A stretch of 64,000 nt of DNA, from the NCBI GenBank assembly GCA_029778715.1, contig JAKOPT010000125.1, positions 1 to 64,000 on the forward strand, in the 5' to 3' direction. The position numbers and the translations under genes are program-made. The notes under the pieces were generated by a model. That model was not told the origin of the DNA. It worked only from the letters and a program-made list of their open reading frames with translations, and ran no database searches. The number at the start of each line of letters is the position of its first letter. Position 1 is the stretch's first letter. This stretch comes from Actinomycetes bacterium (GTDB taxonomy: Bacteria; Actinomycetota; Actinomycetes; Actinomycetales; Dermatophilaceae). Shown in pieces: positions 1 to 64,000 of the stretch.

Positions 1-86
1 AGCGCCTCAATGCGGGCCGCGCGACTCGTCCTGATATCGACATTGAGGCCCTCATGGATGAGGTCCGCGGAGACCTGGTGCGGTGA
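1..86 (+). CDS. Type II antitoxin, C-terminal fragment at window edge
   Basis: The open frame entering from the left (codons starting at base 3) ends with TGA at 84-86 and overlaps the GTG start of the VapC toxin by the typical GTGA arrangement. The visible 27 residues are polar and charged (RPDIDIEALMDEVRGDLVR end), as in antitoxin C-termini that wrap the toxin. The N-terminal DNA-binding part is outside the window, so the antitoxin family cannot be assigned. Role inferred from the coupling to a PIN toxin. Confidence 0.6.
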   Translation, partial: RLNAGRATRPDIDIEALMDEVRGDLVR

Positions 87-469
87 TTGTCGACGCAAGC
101 GCTCTCGTTGAGGCCGTCCTGGGCACCAGGCGCGGGGCGGCCGTTCTCGGACATTTGGGCAGCGCGGACTGGGCTGGCGCACCCAACTTGGTGTATGTCG
201 AGGTTGCCTCGGCCTGCTGGCGGCTGGTGCGCTCGGGGAGTTTGTCTCTTTCCGAGGCTGAGATGGCCCTCGCTCGGCTCGGCGCGCTGCGCCTGCGCCC
301 GCTCGCCGAGTCCATGCTGCTTCCCACCGCCTGGAGTTTCCGTGAGTTCGTTCGGTTGACGGATGCCTTCTACCTGGCTAGCGCGCTTGCGCTGCAGGTC
401 CCGTTACTCACGACAGACGCTCGCCTGGCCCGAGCCCACCACGGCGTGAGTGTGTTGCTGGTGCAGTGA
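83..469 (+). CDS. vapC: VapC-family PIN-domain toxin ribonuclease
   Basis: A 128-residue protein, normal for VapC. It begins MIVDASALVEA, giving the first PIN acidic residue (D4), has a mid-protein acid in YVEVAS, and ends with LTDAFYLASAL and LLTTDARLA, the usual third and fourth acids of the Mg-dependent RNase site. It starts at GTG 83, overlapping the antitoxin stop, so the two are translationally coupled. VapC toxins cleave tRNA or rRNA when freed from antitoxin; the target here cannot be told. It is in the only stretch of the window before base 2129, which has no GTATGCCG octamer, fitting recent arrival. Confidence 0.85.
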   Translation: MIVDASALVEAVLGTRRGAAVLGHLGSADWAGAPNLVYVEVASACWRLVRSGSLSLSEAEMALARLGALRLRPLAESMLLPTAWSFREFVRLTDAFYLASALALQVPLLTTDARLARAHHGVSVLLVQ

Positions 470-570
470 TACGCGCCAGGTAGGTCACGACGGTAGAGGT
501 CGGGTTGCGCGTGATCGGAGGTTCGCAGGCGGTGCTGGTCTCCTCGACTACCTCTCTCACCCGGAGGTAA

Positions 571-963
571 TGGGCCGCGGATACCGGGTGGGCCGCCCAT
601 CTGGCTGCCGAGGTGGTGGCGCGGGGCGCGCTACGGCTGGGCCACACGGTGGTCGTGGACGCCGCGAACTACGTGGAGCCAGCCAGTGCCCTCTGGCGTT
701 CGCTAGCGGTGGAGTGCGAGGTGCCCCTTCGGTGGATCGAGGTGGTCTGTTCCGACAAGGCCATTCACCGAGAACGGCTCTCCTCTCGGGAACGGGCCTT
801 CGACGCCTCCTTGGAGCCACGCTGGGAGGAAGTTCGGGCTCGTCGAGCCGAGACCGAACCCTGGTTGGCGGACGACGGGGCATCTTTGGGGCGTGTCGAC
901 ACTGCCTTCGCGGTGGCCCCGCAACTTCGCCGAATGAGCCGCCTTTCCATCCGTGTACGCTAA
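571..963 (+). pseudogene. Truncated P-loop kinase (AAA/zeta-like predicted kinase), C-terminal remnant
   Basis: Reading from the TGG after an in-frame TAA (568-570) gives about 130 residues that look like the second half of small predicted nucleotide kinases: HTVVVDAANYVEPA, then LRWIEVVCSD, RERLSSRERAFD and a terminal WEEVRARRAETEPW block. The N-terminal Walker A loop that such kinases need is absent from the DNA upstream, and the longest in-frame start (GTG at 613) would make only 116 residues. I therefore read it as a 5'-deleted remnant lying between two toxin-antitoxin loci. It could conceivably be a short expressed protein, but without the P-loop it should not phosphorylate. Confidence 0.6.
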
Positions 964-967
964 GTGC

Positions 968-1201
968 ATGGCTGTCAAAACGATCACGATCGATATGGAG
1001 GCCTACGACCGGCTCAGTCGCCTCAAGGACGGCGATTCGTTCTCGCAGGTCATCAAGAAGTACCTCCCGGCCGCGGGCTCAACGGCTGGCGACTTGCTGG
1101 CTGCACTCGACGACGTCGAGGTCTCGGAGCGCACCGTTGACGGCATCGCCGCAGTCGTGCAGGAGCGCCGTGACCATCCGGTGAGAGAGCCCGCCTGGTG
1201 A
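968..1201 (+). CDS. vapB: VapB-type antitoxin
   Basis: A 77-residue protein, MAVKTITIDMEAYDRLSRLK, with the short N-terminal beta strand and helix of ribbon or AbrB-like archaeal/actinobacterial VapB antitoxins and a charged C-terminus. Start chosen at ATG 968: a -10-like TACGCT lies at 956-961, six bases upstream, the leaderless spacing repeated throughout this window. Its TGA (1199-1201) overlaps the GTG of the toxin. It should bind the toxin and autorepress the pair. Confidence 0.8.
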   Translation: MAVKTITIDMEAYDRLSRLKDGDSFSQVIKKYLPAAGSTAGDLLAALDDVEVSERTVDGIAAVVQERRDHPVREPAW

Positions 1202-1602
1202 TTCATCTCGATACGACTTTCCTGGTCGACGCGATCCGCGAATCCCGACGCGGACTCGAAGGCCCGGCTCGGCAGTGGCTCGCACGCAATCGCGGTGAGG
1301 CATTGGGATTGAGTGTCTTCGTTCGGGCCGAGATTCTCGTCGGTGCCGAACTCCACGCCGATCCCCTCGTAGAGCGTCGTCGCGTTCTGGCCGTGTGCGG
1401 TGATCTTCCCGTGGTGTTGCCGGACTCTCGACTCGCCGACACGTATGCCGCGGTTCACGCCAGCCTGCGCCGACAAGGAACGCCGTTGGCGACGATGGAC
1501 CTCCTGATTGCCTGCCTGGCCCTGAACGAGGGAGCGCCGCTGCTAACGGCCAATCGGAGCCACTTCTCCCGCATTCAGGGACTTCGTTTGCTCGAGTACT
1601 AG
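1198..1602 (+). CDS. vapC: VapC-family PIN-domain toxin ribonuclease
   Basis: A 134-residue PIN protein. Acidic active-site candidates are D5 (MIHLDTTFLVD), E45 region (VRAEILVGAE), D101 in ATMDLLIACLA and the N-rich LLTANRSHF end typical of VapC. It starts with GTG inside the antitoxin stop (GTGA), so production is coupled to VapB. This is a second, unrelated VapBC pair about 500 bp after the first; the two toxins differ through most of their length. RNA target unknown. Confidence 0.88.
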   Translation: MIHLDTTFLVDAIRESRRGLEGPARQWLARNRGEALGLSVFVRAEILVGAELHADPLVERRRVLAVCGDLPVVLPDSRLADTYAAVHASLRRQGTPLATMDLLIACLALNEGAPLLTANRSHFSRIQGLRLLEY

Positions 1603-1830
1603 AAAGTATCGAGTTGCCGTCGAGAGGAATGAGTTCCTGCCCGATGAACTCCAGTTCCGGGCGTGCGGTCTCATCCGCCGCCCCGCGAGACGTCACCGGG
1701 ATGATTTCTCGACCTGATTCGCTCTCGCGGAAGACGACACGTGGCTACGCATATGCGCCGGTTGGCTCGGCATGCCCAACACGAACCGTGGAAGCCGTGC
1801 CTTGCGCTGAGGTCCCTACACTGGGGTTTC

Positions 1831-2583
1831 ATGGGGCGGCATCATCTCCCGGGTTCGTCGGACAGCAGCCGAGTCATTCGGTCGCCCTCTCGGCATTCGC
1901 GCTGGCCTGTTGTCGCAATGTTGGTGCTAACAGCGTTGGTGCCAACAGCTATTGGCGGATGCTCCGGCCCGGTGTGGTCTACGCCTGGCGTCTCGTCGAC
2001 CGTGACTTCCGCGGCACCGGCCGCAGCGGCGCAAGGCGAGAGTCCGACAGCGAACGACTTCACCACGAACCCCGTGCCGTCACCAGGCCCGGTGACGACA
2101 GTTTCGCCGAGTCCGTCGGGAGCGTTTACGGCATACGTCAATGCGCGGTATCAATTCTCTGCCCTGCGCCCGGCCGGGTGGGACCTGCAGGAGTCCGCCA
2201 ACGGCGACGGAGCCACCATCACTTCACCTGACCGCGACGTGGAGATCGTGATCTTCGGCTCGAACAACCTCGGCGTCTCTTGCGAAACAGAAGGCGCGGC
2301 CCTCGATCTTCCGCGAACTCTCGCGCAGTGCTACTCGGCCGAGGAACGAAACCGGCGCGCCGAAGGTTCGAGCATTACCTACCAGGCGAAAGGCAACGAC
2401 TGGTTCGTCCTGTCCGGTCACCGGTCCGGGGGGCAGGTCTACTACCAGCGCAGTGTCATCGGTGCAGGCAGCATTGTGACGGCGATCTTGACCTACCCTC
2501 AGGACAAGACCAAGGCGATGGACGAGATCACCACGACCGTGTCGCTAAGCCTGCGGGCCAAGGGAACCGACGAACCTCACTAG
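1831..2583 (+). CDS. Probable secreted lipoprotein of unknown function
   Basis: Start placed at ATG 1831 because TACACT at 1817-1822 sits eight bases upstream, the leaderless arrangement. The 250-residue product has an arginine-containing N-terminus, a hydrophobic stretch (WPVVAMLVLTALVPTA) and a lipobox-like IGGC, followed by a Ser/Pro/Ala/Thr-rich linker as in actinobacterial surface lipoproteins. The C-terminal 140 residues (from AYVNARYQFSALRPAGW) look like a small beta-rich PsbP/Mog1-like extracytoplasmic domain, but this is only a resemblance. It carries one octamer (2129). No functional neighbour is evident. Confidence 0.65.
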   Translation: MGRHHLPGSSDSSRVIRSPSRHSRWPVVAMLVLTALVPTAIGGCSGPVWSTPGVSSTVTSAAPAAAAQGESPTANDFTTNPVPSPGPVTTVSPSPSGAFTAYVNARYQFSALRPAGWDLQESANGDGATITSPDRDVEIVIFGSNNLGVSCETEGAALDLPRTLAQCYSAEERNRRAEGSSITYQAKGNDWFVLSGHRSGGQVYYQRSVIGAGSIVTAILTYPQDKTKAMDEITTTVSLSLRAKGTDEPH

Positions 2584-2693
2584 ACCGTCACGGCATTGCC
2601 GCACACGGTGACGAAACGTACCCGGCATACCGGGCCTGCGACCGCGCCACGGGCGAAGGTAACGTTGGGGTTGCCACCACCTGGAGGTGAAGT

Positions 2694-3791
2694 ATGCCGC
2701 AGTTGCGAATTCCTACTGCCGTATCGACAGCACTGCAGCGGTTGCCGCTGCCAGGCCCTGGCCCGTTGCTCCCGCCGTCCTCCGAACTCATCGATTGGCC
2801 CTCGCAGTTGGCCCGACCGAGCCGGATCGCCTACTTCGCCTACTCGATCGACGGATACGACGGTGAGACAACCAATCAGGAGGACATCTTCGAAGTATCG
2901 CCGGTCACCGGAGCGATCCGGCGGATTACCGATGATCGTGCCAAGCCGACCGTGATCAGCGACCGGGATCCGGTGTGGGCGCCCAGCGGTACCCAACTCG
3001 CGGTGCATCGCGGGAGCGAGAACGGCCCCCCGGTCAGGGTGGAGATCATCTCCAGGAGCACCGGCGAAGTCGTGCAGCCGCTCGTCACCGGCTTCCGCCC
3101 CCGGTGGCTGGATGCGCACACCCTGCTGTACCTCAACACCGTCGGGTCCGACGGCCCGACTCCCCATGACGAGGTCTTCGCGGTCGAGCGGCACGGATTG
3201 GGCGTCACCCAGATCACCGATCTGGGACCGGCGATTCGGGTGAGCAGCCTCTCTTGGCACCCCAGCGCCGGGCTGGCGGTCGACTGCCTTGAGGTGGCCA
3301 CAAACCGGTTCGGCATCGCGCTCATCCCGGCGGCGGCGGTCGGGTCCGCCCGGGCGCCCGGCGGTAGCCCGGTCACTGCTGCCGGAATCACGTGGCTCAC
3401 CCCACCGGACCTGAACGTCGGAGAACCCGATTGGTCGCCCAACGGAGACCGGTTGGCGCTGTCGACGTGGATCGCCGACAGCCCAGGCCGGGTCGGCTAT
3501 TGGACGATCGCCGATGCCTCGCTGACGCTGGTGCCCGGGCCGGCGCCCGAGACCCCAACGCTGGAGGACGTGGGCGCGGTGTTCTCACCGGACGGTCGCT
3601 CGTTGGCGTTCTTGCGGGGAGCCGAGGACGGGTGGACCGAGATCTGGCTCTACCGGCTCCGCGATGGGGCGATGCGTCAACTCACCGACGAGGGTCGACA
3701 ACGTGCCAAGGCCCGGCTGGACTGGGGCTACGTCCGTTCCAGCTGGTGGCAACTGCCATGGGGGCCGATACCCTGGTGGCAGATGGGCTAG
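2694..3791 (+). CDS. TolB/PD40-type beta-propeller protein
   Basis: 365 residues with repeated blades of the form DPVWAPSGTQLAV, EPDWSPNGDRLALS and AVFSPDGRSLAFL, each followed by a strand such as IWLYRLRDGAMRQLTDEG. These are PD40/TolB-like propeller repeats. There is no signal peptide or membrane helix at the N-terminus, so it is probably cytoplasmic. The C-terminus is unusual, rich in tryptophan and proline (SSWWQLPWGPIPWWQMG). A good ribosome site (TGGAGGTGA) precedes the ATG, and that ATG is itself part of a GTATGCCG octamer. Substrate unknown. Confidence 0.7.
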   Translation: MPQLRIPTAVSTALQRLPLPGPGPLLPPSSELIDWPSQLARPSRIAYFAYSIDGYDGETTNQEDIFEVSPVTGAIRRITDDRAKPTVISDRDPVWAPSGTQLAVHRGSENGPPVRVEIISRSTGEVVQPLVTGFRPRWLDAHTLLYLNTVGSDGPTPHDEVFAVERHGLGVTQITDLGPAIRVSSLSWHPSAGLAVDCLEVATNRFGIALIPAAAVGSARAPGGSPVTAAGITWLTPPDLNVGEPDWSPNGDRLALSTWIADSPGRVGYWTIADASLTLVPGPAPETPTLEDVGAVFSPDGRSLAFLRGAEDGWTEIWLYRLRDGAMRQLTDEGRQRAKARLDWGYVRSSWWQLPWGPIPWWQMG

Positions 3792-3973
3792 CGCTCCTGA
3801 CCGGTGGCGACGCGGCATACGTGTGAGCCCATGACGCGGAACCGGCGAAAGGATGGCACGCAGACCGTACTTTCGGCCGGTCCAGGTCGAGCCTGAGGGC
3901 TGATGATCGTGGGGGCGATGCTCGGTCATCGTGGAGGAACCACGCACTCCACTCCCACGAAGGACCCACCAGC

Positions 3974-4429
3974 ATGACCACCCAGACAGCAACGCGCCCG
4001 TCGACCCGCACGGATCAGCCCGTTCCCCGTCAACTGAAACTCGCCGCGGCCTGGGCCAGTTTCATGTGCCTCTACATCTATGTCGACGTTCTCGGCCTCT
4101 ACAAGCCCGGCGCCGTCGAGGGCATCCTCAAGGGCCAGGTCTGGAAGTTCGACATCACCCAGGCCTTCGCCGTCAGTGCGCTGGCCAGTTCGGCGGTCCC
4201 GATCATGATGATCCTGCTCTCGACGACCTTGCCCGCGCGCGCCAACCGCCTGACCAACCTGGTCGTCGCGCTACTGCTCACCCCCTGGATGGCGTTCAAC
4301 CTGGCCGGCGGGGAGTGGCCGTTCTACTACGGCCTGGGATTCGCCCTCGAACTGATCATCCTCGCGTTCATCATCCGCTCGGCCTGGACCTGGCCGCGCA
4401 CGCCCGCGTTCCCTAGCCTGACACAGTGA
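3974..4429 (+). CDS. DUF6326-like four-helix membrane protein
   Basis: 151 residues with about four hydrophobic segments (LAAAWASFMCLYIYVDVLGLY, VSALASSAVPIMMILLS, LTNLVVALLLTPWMAFNLA, GLGFALELIILAFIIRSAW). It matches the pattern of small actinobacterial membrane proteins grouped as DUF6326. Function unknown. Its stop overlaps the GTG of the sensor kinase (GTGA), so the three genes to 6209 form one coupled unit; it might be the target or an accessory of that two-component system. Confidence 0.7.
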   Translation: MTTQTATRPSTRTDQPVPRQLKLAAAWASFMCLYIYVDVLGLYKPGAVEGILKGQVWKFDITQAFAVSALASSAVPIMMILLSTTLPARANRLTNLVVALLLTPWMAFNLAGGEWPFYYGLGFALELIILAFIIRSAWTWPRTPAFPSLTQ

Positions 4430-5565
4430 CAGCGAGTTGGCGCGCCCTGTGGCGCGAGCCTCGGCCCGCCGGCCCTCCGCCGGTGGGCCGCGGCGACTGG
4501 GTCATCGTCGCCGGATTCGAGGCGGCCGCGCTGTTCGAAGGCATCGTGCGCACGGACCTCACCTGGCGCCCCGTCGTCACCGTGCTCGCCATGGCCGTGA
4601 TGCCCCTCCTCCTCTGGCGCCGGAGCCACCCGCTGGCGGCCTGCCTGATCGGCTTCGGTGTCGCGGGGCTGCTCTCGGCGGTTCAGTTGGCCACCGGCAC
4701 CGCTGACCTCGGCCCCTCGTCGATGATGGTCATCTTGATCCTGCTCTACGCCCTGGTCCGCTGGGGCTCGGGACGCGAGATCGCCATCGGCCTGCCGGGT
4801 GTGGCCGCAGTCGTGGCGCTCGGCATGTATGCCGCATCCGTCGGTGTGGCCGACGCCATCGGTGGCACCCTCTTCGTGTCGCTGTTCATCGCGCTCGCAG
4901 CGGTATTCCGCTATCGGGCCGCCCTCTGGCAACGACAGCGGCGCGAGATCCGCAACGAGGAACGCCTCGCGCTCGCCCGCCAACTGCACGACACCGTCGC
5001 CCACCACGTCTCGGCGATCGCCGTGCAGGCCCAGGCCGGTGGGGTCGTGGCCCGCGCGCAGCCAGGTCAGGCCGTGGCGGCTCTCGCCACGATCGAGTCC
5101 GAGGCGACCCGCACCCTCGCGGAAATGCGGGCCATGGTGCGGGTGCTCCGCGACGACGGCGGGGAGGCCTACGCCCCGCAGCCGGGCGTCGCCGATCTGC
5201 CGGCGCTCGCCCGCTCCGACACCGGGCCGCGCGTCCGCCTGTCGCTGGCCGGGGCGCTCACCCAGTTGCCGGCGACCGTCGATGCCGCCATCTACCGGAT
5301 CGCGCAGGAGGCCGTCACCAATGCCGTGCGCCATGCGCGCGGCGCGACTCGAGTGGACATCGACGTATGCCGGGTGGGCGACGACATCAGGCTGCGCGTC
5401 ACCAACGATGGGATCGCCGTTGGCGGGTCGGGTGCGCGACCGGGATTCGGGGTGACCGGAATGGCCGAGCGTGCCCACCTCCTGGGCGGCTCCCTCGCCG
5501 CCGGTCCGGCGCCCCACGGTGGTTGGGTCGTGGAGGCCGTTCTCCCCGTGCAGGTTTCGCCATGA
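4426..5565 (+). CDS. NarL-family sensor histidine kinase
   Basis: 379 residues. The N-terminal 160 carry roughly five hydrophobic segments, then a short coiled region, then the HisKA_3 dimerisation box ARQLHDTVAHHV with phospho-acceptor H188. The HATPase part has an N-box EAVTNAVRHA near 290-300 and a G-box GFGVTGMAERAHLLGG near 345. This order is that of DesK/LiaS-type kinases sensing the membrane. It overlaps the response regulator start by ATGA. Stimulus unknown; co-transcription with the four-helix membrane protein is the only clue. Confidence 0.92.
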   Translation: MTASWRALWREPRPAGPPPVGRGDWVIVAGFEAAALFEGIVRTDLTWRPVVTVLAMAVMPLLLWRRSHPLAACLIGFGVAGLLSAVQLATGTADLGPSSMMVILILLYALVRWGSGREIAIGLPGVAAVVALGMYAASVGVADAIGGTLFVSLFIALAAVFRYRAALWQRQRREIRNEERLALARQLHDTVAHHVSAIAVQAQAGGVVARAQPGQAVAALATIESEATRTLAEMRAMVRVLRDDGGEAYAPQPGVADLPALARSDTGPRVRLSLAGALTQLPATVDAAIYRIAQEAVTNAVRHARGATRVDIDVCRVGDDIRLRVTNDGIAVGGSGARPGFGVTGMAERAHLLGGSLAAGPAPHGGWVVEAVLPVQVSP

Positions 5566-6209
5566 GTATCCGCGTGGTCGTCGCCGACGACCAGGACCTG
5601 GTGCGCATCGGGCTCGTGATGATCCTCGGCGCCCAACCCGGCATCGAGGTGATCGGGGAGGCCGCGGACGGCATACAGGCCCTTGAGGTGTGCACCCGGC
5701 TTCGTCCGGATGTCCTCCTCGTCGATATTCGCATGCCCGGCCTCGACGGGATCGAGGTGACCCGGAGGCTGGCGGGTCCCCAGGTGACCGACCCGATGGC
5801 GGTCGTGGTCATCACCACCTTCGACGTGGACGAGTACCTGCTTGGTGCCCTGCGTGCGGGCGCTCGTGGCTTCCTCCTCAAGGACGCCGGACCGGACCTG
5901 CTCGTCCAGGCCGTACACGCCGCCGCGAACGGGGACGCGCTGATCGCCCCCAATGTGACGCGGCGGCTGCTGGCCTCCCTCCTCGACCGCGCACCCGAGA
6001 GGCCGACCCAACCCATCGATCCGCTCACCGAGCGCGAGGAGGAGGTGTTGGCCCTGCTCGCGCGCGGCCGCACCAACGCCGAGATCGCCGCTGAGCTGTT
6101 CATCGGTCTGAGCACGGTCAAGAGCCATGTCGCCTCGTTGATGGCCAAACTCGGGGTCCGCAATCGGGTCGAGATCGCGATGTGGGCCTACCGGGCCAAA
6201 CGCGTCTGA
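5562..6209 (+). CDS. LuxR/NarL-family response regulator
   Basis: 215 residues. Receiver domain MSIRVVVADDQDLVR with acidic pair DD near 9-10, phospho-acceptor D55 in LLVDIRMPG, switch threonine in VVITTFD and lysine in FLLKDA. The C-terminal LuxR helix-turn-helix is LTEREEEVLALLARGRTNAEIAAELF with recognition helix STVKSHVASLMAKLG. Start ATG overlaps the kinase stop (ATGA). It should be phosphorylated by the adjacent kinase and regulate genes not identifiable here. The octamer at 5669 falls as GGC-ATA, using the rare Ile codon ATA. Confidence 0.93.
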   Translation: MSIRVVVADDQDLVRIGLVMILGAQPGIEVIGEAADGIQALEVCTRLRPDVLLVDIRMPGLDGIEVTRRLAGPQVTDPMAVVVITTFDVDEYLLGALRAGARGFLLKDAGPDLLVQAVHAAANGDALIAPNVTRRLLASLLDRAPERPTQPIDPLTEREEEVLALLARGRTNAEIAAELFIGLSTVKSHVASLMAKLGVRNRVEIAMWAYRAKRV

Positions 6210-6248
6210 CCGGGGCGTGCGACCATGCGCGCGCCGGCGTTGGGGGCC

Positions 6249-7052
6249 TCAGTGCGCGGACAGGGTGTAGACGTCCATGACCCAGCCGTGCTCGGCGCGC
6301 AACCGGGCCCGTAGGTCGATGACCTCATCGATGACGTCGGCCAGCCGGCCCGAGCGCAGTTCCTGCTGCGGCAGACCGACGTAGGCCCCCCAACGGAGCA
6401 TGAGGTCGGGGGCGACGTCGACCAAGTGGCGACAGGCCAGGTGACCATCGAGCATGACGACGATCGTGCCCAGGTCGATGTCGCCCGCCCGGGCGGTGGT
6501 CCATTCGTCGACCAGGCGGCGCCCGGTCGTCACATGGACCGGCTGCCCCACCTCGTGGAGGACGACCCCGTGCGCCGCGGCCAGCGCCTGGAACGCCGAA
6601 ATCCCCGGCACCACTCGCACGTCGAGCGGCATCCGCTCACCGATGGCATCGACCACCCGAATCGTGCTGTCGTAGAAGGCCGGATCGCCCCACACGAGGA
6701 ACCCGACGACCGTCTCCGGGGGCAGGGAGGCAATCGTCGCGGCATACGCATCGGCGCGGGCGCCGTGCCAGTCGCGCACCCCCTTCTCGTATGCCGCGGT
6801 GCCGCGTTGCGCGTCCGGCCCGCGTGTGGGGTCGGGCACCGTGACGAACCGGTAGGGATGATCGGCTGCGACGAACCGGTCGAGCATCATCCGGCGCACG
6901 GCGACCAGTTCGCCCTTGGTCTCGCCCTTGTCGGCGGCGAGGAAGACGTCGACCTCATTGAGCGCGGCGATCGCCTGCTGAGTCACGAACTGCGGCGACC
7001 CGGCCCCGATCCCGATGAGATAGACCGGACGGGCAGCGGGACGGGACGGCAC
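6249..7052 (-). CDS. cobF: Precorrin-6A synthase (deacetylating), CobF
   Basis: 267 residues of the tetrapyrrole methylase fold: VYLIGIGAGSPQFVTQQA at the N-terminus (SAM-site glycine loop), GFLVWGDPAFYDS, VRVVPGISAFQALAAAHG and the C-terminal GLPQQELRSG and HGWVMDVYTL segments characteristic of CobF rather than other Cob methylases. CobF methylates C-1 of precorrin-5 and removes acetate, a step of the oxygen-dependent B12 route. Start chosen at GTG 7052: TAGACT (minus strand, 7060-7065) lies seven bases upstream, so the message is probably leaderless and transcribed apart from cobQ. No cobalamin riboswitch is seen. Confidence 0.85.
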   Translation of the reverse strand: MPSRPAARPVYLIGIGAGSPQFVTQQAIAALNEVDVFLAADKGETKGELVAVRRMMLDRFVAADHPYRFVTVPDPTRGPDAQRGTAAYEKGVRDWHGARADAYAATIASLPPETVVGFLVWGDPAFYDSTIRVVDAIGERMPLDVRVVPGISAFQALAAAHGVVLHEVGQPVHVTTGRRLVDEWTTARAGDIDLGTIVVMLDGHLACRHLVDVAPDLMLRWGAYVGLPQQELRSGRLADVIDEVIDLRARLRAEHGWVMDVYTLSAH

Positions 7053-7159
7053 GACGGGCAGTCTAGGCGGAGAGGAGGGCCCGTACCTCGGCCAGGCCAT
7101 GCGTCCGTGCCCGCCCCGGCATCCGTCGGTCTCTCGTCGCCGTCTCGCACGGTCTCGTC

Positions 7160-7309
7160 GTACACAACCCACCTATTGGTCGATTGTTGACGGGGTTGGG
7201 GCCCGACGACCGCCCCTGTGGCGACTGCTCGTGGGCCAATGCTCGTGTGGCGACTGCTGCTGTGGTGTGTACACAATCCACCTATTGGTCGATTGTTGAC
7301 GGGGTCGGG
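7160..7309 (-). repeat. Pair of about 41-bp direct repeats, each containing a 24-bp dyad, between cobQ and cobF
   Basis: Copies at 7160-7201 and 7269-7309 differ at only two or three bases and are 109 bp apart. Within each is an interrupted dyad (7164-7187 and 7273-7296). Read on the minus strand, ACAATC pairs with GATTGT in one copy and with GGTTGT in the other, where the change keeps a G-U wobble; inside it ACC pairs with GGT around an AATA loop. A shorter repeat, TGTGGCGACTGCT, occurs twice between the copies. Possible operator sites or tandem RNA hairpins in the cobQ-cobF spacer. No known riboswitch family recognised. Confidence 0.7.
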
Positions 7310-7312
7310 CGG

Positions 7313-8752
7313 CTATTCGGGGCGGGCGGCCATCGCGAGGAGGGCGCCGAGGTCCACGTGGTCTTCGACGGCGTCGGCGAGGGTGTCGATCATGGCCTCC
7401 CGGCGGGCGGCGAACGAAGGGGCGTCGGCCGCGGGCCGCCACGACGACCCGGCCGCGGCTGCCACCTCGGTCAGCCAGGCTCGCCGGAACCCGTCGCACT
7501 CCAAGGTGCCGTGCCAAATCGTCCCGTACGTGCTGCCGTCGCGGGTGCCGCCGGGGAAGTTCGGCTCGGCCACGACCACACCGTGGTGAATTTCGTACCC
7601 CCGCACCTCCTCGCCGGCCCACTCACCGACCGGCCGGCCGAGCACCTTCTCCGCGCCGAAGGCGGTGCGGGCCGCCAGCGCCGCCAACCCGCCGACGAGC
7701 CCGGCGCCGGACTCGTGCTCGTCCTCGATGACGGTCCCCAACATCTCGTACCCCCCGCAGATCCCCAACACCGGCCGCCCCGCTGCGACCCGCTCCGCCA
7801 CCACCGCATCGAGCCCGCGCGCCCGCAGCCACGACAAGTCCGAGACCGTCGCCCGCGACCCCGGCAAGACGAGCAGGTCGGCGTCGCGGCATACCGAGGA
7901 ATCGGTGGTCACCCGCACCTCGACGCCCGGCTCGGCCGCCAGCGCGTCGACATCAGTGGCGTTCGAGGCCCGTGGGAACCGGACGACGGCGACCGTGAGC
8001 ACGGCGTCGTCACCACCACCAGGCACCCATCGCCCCACCGAGAGCGCGTCCTCGGAGTCCAGCCACACGTCCGTCAGCCACGGCAGGGTGCCCAGATGCG
8101 GCATACCGGTGCGAGCGCTCACCTCGGCCAGCCCCGGCGCCAACACCGACGGGTCGCCGCGGAACTTGTTGACGACGTAGCCGCGCAGCAACGCCCGGTC
8201 GGCCGGTTCGAGCAGCGCCCACGTCCCGAACAAGGCCGCGAGCGCCCCGCCGCGGTCGATGTCGGCCACCACGACCGTGGACAGCCCGAACCGCCGCGCC
8301 AACCCCATGTTGACGTAATCGCCGGCGCGCAAGTTGATTTCGGCCGGCGACCCGGCCCCCTCGCAGACCACGAGGTCGTAGCCGCCGCTCAGTTCCTCGT
8401 ATGCCGCGTATGCCGCCTGGGCGAGGTGGGCGCGCCCGGTCGCGTACTCGCCGGCGCCCAACTCGCCCGCCGGCGCCCCGCGCACGATGACGAAGGCGCG
8501 CCGGTCCGAGCCGGGCTTGAGCAGGACGGGGTTCATCGCCGAGGTGGCCTCCACGCGGGCCGCCTGGGCCTGGAGGTACTGCGCCCGCCCGATCTCGGAG
8601 CCGTCCGCACACACCATCGAGTTGTTCGACATGTTCTGCGACTTGAACGGTGCGACCGACACCCCGGCACGGGCCCAGGCCCGGCACAACCCGGTGACGA
8701 CGAGGGACTTGCCCGCATCCGAACTCGTCCCGGTCACCAGCAGCCCAGCCAC
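7313..8752 (-). CDS. cobQ: Adenosylcobyric acid synthase (glutamine-hydrolysing), CobQ
   Basis: 479 residues, the normal CobQ length. N-terminal dethiobiotin-synthetase-like ATPase: MAGLLVTGTSSDAGKSLVVTGL, then PFKSQNMSNNSMV and INLRAGDYVNMG, all CobQ signatures. C-terminal class I glutamine amidotransferase with nucleophile Cys in VLGICGGYEMLG and catalytic His in YEIHHG. It amidates four side-chain carboxylates of adenosylcobyrinic diamide with glutamine. Start at ATG 8752. Divergent from the phosphatase at 8776 with only 23 bp between start codons, so the two promoters must overlap each other's genes. Confidence 0.95.
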   Translation of the reverse strand: MAGLLVTGTSSDAGKSLVVTGLCRAWARAGVSVAPFKSQNMSNNSMVCADGSEIGRAQYLQAQAARVEATSAMNPVLLKPGSDRRAFVIVRGAPAGELGAGEYATGRAHLAQAAYAAYEELSGGYDLVVCEGAGSPAEINLRAGDYVNMGLARRFGLSTVVVADIDRGGALAALFGTWALLEPADRALLRGYVVNKFRGDPSVLAPGLAEVSARTGMPHLGTLPWLTDVWLDSEDALSVGRWVPGGGDDAVLTVAVVRFPRASNATDVDALAAEPGVEVRVTTDSSVCRDADLLVLPGSRATVSDLSWLRARGLDAVVAERVAAGRPVLGICGGYEMLGTVIEDEHESGAGLVGGLAALAARTAFGAEKVLGRPVGEWAGEEVRGYEIHHGVVVAEPNFPGGTRDGSTYGTIWHGTLECDGFRRAWLTEVAAAAGSSWRPAADAPSFAARREAMIDTLADAVEDHVDLGALLAMAARPE

Positions 8753-8775
8753 CCGAGCACCCTACAGTGGCGGGC

Positions 8776-9417
8776 GTGACCACGCCCGATCCCGACCAGC
8801 GCGGCCACGCCGTCACCGTCCACCTCGTGCGCCACGGCCAGTCGACATGGAACGTCGAGGGCCGCCTCCAGGGGCAGACGCCCCACCCCGGTTTGACCGA
8901 TCTGGGCCGGGCCCAGGCGCGGGCTGCCGGCGACCGGCTCGCCGCGCTCGTGCCGACCAGCGCCCCCGACGAGGTGGCCCTGTGGAGCAGCGACCTCACC
9001 CGTGCCCGCCAGTCCGCCGAACTCGTCGCCGACCGGCTCGGCTTGCCGCACAGCCACATTCGCATCGATCCGGCGCTGCGCGAACAAGCCCTCGGCGACC
9101 TCGAAGGCGCGCTGACCAGCGATCTCGACGCCGACCCCGTCCCGCCGCCACCGGGGAAGCACCTCGCCGACATCCGCTGGGGCGGCCCCGCGAGCGAGAG
9201 CGTGCGCGACGTCGACGCCCGGATCGCGGCATACCTCGCCCGCGCCCTGCCGACCGCGCCAGCCCACCTCATCCTGCTCACCCACGGCGACACCTTGCGG
9301 ATCCTCCACGCCCGCCTCACCGGCCGCAGCTACCGCGACCTCGACTGGGACCTGCCGATCCCCAACGGGGCCGTCGTCACCGTCAATTCGGTCGAGCCAC
9401 CCGCGCACCCCCGGTAG
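8776..9417 (+). CDS. Histidine phosphatase (phosphoglycerate mutase-like), possibly CobC-type
   Basis: 213 residues. Catalytic RHG at VHLVRHGQSTWN, second arginine/glutamate region WSSDLTRARQSAEL, proton donor E in LREQALGDLEG and second histidine LLTHGDTLRIL. Start taken at GTG 8776: TACAGT (8763-8768) is seven bases upstream, while the alternative GTG at 8767 overlaps that hexamer. Family members include phosphoglycerate mutases, general phosphatases and alpha-ribazole phosphatase (CobC). The back-to-back position with cobQ makes a CobC role attractive but unproven. Confidence 0.8.
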   Translation: MTTPDPDQRGHAVTVHLVRHGQSTWNVEGRLQGQTPHPGLTDLGRAQARAAGDRLAALVPTSAPDEVALWSSDLTRARQSAELVADRLGLPHSHIRIDPALREQALGDLEGALTSDLDADPVPPPPGKHLADIRWGGPASESVRDVDARIAAYLARALPTAPAHLILLTHGDTLRILHARLTGRSYRDLDWDLPIPNGAVVTVNSVEPPAHPR

Positions 9418-9669
9418 ACTTGGCCCACCAGCGTTCGAGCCGTTATCAGCGGCGAGCTTCCGGAAGAACGGCGGACCCCCGCTCACTAGACCCGGACGTC
9501 GGGGCCACGTCAGTGCCTTGTGCAAGAGCGGTCGTATGCCGTGCGCCCCCCGGGGTGAGCGGCCGCGGCAAGCGAGGTGGTACCGCGGAGGCGGGCACCC
9601 GGCATACGCGCCGGTGCTTGGTTTCGTCCTCGTGCAGACGAGAGCGACGACCGCAGGAGAGCCCCACCC
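9415..9669 (+). promoter_or_regulatory. Isoleucine T-box leader upstream of ileS
   Basis: A -10 hexamer TAGACT at 9415-9420 shares its TAG with the stop of the preceding gene. The 240-nt leader contains a stem I specifier-loop candidate ATC followed by A (9445-9447), the isoleucine codon, and the conserved T-box core GAGGTGGTACCGCGG at 9574-9588 that pairs with the tRNA acceptor end. Downstream there is no U-run terminator. A hairpin around CTCGTGCAGACGAG and the nearby GGAGAG ribosome site suggest the translational (sequestrator) T-box type usual in actinobacterial ileS. An inverted octamer pair (9534-9541 and 9600-9607) can pair around the T-box. Confidence 0.9.
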
Positions 9670-12600
9670 ATGACCTACCCCAAGGTCTCCACGTCCCAGA
9701 CCGACGCCCCCGCCGGCCAGGCCCTCGGCGTGCCCGCCAGCCCTCGCTTCCCGCAGATCGAGGAGGCCGTGCTGCGCTACTGGGAGGCCGACGGCACCTT
9801 CCAGGCGTCCATCGACCAGCGCCCGGCCGGTGAGAACGGCGACAACGAGTTCGTCTTCTACGACGGCCCGCCCTTCGCCAACGGCCTGCCGCACTACGGG
9901 CACCTGCTCACCGGCTACGTCAAGGACATCGTGCCGCGCTACCAGACGATGCGCGGTCGGCGCGTCGAACGCCGCTTCGGCTGGGACACCCACGGCCTGC
10001 CCGCCGAGCTCGAGGCGATGAGCCAACTCGGCATCAAGACCAAGGACGAAATCCTCGACCTGGGGATCGAGGCCTTCAACGAGAAGTGCCGCGAGTCGGT
10101 GATGAAGTATGCCGCGGACTGGCGGGCCTATGTCACCCGCCAGGCGCGTTGGGTGGACTTCGACCACGACTACAAGACCCTCAACCCCGACTTCATGGAG
10201 TCGGTGCAATGGGCTTTCAAGAGCCTCTACGACCAGGGCTTGGTCTACGAGGGTTTCCGGGTGCTGCCCTACTGCTGGAACGACCAGACCCCACTGTCCA
10301 ACGCCGAGTTGCGCATGGACGAGGACGTCTACCAGGTGCGCCAGGACCCGGCGGTCACCCTCGGGTTGCGCCTGTCGACCGGCGAGTTGGCCCTGGTGTG
10401 GACGACGACGCCGTGGACCCTGCCGGCGAACCTGCTCATCATGGTCGGGGAGGACATCGACTACGTCGTCGTCGAGTCCGACGTCCCGACCGGGGTGAGC
10501 GAGCGCTATATCCTCGCCGCGGCCCGGGCCTCGGCGTTCGCTCGCGAACTCACCGGGTCCGCCGACGGTGACGTCGAGGCGCTCGTCGTCGAGCGGCTCA
10601 CCGGGGCCGACCTCGTGGGCCGCACCTACACCCCGCCGTTCTCCTATTACGCCGGCCATGAGCGCGCCTTCCGGGTGGTCGCCGCCGAGTTCGTCACGAC
10701 GACCGACGGCACCGGGCTGGTCCACACCGCTGGCGCGTTCGGTGAGGACGACAAGGTCGTCACCGACCGCGAGGGTGTCGAACCGGTCATGCCGGTCGGC
10801 GCCGACGGCTGTTTCACCGCGCCGGTGGAGGAGTATGCCGGGCTGCTCGTCTTCGACGCCAACGCCCCGATCCTCGATGACCTCAAGGCCGCCAACCGGG
10901 GCGAGCGCGCCGGCTCGGTCAGTCCGGGGACGGTGTTGCTGCGCCGGGAGAGTTACGCCCACTCCTACCCGCACTGCTGGCGCTGCCGTGAACCCCTCAT
11001 CTACAAGGGGGTCTCGTCCTGGTTCGTCGAGGTGACGAAGTTCAAGAAGCGGATGGGCGAACTCAACCAGGAGATCACCTGGGTGCCCGAGCACGTCAAG
11101 GACGGTCAGTTCGGCAAGTGGCTGGCCAATGCGCGCGACTGGTCGATCTCGCGGAACCGCTTCTGGGGCAGCCCGATCCCGGTGTGGCGTTCGGACGATC
11201 CGGCATACCCCCGCCTGGACGTCTACGGCTCCTTCGAGGAGTTGGAGCGTGACTTCGGCCGGCTGCCGCGCAACCGGCGCGGCGAACCCGACCTGCACCG
11301 GCCCTACATCGACGAGTTGACCCGGCCCAACCCGGACGACCCGCGCCCGGAGGGGCAGCGCTCGACGATGCGCCGCGTCGAGGACGTCCTCGACGTGTGG
11401 TTCGACTCGGGCTCGATGAGTTTCGCCCAGGTCCACTACCCGTTCGAGAACCGCGACTGGTTCGAGCACCACTACCCGGGTGACTTCATCGTCGAATACA
11501 TCGGGCAGACCCGCGGCTGGTTCTACACCCTCCACATCCTCGCCACCGCCTTGTTCGACCGGCCGGCGTTCAAGACCTGTGTCTCGCACGGCATCGTCCT
11601 GGGCAGCGACGGGCTCAAGATGAGCAAGTCCCGGCGCAACTACCCCGACGTGTCCGAGGTGTTCGACCGGGACGGCGCCGACGCGATGCGCTGGTTCCTC
11701 ATGTCCTCCCCGATCCTGCGCGGCGGCAACCTGATCGTCACCGAGCAGGGGATCCGCGAGGGCGTGCGCCAGGTGCTCATCCCGCTGTGGAACTCGTGGT
11801 ACTTCTTCTCGCTCTACGCCAACGCCTTCCGCGGCGGCGAAGGGTATACCGCCCGCTGGCGCACCGATTCGGCCGACCCGCTCGACCGCTACCTGCTGGC
11901 CAAGACGCGCCGGCTCGTCGAGCAGGTCCAGGCCCAGCTCGACGTCGAGGACATCGCCGGGGCCTGCGAATCGGTGCGGGTCTTCACCGACGTGCTCACC
12001 AACTGGTACATCCGGCGCAGCCGCGAACGCTTCTGGGACACGGGCACCGACGGTGAGAGCGCGGCATACGACGCGTTCGATACCCTCTACACGGTCCTCG
12101 AGGTGCTGTGCCGGGTGGCCGCCCCGCTCCTGCCGTTGACAACCGAGGAGATCTGGCGCGGCCTCACCGGTGAGCGCTCGGTCCACCTCGCCGACTGGCC
12201 GGTCGCGGCCGACCTGCCCAGCGACGATGCGCTCGTCGCGGCCATGGACGAGGTGCGCACCGTGTGCTCGGTGGGCTCCTCGCTGCGCAAGGCCGAAGGG
12301 TTGCGGGTGCGGTTGCCGCTGGCGCAGCTGACCGTGGTCGCTCCCGAGGCGGCCGGGCTGGAGCCGTTTGCCGGCATCGTCGCCGACGAACTCAACGTCA
12401 AGGCTGTCCGTCTCCTCGACGTCGCCGAGGCCCACGAGTCCGACTTCGGCATCCGGCAGCGGTTGACCGTCAACGCCCGCGCGGCCGGCCCGCGCCTGGG
12501 CAAGGACGTCCAGGCCGTGATCCGTGGCAGCAAGAGCGGCGACTGGTCGGTGGCTGCCGACGGCACGGTCGTCAGCGCCGGGATCGCGTTGGTCGAGGGT

Positions 12601-12984
12601 GAGTATGCCGTGGAGACCGTCGTCGACGAGGCCGCCGGTGGGGCGCAGGCGACGGCGATGCTGCCCGGCGGCGGGTTCGTCGTCCTCGACACCGCCGTGA
12701 CCCCGGAGTTGGAGGCCGAAGGGCTGGCCCGTGACCTCATTCGGGCCGTGCAGCAGGCGCGCCGCGATGCCGGGCTCGACGTGTCGGACCGGATCGCGTT
12801 GACGCTCGCCGGCGGTGAGGAGGTGCGTTCGGCGGCGCAGGTTCATCGTGATCTGATCGCCGCCGAGACCCTGGCTGCGGAGTTCGAGGTCTTGGGTGCC
12901 CTTGATGCGCTTGCTTCGGCTGGCGTCACCGAGGCGGTTGTGGGCACCGGCCTGCCCGTGCAGGTGCGGGTCGCCAAGCGCTGA
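9670..12984 (+). CDS. ileS: Isoleucyl-tRNA synthetase
   Basis: 1104 residues, class I synthetase of the long bacterial/eukaryote-like type. HIGH signature as PHYGH near residues 74-78, editing (CP1) domain, tryptophan-rich [16 protein letters not shown], and KMSKS at about 650 ([11 protein letters not shown]), then anticodon-binding domain and DUF5915-like tail. Charges tRNA-Ile. Start at ATG 9670 after GGAGAGCC; earlier in-frame codons lie inside the T-box core. Five octamers lie within it (10107, 10833, 11201, 12062, 12603), encoding Tyr-Ala or Ala-Tyr with rare TAT/GCA codons or ProAlaTyr. Confidence 0.97.
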
Positions 12985-12994
12985 GCCCGATGCC

Positions 12995-13030
12995 GGGTGG
13001 CGGTCCGTTGTGCGTCGCGGACCGCCACCC
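12995..13030 (+). terminator. Hairpin terminator after ileS
   Basis: Perfect 13-bp stem GGGTGGCGGTCCG (12995-13007) with CGGACCGCCACCC (13018-13030), loop of 10 bases, starting 11 bp after the ileS stop. No U-run follows, as is common for actinobacterial I-shaped terminators. Confidence 0.75.
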
Positions 13031-13076
13031 CGGGCGGCCTACCGTGCAGTCCCGGGCGGTCTACCGTGCAGTACGT

Positions 13077-13766
13077 GGGGTGATCACCCCACCTTCTGCA
13101 GGGAAGCCTGCGCGGGCGGTGCTGGATGACCGTGCCGGGGCGGCGAGGTCGCGCGATTCGAGCGAATTCGGCGCGGGCGAGGCGGTAGTGGCAGTGCTGG
13201 TGGGCCGTGCCGGGGCGGCGAGGTGGCTTGAGTCGGGCGCTGGGGGGCGGCAGGGGGCGGAGGAGGGCTCGCGCTCACGCACCCGTCGTTGTGGGGGAGT
13301 CCCATGGGTCGCATGTGTCTCATGGGGCTCAGGTGTCACGTCGCGTGCCCGTGCTCGTGGTTGATGCTGCGCTCTACCCTGCAGAAGGTGGGGTGATCAC
13401 CCCACCTGGTGCAGGGGAGCATGCACGGGCGGCTCCGGATGGCCGTGCCGGGGCGGCGAGGCGGCGCGTTTCGGGCGAATTGGGTGGGGGTGAGGCGGTA
13501 GTGGCAGTGCTGATGGGCCGTGCCGAGCGGCGAGGCGGCGTGAGTCGGGCTCTGGGGAGGGCAAAAGGGGCGGAGGAGGGTTCGTGCTCAGTCACTCCTG
13601 GCTGTCGGGGTAGTCCCAGGGGTCGCATGTGTCTCATGGGGCTCAGGTGTTATGTCGCGTGCCCGTGCTCGTGGTTGACGCTGCGCTCTCCCCTGCACCA
13701 GGCGGGGTGATCACCCCACCTGGTGCAGGGGAGCCCGCACGGGCGGCGCTGGATGGCCGTGCCGAG
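13077..13766. repeat. Tandem about 313-bp repeats, each headed by a long palindrome centred on TGATCA
   Basis: Non-coding block between ileS and the helicase. Two full units (about 13077-13389 and 13390-13703) and a partial third (to 13766), about 85% alike by eye. Each begins with GGGGTGATCACCCC. In units two and three the dyad extends to 40 bp (13377-13416) and 46 bp (13688-13733, one mismatched pair), palindrome centres 313 and 314 bp apart. A 22-bp tandem (13031-13074) precedes the block. Within each unit GGCCGTGCCGGGGCGGCGAGG-like text recurs. No convincing frame runs through it, no octamer copy lies in 12611-14200, and no CRISPR-like unit size is present. Confidence 0.85.
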
Positions 13767-13768
13767 AG

Positions 13769-13864
13769 GTGCTGGTGGAGTGTCCCGGCCCGGCCTACGG
13801 GTGCTGGTGGAGTGTCCCGGCCCGGCCCACGGGTGCTGGTCAGAGTGTCCTGGCCAGCCGACTG
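13769..13864. repeat. 32-bp tandem repeat, 3 copies (last degenerate)
   Basis: Units 13769-13800 and 13801-13832 differ at one base; 13833-13864 is a degenerate third. Core GTGCTGGTGGAGTGTCCCGG. It lies between the 313-bp repeat block and the stop codon of the convergent helicase gene. Confidence 0.8.
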
Positions 13865-13883
13865 GGTCTGGCGAGCAGCATCG

Positions 13884-16454
13884 CTACAGACGGCGCAGGG
13901 CCGTGGCGGCGAGCACGAGTTCGCCGCACTCGTCGCTGGCGTCGAGGTCGGCCACGGCCTCGATGACCCAGTCGTGATCGCCAGCGGGGTCGGCCAGGGT
14001 CTGGCGAACGAGCCACCGACGCTCGCCCGGCTCTGCATCCGGGTCCTCGCCCACCGCCAGCAGCGCCGGGCCGCGCGCATCGGCGTCGAGCAGGATCTCG
14101 GCGTGCTCGTCCCAGTACGCGCCCAACGCCGCATCCCACGCCGAGGCGTCCATGACGACCGGTGGCGGCGGGTCGGTGAGCGCAGCGCGAGCGAGCTCGA
14201 CGGCATACAGGCCCTCGACATCGTCGCGGGCGGCCAACTCCACGAGGCGCCACATCGCCTTGCGGATGAGGGTGCGGACCACGGCGACGTTGGCGCTGAG
14301 CGGTCGCGGCGGGCGCGGTCCTTCGCCCTCGTGAGTCACCGGAGCGCGCCCAGGGTCGGCCAGCGCCTCCCACTCGTCGACGAGCGAGGAGTCCGTCTGG
14401 CGCACCGACTCCCCGAGCCACTCGACGATCTGAGCCAACGCCTCCGAGCCGTGCGCCTCCGGCACGCTCTGGCGCAACGTCCGGTAGGCGTCACTGAGGT
14501 AGCGCAACACGACCCCTTCGGAGCGGGCCAGCCCGTAGCGCCCGATGAGGTCGGTGAAACTCAGCCCCTGCTCCCACATCTGGCGGACAACCGACTTGGG
14601 GGAGAGAGCATCGTCGGGCAACCACGGGTGGGCGCGGCGATAGTCCGCGTATGCCGCCTCCAGCAGGTCCGCGAGCGGGCGCGGCCAGGTGACCTCCTCG
14701 AGCAACTCCAGACGCTCCTCGTACTCCACCCCGTCGGCCTTCATCTCGGCCACCGCCTCACCGCGGGCCGCCCACTGCTGCGCCAACAACACCGGACGCG
14801 GGTCATCGAGCACCGACTCGATCACCGAGACGACATCGAGGGCGTGGTCGGGGGAGTCCGGGTCGAGTAACTCCAGCGCGGCGAGAGCGAAATGGGCCAG
14901 CGGCTGGTTGAGCGCGAAGTCCTCGGGCAGGTCGACCGCCAACTCGACGGTGCGCCCGTCCGGCCCGGGCTCGGGCAGCCGCACCAGCACCCCGGAGTCG
15001 AGCAGGCTGCGGCCCAAGCGCAGAGCGCGCCGCGCCAGGCGGGCTTGCGCGACTGGAGACTCGTGGTTGTCGCGGACGAGTCGGCTCAGGGCCCGCACCG
15101 GGTCACCAGGGCGGGCGACGACGCCGAGGATCATCGCGTTGTCGATGCGCATCCGCGACTGCAGCGCCTCGGGGGCCGCGTGGACGAGCCGCTCGAAGGT
15201 CGCCTCGGTCCACACGACGGTCCCCGGCTCGGGTTTGACCCGTTGGACCCGCTTGAGTTTGACCGGGTCATCGCCCGCCTTGGCGACCCGGCGCGCATTC
15301 TCGATGAGGTGCGCGGGCGCCTGGACGACGACCTCCCCGGTGGTGTCGAAGCCGGCCCGCCCGGCGCGCCCGGCGATCTGGTGGAACTCGCGGGCCTTGA
15401 ACACCCGGTCCCGGTGCCCGTCGAACTTGACCAACCCGGTGAAGAGCACCGTGCGAATCGGGACGTTGATCCCGACCCCGAGGGTGTCGGTGCCGGCGAT
15501 CACCTTGAGCAGTCCCGCCTGTGCCAGTTGCTCGACGACGCGCCGATAGCGCGGCAGCATCCCCGCGTGGTGGACCCCAATCCCCTTGCGCAGCAGCGCG
15601 ACGAGGGTCCTCCCGAACCCTGCGGCAAACCGGATGCCGCCCACTCGCCGCGCGATCTCGGCCTTCTCCGCCGCGGTGAGCAGGGAGAGCCCCCGCAGCG
15701 ACTGGGCCTGCTCGGCCGCTGCGGCCTGGGTGGCGTGGACGATGTAGACCGGGGCTCGGCGGGTCGTGACGATCTCCTCGACCATCTCCGGCAGCGGTGT
15801 GACCGACCAGGTGAAACTCAGCGGCACCGGGCGGTGGGCGCCGGCGACCTCGGACACGTCGCGGCCGGTGCGGCGGGTCAGGTCCGCCCGGATGGCCGTG
15901 GTGTCGCCGAGGGTCGCCGACATGAGGAGAAACTGCGCCTGCGGGAGTTCGAGCAGCGGCACCTGCCAGGCCCAGCCGCGCTGCGGGTCGGCGTAGTAGT
16001 GGAACTCGTCCATGACGACCAGGCCGACGTCGGCTCCGGCCCCCTCGCGCAGCGCAATGTTGGCGAGCACCTCGGCGGTGCAGGCGATGATCGGCGCGTC
16101 CGGGTTGACGCTCGCATCGCCGGTGAGCAGCCCGACCTGATCGGCCCCGAAGACGTCGACGAGGTCGAAGAACTTCTCGTTGACCAGGGCCTTGATGGGA
16201 GCGGTGTAGAAACTCACCCGGTCCGCGGCCAGGGCCCCGAGGTGGGCGGCGGTCGCCACGAGGGACTTGCCCGATCCCGTGGGTGTCGACAGCACGACGT
16301 GGTTGCCCGCGAGCATCTCGACGATGGCCTCGTCTTGATGGGGATAGAGATGTATGCCGCGCCCGCTCACCCAAGCCGTGAACGCGGCATACACCTCATC
16401 CGGGTCGGCGCTTGCGCAACTCAACTGCGCGGCTACCTCGTGGGGCAGATCCAC
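13884..16454 (-). CDS. Superfamily II DEAD/DEAH RNA helicase with DUF3516 C-terminus
   Basis: 856 residues, close to the usual length of the actinobacterial DUF3516 helicases. Walker A TGSGKS (K63), motif II DEFH near 150 followed by YYADP, motif III LLMSATLGD, motif VI QIAGRAGRAGFD; the Ski2-like core covers about the first 400 residues and the rest is the DUF3516 region. Ski2-like folds act in RNA turnover or processing; the specific job is unknown. Start GTG 16454. An 11-bp inverted octamer pair (16351-16393) lies in the 5' coding part. Ends convergent with the repeat block. Confidence 0.88.
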   Translation of the reverse strand: MDLPHEVAAQLSCASADPDEVYAAFTAWVSGRGIHLYPHQDEAIVEMLAGNHVVLSTPTGSGKSLVATAAHLGALAADRVSFYTAPIKALVNEKFFDLVDVFGADQVGLLTGDASVNPDAPIIACTAEVLANIALREGAGADVGLVVMDEFHYYADPQRGWAWQVPLLELPQAQFLLMSATLGDTTAIRADLTRRTGRDVSEVAGAHRPVPLSFTWSVTPLPEMVEEIVTTRRAPVYIVHATQAAAAEQAQSLRGLSLLTAAEKAEIARRVGGIRFAAGFGRTLVALLRKGIGVHHAGMLPRYRRVVEQLAQAGLLKVIAGTDTLGVGINVPIRTVLFTGLVKFDGHRDRVFKAREFHQIAGRAGRAGFDTTGEVVVQAPAHLIENARRVAKAGDDPVKLKRVQRVKPEPGTVVWTEATFERLVHAAPEALQSRMRIDNAMILGVVARPGDPVRALSRLVRDNHESPVAQARLARRALRLGRSLLDSGVLVRLPEPGPDGRTVELAVDLPEDFALNQPLAHFALAALELLDPDSPDHALDVVSVIESVLDDPRPVLLAQQWAARGEAVAEMKADGVEYEERLELLEEVTWPRPLADLLEAAYADYRRAHPWLPDDALSPKSVVRQMWEQGLSFTDLIGRYGLARSEGVVLRYLSDAYRTLRQSVPEAHGSEALAQIVEWLGESVRQTDSSLVDEWEALADPGRAPVTHEGEGPRPPRPLSANVAVVRTLIRKAMWRLVELAARDDVEGLYAVELARAALTDPPPPVVMDASAWDAALGAYWDEHAEILLDADARGPALLAVGEDPDAEPGERRWLVRQTLADPAGDHDWVIEAVADLDASDECGELVLAATALRRL

Positions 16455-16503
16455 GCGCGGGCTCCTCGTCGTCGTTTGCCGGCTCCGATCGACGCGCCCG
16501 AAC

Positions 16504-18225
16504 TCAGGACAGGCCGGTCACGACCCCGTCGTCGTCGATGTCGATGTGATCGGAGGCCGGAATCTTGGGCAAGCCCGGCATGGTCATGATCTCGCCCGTG
16601 AGGAATACGACAAAACCGGCGCCTGCGGCCAGGCGCACTTCCCGGACGTGGACGTTGTGGCCGGTGGGGGCGCCCCGCAAGGTCGGGTCGGTCGAGAACG
16701 AGGACTGGGTCTTGGCCATGCACACCGGCAGGTGCCCGTAACCGGCCGCCTCGAGTTCCTTGATCTTGCGTTCGGCCTTGATGTCGAAGGTGACGCTGGC
16801 CGCCCCATAGATGCGGGTAGCGATCGCCTCGCCCTTGGCCACGAGCGGCACCTCATCGGCATACGTGAACCGCATGTCAGCGGTGCCGGCCTCGATGGCG
16901 TCGAGAACGGCCCGGGCCAACTCCTCGGCACCCGCGCCACCGTCGGCGTAGTGCGTGGCCTCGACGGCGACCGCCCCTTCGCTACGCACCAGGTCGCCGA
17001 GCGCGGCGATCTCGGCGTCGGTGTCGGTGGGGAACCGGTTGATGGCGACCACCGGCGGCAACCCGTAGACGTCGATGACGTTGCGGAGGTGTTTGCGCAG
17101 GTTGGCCATGCCGCGGCCCAGGGCCTCGACGTTCTCGGCCTTGAGGTCGGCCAGGGCCACCCCGCCGTGGTATTTCAGGGCGCGCACGGTGGCGACGACG
17201 ACGATGGCCTGGGGGCGCAGCCCCGACTGGCGGCACTTGATGTCGATGAACTTCTCGGCGCCGAGGTCCGCGCCGAACCCGGCCTCGGTGACGACGTAGT
17301 CGGCGAGTTTGAGGGCGCCCTGGGTGGCGATCACCGAGTTGCAGCCGTGGGCGATGTTGGCGAACGGGCCGCCGTGGATGAGCGCCGGGGTGTGTTCGAG
17401 GGTCTGGACCAGGTTGGGGGCCAAGGCATCCCGCAAGATGACCGTCATCGCGCCGTGGGCCTTGAGGTCGGCCGCGGTCACCGGCTTCTTGTCCCGGGTG
17501 TAGCCGATGACGATCCGGCCCAGGCGCTCCTTCAAGTCGCTCACCGAGGTCGCCAGGCAGAAGATGGCCATGACCTCCGAGGCCACGACGATGTCGAAGC
17601 CGTCCTCGCGGGGGTAGCCGTTGAGGGGGCCACCGAGGGCGACGACCAACTGGCGCAAGGCCCGGTCGTTGAGGTCGACGACCCGCTTCCAGGTGACGGT
17701 GCGCACGTCGATGCCCAGGGCGTTGCCGTGGTGGATGTGGTTGTCGATGAGGGCGGCGAGCAGGTTGTTCGCGGCGGCGATGGCGGCGAAGTCGCCGGTG
17801 AAGTTGAGGTTGATGTCGACCATGGGTACGACCTGGGCATAGCCGCCGCCGGCCGCGCCGCCCTTGATGCCGAAGACCGGGCCCATCGAGGGTTCGCGCA
17901 AGGCCACCATCGAGTTCTTGCCGAGCCGGGCCAAGCCGTCAGCGAGGCCCACCGAGGTCGTCGTCTTGCCTTCACCGGCGGGGGTCGGGGAAATGGCCGT
18001 GACGAGAATGAGCTTGCCGTCGGGACGGTCGGCGATCTTCTTGAGGTAACTGAGCGAGATCTTCGCCTTGGTATGCCCGTAGGGGATGAGGTCCTCGGCC
18101 TCGATGTCGAGCCGTTCCCGCGCCAGATCGAGGATCGGCGTCAGGGTGGCCGACTCGGCGATGACGATGTCGGCAGGGACAGCGGGGCCAGCGGGCGCGG
18201 CCGAGGGAAGGGCATCGTTGCTCAT
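16504..18225 (-). CDS. fhs: Formate-tetrahydrofolate ligase
   Basis: 573 residues, slightly longer than the family average of about 557 because of an Ala/Pro-rich N-terminal extension. ATP-binding loop [20 protein letters not shown] at 79-98, the family signature [14 protein letters not shown], and conserved [22 protein letters not shown] and [11 protein letters not shown] blocks. Makes 10-formyl-THF from formate and ATP, feeding purine and fMet synthesis or running in reverse. The start ATG is followed by the helicase gene 50 bp downstream on the same strand, so the two may be co-transcribed. Confidence 0.97.
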
Positions 18226-18414
18226 GGGTCAACAGTGTTGCACTATCCCCGCCACATCCGGTGATCTATCTCACTGAAATCTCAACTTGTCGGCCTCGAT
18301 TCAGCCGCTCGCACAAGGGCGCAAGGGATGTCGGCACCCCGACCCCGCTGACTGGCGACCGCACCCTGGGGATAGCGGCAACGGGGACCGGGCCGGACGG
18401 CATACCCTCGACGG

Positions 18415-20628
18415 GTGCCCACCCTCCCCAGCCTGCCGGAACTACTCGCCGCCGCGGTCGGCGCCGTGGGTGGCACCCCACGGGCGGGCCAGGAGAAGAT
18501 GGCGGTCGCGGTCGCCGAGGCCGTCGACAATGGGCACCACCTGCTCGTCCAGGCGGGCACCGGCACCGGCAAGTCTCTCGGCTACCTCGTCCCGGCCGTC
18601 GCGTATGCCGTCCGCTCGGGTTCTCCGGTCGTCGTCGCCACCGCGACCCTCGCCCTCCAGGCGCAGATCGTCGACCGGGACCTGCCCCGGCTCACTGTGG
18701 CCTTGACGCCCCTTCTCGGGCGGGCGCCCACGTTCGCCCTGGTCAAGGGCCGCTCCAACTATGTGTGCGCCCACAAGCTGGAGGGCGGGTTCCCCGACGA
18801 CCCGGACGAGGGGGCGCTCCTCGGCATGGGTGCCGTCGACGCCCAGGCCTCGCGATTGGGTCAGGAGGTGCTCCGGCTGCGCGAGTGGGCCCTGGACACC
18901 GACACGGGGGAGCGCGACGACCTCGTCCCTGGCGTGAGTGAGCGCGCGTGGCGCCAGGTGTCGGTCAACGCCCAGGAATGCCTGGGGAGCCGCTGTCCGA
19001 TGGTCGGGGAGTGCTTCGTCGAGCGCGCCCGCGAGGCTGCTCGCGGCGCCGACATCATCGTGACCAACCACGCGTACCTGGCCATCGACGCCTTCGAGGG
19101 GCGCCGGTTGCTGCCCGAGCACGACCTGCTCATCATCGACGAGGGCCACGAACTGGTCTCCCGGGTGACCTCCACGATCACCGACGAGATCGGTGCCGGC
19201 GGGGTGCGGGCCGCGGCCCGCAAGGCCGGGCGGCTCGCCGATGCCTCCGAGACCGTCGAGGAGGCCGCGGATTTCCTCGACCAGGTCCTCGAGGGGGCTC
19301 CCGAAGGGCGCCTGACCGGGCTGCCCGACACTCTTGCGGTCGCCTTGGCCCGGGTCCGGGATACGACCCGCGCCGTGCAGTCCGAACTCGCCCCCGGCCA
19401 AGGGGAGCCGGTCGACGGGGCCCGTCAGGTGGCCCTGGCCGCGATCGCGGAGGCCCACGAGACGGCCGGGCGAATCCTCGAGGGGCGCGAGCTCGACGTG
19501 GTCTGGGTGTCGCGGGACCCGCGGCGGGGGGTGGTCCTGCGGGTGGCGCCGATGAGCGTGGCCGCCCTCGTGCGCGATCACGTCTTCGAGGAGCGCACCG
19601 TTGTCCTGACGTCGGCGACCCTGTCGCTCGGCGGGACGTTCGACGCGCTCGCCGGCACGATTGGGCTGCGTGGTGACGGCTCGCCCGAGTGGGTCGGGTT
19701 GGATGTCGGCAGCCCCTTCGACTACGGGCAGCAAGGCATCGCCTATGTCGCCCGGCACTTGCCCCAGCCGGGCCGGGACGGGGCCTCACCCGAGTCGTTC
19801 GACGAGATGGAGGCCCTCATCCGGGCCGCCGGAGGTCGAACCCTCGGGCTCTTCTCCTCGATGCGGGCGGCCGTCGCGGCAACCGAGGAGATGCGGCGCC
19901 GGTTCGCCGAGGACGACCGGGGCATCACCTTCCGCTGCCAGGGTGAGGACCGCACCGGCACGCTGGTCCGCGAGTTCGCTGCCGACCCGCGGCTGTGCCT
20001 CTTTGGCACCTTGTCGTTGTGGCAGGGCGTCGACGTGCCCGGCTCGACCTGCCAACTGGTCCTCATCGACCGCATCCCGTTCCCCCGCCCCGACGACCCG
20101 CTCGCCTCGGCCCGCACCCAGGCGATCGCGGCCCGCGGCGGCAACGGGTTCATGGCCGTCTCGGCCACCCACGCGGCCCTCCTGCTCGCCCAGGGCTCCG
20201 GGCGTCTCATCCGCCGCGGCGACGACCGCGGGGTGGTCGCCTTCCTCGACTCCCGGCTCATGACGGCCCGGTATGCCGGGTTCCTCCAACGCTCCCTGCC
20301 CCCCTTCTGGCCCACCGCGGACCGTGCCCTGGTCCTCGGTGCGCTGCGCCGACTCGATGCCTCGGCGCCCCCGCCGGTGCCGGTCGCCGATCCTTTGGTG
20401 GGTGTGGCCGCGCCTGCCGCGCCGGTGCCGACGCCCCCTCCGCCGGACCCCGAAGCCGGGCGCACCGCGGTCACCCAGGGCCATGGCTGGGACGACGAGC
20501 TCGATCAGGAGTTGCGCGACGGGGTCGACAGCGGGGTGCCGATGGCCGAGATCGCCGACCACCTCGACCTGCCGGTTGAGGCCGTCGAACAACGGGCCCG
20601 GGCACTCGGCCTGGAGGAGGTCTCCTGA
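18415..20628 (+). CDS. dinG: DinG/XPD-like ATP-dependent helicase with Fe-S cluster
   Basis: 737 residues. Walker A AGTGTGKS (K53), DEGH box near 241-244, SATLSLGGTF and a C-terminal QGSGRLIRRGDDRG motif VI. Four cysteines at 118, 189, 194 and 200 have the spacing of the XPD/DinG 4Fe-4S cluster domain. Unwinds 5'-3', acting on forked, R-loop or G4 structures in repair. The last 60 residues add a short helix-turn-helix-like segment (VPMAEIADHLDLPVEAVEQRA). Leaderless: TACCCT at 18403-18408, formed partly by a CGGCATAC octamer, is six bases before GTG 18415. Exact orthology to DinG is inferred. Confidence 0.88.
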   Translation: MPTLPSLPELLAAAVGAVGGTPRAGQEKMAVAVAEAVDNGHHLLVQAGTGTGKSLGYLVPAVAYAVRSGSPVVVATATLALQAQIVDRDLPRLTVALTPLLGRAPTFALVKGRSNYVCAHKLEGGFPDDPDEGALLGMGAVDAQASRLGQEVLRLREWALDTDTGERDDLVPGVSERAWRQVSVNAQECLGSRCPMVGECFVERAREAARGADIIVTNHAYLAIDAFEGRRLLPEHDLLIIDEGHELVSRVTSTITDEIGAGGVRAAARKAGRLADASETVEEAADFLDQVLEGAPEGRLTGLPDTLAVALARVRDTTRAVQSELAPGQGEPVDGARQVALAAIAEAHETAGRILEGRELDVVWVSRDPRRGVVLRVAPMSVAALVRDHVFEERTVVLTSATLSLGGTFDALAGTIGLRGDGSPEWVGLDVGSPFDYGQQGIAYVARHLPQPGRDGASPESFDEMEALIRAAGGRTLGLFSSMRAAVAATEEMRRRFAEDDRGITFRCQGEDRTGTLVREFAADPRLCLFGTLSLWQGVDVPGSTCQLVLIDRIPFPRPDDPLASARTQAIAARGGNGFMAVSATHAALLLAQGSGRLIRRGDDRGVVAFLDSRLMTARYAGFLQRSLPPFWPTADRALVLGALRRLDASAPPPVPVADPLVGVAAPAAPVPTPPPPDPEAGRTAVTQGHGWDDELDQELRDGVDSGVPMAEIADHLDLPVEAVEQRARALGLEEVS

Positions 20629-20669
20629 CCGGCCGATCGGTGTCGGCCCTCCGTGGCAGGCTAGCGCCC

Positions 20670-21629
20670 ATGAGCGGCGTGCCCCCCCTGGTCCTCATCC
20701 GCGGACCCGAGCAGGTGCTCGCCGAACGTGCCCTCGCCCAGACGCTCGACGCCCTCCGCCTGACCGCGCCGGATCTGGAGGTGGTGCGGTTGTATGCCGC
20801 GGCATACGAAGGCGGGCAACTCACCCTCGAAGCCAGCCCTTCTCTCTTCGGCGGAGCCAAGGCAATCGTCGTGCGCGATCTCGACGAGGGCGGTGACGAG
20901 CTCCAACTCGACGTGCTGGCGTATGTTGCGGCGCCGCAGCCGGATATGACGCTGATTGTGCTGCACAAGGGCGGCGTGCGCGGGAAGAAGACTCTCGACG
21001 CGCTCAAGGGTGCCGGCGCCCGGGTCGTCGACGCGCCGGCGATCACCTCCGATGGCGACAAGATGAGTTTCGCGATGCACGAGTTCCGGGCGGGCCGCCG
21101 CAAGGCGACCGCCGAGGCGGTGCGTGCCCTTGTCGAGGCGGTCGGCAAGGATGTTCGCGAGCTGGCATCGGCATGTCAGCAACTCATCGCGGACACCGAG
21201 GGGGTGATCGACGAGGACGTCGTGGCGCGCTATCACGGGGGCAAGGTCGAGGCCAGCGGTTTCAAGGTGGCCGACGCGACCATGGCCGGTGAGGTGGGGG
21301 AGGCGCTGCGGTTGCTGCGGCATGCCCTGTCCGTCGGGGTGGACCCGTTGCCGATCGTCGCCGTGCTGGGGCAGCAGGTGCGCCAACTCATCCGGGTCGG
21401 TGCGGCCGGGCGTGGGCGGCGCGATGACATCGCTCGCGAACTCGGGATGCCGCCCTGGCAGGTCGACCGGGCCCGCCGGGCCCTGGCCGGGTGGCAGGCC
21501 GAGGGGTTGGGCCGCTGCCTCCAGGCGGTGGCCGCGGCGGACGTCGCCGTGAAGGGGGGCGGGCGTGATCCGGTGTATGCCGTGGAGCGCCTCATCCTCG
21601 ACATCTGCGCCGAGCGCACCCCGGCGTAG
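20670..21629 (+). CDS. holA: DNA polymerase III delta subunit
   Basis: 319 residues, AAA+ clamp-loader delta fold without a nucleotide-binding P-loop, as expected. Recognisable are LVLIRGPEQVLAERAL, SLFGGAKAIVVRDL, the VVDAPAIT linker, and the C-terminal RLLRHALSVGVDPLPIVAVLGQQVRQL. It opens the beta clamp. ATG 20670 follows TAGCGCCC, a weak -10. In most actinobacteria comEA and comEC precede holA; here the neighbour is the DinG-like helicase. A perfect 16-bp palindrome made of two overlapping octamers lies at 20792-20807 inside the gene. Confidence 0.93.
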   Translation: MSGVPPLVLIRGPEQVLAERALAQTLDALRLTAPDLEVVRLYAAAYEGGQLTLEASPSLFGGAKAIVVRDLDEGGDELQLDVLAYVAAPQPDMTLIVLHKGGVRGKKTLDALKGAGARVVDAPAITSDGDKMSFAMHEFRAGRRKATAEAVRALVEAVGKDVRELASACQQLIADTEGVIDEDVVARYHGGKVEASGFKVADATMAGEVGEALRLLRHALSVGVDPLPIVAVLGQQVRQLIRVGAAGRGRRDDIARELGMPPWQVDRARRALAGWQAEGLGRCLQAVAAADVAVKGGGRDPVYAVERLILDICAERTPA

Positions 21630-21646
21630 CCTGGTTCGTTCCGGTT

Positions 21647-21676
21647 TTGGCCAGGGGTGAGCGGCGCTGGTAAATT
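21647..21676 (+). promoter_or_regulatory. Probable rpsT promoter
   Basis: TTGGCC at 21647-21652 and TAAATT at 21671-21676, 18 bp apart, give a sigma-70-like promoter with a leader of about 130 nt before rpsT. The leader contains GCGAGTC and GACTCGC segments able to pair, possibly for S20 autogenous control, plus an octamer at 21786. Confidence 0.55.
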
Positions 21677-21815
21677 TGGTTGTTGCGTGCGCGCTCAGGT
21701 CGTGCGCGTCACGAACAGCACCACCCAGGGCGAGTCAAGCAAGGGTGCCCCACGCCCGGTCCCGACTCGCTCCTGCCGCCCTCTACGGCATACCGACCAA
21801 CCAGAAAGACACACA

Positions 21816-22076
21816 GTGGCGAACATCAAGTCCCAGCTCAAGCGGATCAAGACCAACCGCAAGGCGACCGAGCGCAACAAGGCCGTCAAGTCCGAGGTCA
21901 AGACCGCGATCCGGCGGTTCCGTGAGGCCGCGGCCACCGGCGAGACCGAGAAGGCTGCCGAAGCCCTCAAGTTCGCGAGCAAGAAGCTCGACAAGGCCGT
22001 GAGCAAGGGTGTCATCCACAAGAACCAGGCCGCCAACAAGAAGTCGGCGCTGGCCAAGAAGGCCGCCGCTCTCTGA
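21816..22076 (+). CDS. rpsT: 30S ribosomal protein S20
   Basis: 86 residues, [20 protein letters not shown], lysine-rich throughout, with the terminal [15 protein letters not shown] typical of S20. Binds 16S rRNA early in 30S assembly. The start is GTG (GTGGCG) at 21816 with AGAAAG upstream. The GTG start and long leader resemble autoregulated S20 genes elsewhere. Own promoter and terminator make it a single-gene unit. Contains no octamer in its coding part. Confidence 0.98.
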
Positions 22077-22095
22077 GGCTGACCTCGTTCTCATC

Positions 22096-22126
22096 GGAGC
22101 CCGTCCACCGTGTGTGGGCGGGCTCC
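22096..22126 (+). terminator. rpsT terminator hairpin
   Basis: GGAGCCCGTCC (22096-22106) pairs with GGGCGGGCTCC (22116-22126) with small irregularity, followed by GTCGTTGTGTG. Twenty bases after the rpsT stop. Confidence 0.8.
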
Positions 22127-22168
22127 GTCGTTGTGTGCTCATCCCCTTCCCTCGCCTCCTCCCTCGCT

Positions 22169-22220
22169 CTGATTCGAGGTAAAAACGCCGGGGGATCCGT
22201 GCGCTATTACCTCGAATCAG
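22169..22220. repeat. 14-bp perfect inverted repeat with 24-nt loop
   Basis: Arms CTGATTCGAGGTAA (22169-22182) and TTACCTCGAATCAG (22207-22220). The arms are AT-richer than their surroundings. It sits between the rpsT terminator and the vapBC promoter and is not obviously a terminator since rpsT already has one. Candidate operator for the antitoxin, or the edge of the inserted toxin-antitoxin module. Confidence 0.7.
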
Positions 22221-22277
22221 CGGGGTTGGGCACCGATGTGACGCTGGGTTGATGACGCTTGGTGCTAACCTCCACAC

Positions 22278-22520
22278 ATGCGTATGCACATAGACCTCGA
22301 TGAGGATCTCGTGCGCGAAATCGACCGGCTGGCCGGGCCGCGCGAGCGAACAGCCTTCGTGCGCAAGGCCCTGACCACAGCCGTGACGGAAGCGCGGCGA
22401 GCCGAGGCATTGGCGCGGGTCGCGGGCTCGTTGGCGCAAGCAGCCCCGCACGAGTGGGATGCCGACCCGGCACAGTGGGTGCGCGAGACCCGGCGCTCGG
22501 GAGCTCGACGGGCAGGTTGA
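22278..22520 (+). CDS. vapB: Ribbon-helix-helix antitoxin (VapB-like)
   Basis: 80 residues. MRMHIDLDEDLVREIDRLAGPRERTAFVRKAL gives the single beta strand and two helices of a ribbon-helix-helix DNA-binding domain; the C-terminal half (HEWDADPAQWVRETRR) should wrap the toxin. ATG 22278 lies six bases after TAACCT (22266-22271), so it is probably leaderless. One base separates its stop from the toxin ATG. Unlike the antitoxin at 968 in sequence. Confidence 0.85.
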   Translation: MRMHIDLDEDLVREIDRLAGPRERTAFVRKALTTAVTEARRAEALARVAGSLAQAAPHEWDADPAQWVRETRRSGARRAG

Positions 22521-22521
22521 C

Positions 22522-22911
22522 ATGCTGCTCGTGCTGGACACGACGGTGCTCATCGATCACCTGCGCGGGCGATCGGCGGTGCAGCGGGTCCTGGAGTGCC
22601 GGGAGCGCGGCTTCACGCCGGCGACCACGGCCGTCAACATCGAGGAGATCGTTCGCGGTCTGCGGCCAGCCGAAGTTTCGGTCGCCGAGATGTTGGTCGA
22701 GGCCCTGGTCGTGCTGCCGATCACCACGGAGGTCGCCTCGCTGGCGGGCCGCTGGCGCCGTGAGTATGCCGCGCGCGGCGTGACGCTCTGGCAGGCCGAT
22801 TGCCTCATCGCGGCTGCGGCGGCTCACGCTCGTGCCCCGTTGGCGACCGGGAATCCCAAGGACTTCCCGATGCGCGAGGTGGAGGTTGAGCACTGGCCCG
22901 TCGGGGAGTGA
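22522..22911 (+). CDS. vapC: VapC-family PIN-domain toxin ribonuclease
   Basis: 129 residues starting MLLVLDTTVLIDHLRG (D6, D12), with NIEEIVRGL, LWQADCLIAAAA and LATGNPKDFPM, the complete PIN acidic set including the late D. Start ATG 22522 chosen because it gives the canonical PIN N-terminus and directly follows the antitoxin stop. RNA target unknown. It contains one octamer (22764), in contrast to the two VapC genes at the left edge. Confidence 0.9.
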   Translation: MLLVLDTTVLIDHLRGRSAVQRVLECRERGFTPATTAVNIEEIVRGLRPAEVSVAEMLVEALVVLPITTEVASLAGRWRREYAARGVTLWQADCLIAAAAAHARAPLATGNPKDFPMREVEVEHWPVGE

Positions 22912-23064
22912 CGTCAGGAGGGGCCGGGCGCGCGGTGAGGTCGGGCGATGGGGTGCGCTGTCTCGATGACACGGGCGGTAGGAAGTCGACGCGGTGGCGG
23001 GCGCGGGGGTTCTCGGTCGGTGCTGAGGCGGATTCTGGGTGGACATGGGGTCGGGTTGGGCAAG

Positions 23065-23165
23065 GTTGCGGTGGGAAAGGGGCACTTCGCCCCCCGACTG
23101 TTGGGGTGCGAAGTGGACGTTGGACGGTTCAGGCGGGAAAAGGGGGACGGGTGGGGCGGGCGGGC
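23065..23165 (+). repeat. Dispersed about 100-bp repeat with hairpin, copy 1
   Basis: Near-identical, in the same orientation, to 48399-48500. It begins GTTGCGGTGGGAAAGGGGCA and contains a hairpin with arms 23083-23095 and 23103-23115 (one mismatch), loop GACTGTT. It ends in a G-rich tract running into the aminotransferase promoter. Non-coding; the segment 22912-23185 holds nothing else I can recognise. Confidence 0.85.
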
Positions 23166-23185
23166 GGGTGCGGCAGGATGGTGGG

Positions 23186-24382
23186 GTGAGCAGCACGCCG
23201 ATCTCCTTGCGCGGCCAGGTCGAACCGTTCCACGTCATGGAGGTGCTCAAGGCCGCCAACGAGCGGGCCCGCACCCACGGCGACGTCATCACCTTGTGCG
23301 CCGGGCAGCCCTCGACGCCCGCGCCGCGCGTCGTCCGCGACGCGGCCGCCGCGGCCCTGGCCTCCGGGGAGGTGCTCGGCTACACCGATGCCCTCGGCAT
23401 ACCGGCTCTTCGGGAGGCGATTGCCGGGCATTACGCCGACACCTACGGCCTGACCGTCGACCCGGCCCAGATCGCCGTCACGACGGGGTCGTCGGCGGCG
23501 TTCACCGCGCTCTTCCTCGCCGCGTTCGACGCCGGCGACACGGTCCTCATGGCCCGCCCGGGCTACCCGGCCTACCGCAACACCCTCCAGGCCCTCGGCT
23601 GCCGCGCGATCGAACTCGACTGCGGCGCCGAGGTCCGCTTCCAGCCGACCGTGGCGATGCTGGAGCAGTGGGCGCACCGCCACGGCACCCCCCGCGGCCT
23701 CATCCTCGCCTCGCCGGCCAACCCGACCGGCACCGTCATCGCCGCCGCCGAACTCGCCGCGATCGCGCGATGGTGCGAGGAGCGGGACGTGTTGCTCATC
23801 AGCGACGAGATCTATCACGGCATCACCTATGGCGAGGACGCCCACAGCGCGTGGGGGAGTTCGCGGGCGGCGGTGCTGGTCGGGTCGCTGAGCAAGTACT
23901 TCTCGATGACAGGTTGGCGGGTCGGCTGGGCGGTCCTGCCCCCCGCCCTCGTGCGCCCCGTCGAACTCCTCCTGGGCAACCTCAACATCTGTGCGCCCGC
24001 CCTCGCGCAGGTCGCCGCGGTCGCGGCTTTCGGTGCGGAGGGGCGTCGCGAGTTGGACGGGCACGTCCGCCGGTATGCCGCCAACCGCGATCTGGTCGTC
24101 ACGCGCCTTCCCGAGTTGGGCGTGGCGCAGTGGGCGCCGGCCGACGGCGCGTTCTATGCGTATGCCGATGTCTCCCACCTCACCCACGACACCCTGGCCT
24201 GGTGTCGCGAGGTCCTCGACGCCACCGGTGTCGCCCTGACCCCCGGGGTCGACTTCGCTCCGGTGGGCACCGGGCGGGCCGAGCTCGACGGCTCCCGCTG
24301 GTTCCGGTTGTCCTTCGCGGGCGCCACCGCGGACATCGACGAGGCCATGAGCCGACTCGCGGCCTACGTCCAGTCGCGCTGA
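23186..24382 (+). CDS. Class I/II PLP-dependent aminotransferase
   Basis: 398 residues, fold type [16 protein letters not shown] at the N-terminus, glycine loop [19 protein letters not shown] (substrate carboxylate and ring contacts), [10 protein letters not shown] with the cofactor-ring Asp and Tyr, and Schiff-base lysine in [16 protein letters not shown]; the C-terminal Arg is in WFRLSFAG. Resembles aspartate or branched/aromatic aminotransferases; the substrate cannot be fixed. GTG 23186 preferred because CAGGAT lies six bases upstream. Stands between the vapBC locus and lepA. Confidence 0.85.
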
Positions 24383-24482
24383 GCCCGGAGGGGCGCCGTC
24401 GGCGGGCACACGGCATACGGGAAGCATGGGAGACTGGTGGGAAGCCCTGTCGCCCCCACGATTCCCCGAGGTATGCCGCTCC

Positions 24483-26330
24483 GTGTCCCCGCGCGCCACC
24501 ACCGTGCTGCAGCCGCACGCCACTCCGGCCGAAGCCCTCCGCAACTTCTGCATCATCGCCCACATCGACCACGGCAAGTCGACCCTGGCCGACCGGATGC
24601 TCCAAATCACCGGCGTGGTCGACGAGCGCTCGATGCGCGCGCAGTACCTCGACCGGATGGACATCGAGCGCGAGCGCGGCATCACCATCAAGTCGCAAGC
24701 AGTGCGGATGCCCTGGGAGTCCGGCGGCGCTCCCTATGTCCTCAATATGATCGACACCCCGGGCCACGTCGACTTCACCTACGAGGTGAGCCGGAGCCTC
24801 GCCGCCTGTGAAGGGGCCGTCCTGCTTGTCGACGCCGCCCAGGGCATCGAGGCGCAAACCCTGGCCAACCTCTACCTGGCCATGGAGAACGAGCTCACGA
24901 TCATCCCGGTCCTCAACAAGATCGACCTGCCGGCCGCCCAGCCGGAGAAGTATGCCGAGGAACTCGCCGGGCTGATCGGGGTCGACCCTGAGACGGTGCT
25001 GCGGGTGTCGGGGAAGACCGGTGCCGGGGTCGAGCCGCTGCTTGATGAGATCGTCACCCACATCCCACCGCCCACCGGTGACCCGGCGGCACCGGCGCGG
25101 GCCATGATCTTCGACTCGGTCTACGACACCTACCGGGGCGTCGTCACGTATGTGCGGGTCATCGACGGCAACCTCAACCCCCGCGAACGCATCGTCATGA
25201 TGTCGACCAAGGCCCAGCACGAACTCCTCGAAATCGGCGTCATCAGCCCCGAACCGGTGCCGGGCAAGGGCCTGGGGGTCGGTGAGGTCGGCTATCTCAT
25301 CACCGGGGTCAAGGACGTGCGGCAGAGCCGGGTCGGGGACACGGTGACCAACGCCGCCAAGCCGGCCGCGTCGGCGCTCGGGGGCTACCGCGACCCCAAG
25401 CCGATGGTGTTCTCCGGGCTCTACCCGATCGACGGCTCGGATTACCCCGACCTGCGCGAGGCGCTCGACAAACTCAAACTCAACGATGCCGCCCTGGTCT
25501 ACGAACCGGAGACCTCGGCCGCCCTAGGGTTCGGGTTCCGGTGCGGGTTCCTCGGGCTGCTCCACCTGGAAATCGTCCGCGAACGCCTCGAGCGCGAGTT
25601 TAACCTCGACCTCATCTCCACCCAGCCCAACGTCGTCTACGACGTGACCATGGAGGACGGCAAGGAACTCACCGTCACCAATCCCAGCGAGTTCCCGAAC
25701 GGCAAGATCGCCGAGGTGCGCGAGCCGGTCGTGCGGGCCACGATCCTCGCCCCGAGCGAGTTCATCGGCGCGATCATGGAACTCTGCCAGGGCAAACGCG
25801 GCAGCCTGCGCGGCATGGACTACCTCTCCGAGGACCGGGTCGAGATGCGCTACACCCTGCCGTTGGCCGAGATCGTGTTCGACTTCTTCGATCAGTTGAA
25901 GTCGCGCACCCGCGGCTATGCCTCGCTCGACTACGAACCCGACGGTGACCAGGTCGCCGACCTGGTCAAGGTCGACATCCTGCTCCAGGGGGAGACCGTC
26001 GACGCCTTCAGCGCGATCGTCCACAAGGACCGCGCCTACGGCTACGGCGTGACGATGGCCGGCAAACTCAAGGACCTCATCCCGCGCCAGCAATTCGAGG
26101 TGCCGATCCAGGCGGCCATCGGTTCCCGGATCATCGCCCGCGAGAACATCAGGGCCATCCGCAAGGACGTCCTCGCCAAGTGCTACGGCGGCGACATCTC
26201 CCGCAAGCGCAAACTCCTCGAAAAGCAGAAGGAGGGCAAGAAGCGGATGAAGATGGTCGGCCGCGTCGAGGTCCCCCAGGAAGCCTTCATCGCGGCGCTG
26301 CAGTCCGACGCGGCCCCGGCGAAGAAGTAG
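24483..26330 (+). CDS. lepA: Elongation factor 4 (back-translocating GTPase LepA)
   Basis: 615 residues from GTG 24483; ATG 24426 is an alternative giving 634, but the shorter form fits the family length of about 600-620. G-domain motifs [24 protein letters not shown] and NKIDLP are intact, followed by domain II, EF-G-like III/V and the LepA-specific C-terminal domain ([25 protein letters not shown]). Acts on 70S ribosomes in initiation/translocation quality. Octamers at 24411 and 24471 flank the upstream start region. Macrodomain gene follows after 11 bp. Confidence 0.96.
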
Positions 26331-26341
26331 CGAGCGCACCG

Positions 26342-26860
26342 ATGACCGTCCTGGAGGCCGTGCGCGGCGACATCACCACCCAGCCCCTGGACGCCATCGT
26401 CAACGCCGCCAACTCCTCCCTGCTCGGCGGGGGCGGCGTCGACGGCGCCATTCATCGCGCCGCCGGCCCGCGCCTGCTCGCCGCGTGCCGCGACCTGCGC
26501 CGGACGGCATACCCGCAGGGCCTCCCCACGGGAGCGGCGGTGGCCACACCCGGGTTCGACCTGCCGGCCCGCTGGGTGATCCATACCGTGGGTCCCAATC
26601 GGTATGCCGGGCAGACCGATCCGGCGCTGCTTGCCTCCTGCTTCCGGGAGTCGCTGCGGGTGGCCCGGGAGATCGGGGCGCGCACGGTGGCGTTCCCGGC
26701 GGTGAGCGCTGGGGTCTACGGCTGGGGCGGCGCGCAGGTGGCCGAGATCGCGGTGGCGACGGTGCGTGCCGAAACGGCCGATGACGACCCCGTGAAGTTG
26801 GTCCGTTTCGTGCTCTTCACCGACGCGCTCCGCGAGCACTTCGAGCGGTCCCTCGCCTGA
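26342..26860 (+). CDS. Macrodomain protein (O-acetyl-ADP-ribose deacetylase-like)
   Basis: 172 residues, one macrodomain. The ADP-ribose site is clear: VNAANSSLLGGGGVDGAIH and the phosphate loop SAGVYGWGG, with ATPGFDLPARWVIHTVGP between. MacroD/YmdB-type enzymes hydrolyse O-acetyl-ADP-ribose and mono-ADP-ribosylated proteins. It follows lepA by 11 bp and is likely in the same transcript; a functional link to LepA is not known to me. Confidence 0.92.
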   Translation: MTVLEAVRGDITTQPLDAIVNAANSSLLGGGGVDGAIHRAAGPRLLAACRDLRRTAYPQGLPTGAAVATPGFDLPARWVIHTVGPNRYAGQTDPALLASCFRESLRVAREIGARTVAFPAVSAGVYGWGGAQVAEIAVATVRAETADDDPVKLVRFVLFTDALREHFERSLA

Positions 26861-26918
26861 TTCTCGGGGGCTGTGTCACCGCCTCCCTTAGGATCGGCGG
26901 ATCGACCGAGGAGGTCCC

Positions 26919-27887
26919 ATGGCGTTTATCCAGGCCACCGGGCTGCGCAAGGTGTATGCCGCCAAGTCCGGCGACGTCGTCGCGCTCGATCATCTCGACC
27001 TTGAGGTCGCCGAGGGGAGTGTGCGAGGGGTTCTCGGGCCCAACGGGGCCGGGAAGACGACCGCGGTCAAGGTGTTCACCACCCTGCTCACCCCCGACGC
27101 CGGTCAGGCGTGGGTTGCGGGGATCGACGTGCGTGCCGACCCCGCCGCCGTGCGCGCCGTCATCGGCGCTTCCGGCCAGTATGCCGCGGTCGACGAGGAG
27201 TTGACCGCCCGCGAAAACCTGCTCATGGTCGGCCGGCTCTATCACCTGGGCAGCAAGCGGGCTCGCACCCGGGCCGAGGAGTTGCTGCACGCTTTCGACC
27301 TCGCCGACGCGGCCGACCGGCCGCTCAAGGGTTTCTCGGGCGGGATGCGGCGGCGGGTCGACCTCGCCGGGGCGCTCGTCATCAACCCGCGGGTCCTCTT
27401 CCTCGATGAGCCGACGACCGGTTTGGACCCGCAGGCCCGGCTCGCGCTGTGGGATGTCATCCGGGAGCGGGTCGCCGACGGCACGACCGTGCTCCTCACG
27501 ACCCAGTACCTCGAGGAGGCCGACCAACTCGCCGACCAGATCTCGGTCATCGACAAGGGCCGGGTGATCGCCGAGGGGACGGCCGACGAACTCAAGGCAT
27601 CCGTCGGCGGACAGCGGGTACAGGTCACCGTCGTAGACGAGGGTGATGTCGAGCGGGTGCGCGGTGTCCTGGCCCGGCATGGGCACGGCGAGGTGAGTGT
27701 CCAGGGGCGTGAACTCACCGTCCAGGTGGACGAGGCGACGCGCGCCCTGTCCGGCGTCCTCGCCGAGGTCACCGAGGCCGGCGTGGGCGTCCACGAGGCC
27801 GGGGTGCGTCGTCCCACCCTCGATGACGTCTTTCTCACCCTGACCGGCCATCGCGCCGAGACCGATGCCGCGGAGGCGAGCGCATGA
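26919..27887 (+). CDS. DrrA-like ABC exporter ATP-binding subunit
   Basis: 322 residues. Walker A GPNGAGKTT, signature FSGGMRRR, Walker B VLFLDEPTTGLDP, H-loop region LTTQYLEEADQLAD, then the C-terminal DrrA-type domain (residues 230-310) seen in daunorubicin-resistance-like exporters. Strong ribosome site GAGGAGG before the ATG. Overlaps the permease by ATGA, so together they make one ABC-2 transporter. Substrate unknown: drug, lipid or natural-product export. Confidence 0.93.
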   Translation: MAFIQATGLRKVYAAKSGDVVALDHLDLEVAEGSVRGVLGPNGAGKTTAVKVFTTLLTPDAGQAWVAGIDVRADPAAVRAVIGASGQYAAVDEELTARENLLMVGRLYHLGSKRARTRAEELLHAFDLADAADRPLKGFSGGMRRRVDLAGALVINPRVLFLDEPTTGLDPQARLALWDVIRERVADGTTVLLTTQYLEEADQLADQISVIDKGRVIAEGTADELKASVGGQRVQVTVVDEGDVERVRGVLARHGHGEVSVQGRELTVQVDEATRALSGVLAEVTEAGVGVHEAGVRRPTLDDVFLTLTGHRAETDAAEASA

Positions 27888-28744
27888 GACCAATGGGCAA
27901 CGCCTCGGCCAGTTCCGACCCGTCGGCCATCTTGAGACCGGTGAGCCGCTCCCCGGTCGCGTCCTGGTTCGGCGACGTTCATGCGGTGACGGCGCGCAAC
28001 CTCACCCGGCTCAAGCGCAGCCCCGAGGTCATCGCCTTTGCGCTGTTCCAGCCGATCATGTTCGTCGTCCTGTTCAGCCAGGTCTACGGCGGCGCGATCC
28101 AGGTGGCCGGCAGCAACTACACCGAGTTCCTCATGGGCGGCATCTTCGCGCAGACAGTGATCTTCGGTGCGACGATCTCCGGCTCCTACATGGCCACCGA
28201 CATCAAGGAAGGCATCATCGACCGGTTCCGCACCCTGCCCATGGCGCCGAGCGCTGTGCTGGTGGCGCGCACCCTCTCCGATCTGGTCATCAACGCCGTC
28301 TCCATGGTCGTCATGGTCGTCACCGGGCTCATCGTCGGCTGGCGGTTCAACAACGGCATCGGCAGCTTCCTGCTCGGGGTGGGGCTGCTGCTCTTCTTCG
28401 GGTGGACCTTCAGTTGGGTCATGGTGCTCATCGGGTTGGCCATTCGCACCCCGGAGACCCTCAACAATGCGGTGTTCATCGTGCTGTTCCCCTTGACGTT
28501 CATCTCGAACGCCTTTGTGCCGAGCAACACCCTGCCCACGGTGCTGCGCGTCATCGCCGAGTGGAACCCGATCTCGGCCTTGGTCCAAGCGGTGCGGACT
28601 CTCTTCGGCAATCTCGGGGCGCTGCCCACACCCGACGTGTGGCCGATGCAGCATCCGGTCGCGACCATCCTGGTCGGCTGCGCGCTCATGCTCCTGGTGT
28701 TCCCGCCGCTGGCTCTCGTCCGGTTCCGGACCAAGCAGCGCTAG
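27884..28744 (+). CDS. ABC-2 type permease, DrrB-like
   Basis: 286 residues with six hydrophobic segments starting at VIAFALFQPIMFVVLFS, including the family box RFRTLPMAPSAVLVARTLSDL before the second segment group and a C-terminal LPTVLRVIAEWNPISALVQAVR. Coupled by ATGA to the ATPase. Forms the membrane channel of the exporter. Confidence 0.92.
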   Translation: MRPMGNASASSDPSAILRPVSRSPVASWFGDVHAVTARNLTRLKRSPEVIAFALFQPIMFVVLFSQVYGGAIQVAGSNYTEFLMGGIFAQTVIFGATISGSYMATDIKEGIIDRFRTLPMAPSAVLVARTLSDLVINAVSMVVMVVTGLIVGWRFNNGIGSFLLGVGLLLFFGWTFSWVMVLIGLAIRTPETLNNAVFIVLFPLTFISNAFVPSNTLPTVLRVIAEWNPISALVQAVRTLFGNLGALPTPDVWPMQHPVATILVGCALMLLVFPPLALVRFRTKQR

Positions 28745-28750
28745 GCCGCT

Positions 28751-29308
28751 TCAGACGGGGATCACGGACTCCTCGGTGTCCGGCAGGTCGAGGTGGGGCA
28801 GCGTCGGGTGCGCGACCATGTCGTCCCAGTGATCCCAGATCGTGGCGAGCGAGGCCGGCCAGACCGGCTCGGCCAAGGCGTCGAGCCCGCGGCGCGGCAC
28901 CCAACGTTGTTCGACGATGCACGCCGCCTCGTCCTCGGTGTAGCCCCGGGGGCTGGGGTCGAAGCGGGCCACGCGCACGCCGAAAAACACCTCCTCCTGT
29001 TCGACGATGACGTCGGAATAGCCGTGGGTGACGCGCCGGAGGGCGATCGGCCCGAAGATCTCGCTGGGCGGGAGGACGAGGCCGGTCTCCTCGTCCAACT
29101 CGCGCGCGGCGGCGATGTGGTCGTCCTCACCGGGGTCAACCCCACCCCCGGGGGTCATCCACCAGTGCGGGACAGGTTCCACGCCCAGGTCACTGTCCAA
29201 GAAGAGGAGGATGTGGTGGTCCTCGTCGACGACGAGGACCCGACTGGTGCGGCGGCTGAACCGGGCACGGTCCTGTGGTCGGGGGAGCGGGTTCTGGGCG
29301 ATCGGCAT
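28751..29308 (-). CDS. NUDIX hydrolase
   Basis: 185 residues. Nudix box TPGGGVDPGEDDHIAAAREL followed by DEETGL fits GX5EX7REUXEEXGU. Preceded by RVLVVDEDHHILLFLDSD. The C-terminal RWVPRRGLDAL is common to mutT-like pyrophosphatases of unknown substrate. It lies 95 bp downstream of the 343-residue unknown gene on the same strand and converges with the exporter. Confidence 0.9.
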   Translation of the reverse strand: MPIAQNPLPRPQDRARFSRRTSRVLVVDEDHHILLFLDSDLGVEPVPHWWMTPGGGVDPGEDDHIAAARELDEETGLVLPPSEIFGPIALRRVTHGYSDVIVEQEEVFFGVRVARFDPSPRGYTEDEAACIVEQRWVPRRGLDALAEPVWPASLATIWDHWDDMVAHPTLPHLDLPDTEESVIPV

Positions 29309-29403
29309 CCAGGCAACCTACCGCGCCGTGGAGGGGACGATGCGCACGGCATACATCACCCGCTGGCCCCCGACCGGGCGGCCACCCGGATGACCGGCAG
29401 CGC

Positions 29404-30435
29404 TTACGACAGCAGGGCGGCCACTTGGGAGGATTCGTAGAAGGGCGCCAGTTGCGCCCGCACGAGTTCGTCCAGGGCGCCGGACTCGCCCAGCACGTCC
29501 AGGCCCCGGGCCCCGATGGCGGCCACATCCGCGACGAGGCCGGTCCGGTCGATGTCGAACTCCGCAAGCAACTCCGTCGGCGTATACCCCCCGAACCGGT
29601 CGAAGAAGCCGTTCACCAGCGAGGTGACGAGATCGGCGACGTGCCGGTTCGCCGCGGTGACCACCACCAGGTCGTGCAGCGCATCGGCCACCTGATCGAC
29701 GGCCGCCCGCCCCGCTGCGTCGACGGGGAGGCCACCGATGGGTTCTCGGCTCACCAGTTCCCAGACCTGGAGGACGGCCTCGCGGGTGATCGGGTCGCCC
29801 ACGGTGTCGGCGACGACCCGGTTGAGTTTGCGAACGGCATACGCCCCGCCGCGCCCCATGCTGTCCCCAAGTCGGCCCGACAACTGGCGATCGGCAGCGC
29901 CCATCATCTTCGAGGTCGCGCTCGTCCCGAAGGAGATGAGCGACCCCAGCCCCGGCACCCGGTCGGCGAACTCCTGATTGGCCGCCACGGCCTCGCCCAC
30001 GATGCGCCCCATGAATCGGGCGGCCACGGTGCCGACGAGGGGACTGTCCGTGAGCCGATCGAGCACCTGCTCAAGGCGGGGATGGAGGCTGATGAGCGCG
30101 TCGGTCAAGGCGGCGACGTGTGCGTCGTCCACGATGTCGGCAGGAGTGACCGGCTCGGCCGGCCCGGCCCGGAGGACATCGGTGACCAGGTCGCGCACCC
30201 CGGCCGCGGCGGCGCTGCCGGGCACCGCGGCCAGCCAGGAGATGACGATGTCGGCCGCCGTGGTGCGGTCGAGCACCTCCTCGAGTTCGTGCTCGCCGAG
30301 CGCGTGGAGGACGTCTTCCACCAGCGCCGACACCGTGGCGTGCCCACGCTCGCCGGTGAGTTGGTCGACTTGGTAACGCACGTGGGCTTGCAGCAGTTGC
30401 TGGGCGAGCGACGTCGCCCGCGCGGCACGAGGCAT
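29404..30435 (-). CDS. Conserved hypothetical helical protein
   Basis: 343 residues, predicted largely alpha-helical, with no signal peptide and no motif I recognise. Notable are glycine-rich SFGTSATSKMMGAADRQLSGRLGDSMGRGGAYAVRKLNRV in the middle and repeated short hydrophobic helices. ATG 30435 lies six bases from TAGGGT (minus strand, 30442-30447), so it is probably leaderless and shares the 58-bp spacer with the divergent DUF4442 gene. Confidence 0.75.
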   Translation of the reverse strand: MPRAARATSLAQQLLQAHVRYQVDQLTGERGHATVSALVEDVLHALGEHELEEVLDRTTAADIVISWLAAVPGSAAAAGVRDLVTDVLRAGPAEPVTPADIVDDAHVAALTDALISLHPRLEQVLDRLTDSPLVGTVAARFMGRIVGEAVAANQEFADRVPGLGSLISFGTSATSKMMGAADRQLSGRLGDSMGRGGAYAVRKLNRVVADTVGDPITREAVLQVWELVSREPIGGLPVDAAGRAAVDQVADALHDLVVVTAANRHVADLVTSLVNGFFDRFGGYTPTELLAEFDIDRTGLVADVAAIGARGLDVLGESGALDELVRAQLAPFYESSQVAALLS

Positions 30436-30493
30436 GACTCGACCCTACGCGACCCAAACGAGACACCAACCTACCGGCGAGTAACATCGGAGG

Positions 30494-30961
30494 GTGACCT
30501 CGACGTACGCCCTCTACCGCAAGTTGACCGGTATGCCGCTCGGCCGGCGGCTCTTCTCCCTCGCCTACGCGCGCAAGGCCCCCTACTTCCGGACGGTGCG
30601 CCCCTTCGTGCGCGAGATGCGCCCGAACCACGCGGCGGTCGTCGTCCGCAGTCGCAAGGCGGTGCACAACCATATCGGCACCGTCCACGCGATCGCCGTG
30701 TGCAATGGCCTCGAAGCGGCGATGGGTCTGCTCGCCGAGGCGACCGTGCCCGATCATCGGCGCTGGCTGCCCAAGGGGCTCGACGTGCGCTACCTCGACA
30801 AGTCGACGACCGACCTGCTCTGCACCGCCGACACCGAGCCGGAGGATTGGGCCGACGACCGCAGTGAGGTGCGGGTGCGAGTGCGGGCGCTGCGCACCGA
30901 CGGGGTGGTCGTCGTCGAGGGAGTCATCCCGCTGCATGTGAGCGACAAGAAGGCGCGCTGA
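30494..30961 (+). CDS. DUF4442 hotdog-fold protein (PaaI-thioesterase-like)
   Basis: 155 residues with the DUF4442 pattern: REMRPNHAAVVVRSRKAVHNHIGTVHAIAVCNGLEAAMGLL, then a strand-rich second half. Hotdog proteins of this group resemble acyl-CoA thioesterases; activity unproven. Leaderless: TAACAT at 30482-30487 six bases before GTG 30494. Confidence 0.8.
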   Translation: MTSTYALYRKLTGMPLGRRLFSLAYARKAPYFRTVRPFVREMRPNHAAVVVRSRKAVHNHIGTVHAIAVCNGLEAAMGLLAEATVPDHRRWLPKGLDVRYLDKSTTDLLCTADTEPEDWADDRSEVRVRVRALRTDGVVVVEGVIPLHVSDKKAR

Positions 30962-31013
30962 GGCACTGCGCAGGGCAGGGGCGGGCGGCATCGTCCCTCG
31001 GGGGAGCGCAGGC

Positions 31014-31790
31014 TCAGGCGGTCAGCCGTCGACGGAGGTCGTCGATATCGGCGGCGCTCCACCCGTGGGCGCGCAACCAGCCCACGGTGCCGCCGTGTTC
31101 GTCGGCGAGCGCGGTGAGGAACGCCGACATCGCCTCGGGGCGGGGCGCCTCGTCGGCGACCGAGCGGCCGGCGAGCGTTGCGGCATACCCGGGAAACGTC
31201 ATGAGGCGCTCGATGATGGCCTCGATGCGTTCGGCGGACAGCGCGTAGTCGGTGACGATCTCCTCGTGGGGGACCTCGGCGACGTCGAGGGCCATGGCGA
31301 CGACGGTGCCGGTGCGATCCTTGCCCGCCGCGCAGTGCACGAAGGTGGCCCCGCTCCCGGAGGCGAGAACGCGCAGCGCCGAACTCACCGAGTCGGGGCG
31401 CCCGCGCAGATAGCTGCCGTAATGCCGGGCCCAGAAGGCGGCATCGCGCACGACGGTTTTGTTGTCCCAGGGGATGGCCAGCGCGGCCTCGGCGGCGTGG
31501 CCGCGGGCCACCGAGTCGCGGACCAAGGAATGGCGGTGCACCCGCACGCGGTCGTCGGCATCGAGCGGGCCCTCCCCGACCAGATCACGTTCGACGCCGG
31601 TGCGCAGGTCGACGACATCGCGCACCCCGAGCACGTCGACGAGGTGTTCGACCGAGGCAGCCGGGAGGTCGTGGACGCTGTCGCCGCGAAGCAGCCGCCC
31701 GGTGCGGACGTGGCGCCCGTCACGGGTGGGCAACCCGCCGAGGTCGCGGACATTGACCAAGCCCTCCACGACGATCCACCGCTGCGTCAT
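31014..31790 (-). CDS. Tyrosine/lipid phosphatase (PTPLP type)
   Basis: 258 residues. N-terminal VNVRDLGGLPTRDG and catalytic loop HCAAGKDRTG (Cys-x5-Arg with GKD insertion), the signature of the actinobacterial protein-tyrosine/phosphoinositide phosphatases such as PtpB-like enzymes. Start ATG 31790: TATCGT (minus, 31798-31803) is seven bases upstream. Target unknown. Divergent from hemW. Confidence 0.9.
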   Translation of the reverse strand: MTQRWIVVEGLVNVRDLGGLPTRDGRHVRTGRLLRGDSVHDLPAASVEHLVDVLGVRDVVDLRTGVERDLVGEGPLDADDRVRVHRHSLVRDSVARGHAAEAALAIPWDNKTVVRDAAFWARHYGSYLRGRPDSVSSALRVLASGSGATFVHCAAGKDRTGTVVAMALDVAEVPHEEIVTDYALSAERIEAIIERLMTFPGYAATLAGRSVADEAPRPEAMSAFLTALADEHGGTVGWLRAHGWSAADIDDLRRRLTA

Positions 31791-31854
31791 GGCCCACACG
31801 ATACGGGCCGCGGTGAACCGGAACGTACGGGTCGGTAATGGGAGGATGGCCGGT

Positions 31855-33093
31855 ATGCCGCGTTTGCCCGACGGGGAGCCCGCACCGCCGTCGGGAGAGT
31901 TGCCGCCGACCGCCATGGCCGGTGTGGGGCAGACCCCGCTCGCGATCTACCTCCACGTGCCGTTTTGCCGAGTGCGGTGCGGCTATTGCGACTTCAACAC
32001 CTACACCCTCGGCGAACTCGGCGACCCGCACGCGACTGCGGCCGTCGTGGCCGCCATGCAGGCCGAACTCGAACTCGCCCGCGCCGTCCTCGGGCCGCAC
32101 GCGCCGCCGGTCGACACGGTGTTCGTGGGCGGGGGCACGCCCACGATGCTTCCGGCGGCCGATCTGGTGAGCCTGCTCGACGGCATACGGGAGCGTTTCG
32201 GCCTCAGCCCCGGGGCCGAGGTGACCACCGAGGCCAACCCCGACTCGGTCGACGCCGACGCGCTGCGCACTCTCGCCGAGGGCGGGTTCACCCGGGTGTC
32301 CTTCGGGATGCAGTCGGCGGTGCCGCACGTCCTTGCGACCCTCGACCGGACGCATGACCCGGCCAACGTCGCGCGCGCGGTCGCGGCGGCCCGAGCGGCC
32401 GGGCTGGCGGTCAGCCTCGACCTCATCTACGGCACGCCGGGGGAGTCGCTCGCCGATTGGCGGGCCTCGCTGGCCGCGGCGCTGGCGCTGGCACCCGATC
32501 ACGTGTCGGCCTACGCGCTCACGGTCGAGGAGGGGACCCGGCTGGCCGCCGCGGTCCGCCGGGGCGAGGTGCCCGCTCCCGATCCCGACGACGAGGCGGA
32601 GAAGTATGCCGCGGCCGACGAGGCGCTCTCCGGCGCCGGGTTCGGGTGGTACGAGATCAGCAACTGGGCTCGCACGCCGGCCGACCGCTGCCGCCACAAC
32701 CTCCACTACTGGGGCGGTGCGAACTGGTGGGGGATCGGCCCGGGTGCCCACTCCCATGTCGGCGGGGTCCGGTGGTGGAACGTCAAACACCCGCGGACGT
32801 ATGCCGCGCGCCTGGCTTCCGGAGTGTCGCCGGCGGCCGGTCGTGAGGTGCTCACCGCCGAGCAGCGCGAGGACGAGCGGGTGCTCCTGGGGGTCCGGCT
32901 TGCCGACGGGTTGCCGGTCGCCGGGTTGGGTCCGGCGGGCCGGGGGAGCGTGCCGGGTCTGGTCGCTGACGGGCTGGTCGACGGGTATGCCGCGGTGCGC
33001 GAGCGGCGGATCGTGCTCACCCGCCGCGGCCGGCTCCTTGCCGACCTTGTCGTGCGTCACCTCCTGGGCCTGGAAGCGGGCGCGAACACGTAG
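31855..33093 (+). CDS. hemW: Radical SAM heme chaperone HemW
   Basis: 412 residues. Radical SAM CX3CX2C at C38, C42, C45 (PFCRVRCGYCDF), FVGGGTPTMLP, then GMQSAVPHVLATLDRTHD and WYEISNWARTPADRCRHNLHYW, typical of HemW rather than the oxidative HemN. Handles heme transfer. ATG 31855, with GGGAGGA eight bases upstream, is preferred; ATG 31846 is possible. The chosen start codon is inside a GTATGCCG octamer. Three more octamers occur (32604, 32799, 32985), two as Tyr-Ala with TAT. Stop TAG doubles as the start of the next gene's -10. Confidence 0.92.
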   Translation: MPRLPDGEPAPPSGELPPTAMAGVGQTPLAIYLHVPFCRVRCGYCDFNTYTLGELGDPHATAAVVAAMQAELELARAVLGPHAPPVDTVFVGGGTPTMLPAADLVSLLDGIRERFGLSPGAEVTTEANPDSVDADALRTLAEGGFTRVSFGMQSAVPHVLATLDRTHDPANVARAVAAARAAGLAVSLDLIYGTPGESLADWRASLAAALALAPDHVSAYALTVEEGTRLAAAVRRGEVPAPDPDDEAEKYAAADEALSGAGFGWYEISNWARTPADRCRHNLHYWGGANWWGIGPGAHSHVGGVRWWNVKHPRTYAARLASGVSPAAGREVLTAEQREDERVLLGVRLADGLPVAGLGPAGRGSVPGLVADGLVDGYAAVRERRIVLTRRGRLLADLVVRHLLGLEAGANT

Positions 33094-33103
33094 GGTCGAG
33101 CCC

Positions 33104-33856
33104 ATGTCGCGTCTTACCAACCGCACCGCCATCGTCACCGGAGCCAGCCGCGGGATCGGCCTGGCCATCGCTCAACGGCTCGTCGCCGAGGGAGCGCGCG
33201 TCGTCATCACGGCCCGCAAACCCGAGACCCTGGAGGCCGCCGCCGCCGAGATCGGCGGACCGGACCAGGTGCGCTGGGTCGCCGGGTCGGCCGACGACCC
33301 CGCCCACCAGGACGAGGTGATCGCCACGGCGACGGAGGCGTTCGGCCCGGTGACGCTCATGGTCAACAACACCGGCATCAACCCGGTCTTCGGCCCCCTG
33401 ATGAACCTCGACATGGTCGCGGCCCGCAAGATCGTCGAGACGAACTGCCTGGCTGCCCTCTCCTGGGTGCAGAAGTTGTATGCCGATGGGCTGGCCGAGC
33501 GCGGCGGCTCGATCGTCAACGTCGCCTCGGTGGCCGGCATCCGCCCCGCGCCGGGGATCGCGTTCTACGGGGCGAGCAAGGCGATGCTCGTTCACCTCAC
33601 CGAGGAGTTGGCCGTCGAGTTGGGGCCGACGGTGCGGGTCAACGCGGTCGCCCCGGCGGTGGTGAAGACGCGGTTCGCGGTGGCGCTCTACGAGGGGCGT
33701 GAGGAAGCCGCGGCAGCGCCGTACCCGATGAAGCGGCTCGGGGTGCCCGAGGACATCGCCGGCGCGGTCGCCTTCTTGCTCAGCGACGACGCCGCCTGGG
33801 TGACCGGACAGACCGTGGTCGTCGACGGTGGCCTGCTCCTCAAGGGCGGTTTGTAG
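33104..33856 (+). CDS. Short-chain dehydrogenase/reductase
   Basis: 250 residues, classical SDR. TGASRGIG at 12-19 for NAD(P), NNTG(I) at about 90, active-site Ser in VNVASVAG, Y155 and K159 in YGASK, and C-terminal VDGGLLL. Annotated in many genomes as 3-oxoacyl-ACP reductase, but substrate cannot be assigned. TAGGGT at 33091-33096 (overlapping the hemW stop) is seven bases before ATG, so it can be expressed leaderless apart from hemW. Confidence 0.9.
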   Translation: MSRLTNRTAIVTGASRGIGLAIAQRLVAEGARVVITARKPETLEAAAAEIGGPDQVRWVAGSADDPAHQDEVIATATEAFGPVTLMVNNTGINPVFGPLMNLDMVAARKIVETNCLAALSWVQKLYADGLAERGGSIVNVASVAGIRPAPGIAFYGASKAMLVHLTEELAVELGPTVRVNAVAPAVVKTRFAVALYEGREEAAAAPYPMKRLGVPEDIAGAVAFLLSDDAAWVTGQTVVVDGGLLLKGGL

Positions 33857-33882
33857 GCCGGCGTCGGCCGGTTGCGGCTTTG

Positions 33883-33912
33883 GCGTGCCCCCGCCGCGTG
33901 GCGGGGGCACGC
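33883..33912. terminator. Bidirectional hairpin terminator
   Basis: Perfect 13-bp stem, GCGTGCCCCCGCC (33883-33895) with GGCGGGGGCACGC (33900-33912), four-base loop, in the spacer between the convergent SDR and DUF4870 genes. Confidence 0.8.
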
Positions 33913-33948
33913 TGTGCTTGGCGGGGCACGCCGTGCTGCGTTGTTGGG

Positions 33949-34320
33949 CTACTTGACGAACGCGGGCACGAGCGGCGGGGTCCACCATTCGCCGTTCATG
34001 GCCTTCACCGCGCCGACGATGTGAATGACGATGCCCGCGACGTAGATGACCGGGTAGGTGATGAACCCGACCAGGACGAACATGAGGATGCCGCTGACGA
34101 TGAGCCCGAGGCCCACGGCGATCTGGGTGTTGAGGGCGTTGGTGACGTGCGTGGTGACGAAGGGTCCGCGGTCGCGGTAGAGCAAGTAGAAGATCAGGGC
34201 GACGAGGAACCCGAGGAGGCCGCCGCTGACGAAGGTGGCTGCGGCGGTGATGCCGTGGGCGAGTGCGCCCATCTGCTTCTCGGACTCGGGGGCGAGGGGT
34301 GCGGCCGGGGTGGCGGTCAT
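33949..34320 (-). CDS. DUF4870 small membrane protein
   Basis: 123 residues with three hydrophobic segments (TFVSGGLLGFLVALIFYLL, TQIAVGLGLIVSGILMFVL, YPVIYVAGIVIHIVGAV) and the DUF4870 features AHGITAA near the start and VKAMNGEWW at the end. ATG 34320 follows AAAGGAAG. Function unknown. Confidence 0.85.
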   Translation of the reverse strand: MTATPAAPLAPESEKQMGALAHGITAAATFVSGGLLGFLVALIFYLLYRDRGPFVTTHVTNALNTQIAVGLGLIVSGILMFVLVGFITYPVIYVAGIVIHIVGAVKAMNGEWWTPPLVPAFVK

Positions 34321-34562
34321 GGTCTTCCTTTTCGTGCGGTGTCTGCTGCTATCGAACCAAACTGAGCGGGCTTGGCGAACCCGTGCGGGCACGAACCGGG
34401 GGCCGACCGGGGTCGGCTCAGGGCTTCCCCGGAGACGAAGTCACCCAAATGGGCGTTTCGACCGCCCACGCATGGCGTCGCGTCGCGTCTCACTCACGCA
34501 GGTCGCTCGGATCCAGCGTCGCGGCATCCGCGTCGGAACAATGCCAGCCGCGGGGGAACGCC

Positions 34563-35441
34563 TCAGGCACCGGGGGCGGTGACGAAGTCGATCAACTCCT
34601 CGACCCGACCCAACAGGGATGGCTCCAGATCGGCATACGTCCGGACCGTCGCGAGGATCCGTTTCCACCCCTGCGCCACATCGGCCTGAGAGGCGCAGGG
34701 CCAGCCGAGTTCGCGCAAGATGCCGTGCTTCCAGGACTGGCCGCGGGGGATCGAGGGCCACGCATCCCATCCCAACCGTTCCGGGCGCACCGACTGCCAC
34801 ACGTCGACGTACGGATGGCCGACGATGAGGACCTGTGCGGCATACGGCTGCCGGCGCGCGGCAGCGGCGACCACCGCCGACTCCTTCGACCCCGGCACGA
34901 GATGGTCGACGAGCACCCCCATCCGGCGCCCCGGCCCCGGCCCGAAGTCCGAGATCGCACCCTCCAGATCGTCGACGCCGTCGAGCATCTCGACGACGAC
35001 GCCCTCGATCCGCAGGTCGTCCCCCCAGACCTTCTCGACCAACTCGGCGTCGTGGCGGCCTTCGACGAAGATCCGCGACCCGCTCGCCACCCGGGCCCGC
35101 GCCCCGGCGACCGCCCGCGACCCAGACGCTGTCCGGGCCGCCGCGGCCCGCTTGGCGCCCAACCGGGCTCGTTCCGCGACCTCGGGTGGGGTCAACACCA
35201 CGGGCGCGCCGTCGACGAGGAACCCCGGCCCCAACGGGAACCCCCGCACCCGGCCGCGCCGGTCCTCCAGGTGGACCACCTGCATCCCGCCGGCCTTCTC
35301 GACCCGCACCACGGCCCCGACCCACCCGTTCTGCGCATCCTCGACGACGAGCCCCAACTCGGCGGCCATCGGCAGCGAGCGCCCCCGAGGTGGCCGCCGC
35401 CAATCACCGGCAAGGACATCGGAGCCATAGCGATCGGTCAC
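34563..35441 (-). CDS. DUF3097 family protein
   Basis: 292 residues: MTDRYGSDVLAGDWRRPPRGR at the start, then GSRIFVEGRHDAELVEKVWGDDLR and VEMLDGVDDLEGAI, a Toprim-like acidic pattern (E, then DxD-like), and VLIVGHPYVDVWQSVRPERLG. DUF3097 is near-universal in actinobacteria and often found by hrcA. Function unknown; Toprim resemblance is my reading. GTG 35441 is eight bases from TACCGT, part of an octamer (35453-35460), so leaderless and divergent from hrcA. Confidence 0.85.
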   Translation of the reverse strand: MTDRYGSDVLAGDWRRPPRGRSLPMAAELGLVVEDAQNGWVGAVVRVEKAGGMQVVHLEDRRGRVRGFPLGPGFLVDGAPVVLTPPEVAERARLGAKRAAAARTASGSRAVAGARARVASGSRIFVEGRHDAELVEKVWGDDLRIEGVVVEMLDGVDDLEGAISDFGPGPGRRMGVLVDHLVPGSKESAVVAAAARRQPYAAQVLIVGHPYVDVWQSVRPERLGWDAWPSIPRGQSWKHGILRELGWPCASQADVAQGWKRILATVRTYADLEPSLLGRVEELIDFVTAPGA

Positions 35442-35508
35442 GGGAGGTTACGGTATGCCGCCTGCCATGGCCCGCAGGTGAGCGCCACGCCAGCCCGGCG
35501 CGTTAGGA

Positions 35509-35535
35509 TTGGCACTCGGCATCCGAGAGTGCCAA
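35509..35535 (+). promoter_or_regulatory. CIRCE operator for HrcA
   Basis: TTGGCACTC, nine-base spacer, GAGTGCCAA: a perfect 9-9-9 CIRCE inverted repeat. It overlaps the -10 hexamer TAGGAT (35504-35509), so bound HrcA would block transcription of hrcA-dnaJ. Confidence 0.95.
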
Positions 35536-35577
35536 CACCCCGACACCGAGGCGACCACGAACCGCAGGGAGGTGACC

Positions 35578-36606
35578 ATGAGCGACGAACGCCGGTTGGC
35601 CGTGCTCCGTGCCATCGTCCAGGACTACGTCGACACCTCCGAGCCCGTGGGCTCCAAGGCGCTCCTCGAACGCCACCAACTCGGGGTCTCCGCCGCGACC
35701 ATCCGCAACGACATGGCCGCTCTCGAAGACGACGGGCTCATCGCCGCCCCGCACACGAGCGCCGGCCGCATCCCCACGGACGCCGGTTACCGCCTCTTCG
35801 TCGACCGGCTCGCGGCGATCAAACCGATGAGCCAGGCCGAGCGCCGCGCCATCGGGCACTTCCTCGACGGCGCGGTGGACCTCGATGATGTCGTCGACCG
35901 CACCGTGCGCCTCCTGTCGACCTTGACCCGGCAGGTCGCCCTCGTCCAGTACCCCTCGCTCACGCGCTCCTCGGTGCGGCACATCGAGTTGGTCGGCGTC
36001 AGTTCCGACCGGCTCCTCGTCGTGCTCATCACCACCACGGGCCGGGTCGAGCAGCGCATACTCCTCAGCCCCATCGACCTCACCAGCGCCGATGGCGCCG
36101 ACATCCTGGCCCGGGTCCGCGCCGAAGTCGGCACCGTCGCCGCCGGGATGCCGCTCGCCGAGGCTGCCCGTGGCCTCGCCGACCTGCCCAGCCGCCTCCC
36201 CGTGGGCGAAGCGGCGCTGACCAGGGCCGTTGCCGCCGCCCTCGCCGACGCGCTCGTCGAAGAACGCGAGGAGCGGGTCGTCGTCGCTGGCACCTCACAT
36301 CTGGCGCGGCATATCGCCGACTTCCCCGCCACCTTGGGCCCGGTCCTCGAAGCCCTCGAGGAACACGTCGTCCTGCTCCAACTCCTGGGCACCGCAAGCG
36401 AGCACGGCACGTTGGCGGTCCGGATCGGGCACGAGAACCCGTATGTCGGGCTGCACTCGACCTCGATGGTCACCGCGGGCTACGGCGCGGGCACCGACCG
36501 GGTCGCCGGCCTCGGCGTCGTCGGGCCCACGCGCATGGACTACCCGAGCACCATGGCCGCTGTGCGGGCGGTCGCGGCATACGTCTCCCGCATCCTCGAC
36601 CCCTGA
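35578..36606 (+). CDS. hrcA: Heat-inducible transcription repressor HrcA
   Basis: 342 residues. N-terminal winged helix with the HrcA hallmark [31 protein letters not shown] and [14 protein letters not shown]; central insert and GAF-like C-terminal domain. ATG 35578 follows GGGAGGTG. Self-regulated through the CIRCE site 43 bp upstream. dnaJ follows by 51 bp, forming the conserved hrcA-dnaJ2 operon. Confidence 0.97.
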
Positions 36607-36657
36607 CCCGCGCCCACCTCCGAAAACCCCGAACCACCCTTTCCGACAAGGACTTTC

Positions 36658-37785
36658 GTGAACGACTACTACGCCGACCTGGGTGTCTCCCGCGACGCCA
36701 CGGCGGATGAGATCAAGCGCGCCTACCGTCGTGCGGCCCGCACCCTCCACCCGGACGTCAACCCGAGCCCGGAAGCCGAGGAGCAGTTCAAGAAGGTCTC
36801 GCAGGCCTACGACGTGCTCTCCGACGCGGACAAACGGCGCCAATACGACTCCGGGAGCGACCCGTATGCCGCGGGCGCCGCCGGGTTCGGCCAGGGGTTC
36901 TCGTTCAGTGACATCATGGACGCCTTCTTCGGCGGCGGGGGTGGCCCGGCGGGCAGCCGCGGGCCGCGGCCGCGCCAGACCCGCGGCCAGGATGCCCTGG
37001 TCCCCCTCGACATCGACCTCGCGACCGCCGTCTTCGGCGGCAACGCCGATCTCGTCATCGACACGGCAATCGGCTGCCCGACCTGCCACGGAGCCGGGAC
37101 CGCGCCGCGCACCTCACCGCGCACCTGTGACGTCTGCAAGGGTCGCGGCGAAATCCAGCAGATCCAGCGCAGTTTCCTCGGCCAGGTGATGACGACCCGG
37201 CCGTGCATGACCTGCCAGGGCTACGGCACGGTCATCCCCGACCCGTGCCGGGAATGCTCCGGCGACGGCCGGATCCGGCACCGGCGCACCCTGACGATCA
37301 AGGTGCCGCCCGGGGTCGACACCGGCACCCGGATCCAGTTGGCCGGCGAGGGCGAGGTCGGCCACGGCAACGGCCCCGCCGGCGACCTCTACGTCGAGGT
37401 GGCCGTCAAACGTCACCCGACGTTCCAGCGGCGCGGGGACGACCTGCACGCGACCCTCGAGGTCCCCATGACGGCCGCCGCGCTGGGTGCCACGCTCCAC
37501 CTCGACACCCTCGACGGCCCCCGCGACATCGACGTCGCCCGCGGCGCCCAGCCCGGCGACACGGTGACCTTGCGCGGCCTGGGCGCCTCCCACCTGCGGC
37601 ACTCGGGCCGAGGAGATCTGCTCATCCACCTGCTCGTGAAAACCCCGACCCGGTTGAGCGCCGAGGAGGAGGGGCTGTTGCGCCAGTTGGCGGCCTTGCG
37701 CGGAGAGGAACACCCGGCCACCCGGGTGGCACCCGCGGAGAATTCGCTGTTCGGCAAGTTGCGCGACGCCTTCAAAGCACGCTGA
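36658..37785 (+). CDS. dnaJ: Molecular chaperone DnaJ (second actinobacterial DnaJ)
   Basis: 375 residues. J-domain 1-66 with HPD (LHPDVNP), G/F region with GGGGG, four zinc repeats CPTCHGAG, CDVCKGRG, CMTCQGYG and CRECSGDG, then CTDs. GTG start 36658 after AAGGA. Stimulates DnaK ATPase. Under CIRCE control with hrcA. Two octamers lie close by, one in the gene (36864, DPYAAG) and one just after the stop (37795). Confidence 0.97.
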   Translation: MNDYYADLGVSRDATADEIKRAYRRAARTLHPDVNPSPEAEEQFKKVSQAYDVLSDADKRRQYDSGSDPYAAGAAGFGQGFSFSDIMDAFFGGGGGPAGSRGPRPRQTRGQDALVPLDIDLATAVFGGNADLVIDTAIGCPTCHGAGTAPRTSPRTCDVCKGRGEIQQIQRSFLGQVMTTRPCMTCQGYGTVIPDPCRECSGDGRIRHRRTLTIKVPPGVDTGTRIQLAGEGEVGHGNGPAGDLYVEVAVKRHPTFQRRGDDLHATLEVPMTAAALGATLHLDTLDGPRDIDVARGAQPGDTVTLRGLGASHLRHSGRGDLLIHLLVKTPTRLSAEEEGLLRQLAALRGEEHPATRVAPAENSLFGKLRDAFKAR

Positions 37786-37869
37786 CCCGCCGAGGTATGC
37801 CGTGCCGCCCCGTTCGCGACGTCCCGTGACCTCCGCTCTGGCAGTCGGCGGCCACTTGGGTATGCCGCG

Positions 37870-38613
37870 ATGACCCTCCCGCTCTACCTCACCGACCCCG
37901 GGAGTCTCGATCACGCCACGCCCGGGCGCGAGGTCACCCTGCGGGGGGCCGAGGCCCGGCACGCCGTGACGGTCCGCCGGACCCGGGTGGGGGAGTGGGT
38001 CACGCTCGCCGACGGGTATGGGGTGTCGGTCGCCGGGCCAGTGGTGGTCGCCGACCGAGATGAGCTCACGGTGCGCGTCGAGCGGGTCGAGCACGTGCCC
38101 GAAGCCAGCCCGCGGTTCGTCCTCGTCCAGGCACTCGCCAAGAACGACCGCGACGACCAGGCCATCGAGACCGCGACCGAACTCGGCGTCGACGAGGTCG
38201 TGCCGTGGCAGGCGCAGCGCAGCATCGTCCAGTGGCGCGGCGACCGGGGCGAGAAGGCCTGGCGCCGCTGGGACCACGTGTTGGTGGCGGCGACCAAGCA
38301 GTCCCGCCGTGCCCGCCGGCCCGTGCTGGTGCCCGCCGTGACCACCGCCGGCCTGGTCGAGCGGATCGCCGGCGGCGGGACGGCATACGTGCTCCACGAA
38401 GAGGCCGACACCCCACTGGCCGCGATCACGCCACCGACCACCGGGGACGTGCTCGTCATCGTCGGCCCCGAAGGCGGCATCGCGCCCGCCGAGGTGGAGG
38501 CGCTGCGCGCCGCCGGGGCCACCCTCGTGCGGCTGGGACCCACCGTGCTGCGCTCGAGCAGTGCCGGACCCGCGGCGTTGGCGGTCCTCAGCGCCGCGGG
38601 GCGCTGGCGCTAG
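37870..38613 (+). CDS. rsmE: 16S rRNA (uracil-1498-N3)-methyltransferase RsmE
   Basis: 247 residues, SPOUT fold. N-terminal PUA-like domain (HAVTVRRTRVGEWVTLADG), VQALAKNDRDDQAIETATELGVDEVVPWQAQRS and the C-terminal knot motif VIVGPEGGIAPAEVEAL plus LGPTVLRSSSAGPAAL. Methylates U1498 of 16S rRNA. An octamer (37860) overlaps the ribosome-site region before ATG. Stop TAG begins the next gene's -10 TAGGGT. Confidence 0.95.
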   Translation: MTLPLYLTDPGSLDHATPGREVTLRGAEARHAVTVRRTRVGEWVTLADGYGVSVAGPVVVADRDELTVRVERVEHVPEASPRFVLVQALAKNDRDDQAIETATELGVDEVVPWQAQRSIVQWRGDRGEKAWRRWDHVLVAATKQSRRARRPVLVPAVTTAGLVERIAGGGTAYVLHEEADTPLAAITPPTTGDVLVIVGPEGGIAPAEVEALRAAGATLVRLGPTVLRSSSAGPAALAVLSAAGRWR

Positions 38614-38623
38614 GGTTTCGCTC

Positions 38624-38962
38624 ATGAGCGAGTGCCTGTTCTGCCGGTTCGTCAGCGGTGAGATCACCCCCGACGTCGTCGCCGAGACCGACCACAGCCT
38701 GGCCTTCCGCGACATCAACCCGCAGGCGCCGACGCACGTCCTCGTCGTGCCCAAGCGGCACGTCGTCAACGCCGCCGAACTCGCGCAGGTGGCGCCCGCG
38801 GAGTTGGCCGATGTCCTTGCCCTGGCTGGGCGCGCCGCGCTCGCGGATGGGCACGAGGACTACCGGCTCGTCTTCAACACCGGCTTCGAGGCGGGGCAGC
38901 GCGTCTTCCACGCCCACCTGCACGTGCTCGCCGGCCGGCCGCTCGCGTGGCCCCCGGGCTGA
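38624..38962 (+). CDS. HIT-family nucleotide hydrolase/transferase
   Basis: 112 residues. CLFCRFVSGEI with the HIT-family N-terminal Cys pair, HVLVVPKRHV, and histidine triad HAHLHVLAG near the end. HINT-like purine nucleoside phosphoramidase is the usual assignment. Leaderless: TAGGGT at 38611-38616, seven bases before ATG 38624. Conserved position between rsmE and phoH. Confidence 0.93.
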   Translation: MSECLFCRFVSGEITPDVVAETDHSLAFRDINPQAPTHVLVVPKRHVVNAAELAQVAPAELADVLALAGRAALADGHEDYRLVFNTGFEAGQRVFHAHLHVLAGRPLAWPPG

Positions 38963-39016
38963 GCGCCCGCGAAACCCACGAGCGATGTCGCCAGCCGCTC
39001 GTAGACTGGTGCGACG

Positions 39017-40093
39017 ATGAGTGAAACCCAGATCGACGCCCTCGCACCGGCCGGACCGGTCACCGAGTCCCCTCGTGCCCACCAACCCCAACACACCGTG
39101 GTCATCCCCGACGACGTGCCCATGGTCAGCCTCCTCGGGCCCCGCGACGAGTTGCTCCGGACCATGGAACGCGCCTTCCCACGCACCGATATCCTCGTGC
39201 GCGGCAACGAGTTCCATGTGACCGGGCCAAGTGCCGACGTGGCCCTCGTCGAGCGGCTCCTCGATGAGTTGCTCGACGTTCTCGACGCCGGGCTGCCGCT
39301 CAATCGCGATGCCGTCGAGCGCTCCATCGGGATGCTCCGCACTCAGTCGAGCCAGCGGCCCGCCGACGTGCTGACGATGAATATCGTGTCCAACCGGGGG
39401 CGCACCATCCGCCCCAAGACGCTGGGGCAGAAGCAATACGTCGATGCCATCGACGAGCACACGATCGTCTTCGGCATTGGGCCTGCCGGCACCGGCAAGA
39501 CCTACTTGGCGATGGCCAAGGCGGTCGCGGCCCTGCAGGCCAAGCAGGTCAACCGGATCATCCTCACCCGCCCGGCGGTCGAGGCGGGGGAGCGGCTGGG
39601 CTTCCTTCCCGGCACCCTCACCGACAAGATCGACCCCTACTTGCGCCCGCTCTACGACGCGCTGCACGACATGGTCGACCCCGACTCGATCCCCCGCCTC
39701 CTGGCGGCCGGCACCATCGAGGTCGCGCCCCTGGCCTACATGCGCGGGCGCACCCTCAACTCGGCGTTCATCATCTTGGACGAGGCTCAAAACACCTCCC
39801 CCGAGCAGATGAAGATGTTCCTCACCCGCCTGGGGTTCGGGTCCAAGATGGTCGTCACCGGCGACGTCACCCAGGTCGACCTGCCCGGCGGCACCCAGTC
39901 CGGGTTGCGGATCGTCCGCGACATCCTCGGCGATGTCGAGGACATCCACTTCAGCGAACTCACCGCCGAGGACGTCGTGCGGCACCGCCTCGTCGGGGCC
40001 ATCGTCGACGCCTACGGCGCGTGGGACGAGCGGCAACACATCGGGGGCCCACGTGGCGCCCGCACCCACGCCGGAAGGGCGCGCACCTCATGA
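39017..40093 (+). CDS. phoH: PhoH-like ATPase (YbeZ)
   Basis: 358 residues. N-terminal KH-like region, Walker [13 protein letters not shown] near 155, [17 protein letters not shown] and Walker [17 protein letters not shown]; sensor region [12 protein letters not shown]. Works with the endonuclease YbeY in rRNA maturation; the stop overlaps the ybeY ATG (ATGA), supporting that. TAGACT at 39002-39007 is nine bases before ATG 39017, so likely leaderless. Confidence 0.95.
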
Positions 40094-40557
40094 GCATCGA
40101 CGTCCTCAACGAGACCGAGTACGACCTCGACGAACTCGAACTGGTCGCCTGCGCCCGCTTCGTCATGGACCGGATGCGGGTCCACCCGGGCGCCGACCTT
40201 GTCCTGCGCCTCGTGGACGAAGCGGCGATGACGACCCTGCACGTGCAGTGGATGAACCTGCCCGGGCCCACCGATGTCATGAGTTTCCCGATGGACGAAC
40301 TCACCCCGGGGCGCGAGGGCGAGGAGCCCGAGGAGGGCATCCTCGGGGACATCGTGTTGTGCCCGGCAGTGGCCGAGCGCCAGGCCGGGGAGGCCGGCCA
40401 TGCCCTCGAGGAGGAGTTGCTCCTCCTCACCACGCACGGCATCCTCCACCTGCTTGGGTTCGACCACGCCGAACCCGACGACGAGCGCGAGATGTTCGAA
40501 CTCCAGCGCACCCTGCTCCTCACGTTCCTCGCCGGGCGCGGTCACCCGGAGCGCTGA
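40090..40557 (+). CDS. ybeY: Endoribonuclease YbeY
   Basis: 155 residues. Zinc motif [11 protein letters not shown] at about 117-127 and the conserved [16 protein letters not shown]. Single-strand endoribonuclease in 16S rRNA 3' processing and ribosome quality control. Start ATG 40090 overlapping phoH; an in-frame upstream extension would bury it in the phoH frame. Confidence 0.96.
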
Positions 40558-40564
40558 CCCGTCC

Positions 40565-41845
40565 GTGACCCGGCTCATCCTGCTCGCGGTGCTCGCGGTC
40601 GTCGCCGCCTTCCTCGTCGCCGCCGCCGAGGCTGCCCTCACCCGGGTCACCCGCGTGCGCGCCCAGGAGAGCGCCGACGAGGGGCGCGTGGGCGCGACCG
40701 CGCTGGTGCGCGTCGTCGGGGACCGGGCGGCATACCTGGGGCTGCTCGCGTTCCTCAGGGTGGTGGCGGAAACGACCGCGGCCGTCATGGTGACCTTCGT
40801 CGTCATCCACGTGCTCGACCAGACCTGGTCCTCGTTCGCGCTCGCCATCGCCATCATGACGGTCGTCTCGTTCGTCGTCGTCGGTGTCTCCCCGCGCACT
40901 CTCGGGTTGCAGCACGCGACCCAACTCGCCCTGATCGCCGCCCCGGTCGCGGTCTGGCTGCGTCGCATTCTCGGCCCGGTGTCCCGGCTGCTCGTCCTCC
41001 TCGGCAACGCCGTCACCCCGGGGAAGGGTTTTCGGGACGGGCCGTTCGAGAGCGAGTCCGAACTGCGTTACCTCGTCGATGTCGCCAGTGACAGCGACGT
41101 CATCGAGGCCGAGGAGCGCAAGATGATCCACGGGGTGTTCGACCTCGGCGACACCCTGACGCGTGAGGTCATGGTGCCGCGCACCGACATGGTCGTCCTC
41201 GACCGGGACAAGACCGCCCGGCAGGGCCTCAACCTCATGCTGCGCTCGGGCTATTCGCGGGTGCCCGTCGTCGGTGAGGACACCGATGACATCGTCGGCA
41301 TCCTCTACCTCAAGGATCTCTCGCGGCGGATGGCCCACGACCCGGCGGGCGCTGGGGTGCTCGTGAGCGAGGTCATGCGGCCGCCGACGTTCGTGCCCGA
41401 CAGCAAACTCGCCGACGCGCTCCTGCAGGAGATGCAGCGCGACCGCATCCACGTCGCCATCGTCATCGACGAATACGGCGGCACCGCGGGGCTGGTCACC
41501 ATCGAGGACATCCTCGAGGAGATCGTCGGGGAGATCGCCGACGAATACGACCGCGAAGACCCCGACGTCGAGGAACTCGGGCCCGATCGGTGGCGCGTCG
41601 ATGCCACGATGGACATCGACGATCTCGAGGATCATCTCGGGGTCGTCATCGACGAGGATGAGGTCGACACGGTGGGCGGGCTGATCGCCAAGATCGGTGG
41701 GCGGGTCCCCATCGTGGGCAGTCAGGTCGAGGTGGCCGGGCTCCGGTTGACCGCCGAACGCATGGAGGGCCGGCGGCACCGGATCGCCACCGTCCTCGTC
41801 GACCGGCTCGATCCAGGAACCGACGATGACGAGGAGGACCGTTGA
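40565..41845 (+). CDS. CorC/HlyC-family CNNM-CBS membrane protein
   Basis: 426 residues. N-terminal DUF21 (CNNM) with about four helices, then ERKMIHGVFDLGDTLTREVMVPRTDM, two CBS domains (about 205-320) including AIVIDEYGGTAGLVTIEDILEEIVGEI, and the C-terminal CorC_HlyC domain. Family members are Mg/Co efflux or Na/Mg exchange proteins. GTG 40565. Its last bases overlap the TTG of era. Confidence 0.92.
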   Translation: MTRLILLAVLAVVAAFLVAAAEAALTRVTRVRAQESADEGRVGATALVRVVGDRAAYLGLLAFLRVVAETTAAVMVTFVVIHVLDQTWSSFALAIAIMTVVSFVVVGVSPRTLGLQHATQLALIAAPVAVWLRRILGPVSRLLVLLGNAVTPGKGFRDGPFESESELRYLVDVASDSDVIEAEERKMIHGVFDLGDTLTREVMVPRTDMVVLDRDKTARQGLNLMLRSGYSRVPVVGEDTDDIVGILYLKDLSRRMAHDPAGAGVLVSEVMRPPTFVPDSKLADALLQEMQRDRIHVAIVIDEYGGTAGLVTIEDILEEIVGEIADEYDREDPDVEELGPDRWRVDATMDIDDLEDHLGVVIDEDEVDTVGGLIAKIGGRVPIVGSQVEVAGLRLTAERMEGRRHRIATVLVDRLDPGTDDDEEDR

Positions 41846-42837
41846 GCCCCAGCCGGCGAACCACCCCCGGTGAGGGCACCGACGCGGTGTCCCCGGAGAA
41901 CGTCGAGCCCCCGCAGGACGCACCCATTGCGTATGCCGCGGGCTTCGCCTGTCTCGTCGGTCGCCCGAACGCCGGCAAGTCGACGCTGACCAACGCCCTC
42001 GTGGGCGAAAAGGTCGCCATTACCTCGAGCAAACCGCAGACGACGCGGCATACGATCCGCGGCATCGTCACGACGGCGAGCAGCCAACTGATCCTCGTCG
42101 ACACCCCGGGGCTGCACAAACCCCGCACCTTGCTCGGCGAGCGCCTCAACGACCTCGTCCGCGAAACCCTCCTCGACGTCGACGTCGTGGGGTTCTGCCT
42201 GCCCGCGAACCAACGGGTCGGTCCCGGCGACCAGTTCATCGCCGCCGAACTCGCCGACCTGCGGCGGGCCAAACGCACCCCGGTCGTGGCGATCGCGACC
42301 AAGGCCGACCTCGTGGACCGCAAACGGCTCGCCGAGCACCTCATCGCCATCGACCAGCTCGGGCAGTGGGACGACATCGTGCCGTGCTCGGCGACCTCCG
42401 GGGAGCAGGTCGACACCGTGGGGGCGCTGCTCGCCGGGCACCTGCCACCGGCGCCCGGCCCGCTCTACCCCGACGGGGTGCTCACCGACGAGCCCGTGAT
42501 CGTCATGATCGCGGAGTTGGTGCGCGAGGCGGCCCTGGAGGGGGTGCGTGACGAGTTGCCGCACTCGCTCGCGGTGGTCGTGGAGGAGATCGTGGCGCGC
42601 CCGGACCGGCCCGCCGATTCTCCGATGAGCGATGTCCGGGTCAACGTCTTCGTCGAACGCCCCTCGCAGAAGGCCATCGTCATCGGCCGGGGCGGCTCGC
42701 GCCTGCGCGAGGTCGGCACCAAGGCCCGGTCCGGCATCGAGACTCTCCTGGGGCAGCGCGTGCATCTCGACTTGCATGTCAAGGTCGCCAAGGACTGGCA
42801 GCGCGACCCCAAACAGCTCCAACGCCTCGGCTTCTAG
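41842..42837 (+). CDS. era: GTPase Era
   Basis: 331 residues. G1 GRPNAGKST, effector TSSKPQTTRH, G3 DTPG, G4 as TKAD, and C-terminal KH domain VIVIGRGGSRLREVGTKAR. Binds 16S rRNA 3' end during 30S assembly, working with ybeY and recO neighbours. Start TTG 41842 overlapping the upstream TGA (TTGA) with GAGGAGG as ribosome site; a GTG about 16 codons later is an alternative. Confidence 0.95.
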   Translation: MSPSRRTTPGEGTDAVSPENVEPPQDAPIAYAAGFACLVGRPNAGKSTLTNALVGEKVAITSSKPQTTRHTIRGIVTTASSQLILVDTPGLHKPRTLLGERLNDLVRETLLDVDVVGFCLPANQRVGPGDQFIAAELADLRRAKRTPVVAIATKADLVDRKRLAEHLIAIDQLGQWDDIVPCSATSGEQVDTVGALLAGHLPPAPGPLYPDGVLTDEPVIVMIAELVREAALEGVRDELPHSLAVVVEEIVARPDRPADSPMSDVRVNVFVERPSQKAIVIGRGGSRLREVGTKARSGIETLLGQRVHLDLHVKVAKDWQRDPKQLQRLGF

Positions 42838-42903
42838 ACCCGGCCGCGCGGCCGCCGCGCCCGGATCGTGAGCGGGCCGGGCGGCATACCCGCGCTTCTT
42901 TAG

Positions 42904-43950
<1,047 letters not shown>

Positions 43951-44006
43951 CCGTTCTCCCGGGCGCCAGCCGCCCCTCCCGACAACCCCGACCGAAGGAT
44001 GCACCG

Positions 44007-45032
44007 ATGGCGCTGCACGACTTTCCCCGTTACCCGTTGACGTTCGGGCCGAGCCCGGTCCACCACCTCAAGCGGCTGAGCCAGCACCTCGGCGGGGCGC
44101 AGGTCTGGGCCAAACGCGAAGACGTGAGCAGCGGCCTGGCCTTCGGCGGCAACAAGGTCCGCAAGCTCGAATACCTTGTCCCCGACATCCTCGCCAGCGG
44201 CGCCGACACGCTCGTGTCCATCGGCGGCTACCAGTCCAACCACACCCGCCAGGTTGCCGCGGTCGCTGCCCACCTGGGCCTCAAATGCCGTCTGGTGCAG
44301 GAGAAGTGGGTCCCCTGGGAGGACCCGACGAACACCCAGGTCGGCAACATCCTGCTCTCGCGGATGATGGGCGCGGACTCCCGCCTCGACCCGCACGGTT
44401 TCGACATCGGCATCCGCGACTCCTGGAAGGACGCGCTGCGCGAGGTCGAGGAGTCCGGCGGCAAGCCCTACCCCATCCCCGCCGGTGCCTCCGAACACCA
44501 CCTCGGCGGGCTCGGGTTCGCCAACTGGGCCTTCGAGGTCGCCGAACAGGAGCAGGCCCTCGGCGTCCACTTCGACACCATCGTCGTCTGCACCGTCACC
44601 GGCTCGACCCACGCGGGCATGATCGCCGGCTTCGCGGCCCTCGAAGACGCCACCGGGGTGCGGCGCCGGGTCCTCGGCATCGACGCCTCGGCCACGCTCG
44701 AGCAGACCCGCGCGCAAGTGGCGCGGATCGCGCGGCATACCGCCTCCCTCATCGGAGTCGAGCGCGACCTGCGCGACGACGAGATCACCGTCCTCGAGGG
44801 CTGGGCCGGCGACCTTTACGGCGTCCCCGTTCAGTCCACGCTCGACGCGATGGCGCTGGGCGCCCAACTGGAAGCGATGATCACCGACCCGGTCTACGAA
44901 GGGAAGTCGCTCGCCGGCCTGATCGACCTCGTCGGCAGCGGCGAGATCCCCGCGGACTCGACCGTCCTCTACGCCCACCTCGGGGGCCAACCGGCGATCA
45001 ACGCCTACCACTCGCTCTGGGACCCCGCCTAA
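44007..45032 (+). CDS. acdS: 1-Aminocyclopropane-1-carboxylate deaminase
   Basis: 341 residues, PLP fold type II, colinear with known ACC deaminases. PLP lysine K50 in [10 protein letters not shown], nucleophile Ser77 in GGYQSNHTR, Tyr297-Glu298 in DPVYEGKS and Leu325 in YAHLGGQP. The last three separate true ACC deaminase from D-cysteine desulfhydrase. Cleaves ACC to ammonia and 2-oxobutyrate, which lowers plant ethylene; 2-oxobutyrate could feed isoleucine synthesis. The usual Lrp-type AcdR gene is absent nearby. GAAGGATG precedes ATG 44007. Confidence 0.88.
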
Positions 45033-45108
45033 GGCCCGGTATGCCGCTGGGCGCCGGTTAGCCGGCCACGGCACCGGCCCCCGCGGCATCCGGCATCCGG
45101 CATACGGG

Positions 45109-45993
45109 TCAGGGGACGACGACCACCGGGACCGTGGAGTTGCGCAGAATCTTGGCGGCACTCGACCCGAGGAAGACCTGGGCGAGTTTGTGTGTCGAGG
45201 AGGAGCCGACGACGAGCACGTCCCCTCTGCCCCACTCCATGGTGTCCATGGCGCCACCCCATGAGCGGCCCTCGGCGACGACGGTCTCGAGGGTGTCGTC
45301 GGTGAAACCCTGGGAGCGGAGATAGTCGACCGCCTCGGCCTGCCCGGCCTGCGCCTGGCGGCGCCACTGGGCGAACACCAGGTCCTCGGCGCCGCTCACA
45401 CTGCTGGTCACCATCGACTTGTGCCGCAACGCGAAAGTGACCAACCGCAGGTTGGCCCCGGTGCGGCGGCAGATGTCGGCGGTGCGACTCAGGAGCGTCC
45501 AGGTCGCGTCGTCGTCCCGGAAACCCACCGTCACCCGGACCACCCGGGCCGACGGCCCGGCGTGATAGCCGCGCGGGGCGATCGCGATGGGGACCGAGGA
45601 GGAGTGAAGGAGCCGGTCGGTCTTCGAGGTGACCGTGACGTAGCCGCGCGGGCCGTTCTCCCCCGACCCGACGACGATCATCGAGGCGTCGACGCGCTCG
45701 ATCTGGTCGAGGAGGGCCTGCGGCACCGAACGGCCGCTCACCCAGTCGGCGGCACTCTCGACGTCGGGCTGGGTCGCGAGGTACCGGAGCGCCTCGGTGG
45801 CGCTTGCTTCCCCCTCGGCGGCGGCCCATTCCTGGAAGTCCCGGTCGGTGTCGCCCGCGACGGCGGTCGCCCAGCCTTGGGGGACAACGGTGAGCGCATG
45901 CACCTTCTGGGCGTCGGAGCGGGCGAACTGGCAGGCCAACTCGATGACACCGAGGTCGTCCTTGTGGGGGCTGTAGCCGATGAGGAGGGTCAT
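45109..45993 (-). CDS. Universal stress protein, two tandem Usp domains
   Basis: 294 residues, two UspA domains. Domain 1 ends with the nucleotide loop GSGENGPRGYVTVTSKTD; domain 2 with VGSSSTHKLAQVFLGSSAAK. Both have the ATP-binding G-x2-G-x9-G(S/T) layout approximately. ATG 45993 overlaps the permease stop by four bases (ATGA on the minus strand), so it is made with the permease and may regulate it, as for other Usp-transporter pairs. Confidence 0.9.
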   Translation of the reverse strand: MTLLIGYSPHKDDLGVIELACQFARSDAQKVHALTVVPQGWATAVAGDTDRDFQEWAAAEGEASATEALRYLATQPDVESAADWVSGRSVPQALLDQIERVDASMIVVGSGENGPRGYVTVTSKTDRLLHSSSVPIAIAPRGYHAGPSARVVRVTVGFRDDDATWTLLSRTADICRRTGANLRLVTFALRHKSMVTSSVSGAEDLVFAQWRRQAQAGQAEAVDYLRSQGFTDDTLETVVAEGRSWGGAMDTMEWGRGDVLVVGSSSTHKLAQVFLGSSAAKILRNSTVPVVVVP

Positions 45994-47486
45994 TCGTCTT
46001 CATCCCCCTTCGGCTCGGCGATTTCCTCGATGTCCACGTAGGTGCTGAGGGTCGCGCGGCGGCGGCCGTAGAACATGTAGAAGGCGATGCAGATCGCAAT
46101 CCAGGTCAAGAAGATGACCCAGGTGATCGGGGCCAGGCCCCACATGATGTAGGCGCAGATGACGACGGTGAGGAACGGGGTGACCGGGTAGCCGGGGACC
46201 TTGAAGGGCCGCTCGAGGTCGGGGTGGGTGCGGCGCAGGATGACGATGCCGATGGCGACCACCGAGAAGGCCATCAGGGTGCCGATGGACACGGTGTCCC
46301 AGAGGTAGCCGGCGGGTACGAAGCCGCCGATGAGGGCGATGATCAACGAGACGACGATCGTGTTGAAGGTCGGTGTCATCGTCTTGGGGTTGACGTTGAG
46401 GAAGCGCTTGGAGATGAGCCCGTCGCGGCCGATGGCGAAGAGGATGCGAGTCTGGCCGTAGAGCGTGACGAGGGTGACCGAGAAGATCGAGATGACGGCC
46501 CCAGCGGCGAGGATGATGCTCCACACGTTGGTGCCGGTGATGTCCTTGAGGATCTGGGCCAGGCCCGCTTCGGCGGCCTCCGGGGAGGAGAAGAAGTCCA
46601 CCGGTTTGGCGGCGATGCCCGCCATGGCGACCAGGATGTAGACCGAGGAGACGATGACCAGGGCGCCGATGATGGCCCGGGGGAGGGCCCGCTGCGGGTC
46701 CTTGACCTCCTCGCCGGCGGTGGCGACGGCATCCAGACCGATGAAGGAGAAGAAGATCGTGCCCGCCGCCGCGCTCACTCCCGAGAAGCCGGAGGCGAAG
46801 AAGTTGGCGAAGTGGTCGGCCTTGAAGGCGGTGAACCCGATGATGACGAAGAGGAGGAGCACACCGAGCTTGATGAGGACCATGATCGCGTTGACCTTGG
46901 CCGACTCGGATGCGCCGCGGATGAGGAGGAGCATGCAGAGCAGCACGAGGACGACGGCCGGCAGGTTGATGATGCCGCCGGTGGCGACGCCGTCCGGTCC
47001 GGGGATCGCCGAGACGGACAGGGCTCTGGGTAGGTGCCACCCGAAGAGTTCCTGGAGGAGTTCGTTGAAGTAGCCGCTCCACCCCACCGAGACCGCTCCG
47101 GTGGCGACGCCGTATTCGAGGAGGACGCAGCCGGCGATGATGACGGCGACCAGTTCGCCCATGGCGTGGTAGGCGTAGGAGTAGGTCGAGCCGCTCACCG
47201 GGATGGCGGAGGCAAGTTCGGCGTAGCACAGCGCCGAGAGCCCGGCGGCGAACGCGGCGACGATGAACGAGATGAGCACCGCGGGCCCGGCCTTGGGCAC
47301 CGCCTCGCCGAGGACGAAGAAGATACCGGTCCCGACAGTGGCACCGACGCCGAACATCGTCAGTTGGAAGGTGCTCAGGTTGCGGGCCAGTTCCTGGCCC
47401 TCGTGGTGGTGCGTGGTGAAGATGATCGGCTTGCGGCGCAGCAGTTGCTGACCGAGGGGCACCCGACGCCCACCTACTGTCGTCAT
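45990..47486 (-). CDS. APC-family amino acid permease (cationic amino acid transporter type)
   Basis: 498 residues with about 12 membrane segments. GVGATVGTGIFFVLG is the substrate-backbone loop of segment 1, followed by ASAIPVSGSTYSYAYHAMGE and FFSFIGLDAVATAGEEVKDPQRALP. Pattern of the CAT/YfnA subgroup, which import basic or branched amino acids. ATG 47486 follows GAGAGGAAC. Back-to-back with DDAH at 47614, suggesting arginine or methylarginine uptake, an inference. Confidence 0.92.
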   Translation of the reverse strand: MTTVGGRRVPLGQQLLRRKPIIFTTHHHEGQELARNLSTFQLTMFGVGATVGTGIFFVLGEAVPKAGPAVLISFIVAAFAAGLSALCYAELASAIPVSGSTYSYAYHAMGELVAVIIAGCVLLEYGVATGAVSVGWSGYFNELLQELFGWHLPRALSVSAIPGPDGVATGGIINLPAVVLVLLCMLLLIRGASESAKVNAIMVLIKLGVLLLFVIIGFTAFKADHFANFFASGFSGVSAAAGTIFFSFIGLDAVATAGEEVKDPQRALPRAIIGALVIVSSVYILVAMAGIAAKPVDFFSSPEAAEAGLAQILKDITGTNVWSIILAAGAVISIFSVTLVTLYGQTRILFAIGRDGLISKRFLNVNPKTMTPTFNTIVVSLIIALIGGFVPAGYLWDTVSIGTLMAFSVVAIGIVILRRTHPDLERPFKVPGYPVTPFLTVVICAYIMWGLAPITWVIFLTWIAICIAFYMFYGRRRATLSTYVDIEEIAEPKGDEDE

Positions 47487-47613
47487 GTCGTGTTCCTCTC
47501 CCGCGGGTGTGAGATGCACAACGTAGACCCCTACCGGCCAGTAGGCGACACATGGCATGGCGACGGGCCGTTTCGGCGCATGAGGGGCGCTCGCCGCGGC
47601 ATACAGTGCTGGC

Positions 47614-50417
<2,804 letters not shown>

Positions 50418-50433
50418 GTGTGGGCCAACTGAC

Positions 50434-51312
50434 GTGCGGGCGCTCGCCTGCGGTCTGGCGACCCTCGATGTCACCCAGGTGGTCGCCCGGGTGCCGGCCG
50501 CCAACGACAAGGTGGTCGCCCGCTCGACGAGCCTCGAGGCGGGCGGTCCGGCCCTCAACGCCGCGCTGACCTGCGCGGCGTTGGGGGTGGCCACCACGCT
50601 CGTGACGGCGGTGGGGGATGGGGTCGCCGCGGAGGTGGTGCGCGCCGACTGCGCCCGCTACGGCGTGCGTCTGGCCGACGTGGCCGATCCCGCCAGCGGG
50701 TGGGTGGTCCCCGTCTCCACGGTGCTGGTCACCGAGGGGACGGGTGAGCGGGCCGTCGTCTCCCGCAATGCCGTCGGGATGACGGCGTATGCCGCGTGCT
50801 CACCGCAGTTCTGGGCCGGCCTTCTCGAGGGGGTTGGCGCCGTTCTCGTCGACGGGCACCACCTGCCCGTGGGGATCGCGGCGGCGCGAGAGGCCCGGGG
50901 CCGCGGCATACCGGTGCTCCTCGACGGCGGTTCGTGGAAACCGGGGCTCGAGGAGTTGTTGCCCTGGGTCGACGTCGCCGTCGTGTCGGCCGATTTCGCT
51001 GTCCCAGGGGGCGGGGACGGCGCGGCGCTGCTCGCCCTGGGCCCGGCCTGGGTGGCCCGCAGTGCGGGGGCAAGCCCGGTGCGGTGGTGGGCAAGGGACG
51101 GCGCGAGCGGCGCCGTGCCGGTGCCGCGGGTCGCGGTGGTCGACACCCTCGGGGCCGGGGACGTCCTCCACGGTGCGTTGCTCGCCGAGATGGCGAGGAC
51201 CGGGCGCAGCGACCTCCCTGGGGCCCTGGCCAGGGCCGTCTCCGTGGCGAACGCCTCGGTGCAGGCGCCGGGCGCCCGCGGGTGGTTGAAGCGCGAGCGG
51301 GTCTCGGGCTAG
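50434..51312 (+). CDS. PfkB-family sugar/nucleoside kinase
   Basis: 292 residues. ALACGLATLDVTQVV start, GGPALNAALTCAALG (PfkB signature 1 region) and DTLGAGDVLHGALLAEM (signature 2, catalytic Asp). Small ribokinase-like enzyme; substrate not deducible. GTG 50434, 16 bp after leuA. Its stop TAG and that of the convergent alkB share the palindrome CTAG at 51309-51312. Confidence 0.9.
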   Translation: MRALACGLATLDVTQVVARVPAANDKVVARSTSLEAGGPALNAALTCAALGVATTLVTAVGDGVAAEVVRADCARYGVRLADVADPASGWVVPVSTVLVTEGTGERAVVSRNAVGMTAYAACSPQFWAGLLEGVGAVLVDGHHLPVGIAAAREARGRGIPVLLDGGSWKPGLEELLPWVDVAVVSADFAVPGGGDGAALLALGPAWVARSAGASPVRWWARDGASGAVPVPRVAVVDTLGAGDVLHGALLAEMARTGRSDLPGALARAVSVANASVQAPGARGWLKRERVSG

Positions 51313-51938
51313 CGCACCCCGGCGACCCGGAACTGGACCGAAATCCGCGGCCCGGTCGCGGTGGCCGTCTTGGGCACGGCGTGTTCCCAGTCGCGTTGGC
51401 AGGCCCCGCCCATGACGAGCAGGTCCCCGTGGCCGGCCTTGGCTCGGTATGCCGTGGCGCCACCGTTGGGCCGTAGCGCGAGAGTCCGAGGGGCGCCGAG
51501 GGAGAGAATCGCGATCATCGTGTCCTCGGAGCGGCTGCGCCCGATGCGGTCACCATGCCAGGCGACCGAGTCGCGTCCGTCCCGGTAGTAGCAGAAGCCG
51601 GCGGTGACGAAGGGCTCGCCGAGCTCGGCGGCATAGTGCGCGGTGAGCAGGTCGCGGCATACGCCCAGCGCCGGATGGGGGAAGTGACCGGAGCCGTCGT
51701 GAAAGGCGACCAGCCGCGGGACGTCGACGATCGCGTCGTACATCTGGCGCCGCTCGGCCCGCCAGGGGACGCCGGCAGCAAGGTCGGCGAACAAGGCGTC
51801 GGCGCCGCTGACCCAGTGCGGGCGCAGGTCGACCCAGGAGCGGGCATCGAGGTGCCGGCGCATCAGCCCCTGGCCCACTGGCCCGACGGCAACCTCGTCG
51901 GGGGTGGCGTCGAGCAGGCAGCCCTGGAGTCCGACCAC
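51309..51938 (-). CDS. alkB: AlkB-like 2OG-Fe(II) dioxygenase
   Basis: 209 residues. WHGD gives the HxD iron ligands, the second His is in DWEHAVPK and the 2OG arginine in RISVQFR. Demethylates alkylated nucleobases; DNA versus RNA substrate unknown. GTG 51938, six bases from TATGGT (minus, 51945-51950): leaderless. Octamers 51447 and 51655 inside. Confidence 0.92.
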   Translation of the reverse strand: MVGLQGCLLDATPDEVAVGPVGQGLMRRHLDARSWVDLRPHWVSGADALFADLAAGVPWRAERRQMYDAIVDVPRLVAFHDGSGHFPHPALGVCRDLLTAHYAAELGEPFVTAGFCYYRDGRDSVAWHGDRIGRSRSEDTMIAILSLGAPRTLALRPNGGATAYRAKAGHGDLLVMGGACQRDWEHAVPKTATATGPRISVQFRVAGVR

Positions 51939-52015
51939 CGGTCGACCATAGCACGAGAATCGAACACACGTGCTAGTGGCGCCCCGAGTGCGACCGACGC
52001 GGCGGCAGGTTCACG

Positions 52016-52076
52016 GTCGAGTGAGGAGTATGTGTCGCCTGATCGGGCCGCGGGCGACAACTACTCCTCACTCGAC
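52016..52076. repeat. 61-bp interrupted palindrome in divergent promoter region
   Basis: GTCGAGTGAGGAGTA (52016-52030) pairs perfectly with TACTCCTCACTCGAC (52062-52076). Inside, GTCGCC (52034-52039) pairs with GGCGAC (52053-52058), separated from the outer arms by three mismatched bases on each side. Loop 13 bases. The genes either side diverge (alkB minus, hydrolase plus), so a terminator is unlikely. Confidence 0.8.
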
Positions 52077-52131
52077 TGTCTGGAAGAGTGGTGCCGTAAG
52101 TCCCCGGTGCACCCCTCACGGAAGGGACCTC

Positions 52132-53091
52132 ATGACGACCACGGAAGCCCCCTGGACGATCGCCGAGCGCAGCGGCGCCCGGGGGTTTGTCACCGAACTC
52201 GACGGGGGACCGATCCACTGGGTCCGCTGGGACAGCGACGAGCCGCTGACCGACGACCCCATCCTCCTCGTCCACGGCCTCGGCGGATCACACCTCAACT
52301 GGACCCTCGTCGCACCGGCACTCGCTGCCGGCCGCACCGTGTATGCCGTGGACTTGCGGGGGTTCGGGCTCTCGCCCGGGCATCGGGTCGGTGACTCCAA
52401 GGTGATCGCCAATACCGACCTGGTGATCCACTTCATTGCCCACCTCATCGGGGCGCCCGTCGTGCTCATGGGCAATTCGATGGGCGGGATGATCAGCGCG
52501 ATGGTCGCCAGTTCCCGGCCCGATCTGGTGCGACAGCTCGTCCTGGTCAACCCGGCGCTGCCGATGGCCCGGCTCAAACTCGACCCGGTTGTCGCCGGCC
52601 GGTTCGCGATGTTCTCCGTGCCCGGGGCGGGGGAGGCGGTCATGCGGCGCGCCCGACGGGGCACCGACCCGGAGGTTGCCGCCCGGCAACTGCTCGAACT
52701 GTGTTTCGCCGACGCCGACCGAGTGCGCCCGGAGGTGCTGGAGCAGGGCATCGAGTTGGCCGTGACCCGCGCTCATCCCGACACCGGCCTGGGGGATGTC
52801 GAGAAGTCGTTCATGGTCGCCGCGCGCTCGCTCATGGGGGCCCTGGCCCGTCGCCCGCGCTACCTGCGGATGCTCGGCGCCATCGACGTGCCCGTGCTCC
52901 TCGTCCATGGCGACAAGGACCGGCTCGTCGACGTAGCCTCGGCGCGGGCCGTGGCCCGACGGCATCCGACCTGGGATTATGTCGAGTTCGCCGACGTGGG
53001 GCATACGCCCCAACTGGAGGTGCCCGAGGAGTTCGTCGACATCGTATGCCGCTGGCTCGCCGCGCCGTCTGCGACGGAGGCGGGTCGTTGA
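52132..53091 (+). CDS. Alpha/beta hydrolase
   Basis: 319 residues. Oxyanion HGLGGSHLNW, nucleophile Ser116 in GNSMGG, Asp in HGDKDRLVD and His in VGHTPQLE. No signal peptide. Esterase/lipase-like, substrate unknown. ATG 52132 after GGAAGGGA. Stop overlaps the TTG start of the WS/DGAT gene, so it may act on storage lipids. Confidence 0.9.
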   Translation: MTTTEAPWTIAERSGARGFVTELDGGPIHWVRWDSDEPLTDDPILLVHGLGGSHLNWTLVAPALAAGRTVYAVDLRGFGLSPGHRVGDSKVIANTDLVIHFIAHLIGAPVVLMGNSMGGMISAMVASSRPDLVRQLVLVNPALPMARLKLDPVVAGRFAMFSVPGAGEAVMRRARRGTDPEVAARQLLELCFADADRVRPEVLEQGIELAVTRAHPDTGLGDVEKSFMVAARSLMGALARRPRYLRMLGAIDVPVLLVHGDKDRLVDVASARAVARRHPTWDYVEFADVGHTPQLEVPEEFVDIVCRWLAAPSATEAGR

Positions 53092-54521
53092 ACCGGCGGC
53101 TGACCGGGCTCGACACCGCCTTCCTGGCCCTCGAGACCTCGACCTCCACCGGACACGTGGGTTCGCTCTCGCTCCTCGATCCGACGACCGCTGCCGAGCC
53201 GCTCGACTTCGCCCGGCTCATCGCCCTGTTCGAGGCCCGCATCGGCCGGGTGCCGGTCCTGCGGCAGCGTCTCCTCACGGTCCCGTTCGGCATCGACCAG
53301 CCCTGGTGGGTTGACGACGAGCATTTCGACATCGGCTATCACCTGCGTGAGGTGGCGTTGCCGACCCCGGGCAGCCGGGCCCAACTCGCCGAGGCGGTGG
53401 CCAACATCCACGCCCGGCCCCTCGACCGGTCCCGCCCCCTGTGGGAGACCTACCTCATCAGCGGCCTCGACGACGGGTTGCTCGCCGTCTACACCAAGGT
53501 CCACCACGCGACCATGGACGGGGTGAGTGGCGCGGAGATGCTCACCGCCCTGTTCGACCTCACCCCGACACCGGCGCCCGATCCGGCTCCCGCCCCGTGG
53601 ACCCCCAAACCCCCACCGAGCCGCACGCACGTCGCCAAGGCGGCCCTAGGGCGGCTCCTCGCCCGCCCGGTCGAGGCCACCAAGGTCGTCGCCGAGGCCG
53701 CGCGGATGCTTCCGGCGGTGGCGCCAACCGTCGGGACGCGCGTGGGTTCGGTCTTCGGGCTGGGAAAGGGCGAGGGGAGTGGCGCCGCCGGTCACCCCGA
53801 AACGCCGCTCATCGGCCCGCAGACCCCCTTCAACGTCGCCATCTCCGCACATCGTCGCTTCGGGTTCACAACCCTGCCCTTGGCGCAGGTCAAGGCCGTG
53901 AAGAACCACTTCGGCACCTCGCTCAACGATGTCGCGGTCGCCGTGTCCGCGGGAGCTTTGCGCCGGTGGCTCATTGCCCACGATGCGCTCCCCGAGGGCC
54001 CGCTCGTCGCCATGCTGCCGGTGTCGATCCGCACGGGGGCCTCCGACTTCAAGGGGAATCAAGTCTCGGCCATGCTCGCCGCGGTTCCCACGCACGTCGC
54101 GGATCCGGTGGAGCGGCTGCGCACCGCGCAGACGATCACGTCCGTGGCCAAGGCCCAGCACGCCGCGATGCCTCCCGGGTTCATCGACGAGGTGCTGGGG
54201 GTCGCCCCGCCGGCCGTGACCAACCGGCTCTTCAGGGTCACGTGGGCCAGCAGGGTCCTGCACCGGCTGCCCGCCTTCAATGTCGTCATCTCCAACGTGC
54301 CCGGCCCGCCCATCCCGGTCTACCTCGCCGGAACGCGACTCATCGCGCATTACCCCGTGTCGGCCATCGCCGACGGGGTGGGTCTGAACATCACCCTCGT
54401 CGGTTATGACGGGGGCCTGCACTTCGGGGTCATCGCGGCCCGCGAAATCGCTCCCGACCTCGACGACCTCGTCGGCCACCTGCACACCGAACTCGACCTG
54501 CTCCTCGCCCACCTGCCCTGA
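53088..54521 (+). CDS. Wax ester synthase/acyl-CoA:diacylglycerol acyltransferase (WS/DGAT)
   Basis: 477 residues. N-terminal LTGLDTAFLALET, catalytic HHATMDG at 139-145, then PFNVAISAHRRFGF, SLNDVAVAVSAGALRRWL, NVVISNVPGP and a final GVGLNITLVGYDG, all typical of bacterial WS/DGAT. Makes triacylglycerol or wax esters. TTG 53088 overlaps the hydrolase stop (TTGA); translational coupling implied. Confidence 0.95.
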   Translation: MNRRLTGLDTAFLALETSTSTGHVGSLSLLDPTTAAEPLDFARLIALFEARIGRVPVLRQRLLTVPFGIDQPWWVDDEHFDIGYHLREVALPTPGSRAQLAEAVANIHARPLDRSRPLWETYLISGLDDGLLAVYTKVHHATMDGVSGAEMLTALFDLTPTPAPDPAPAPWTPKPPPSRTHVAKAALGRLLARPVEATKVVAEAARMLPAVAPTVGTRVGSVFGLGKGEGSGAAGHPETPLIGPQTPFNVAISAHRRFGFTTLPLAQVKAVKNHFGTSLNDVAVAVSAGALRRWLIAHDALPEGPLVAMLPVSIRTGASDFKGNQVSAMLAAVPTHVADPVERLRTAQTITSVAKAQHAAMPPGFIDEVLGVAPPAVTNRLFRVTWASRVLHRLPAFNVVISNVPGPPIPVYLAGTRLIAHYPVSAIADGVGLNITLVGYDGGLHFGVIAAREIAPDLDDLVGHLHTELDLLLAHLP

Positions 54522-54617
54522 CCGGGCCCCGGCGACAGCACCGGACCCGGCGACACCACCGCAACCCGGGCCCGCGGCATACCGGCGATTGTCGGGCCGA
54601 GCACGGACAATGGTGCG

Positions 54618-55343
54618 GTGCCGACCTACCGTGACGAGGCGATCGTCCTGCGCACCCACAAACTGGGGGAGTCCGATCGCATCGTCACCATGCTGACCCG
54701 GCGGTTGGGCAAGGTCCGGGCCGTCGGCCGGGGGGTGCGCAAGACGACCTCGCGGTTCGGGGCGCGCCTGGAGCCGGCGATGGTCGTCGACGTCCAGTGT
54801 TATGAGGGGCGCAGCCTGGACTCGGTCACCCAGGTCGTCACCCTGGAGCCGCACGGTGACCGGTTGGCGCGCGGCTACGCCACCTGGACGGCCACCTCGG
54901 CGATGCTCGAAACCTGCGACCGGCTCACCGAGGAGCGCGAGCCGGCCCTCCAGCAGTTCCTGCTCCTGCGCGGTGCCCTGGGGTCGCTCGCCGGAGGAGC
55001 GCACGACTGCGGGCTCGTCCTCGACGCCTACCTGCTGCGGGCGCTGGCGATCGCCGGCTACGCCCCGAGTTTTCACGACTGCGCCAAGTGCGGTGCGCCC
55101 GGACCGCATCGGGCCTTCCACCTGGCCGCGGGCGGGGTCGTGTGTCCGCTCTGCCGCCCGCCGGGCTCGGCGGCCCCGGCGCCGGCGACGCTGGAGTTGC
55201 TCGCCGCCTTGCTCGCCGGCGACTGGGTGGTCGCCGACGCCTCGGAGGAGCGCCATCGACGTGAGGGGTCGGGGCTGGTCGCCGCGTTCCTCCAGTGGCA
55301 CCTCGAGCGTGGCTTGCGGTCGCTGCGCCTGGTCGAGCGGTGA
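54618..55343 (+). CDS. recO: DNA repair protein RecO
   Basis: 241 residues. N-terminal OB fold [24 protein letters not shown], helical middle, zinc site [11 protein letters not shown] and VVCPLCRPP. Loads RecA with RecR. GTG 54618, six bases after GACAAT: leaderless. Canonical neighbour of era and uppS. Confidence 0.95.
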
Positions 55344-55364
55344 GCCGGCCGTAGGGTGGGTTCC

Positions 55365-56180
55365 GTGACCTTCCCGTCGCGGCCCTCGGGCCCGTATGCC
55401 GTGCCGTTCCCGCACCCGTCCGGCGCCCGCCCGCCCGCGTTGCGCCCCGAGCAGTTGCCGCGGCATGTGGCGATCGTCATGGACGGCAACGGCCGCTGGG
55501 CCAACCAGCGCGGGCTGCCGCGCACCAAGGGGCACGAGGCCGGCGAGGCCGCGCTCCTCGACGTCGTCGCCGGGGCCATCGAGGCGGGGGTGAGCCACCT
55601 GTCGGCCTACGCGTTCTCCACCGAGAACTGGAAACGCTCACCCGACGAGGTCCGCTTCCTCATGGGCTTCAACCGCGATGTCATCCGGCGCCGCCGCGAC
55701 CAGTTGCACGCCTGGGGGGTGCGGATGCGCTGGGTGGGGCGCCGGCCGCGGCTCTGGGGATCGGTCATCAAGGAATTGGAGGTCGCCCAGGAGCTGACCC
55801 GCCACAACACCGGGCTCACCCTCTACTTCTGCGTCAACTACGGCGGGCGCGCCGAGATCGGCGACGCCGTCGCCCGGATCGCCGAGGACGTCGCCCGCGG
55901 GCGGCTCAAGGCCAAATCCGTCGATGAGCGCACCGTCGCCCGCTACCTGCCCGAACCCGACATGCCCGACGTCGACCTGTTCATCCGCTCCTCGGGCGAG
56001 CAGCGCACGAGCAACTTCCTGCTGTGGCAGAGCGCCTACGCCGAGATGGTCTTCCAGGACCGGTTGTGGCCCGACTACGACCGCCGCGACCTGTGGGCGG
56101 CGCTGGAAACGTATGCCGACCGCGAACGCCGTTACGGCGGCGCCGTCGACACCCCGGTGGTGGCGCCACCGGCACCCTGA
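55365..56180 (+). CDS. uppS: Isoprenyl transferase (undecaprenyl/decaprenyl diphosphate synthase)
   Basis: 271 residues. [26 protein letters not shown] catalytic region, [12 protein letters not shown], and [27 protein letters not shown]-prenyl synthase making the cell-wall lipid carrier. GTG 55365, seven bases after TAGGGT (55352-55357). Convergent with zur, six bases apart. Confidence 0.96.
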
Positions 56181-56186
56181 CCCCGG

Positions 56187-56582
56187 CTACCCCACTGGGT
56201 GGGTCGCGCACACCCCGAACACCTCGAGGGTGTGGGTCACCTCGCGGAACCCGTGCTCGTCACTGACCCGTTGGGACCAGGTGTTCAAGCCCGGGGGCCC
56301 CTCGACCTCGACGGTGCGTCCGCAGACGCGGCATACGACGTGGTGATGGTGGGTCGCGGAGCGGCAGGCGCGGTAGAGCGCCTCCCCGGTGTCGGTGCGG
56401 AGGACGTCGACCTCGCCGTCGTCGGCGAGCGCCTGGAGGTTGCGGTATACGGTGGCCAGGCCCACGCTCGACCCGGCGGCGGCCAGGCGGGTGTGGAGGT
56501 CCTGGGCCGAGACGAACTCGGGGATCTGCGCGAGCATCTCGGTGAGGGCCGCGCGTTGGCGAGTGGGCCGGCGCGCGGTCAT
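56187..56582 (-). CDS. zur: Fur-family zinc repressor Zur (FurB)
   Basis: 131 residues. Winged helix with LATVYRNLQAL recognition helix, metal-site HHHHVVCRVCG and C-terminal FGVCATHP cysteine, the structural zinc pairs of Zur. Last gene of znuACB-zur; its ATG overlaps the znuB stop (ATGA). Two matching Zur boxes lie at the operon promoter, so autoregulation is expected. Confidence 0.93.
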   Translation of the reverse strand: MTARRPTRQRAALTEMLAQIPEFVSAQDLHTRLAAAGSSVGLATVYRNLQALADDGEVDVLRTDTGEALYRACRSATHHHHVVCRVCGRTVEVEGPPGLNTWSQRVSDEHGFREVTHTLEVFGVCATHPVG

Positions 56583-57580
56583 GGCCTGCTGCTTTCGGGC
56601 GCGGCCGGGTCGGTGGTGGAAGCGTCGGCGTGTTCGTCCCAATGGTCACCATGGGCGGCGTGCCGGTGCCCGTCGTGGAGGTAGTCGACGTGGTCGCCGT
56701 GCTCGATGGCGACGTGGCCGCAGTGCGGGCCGTGTTCGTGATCGTGGCGTTCGGCGCTCGTATGCCGTGTGCGCGCGACCCGCTGGCCGACGCCGACGAG
56801 GGCGCTCGCGGCGAGGAAGAGGGCGATGGCGAGGAGCACGATCGTCCCTCCGGAGGGGGTGCCGGCGTAGTAGCTGATCCACACCCCGCCGATGCTGCTC
56901 ACGACCCCGAAGAGCGCGGCATACGCCATCGTGCCGGCGAAGGAGCGCCCGACGAGTTGGGCGGTGGCGTTGGGCAGGATCATGAGCGCCGAGATGAGGA
57001 GTAGCCCGACGATCCGCATGGCGACGACGACGGTGACCGCGGTGAGGATCGCCAAGGTGAGGTTGAGGGCGACGACCGGGAGGCCGCTGGCCCGGGAGTA
57101 CTCCTCGTCCTGGGCGACCGCGAACAGCCGCTGCCGGAGCACGAGGGTGACGGCGAGCACGGTGGCGGCGAGCAGCGCGACGACGACGAGGTCGCTGGCG
57201 CTCGTGGTGAGGATCGCCCCGAACAGGTAAGCCGTGAGGTTGGCCGGGCTGCTCGTCGAGCGGGCGATGAGGACCACCCCCAAGGCGATGCCGCCGTAGA
57301 ACATGACGGCGAGGGCCACATCGCCATTGGTGCGGCCGCGCAACCGGATGACCTCGATGGCGATCGCGGCCAGGACGGCGGCGACGAGCGCGGTGAGGAC
57401 CGGCGCCCGCCCGGTGAGGACCCCGACGGCCACCCCAGCGAGGGCGACGTGACCCATGCCGTCGCCGATGAGCGACATCCGGCGCTGGACGAGGAAAACC
57501 CCGACGAGCGGGGCGGCCACCCCGACAAGGAGCGCCGCGAGCAGGGCTTGGCGCATGAAGGCCAGGGCGAGGATGTCCAT
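56579..57580 (-). CDS. znuB: Zinc ABC transporter permease, ZnuB type, with His-rich tail
   Basis: 333 residues, about eight helices, MALAVGV-type ABC-3 permease (DGMGHVALAGVAVGVL, AVAQDEEYSRASGLPV). The last 60 residues are cytoplasmic and His/Asp-rich (HDHEHGPHCGHVAIEHGDH), unusual for ZnuB and probably zinc-binding. Start codon overlaps the znuC stop by one base. Confidence 0.93.
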   Translation of the reverse strand: MDILALAFMRQALLAALLVGVAAPLVGVFLVQRRMSLIGDGMGHVALAGVAVGVLTGRAPVLTALVAAVLAAIAIEVIRLRGRTNGDVALAVMFYGGIALGVVLIARSTSSPANLTAYLFGAILTTSASDLVVVALLAATVLAVTLVLRQRLFAVAQDEEYSRASGLPVVALNLTLAILTAVTVVVAMRIVGLLLISALMILPNATAQLVGRSFAGTMAYAALFGVVSSIGGVWISYYAGTPSGGTIVLLAIALFLAASALVGVGQRVARTRHTSAERHDHEHGPHCGHVAIEHGDHVDYLHDGHRHAAHGDHWDEHADASTTDPAAPESSRP

Positions 57581-58443
57581 CAGAGCCTGCCTGGCTCGTC
57601 GTCGGTGGGGACCCCGGTGCCCAGGAGCGGCCCGGCGTCGAGTAGGGCGGGACTGCCCAGGAGCGGGCGGCCGGCCGGGGTATGGGCGCGGTGCTCGTGA
57701 TGCTCGTGGTGATACCCCGACCCGACCGGGTGGGCGCCGAGCGCGAGGTGGTGGGCGGCATACGCGGCAGGGGTGCCGTCGAAGTCGACGCGCCCGCCGT
57801 CGAGGCACACGATCCGGGTGACGCTGCTCTCGAGGGCGTCCAGTTCGTGGGTGACGACGAGCATGGAGGCGCCCCGGGCGGCGAGCTCCGCGAACAACTG
57901 GCCCAGGACGACCTGATTGCCCTGGTCGACCCCGGCGGTGGGTTCGTCCATGACGAGCAGGTCGGGGTCGGCGGCCAACGCCCGGGCGATGAGCACCCGC
58001 CGCTGCTGACCCCCGGACAAGGTGGACACCTCGTCGGTCGCCCGATCGCTCAACCCGACGAGGTCGAGCGCCTCACGGACGTGCCGTCGGTCGGTGGTGG
58101 TCGTCGGCTGCCACCAGCGGCGATGGGTCAGGCGCCCGGTGGCGACGATCTCGGTGACCGTCGAGCGGACCGCGTTCGCCAGCGTATGCCGTTGGGGGAC
58201 ATAGCCGATGCGGTGCCGTTCGGCCCCGGCGGCCAACGGGGTGCCGAAGAGTTCGACCTGGCCGCCGAGGTGGGGCACCAGGCCGAGCAGGCCCCGGACG
58301 AGGGTCGACTTGCCCGAGCCGTTGGGGCCGAGGAGTGCGACGACCTCGCCGTCGTCGACGGTGAGGTCGATGCCGGTCACGACCGGCACGTCGTCGTAGC
58401 CGAAACTCGCCCCACGGGTGCGGACAAGCGGTGTCACTGGCAT
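57580..58443 (-). CDS. znuC: Zinc ABC transporter ATPase, ZnuC type
   Basis: 287 residues. Walker A GPNGSGKST, Q-loop YVPQR, signature LSGGQQRR, Walker B LLVMDEPTAGVD, H-loop VVTHEL. The C-terminal extension holds YHHEHHEHRAH, another His cluster. Overlaps the znuA 3' end by 10 bp. Confidence 0.94.
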   Translation of the reverse strand: MPVTPLVRTRGASFGYDDVPVVTGIDLTVDDGEVVALLGPNGSGKSTLVRGLLGLVPHLGGQVELFGTPLAAGAERHRIGYVPQRHTLANAVRSTVTEIVATGRLTHRRWWQPTTTTDRRHVREALDLVGLSDRATDEVSTLSGGQQRRVLIARALAADPDLLVMDEPTAGVDQGNQVVLGQLFAELAARGASMLVVTHELDALESSVTRIVCLDGGRVDFDGTPAAYAAHHLALGAHPVGSGYHHEHHEHRAHTPAGRPLLGSPALLDAGPLLGTGVPTDDEPGRL

Positions 58444-59360
58444 TGCTGCCCCGTGCGCAAGGTGGCGAGGTTGGCGCGCATCACGCCGACGTAGTCGGTG
58501 GCGGCCGAGGCCGAGGTGATGCCCTCGACGGGATCGAGGACCGCGACCTTGGCCCCGGTCTCGCGGGCGAGGGTTTCGGTGAGGGCGGGGCTGACGAGGG
58601 TCTCGCTGTAGACCGTGGACACCCGGTGCTCTTTGACGAAGGCGGTGACCGAGGCGAGTTGGGCCGGCGTGGGCTCGGTGTCGGGGGAGAGGCCGGCGAT
58701 GCTCTCCTGGTGCAGCCCGTAGCGGTCGGCGAGGTAGGCGAAGGCCGCGTGCCCGGTGACGAGCTCGTGCGAGGTGCAGTGGGCCAGCCCGGCAGTGAAG
58801 TCCGCGTCCAGGCTGGCCAGCTGCGCGGCATACCGCTTGGCATTGGCGCGGTAGTCGTCGGCGTGCCCGGGATCGATGCCGGCGAGCCGTTCGCCGAGGG
58901 CGGTGACCACCGCGGCATACCGGGTCGGGTCGAGCCAGAAGTGCGGGTCGGGCGCGGTAGCCGCGTGATTGTGGCCGTCGTCGCTCGCGGTGAGGGTGAG
59001 GCGGGCGTCGGCGGTGACGTCGTATGCCGCGGTGCGACCTACGGTGGCGACCGCCTGGTCGACCGCGGGCTGGAAGCCCTTGAGGTAGGTGACGAGTTGC
59101 GCCGAGCCCAACCCGGCGACCGCCTTGGGGGTGAGCTCGACATCGTGGGGTTCGGCACCGGGCGGGGTGAGGGCGGTGACGGTGACGTGGGGGCCGCCCA
59201 CCTGCTCGGCAGCGTGCTGGAGCGTGTAGAAGGCGGCGGTGACGGCGACCTTGCCATCGCTGCCGGCGCCCGCGGTGGTCGAGGTGCCGCAGCCGCCGGC
59301 GAACAGGGCGAGCGTCGCGACGGCAGGGACGGCCAGGGCGGCGGGCAGCGACCTTTTCAT
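58434..59360 (-). CDS. znuA: Zinc-binding lipoprotein, ZnuA type
   Basis: 308 residues. Signal MKRSLPAALAVPAVATLALFAGGC with lipobox Cys; metal ligands in AEPHDVEL, DPHFWLDP, TGHAAFAYLADRYG and the C-terminal acid of the cluster A-I solute-binding fold; a short His loop SDDGHNHAA between. Start ATG 59360: GAGAAT lies seven bases upstream with TTGACA 18 bp further, all inside the Zur boxes, so the message is leaderless and zinc-repressed. Confidence 0.93.
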   Translation of the reverse strand: MKRSLPAALAVPAVATLALFAGGCGTSTTAGAGSDGKVAVTAAFYTLQHAAEQVGGPHVTVTALTPPGAEPHDVELTPKAVAGLGSAQLVTYLKGFQPAVDQAVATVGRTAAYDVTADARLTLTASDDGHNHAATAPDPHFWLDPTRYAAVVTALGERLAGIDPGHADDYRANAKRYAAQLASLDADFTAGLAHCTSHELVTGHAAFAYLADRYGLHQESIAGLSPDTEPTPAQLASVTAFVKEHRVSTVYSETLVSPALTETLARETGAKVAVLDPVEGITSASAATDYVGVMRANLATLRTGQQCQ

Positions 59361-59396
59361 GACAATCATTCTCAACTCAGGTGAGAATGATTGTCA
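59360..59396 (-). promoter_or_regulatory. Paired Zur boxes over the znuA promoter
   Basis: TGACAATCATTCTCA (59360-59374) and TGAGAATGATTGTCA (59382-59396) are exact reverse complements, seven bases apart, each near-palindromic 7-1-7 Zur sites. On the minus strand they contain the -35 TTGACA and the -10 GAGAAT of znuA, and the first box abuts the ATG. Confidence 0.92.
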
Positions 59397-59408
59397 AAAC
59401 CGAGGTCG

Positions 59409-59693
59409 TCAGCCCTGCGGGAAGGCGCGGGTGACGGTGACCGCGGCCGCGAGGGCGAGGATGGCCGAACGCATCAGTTTCTCGGGAGCGGTGAGGCGGG
59501 GCCACCCGAGGTAGAGCATCCAGGCGAGGAACACCACGACGATGCCGATGAAGATCCAGCCCCAGGTGTGGACGAAGATGCCGGCGATCATGAGCGCGAG
59601 CACGACGAGGAACGGGATCGCGCGCGGCAGACCGGAGACGAAACGGACCGCCGGCAGGCTCGCCGTCTCGACGGATTCACGAAGGCTGGACAC
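59409..59693 (-). CDS. DUF6703-like small membrane protein
   Basis: 94 residues, two hydrophobic segments ([35 protein letters not shown]) then [22 protein letters not shown]. Matches the small actinobacterial family beside glyS. GTG 59693, eight bases from TAGACT (minus, 59702-59707). Function unknown. Confidence 0.75.
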
Positions 59694-59803
59694 GACAGGT
59701 GAGTCTACGGGGGCGAGGTGGCAGCCGGGGCCGCCGCCCGAGCGGTCGGGGGCCGCGCGGCCGCGGTCGGGGGTATGCCGCCGGCGCAACTATCCTTGCC
59801 CGC

Positions 59804-61207
<1,404 letters not shown>

Positions 61208-61241
61208 CCGTGCCGGCTTCGCAGCGCCGTCCGGGCCTGCC

Positions 61242-62495
61242 ATGACCACCGACCGGCAGCGCGCCGGTGCCAGCGTGGTCCTCACCGCCGTCCTCGCCGG
61301 GATGGCGATGATCGGGCCGTTCTCCATCGACACCCCGTTCCCGGCGTTCGCGTCGATGCGCACCGACTTCGGCGTCGGCGTCGATCAGATGCAGTGGGTC
61401 GTCAGCGCCTACATGCTCGCCTTCGCGGTGATGACGCCCTTCCACGGTCCGATTTCCGATGCCGTCGGGAGGCGACCGGTCATCCTCGGTGGGCTCGCGG
61501 CATACACCCTCGCCTCGGTGGGATGTGCCCTCTCGACTTCGTTGCCGATGCTCCTCGGTTTCCGGGTGGTGCAGGGATTGTCGGCGGGTGGAGCGACAAT
61601 CATCGGGCGCACCATCGTGCGCGACCTGTTCGACGGGCCCGCGGCGCAGCGGCTCATGAGCCGGGTCATGATGATCTTCGGGTTGGCCCCGGCCGTGGCG
61701 CCGATCATCGGGGGCTGGTTGCTGCGGACCGGGCCGTGGCCGCTCATCTTCTGGTTCATCGCCGGGTTCGCCGTCGTCCTCGTCGCCGCGGTGCTGCTCG
61801 TCATCCCCGAGACCCATCCGCCGGAGCGGCGCACGCCCGTGCGGTTGGGGCCGATGCTGCGCGACCTGGTCACCGTGGCCCGTGACGGTGCGTTCGAGCG
61901 GATGAGTTGGGCGATCACGTTCTCCTTCGCCGGGCAGTTCCTCTACATCGGGGCTGCGGCCATCTTCGTCGTCACCCTGCTGGGCAAGGGCGAGGGCGAC
62001 TTCTGGGTGTTCTTCGTGCCGATGATCTCGGGGCTGGTCCTCGGTGCCTGGATCAGCGGTCGGGCTGCCGGCCGGGTCAGTGGGCGTCACTTAGTCGCTG
62101 TGGCACTAGGCTTTTCGGTGTTCGCCGGGGCCGTCAACGTCACCCTCGCCTCGGTGTTCGGTCCCCAGTTGCCGTATGCCGTGGTCGGCCCCTCGCTCAT
62201 CGCGCTCGGCACCGGCACGGCCTTCCCGACGGTGCAGATCGCCCTGCTCGACCGGTTCCCGGCGCGGCGCGGTGCCGCGGCCTCGGTGGCCGGCGTCATG
62301 CCGTTGGCGCTCAACGCGATCCTCGCCGCGCTGCTGGCGCCGCGGGTCACCGGGTCTGTGGTGCAACTGGCGCTGGCCAGTTGGGTGCTGGTCGGTCTCG
62401 GAGCGGGATTCTGGGCGTGGCACCTGCACTCCAGCCGCATCGAGGTCTCCCCACCTGCGGACCCGGAGAGTCACGAACCCCTCGACCAGATGTGA
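61242..62495 (+). CDS. Bcr/CflA-family MFS drug exporter
   Basis: 417 residues, 12 helices. DISxD-like segments SIDTPFPAF and DAVGRRPVILGG, with GRTIVRDLF. Drug/H+ antiport inferred by family. Residue 284 uses TTA, the rarest Leu codon here, in a short patch of rare codons (TTA, GCA, CTA at 62091-62112). Confidence 0.9.
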   Translation: MTTDRQRAGASVVLTAVLAGMAMIGPFSIDTPFPAFASMRTDFGVGVDQMQWVVSAYMLAFAVMTPFHGPISDAVGRRPVILGGLAAYTLASVGCALSTSLPMLLGFRVVQGLSAGGATIIGRTIVRDLFDGPAAQRLMSRVMMIFGLAPAVAPIIGGWLLRTGPWPLIFWFIAGFAVVLVAAVLLVIPETHPPERRTPVRLGPMLRDLVTVARDGAFERMSWAITFSFAGQFLYIGAAAIFVVTLLGKGEGDFWVFFVPMISGLVLGAWISGRAAGRVSGRHLVAVALGFSVFAGAVNVTLASVFGPQLPYAVVGPSLIALGTGTAFPTVQIALLDRFPARRGAAASVAGVMPLALNAILAALLAPRVTGSVVQLALASWVLVGLGAGFWAWHLHSSRIEVSPPADPESHEPLDQM

Positions 62496-62627
62496 GCCGC
62501 CTGCGGCCCGTCCTCGATCGCAGGCGGCGGCCTGACGGATGTCATGGGCAGCCCGTGACAAAGACGGCGCCGGATCGGTGACGAACCAGCCGGGGCGCGG
62601 GGGCCGATCCGGACCAACCTTGTCAAC

Positions 62628-63647
62628 GTGACCCCAACAACTCGCCGCGCACCTGACGCCGGCGCCCTCGGCGCCACCACCTCAAGCCCCACTGGCCGGG
62701 CCGTCGACGCGGCTGGCGGCCCCACGGCATACCGGCAAACCCGGGACACCCGACCGATCGCCCTCCAACTCGACGGCGTGACCAAGCACTTCGGAAACGT
62801 CGAAGCGGTCCGCGGCCTCGACCTGGCCGTCCGCCAGGGCGAGGTCGTCGCGTTCCTCGGCCCCAACGGCGCCGGCAAGACGACCACCATCGACATGATC
62901 CTCGGCCTGGCCGAACCCACGACCGGCAGCGCCCGCGTCTTCGGCCTCGAACCGCACGAGGCGATCCGCCGTGGCCTCGTGACCGCCGTCATGCAGACCG
63001 GTGGCCTGCTCAAAGACCTCACCGTCCGGGAAACCGTCGACTACATCGCCAGTCTCTTCCCGAACTCCCGCCCCGCCGCGGAGGCGATGGCCGCCGCCGG
63101 CATCGAGGACATCGCGGACCGCCGGGTCGGCAAATGCTCCGGGGGCGAGCAGCAGCGGCTCAGGTTCGCCATCGCCCTCGTCAGCGACCCCGAGTTCATC
63201 ATCCTCGACGAACCCACGACCGGCATGGACGTGACGAGCCGGCGGGCGTTCTGGGAACGGATCCACGCCGACGCCCAGCAGGGCCGCACCGTGCTCTTCG
63301 CCACCCACTACCTCGAGGAAGCCGACGCGTATGCCGACCGCGTCGTCCTCATGAGCCAGGGCCAGATCGTCGCCGACGGCACCGCCGCCGAGATCAAGGC
63401 CCGCACCGTCGGCCGCACCCTGCGGGCCACCTGGGCCAACGCCGACACCGACCCGGCGGTCCCCACCCTGCGCACCCTCCCCGGCGTCCACGACGTCGAG
63501 GTTCGCGGCGACACCGTCCTGGTCCACACGACCGACAGCGACGCCGCCGCCCGCCACCTGCTCACCAACACCCCGGCCCACGACCTCGAAATCACCGCTC
63601 GCGGTCTCGAAGACGCCTTCATCGCCCTCACTACCCAGGAGCACTGA
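62628..63647 (+). CDS. ABC-2 exporter ATP-binding subunit
   Basis: 339 residues. Walker A GPNGAGKTTT, signature CSGGEQQR, Walker B FIILDEPTTGMD, H-loop ATHYLEEADAYAD. About 40 residues of Ala/Thr-rich lead before the ATPase; a later start is possible. GTG 62628. Two bases before the permease ATG. Confidence 0.92.
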   Translation: MTPTTRRAPDAGALGATTSSPTGRAVDAAGGPTAYRQTRDTRPIALQLDGVTKHFGNVEAVRGLDLAVRQGEVVAFLGPNGAGKTTTIDMILGLAEPTTGSARVFGLEPHEAIRRGLVTAVMQTGGLLKDLTVRETVDYIASLFPNSRPAAEAMAAAGIEDIADRRVGKCSGGEQQRLRFAIALVSDPEFIILDEPTTGMDVTSRRAFWERIHADAQQGRTVLFATHYLEEADAYADRVVLMSQGQIVADGTAAEIKARTVGRTLRATWANADTDPAVPTLRTLPGVHDVEVRGDTVLVHTTDSDAAARHLLTNTPAHDLEITARGLEDAFIALTTQEH

Positions 63648-63649
63648 CC

Positions 63650-64000
63650 ATGTCCACCCTCGACCTCACCGCCCACCCCGCCGCCCGCGCCGGCTTCAGC
63701 GTCGCCCTCATGCGCATCGAGTTGCGCCGCCTGCTCCGCAACAAGCGCACGATGATCTTCACCCTCGTCTTCCCGATCGCCATGCTTCTCATCGTCAACT
63801 CGACGATCCCCAAGGATCAGCAGTCGATGGGCCCGGGCATCGTCGCCAACGTCGGTGCCTACCTCATGGTGAGCATGGCCCTCTACGGGGTGGTCATGGC
63901 CGCCACGACCGGGGGCGCGTCGGTGTCCATCGAGCGGGCGAGCGGCTGGAGCCGGCAACTGCGCCTCACCCCGCTCAACCCGACGGCATACATCATGTTC
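63650..64000 (+). CDS. ABC-2 permease, N-terminal part (cut by window edge)
   Basis: 117 codons visible. LMRIELRRLLRNKRTMIFTLVFPIAMLLIVNSTIP is the first membrane segment; VANVGAYLMVSMALYGVVMAA the second, then SIERASGWSRQLRLTPLNPTAY, the usual ABC-2 box. Octamer at 63985. Partner of the ATPase. Confidence 0.92.
   Translation, partial: MSTLDLTAHPAARAGFSVALMRIELRRLLRNKRTMIFTLVFPIAMLLIVNSTIPKDQQSMGPGIVANVGAYLMVSMALYGVVMAATTGGASVSIERASGWSRQLRLTPLNPTAYIMF

Follow-up and report, generated by a model that had tools for sequence, protein, structure and literature searches.

An octamer with one-base dialects in two high-G+C Gram-positive families: a candidate DNA-uptake-sequence-like word

Introduction

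Two neighbouring regulatory genes in a 64,000 nt stretch of Actinomycetes bacterium DNA (the window) each contain the same non-palindromic octamer, GTATGCCG, or its reverse complement, CGGCATAC. The first encodes a sensor histidine kinase (4426–5565, forward strand; matches to HisKA_3 and HATPase_c), and reads an exact copy at 5365–5372 (forward strand) as GTA-TGC-CGG. The second encodes a LuxR-type response regulator (5562–6209, forward strand; matches to Response_reg and GerE), and reads a reverse-strand copy at 5669–5676, C-GGC-ATA-C on the forward strand, as GAC-GGC-ATA-CAG. Both readings agree with a preliminary description of this DNA, which held that the word occurs in all reading frames, forces rare codons and is selected as DNA rather than as protein. 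The question raised by this locus is thus what force writes the same eight bases into genes, and whether that force acts on the DNA or on the encoded protein.

Abundance and codon context of the octamer

Exact counting returns 103 copies of the word between positions 1443 and 63991, with GTATGCCG on the forward strand 55 times and CGGCATAC 48 times, against 5.0 expected from an order-3 Markov model. Across the 1680 words with this base composition the mean is 2.6 copies in the window, and the runner-up amongst them, with 34, overlaps GTATGCCG. This excess is far above chance and is part of a larger, genome-wide pattern, with the draft genome to which the window belongs (3.08 Mb) harbouring 4205 copies versus 123 for the reversed word. 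Density is 2.85 per kb outside gene models versus 1.40 per kb inside, the former value being an upper bound because part of the genes are uncalled; the models stem from our own codon-usage caller, a non-standard annotation in which some genes are missed or started too late. Over-representation on both strands of the genome is a hallmark of known uptake sequences (DUS/USS), and is displayed by GTATGCCG. Copies may also lie close together, as at 8399–8415 (forward strand), where two direct copies are nine bases apart, and at 20792–20807, within a holA-like gene (20670–21629), where a head-to-head pair forms the perfect 16-base inverted repeat GTATGCCG-CGGCATAC.

Gene models enclose 77 copies, with all six codon phases represented as claimed: GTATGCCG lies in phases 2, 0 and 1 on 44, 4 and 2 occasions, respectively, and CGGCATAC in phases 1, 2 and 0 on 18, 5 and 4. 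Codons wholly within the octamer make up 0.86 % of the total in these models, and include 44 of 87 TAT (Fisher P 2e-69), 5 of 7 ATA (P 9e-10), 4 of 16 GTA (P 9e-6) and 18 of 68 GCA codons (P 2e-22), so that rare codons are far from equally common outside it. Beyond the word, TAT accounts for 14 % of Tyr, GCA for 2.1 % of Ala, GTA for 0.6 % of Val and ATA for 0.3 % of Ile codons; to describe these codons as otherwise avoided is therefore right, although the avoidance is mild for TAT. The copies at 23395–23402 (in an aminotransferase gene, 23186–24382), 32181–32188 and 50904–50911, all on the reverse strand, force ATA as previously noted, and each reads GGC-ATA. Two forward-strand copies had been said to contain the start ATG of a gene. 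Both hold an in-frame ATG, but as a gene start that at 2694 (copy 2692–2699) is likely, with GGAGGTGA just upstream, whilst that at 31855 (copy 31853–31860) is plausible only, the caller having picked 31915.

The word was further described as mostly TAT-GCC or GCA-TAC, and 62 of the 77 coding copies indeed specify Tyr-Ala or Ala-Tyr, as would suit a by-product of codon bias or of a frequent protein motif. Such a by-product has a negligible probability, being refuted by the concentration of rare codons inside the word, by its presence in every phase and beyond genes as well, and by relatives that possess the same dipeptides without the word.

Enforcement at synonymous sites

Where the protein permits, the octamer is usually written, demonstrating a force on the DNA word. 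In the context G-TAY-GCC-G, Tyr is spelled TAT at 53 of 53 sites in the window plus L208, at 119 of 131 in G002 and at 27 of 34 in G033; in the word-poor relative G003 this is the case at 0 of 18. Within the window's own genome, ATA is used at 6 of 21 sites in xC-GGC-ATH-C versus 7 of 1118 elsewhere (0 of 83 in this context in five comparison sets), GTA at 5 of 5 in GTN-TGC-CG, and GCA at 37 of 44 in CG-GCN-TAC versus 0 of 34 in other GCN-TAC. The change from ATC to ATA is a transversion, and the word accordingly forces changes beyond C-to-T.

This bears on mutation or repair bias, such as the conversion of GTACGCCG to GTATGCCG through loss of the amino group from a methylated C (deamination). 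In its favour, GTACGCCG occurs at 68 per Mb in the word-rich pool versus 86–175 in seven word-poor genomes, and at 274 per Mb over the whole word-poor pool, G024 and G025 included. Such a bias is nevertheless a very improbable origin, and deamination in particular is disfavoured by the forced ATA, GTA and GCA codons of the window's own genome, which are not C-to-T choices, and by enrichment of the Tyr-Ala pairs themselves (1.18–1.39 times expectation in four word-rich genomes; 0.78–1.09 times in five word-poor or other-dialect sets).

The proposal of selection on the DNA word and not the protein is supported by synonymous choice, the use of all phases and the greater density outside genes, with the qualification that the Tyr-Ala excess reveals an effect on protein also. 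Here, 'selection' is indistinguishable from molecular drive through biased uptake. A comparison of orthologues for synonymous gain and loss, as the preliminary description suggested, involved relatives too divergent to decide the matter (mean protein identity 68–77 % for nine, and 91 % for one, over a single gene). In 96 comparisons of window copies there were 63 amino-acid changes, 13 shared words, 13 synonymous-only differences and 7 gaps, whilst 18 comparisons of the relatives' copies gave 13 shared, 4 amino-acid changes, 1 gap and 0 synonymous-only; in Austwickia, no orthologue was found for comparison of the window copies.

Distribution and one-base dialects

Of 36 genomes sampled from the family, 21 carry GTATGCCG at more than 200 per Mb; in the same sample, none of 22 genomes from other families exceeds 65 per Mb. 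Amongst the matches listed from the open literature, no earlier report of GTATGCCG was found. A GTATGNCG dialect appears in a 136 kb pool of G005, G006, G013 and G028, where the variable base is C at 689, A at 374, G at 220 and T at 161 per Mb, with GTATGACG as the whole-genome result alongside it. The GGATGCCG dialect numbers 3949 copies in G027 and 3816 in G018, and in a Microbacteriaceae-like family (f19) 12 of 13 genomes carry it at 407–1321 per Mb. GTACGCCG, with 2216 copies in G024 and 1359 in G025, is tentatively a dialect of these two. On a tree of 20 genomes, G027 is sister to the GTATGCCG-bearing G023, such that two sister genera have words one base apart. G027 also chooses synonymous codons that write its own dialect, with GAT at 38 of 52 sites in G-GAY-GCC-G versus 108 of 2632 elsewhere (G023, 2 of 13 in this context). 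Dialects related to phylogeny, a further DUS/USS hallmark, are therefore present, although word-rich and word-poor genomes are interleaved on the tree and GTACGCCG is tentative. Forms with a single mismatch are not enriched in the main clade, at 683 per Mb versus 850 in word-poor genomes, or 615 versus 576 with GTACGCCG left out; in group A there is an excess at position 6, which looks like a relaxed dialect.

Comparable patterns are known for HIP1 of cyanobacteria, and the octamer could likewise accumulate because an orphan DNA methyltransferase has its site within it, the dialects then reflecting altered enzyme specificity. HIP1 is also an octamer, the density and patchiness seen here are similar to those of HIP1 and its replacement words (around 500–2500 per million bases), and the variant words of deviating genomes match other methyltransferases, as described in PMC4390886. 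The words described there are, however, palindromic and linked to methyltransferase sites, whereas GTATGCCG is non-palindromic, as is the word in every dialect, and a HIP1-like origin is rather unlikely.

Strand, spacing and mobile DNA

No replichore polarity exists in the closed genome G002, with 151 versus 153 copies on the two strands in 20 spread stretches and a best split of 54.6 %. Nor is any intergenic class clearly favoured (1.03–1.35 per kb in three classes of G002; 1.53–2.95 in the smaller own-genome set). The coefficient of variation (CV) of word spacing is 0.82 in the window and 1.12 in pooled G002, values on which we do not claim that the copies are evenly spaced. Within the G002 sample, 13 of 15 close pairs are inverted, 9 of those 13 being intergenic head-to-head pairs that could form hairpins, although close pairs are no commoner than random (15 versus 14.0). 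The own-genome set has 8 close pairs, which is below random (13.8), and 5 of these are inverted.

Chi sites are non-palindromic and have species variants, and an abundant non-palindromic octamer with one-base variants among lineages might similarly be a recombination-control word read by an end-resection nuclease. We consider this improbable, and a RecBCD Chi site is disfavoured because of the lack of polarity along G002 and the distribution of RecC (PF04257). The latter is found in only 16 of 62 genomes, comprising 5 of the 21 word-rich family genomes (G002, G013, G026, G028 and G032; 16 of 21 lack it), 7 of the 15 other family genomes (G008, G011, G012, G015, G021, G022 and G025) and 0 of 13 f19 genomes. 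A binding site for an abundant chromosome-organising or nucleoid protein would suit a word that is chromosomal, on both strands and scarce in foreign DNA. Such a protein would, however, require an exact 8-base site every ~600–1200 bases with lineage-specific one-base changes, and, with neither polarity in G002 nor a clear intergenic preference, it too is an improbable reader.

The scarcity in question is apparent where tadA, the tad ATPase gene, is interrupted in three relatives. A 57.8-kb insert of G033 has 4 words versus 34.9 expected (P 5e-11), the 48 kb beyond the tadA break of G006 has 0, and an 11-kb insert of G009 has 1 versus 12.4 expected; two phages carry the word at background level. 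Scarcity in recently acquired DNA is another DUS/USS hallmark displayed here, although any slowly accumulating chromosomal word would show it in recently arrived DNA.

Competence and pilus genes

Competence machinery, likewise a DUS/USS hallmark, is present, but in word-poor genomes too. A comEC-type match occurs in 54 of 58 genomes, some of them word-poor, and comEC was accordingly rejected as a discriminating gene; no match is found in G045 or in the word-rich drafts G030, G034 and G035. A type IVa pilus gene (PilM-type), found in 16 of 70 genomes, does not track the word either. TIGR03819 TadA matches occur in 49 of 49 genomes (41 above the curated cut-off), T2SSF in 48 (missing in G008) and the DUF4244 Flp pilin in 45 (missing in the word-rich drafts G030, G031, G032 and G034); the word-rich drafts without comEC or Flp (these four and G035) are 58–95 % complete.

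Locus-level scoring of tad over 40 genomic stretches reveals damage in several word-poor genomes. G102 is without Flp, TadC, TadE and TadF beside tadA, with a weak Flp match on another contig; in G008, TadB/C and one half of TadA are missing; G016 has a truncated TadB; TadF is split over two frames in G015; and G004 and G021 have an insert between TadC and Flp. Only one TadA match is found in G008, G015 and G016, likewise in the word-rich drafts G032 and G034. An insert likewise separates TadC from Flp in word-rich G026, and tadA is interrupted in word-rich G006 and G033, whilst the word-poor G003, G011, G012, G022 and G029 have comEC together with an Flp/tad locus that is complete or almost so. 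With tad intact or nearly so in some word-poor and damaged in some word-rich genomes, the link between word and tad is suggestive at best, and with comEC and near-complete tad in word-poor genomes, no examined gene tracks the word. A search for a sequence-specific receptor amongst the comEC, tad and PilM genes examined thus found no word-tracking gene, and around comEC, in a comparison of 10 word-rich genomes with 10 others that included G027, no word-rich-confined gene cluster appears in more than 3 of 10.

Relation to known uptake sequences and significance

Uptake sequences are described in PMC7811141 for Pasteurellaceae and Neisseriaceae. As presented in PMC3630211, the DUS dialects of Neisseriaceae reach 2245–3603 copies per genome, with head-to-head pairs reported at terminators. 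Shared with the present case are thousands of genomic copies of a short word that is not palindromic, located both inside genes and between them, dialects that differ by few bases and are related to phylogeny, and a part of the family whose genomes are without the word; some head-to-head pairs occur here also. By contrast, the present hosts are high-G+C Gram-positive, the word has 8 bases and not 10–12, near-miss excess is absent from the main clade, synonymous saturation is near-complete, and amongst the genes examined no ComP-like receptor was found. Pasteurellaceae USS are alike in density, with USS10 of H. influenzae 86-028NP at 1014 per Mb (PMC7811141), and in a self/non-self role that is putative for the present word (PMC7811141, PMC1939737). 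They differ in phylum, in that single-mismatch forms of known uptake sequences are over-represented (PMC1939737), with no such excess here, and in that uptake, measured there, is putative here.

On this evidence GTATGCCG is most likely a self-recognition word for transformation, DNA-uptake-sequence-like in kind: a signature of self DNA spread through the genome and subject, at the DNA level, to strong drive or selection. In this reading we have about even confidence. Its observed basis is extreme both-strand abundance without polarity, synonymous enforcement at several positions and with non-C-to-T changes, a density greater beyond gene models than within them, paucity in mobile DNA, and one-base dialects distinguishing clades and also sister genera; uptake as the driving force is what we infer. 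A receptor of the competence apparatus, for which the Flp/Tad pilus with ComEA/ComEC is the candidate, would prefer word-bearing DNA; word-bearing donor fragments would therefore be taken up and recombined more often, and the octamer would accumulate wherever proteins tolerate it. In the actinobacterium Micrococcus luteus, transformation needs tad clusters (PMC4322843). Against this reading, the near-complete synonymous saturation is stronger than we would expect from uptake bias alone. Somewhat more cautiously, and short of even confidence, we suggest a DUS system with at least three dialects in two high-G+C Gram-positive families (Intrasporangiaceae/Ornithinimicrobiaceae-type and Microbacteriaceae), beyond the two described Gram-negative families, with a competence pilus of the Flp/Tad type as its probable reader.

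Should GTATGCCG not be an uptake word, the force that brings synonymous sites in two families close to saturation with one octamer still needs explanation. Should it be one, sequence-selective sex would have evolved in the Actinomycetota too, codon and dipeptide usage would have been shaped by it across whole genomes, and a Tad-type pilus could be sequence-selective. The dialects would then be gene-flow barriers readable from sequence, and adding the 8-mer would be a simple aid for transforming hard-to-manipulate actinobacteria.

Abundance of the octamer in the window and across relatives

An order-3 Markov model predicts 5.0 copies of the octamer GTATGCCG, or CGGCATAC on the opposite strand, for the 64-kb window, which in fact holds 103; the 1680 letter rearrangements of GTATGCCG average 2.6 copies here, and the second-ranked of these overlaps GTATGCCG. 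Read on the + strand, GTATGCCG begins at 1443, 2692, 4827, 5365, 6789, 8399, 8408, 9534, 10107, 10833, 12603, 14649, 16352, 18603, 20271, 20792, 21575, 22764, 24073, 24160, 24471, 24950, 26602, 26954, 27179, 30531, 31853, 32604, 32799, 32985, 33478, 35453, 36864, 37795, 37860, 41931, 43434, 43503, 45039, 47730, 48297, 49334, 50787, 51447, 52341, 53044, 55394, 56111, 56760, 58184, 59022, 59773, 60835, 62174 and 63329, and CGGCATAC at 2129, 2623, 3813, 5669, 6740, 7887, 8099, 9227, 9600, 11201, 12062, 14201, 16385, 16857, 18398, 20800, 21786, 23395, 24411, 26505, 29347, 29835, 31181, 32181, 34631, 34838, 36575, 38381, 40728, 42046, 42882, 44733, 45098, 47597, 47987, 48516, 50254, 50904, 51655, 54575, 56329, 56917, 57756, 58826, 58913, 61498, 62725 and 63984. 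In the 3.08-Mb draft to which the window belongs as contig C38 (83 % complete, 162 contigs), the word has 2081 + 2124 copies and its reversed form 54 + 69.

With regard to the family, 21 of the 36 genomes (own included) exceed 200 copies per Mb, amongst them G017, where the count is merely 2.5 times that of its reversed control. A further three (G018, G021 and G022) show 44-81 per Mb and 12 fewer than 40, whilst none of the 22 genomes from other families in the same sample exceeds 65. Named relatives were reached through LepA, and 11 loci amongst the best 80 of 591 confirmed were used to place the family. Nine of these are enriched, belonging to Tetrasphaera (now Nostocoides, Intrasporangiaceae), Terrabacter (two), Arsenicicoccus, Ornithinimicrobium (two), Intrasporangium and Serinicoccus (two; Ornithinimicrobiaceae); the remaining two, from Austwickia and Janibacter Soil728, show no enrichment.

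Synonymous choice within the word

Coding counts for the window rest on our own gene models (57 genes), in which 77 copies are coding, with all six phases represented and 62 reading TAT-GCC or GCA-TAC. The preliminary description had read the copies at 5365, 5669, 23395, 32181, 50904, 2692 and 31853 correctly in every case, and its proposal that rare codons gather in the octamer holds on counting: codons wholly inside the word make up 0.86 % of the window's total, and include 44 of 87 TAT, 5 of 7 ATA, 4 of 16 GTA and 18 of 68 GCA. G002 belongs to the same genus and is closed; over 400 kb of it the word accounts for 0.40 % of codons but for 119/518 TAT, 17/36 ATA, 3/57 GTA and 60/968 GCA, the concentration of GTA and GCA being weaker than in the window.

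Where neighbouring bases fit, the synonymous option completing the word is usually chosen. Within G|TAY|GCC|G, TAT is used in 53/53 cases in the window and stretch L208 (elsewhere 56/399), in 119/131 in G002 (398/1935) and in 27/34 in G033 (6/512), compared with 0/18 in the word-poor G003 and with 3/33, 1/21 and 1/8 in G024, G025 and G027. Other own-genome counts, slightly biased by the addition of eight short loci chosen for containing the word, give CAT 13/13 in CGG|CAY|AC (elsewhere 116/679), GTA 5/5 in GTN|TGC|CG, GCA 37/44 in CG|GCN|TAC (0/34 in other GCN|TAC) and ATA 6/21 in xC|GGC|ATH|C (elsewhere 7/1118), the last being 0/83 in five comparison sets. Context strength is uneven between genomes, with CAT 9/11, GTA 4/7, GCA 66/93 and ATA 21/64 in G002, and weaker values in G001 (GTA 0/2, GCA 12/20) and G033 (GTA 1/5, CAT 0/4). 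Cytosine deamination might be proposed as the source of such a bias, but it cannot be the whole cause: ATA is forced in the word context, and changing ATC to ATA takes a transversion.

A force thus acts on the word at the DNA level, as first suggested, though proteins are not entirely spared. Observed/expected ratios for the Tyr-Ala dipeptide are 1.37, 1.39, 1.18 and 1.20 in G000 (the own genome), G001, G002 and G033, against 0.78, 1.03, 1.09, 0.86 and 1.04 in five comparison sets, and the word therefore nudges protein sequence too. Uptake sequences and proteomes are reportedly the subject of Findlay and Redfield (2009), the nearest precedent known to us for the codon effect.

One-base dialects and phylogeny

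Five of 58 genomes carry GTATGACG at more than 100 per Mb, each of them also rich in GTATGCCG, and with position 6 left open in GTATGNCG, a pooled 136 kb of G005, G006, G013 and G028 gives C 689, A 374, G 220 and T 161 per Mb. Counts of GGATGCCG in G027 (3949) and G018 (3816) stand out from those of the 34 remaining family genomes (260-1336). In family f19 it reaches 407-1321 per Mb in all but one of 13 genomes (the exception, G102, has 147), with at most about 290 per Mb in the remaining 185 of 198 genomes searched. We infer that f19 is Microbacteriaceae from 13 named loci of that family, together with the lineage of Microbacterium flavescens. Three of the 13 are clearly GGATGCCG-rich (L081, 16 copies vs 3.7 expected; L084, 19 vs 3.6; L054, 22 vs 3.0) and L066 moderately so (11 vs 2.5); the other nine are not clearly so (0-8 copies). 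In small genomes of another family, f4 (e.g. G101, G115, G168 and G222) GGATGCCG stands at 4-8 times its reversed control, either a codon effect or a further dialect.

GTACGCCG occurs 2216 times in G024 and 1359 in G025, whereas counts in 39 further genomes run from 39 to 752, but as TAC-GCC is also the preferred codon pair, a dialect here is tentative; GCG is favoured in CG|GCN|TAC in G024 (26/36 vs 30/69, P 0.007), with no such preference in G025 (12/24). None of these words is abundant in eleven of the 36 family genomes (G003, G004, G008, G010, G011, G012, G015, G016, G021, G022 and G029).

Word-rich and word-poor genomes are intermixed on a tree of 20 genomes, which rests on six proteins encoded around comEC, with comEC itself among them. 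The sister of G027 is G023 (support 1.00), and G027 enforces its own dialect synonymously, with GAT in 38/52 of G|GAY|GCC|G contexts vs 108/2632, compared with 2/13 in G023; stretches from five f19 genomes give 56/67 vs 445/2534. G003 (29 word copies) clusters with G001 and G002 (0.88), then G019, and shows partial enforcement of GGATGCCG (10/29 vs 111/2306). Despite its placement among word-rich genera, G003 (stretches L149, L224 and L243-L247) is nearly without GTATGCCG, yet it has 1336 GGATGCCG copies, a partial excess; it is possibly caught between dialects.

Shape, strand and placement

Flanks lengthen the word to approximately S-GTATGCCG-Y-G-n-G in 82 intergenic copies of G002, and more weakly in 36 from the own genome. 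Density outside versus inside gene models is 2.85 vs 1.40 per kb in the window and 1.15 vs 0.67 in G002, this roughly twofold difference being an upper bound since the models miss some real genes. Of 15 pairs lying <60 bases apart in the G002 sample, no more than chance (14.0), 13 are inverted, nine of these between genes, and some have longer hairpin stems; the own-genome set has eight close pairs against 13.8 expected, five inverted.

Twenty evenly spaced 20-kb stretches of G002 carry 151 and 153 copies on the two strands, and the best origin choice places at most 54.6 % on one side. A RecBCD Chi site is accordingly unlikely, given this lack of polarity and the rarity of RecC in word-rich genomes (5/21 in the family, 0/13 in f19). 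A methyltransferase-linked word, as described for HIP1 (PMC4390886), may be a less probable alternative, against which stands the fact that the octamer is not palindromic.

Mobile DNA and the tad locus

Acquired DNA is poor in the word. In G033, tadA is split by a 57.8-kb insert with 4 words against 34.9 predicted from genome density; 18 kb of flanking DNA contain 9, and each of five 20-kb stretches from other places 12-16. The tadA of G006 is interrupted at the P-loop codons, and the 48 kb past the break (two contigs) contain no words, the native sides having 8 within 6.8 kb and another 8 within 11.5 kb, whilst an 11-kb insert in the tadA of G009 has 1 against 12.4 expected, and the surrounding 9 kb 11. 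From our reading of predicted proteins, the G033 insert appears to carry TnsA/B/C-like genes, and that of G009 putative recombinase-like genes. Two phages lie near background (Tetrasphaera phage TJE1, GTATGCCG 2 vs 0.6 and GGATGCCG 7 vs 4.2; Microbacterium phage Min1, 1 vs 1.1 and 5 vs 4.9).

The tad ATPase gene is interrupted or truncated in seven genomes: G033 (C1:2163156-2220998; L318, L319, L328-L330), G006 (L320/L211), G169 (L321), G008 (L310), G009 (L350), G029 (C23) and G019 (L354). Six breaks lie close to one set of P-loop codons (about 186-194 of the model), that of G033 lying elsewhere, and the inserted DNA differs between genomes where read. Such interruptions recall those that mobile elements cause in the competence genes of bacteria elsewhere. 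Beside tadA in L217, from G102 (the sole word-poor f19 genome), Flp, TadC, TadE and TadF are missing, with a transposase-like gene nearby; all four are present in L216 of its word-rich congener G211. G004 (L308), G021 (L225) and G026 (L313) have about 2-6 kb of extra DNA at the same site between tadC and flp.

A possible role in DNA uptake

The genomes compared encode tad and comEC-type genes, and none examined divides word-rich from word-poor (comEC 54/58, T2SSF 48/49, Flp 45/49, TadA match 49/49, PilM 16/70); the tad locus is damaged in some word-poor genomes and not in others. At 18415-21629 of the window, the gene ahead of holA is a DinG-like helicase rather than comEC; a comEC match in the own genome is on contig C158, with a fragment at the start of C37.

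Our searches, confined to the open full-text literature, found no description of the word among the papers listed. The Neisseria 12-mer likewise contains ATGCCG, probably by coincidence. A DNA-uptake review covering Micrococcus luteus mentions uptake sequences for Neisseria (PMC6370729), and M. luteus, an actinobacterium, is described in another paper as transforming via two tad clusters and ComEC (PMC4322843). Known uptake sequences are reported to show an excess of near-misses (PMC1939737), whereas the word shows none in a word-rich pool of seven genomes (G000, G001, G002, G009, G019, G023 and G033): one-mismatch forms number 683 per Mb, against 850 in the nine word-poor genomes compared, and 615 against 576 once GTACGCCG is left out. 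GTACGCCG itself stands at 68 per Mb in the pool, 86-175 in seven of the word-poor genomes, 341 in G025 and 536 in G024. A very strong drive, or selection acting directly on exact copies, would fit this absence.

The word is abundant on both strands and shows no polarity, its dialects differ by a single base, it is enforced in the DNA and it is scarce in mobile elements; together these traits give the profile of an uptake sequence. This is the best of several readings, and we put at about even the chance that the word serves these bacteria as such.
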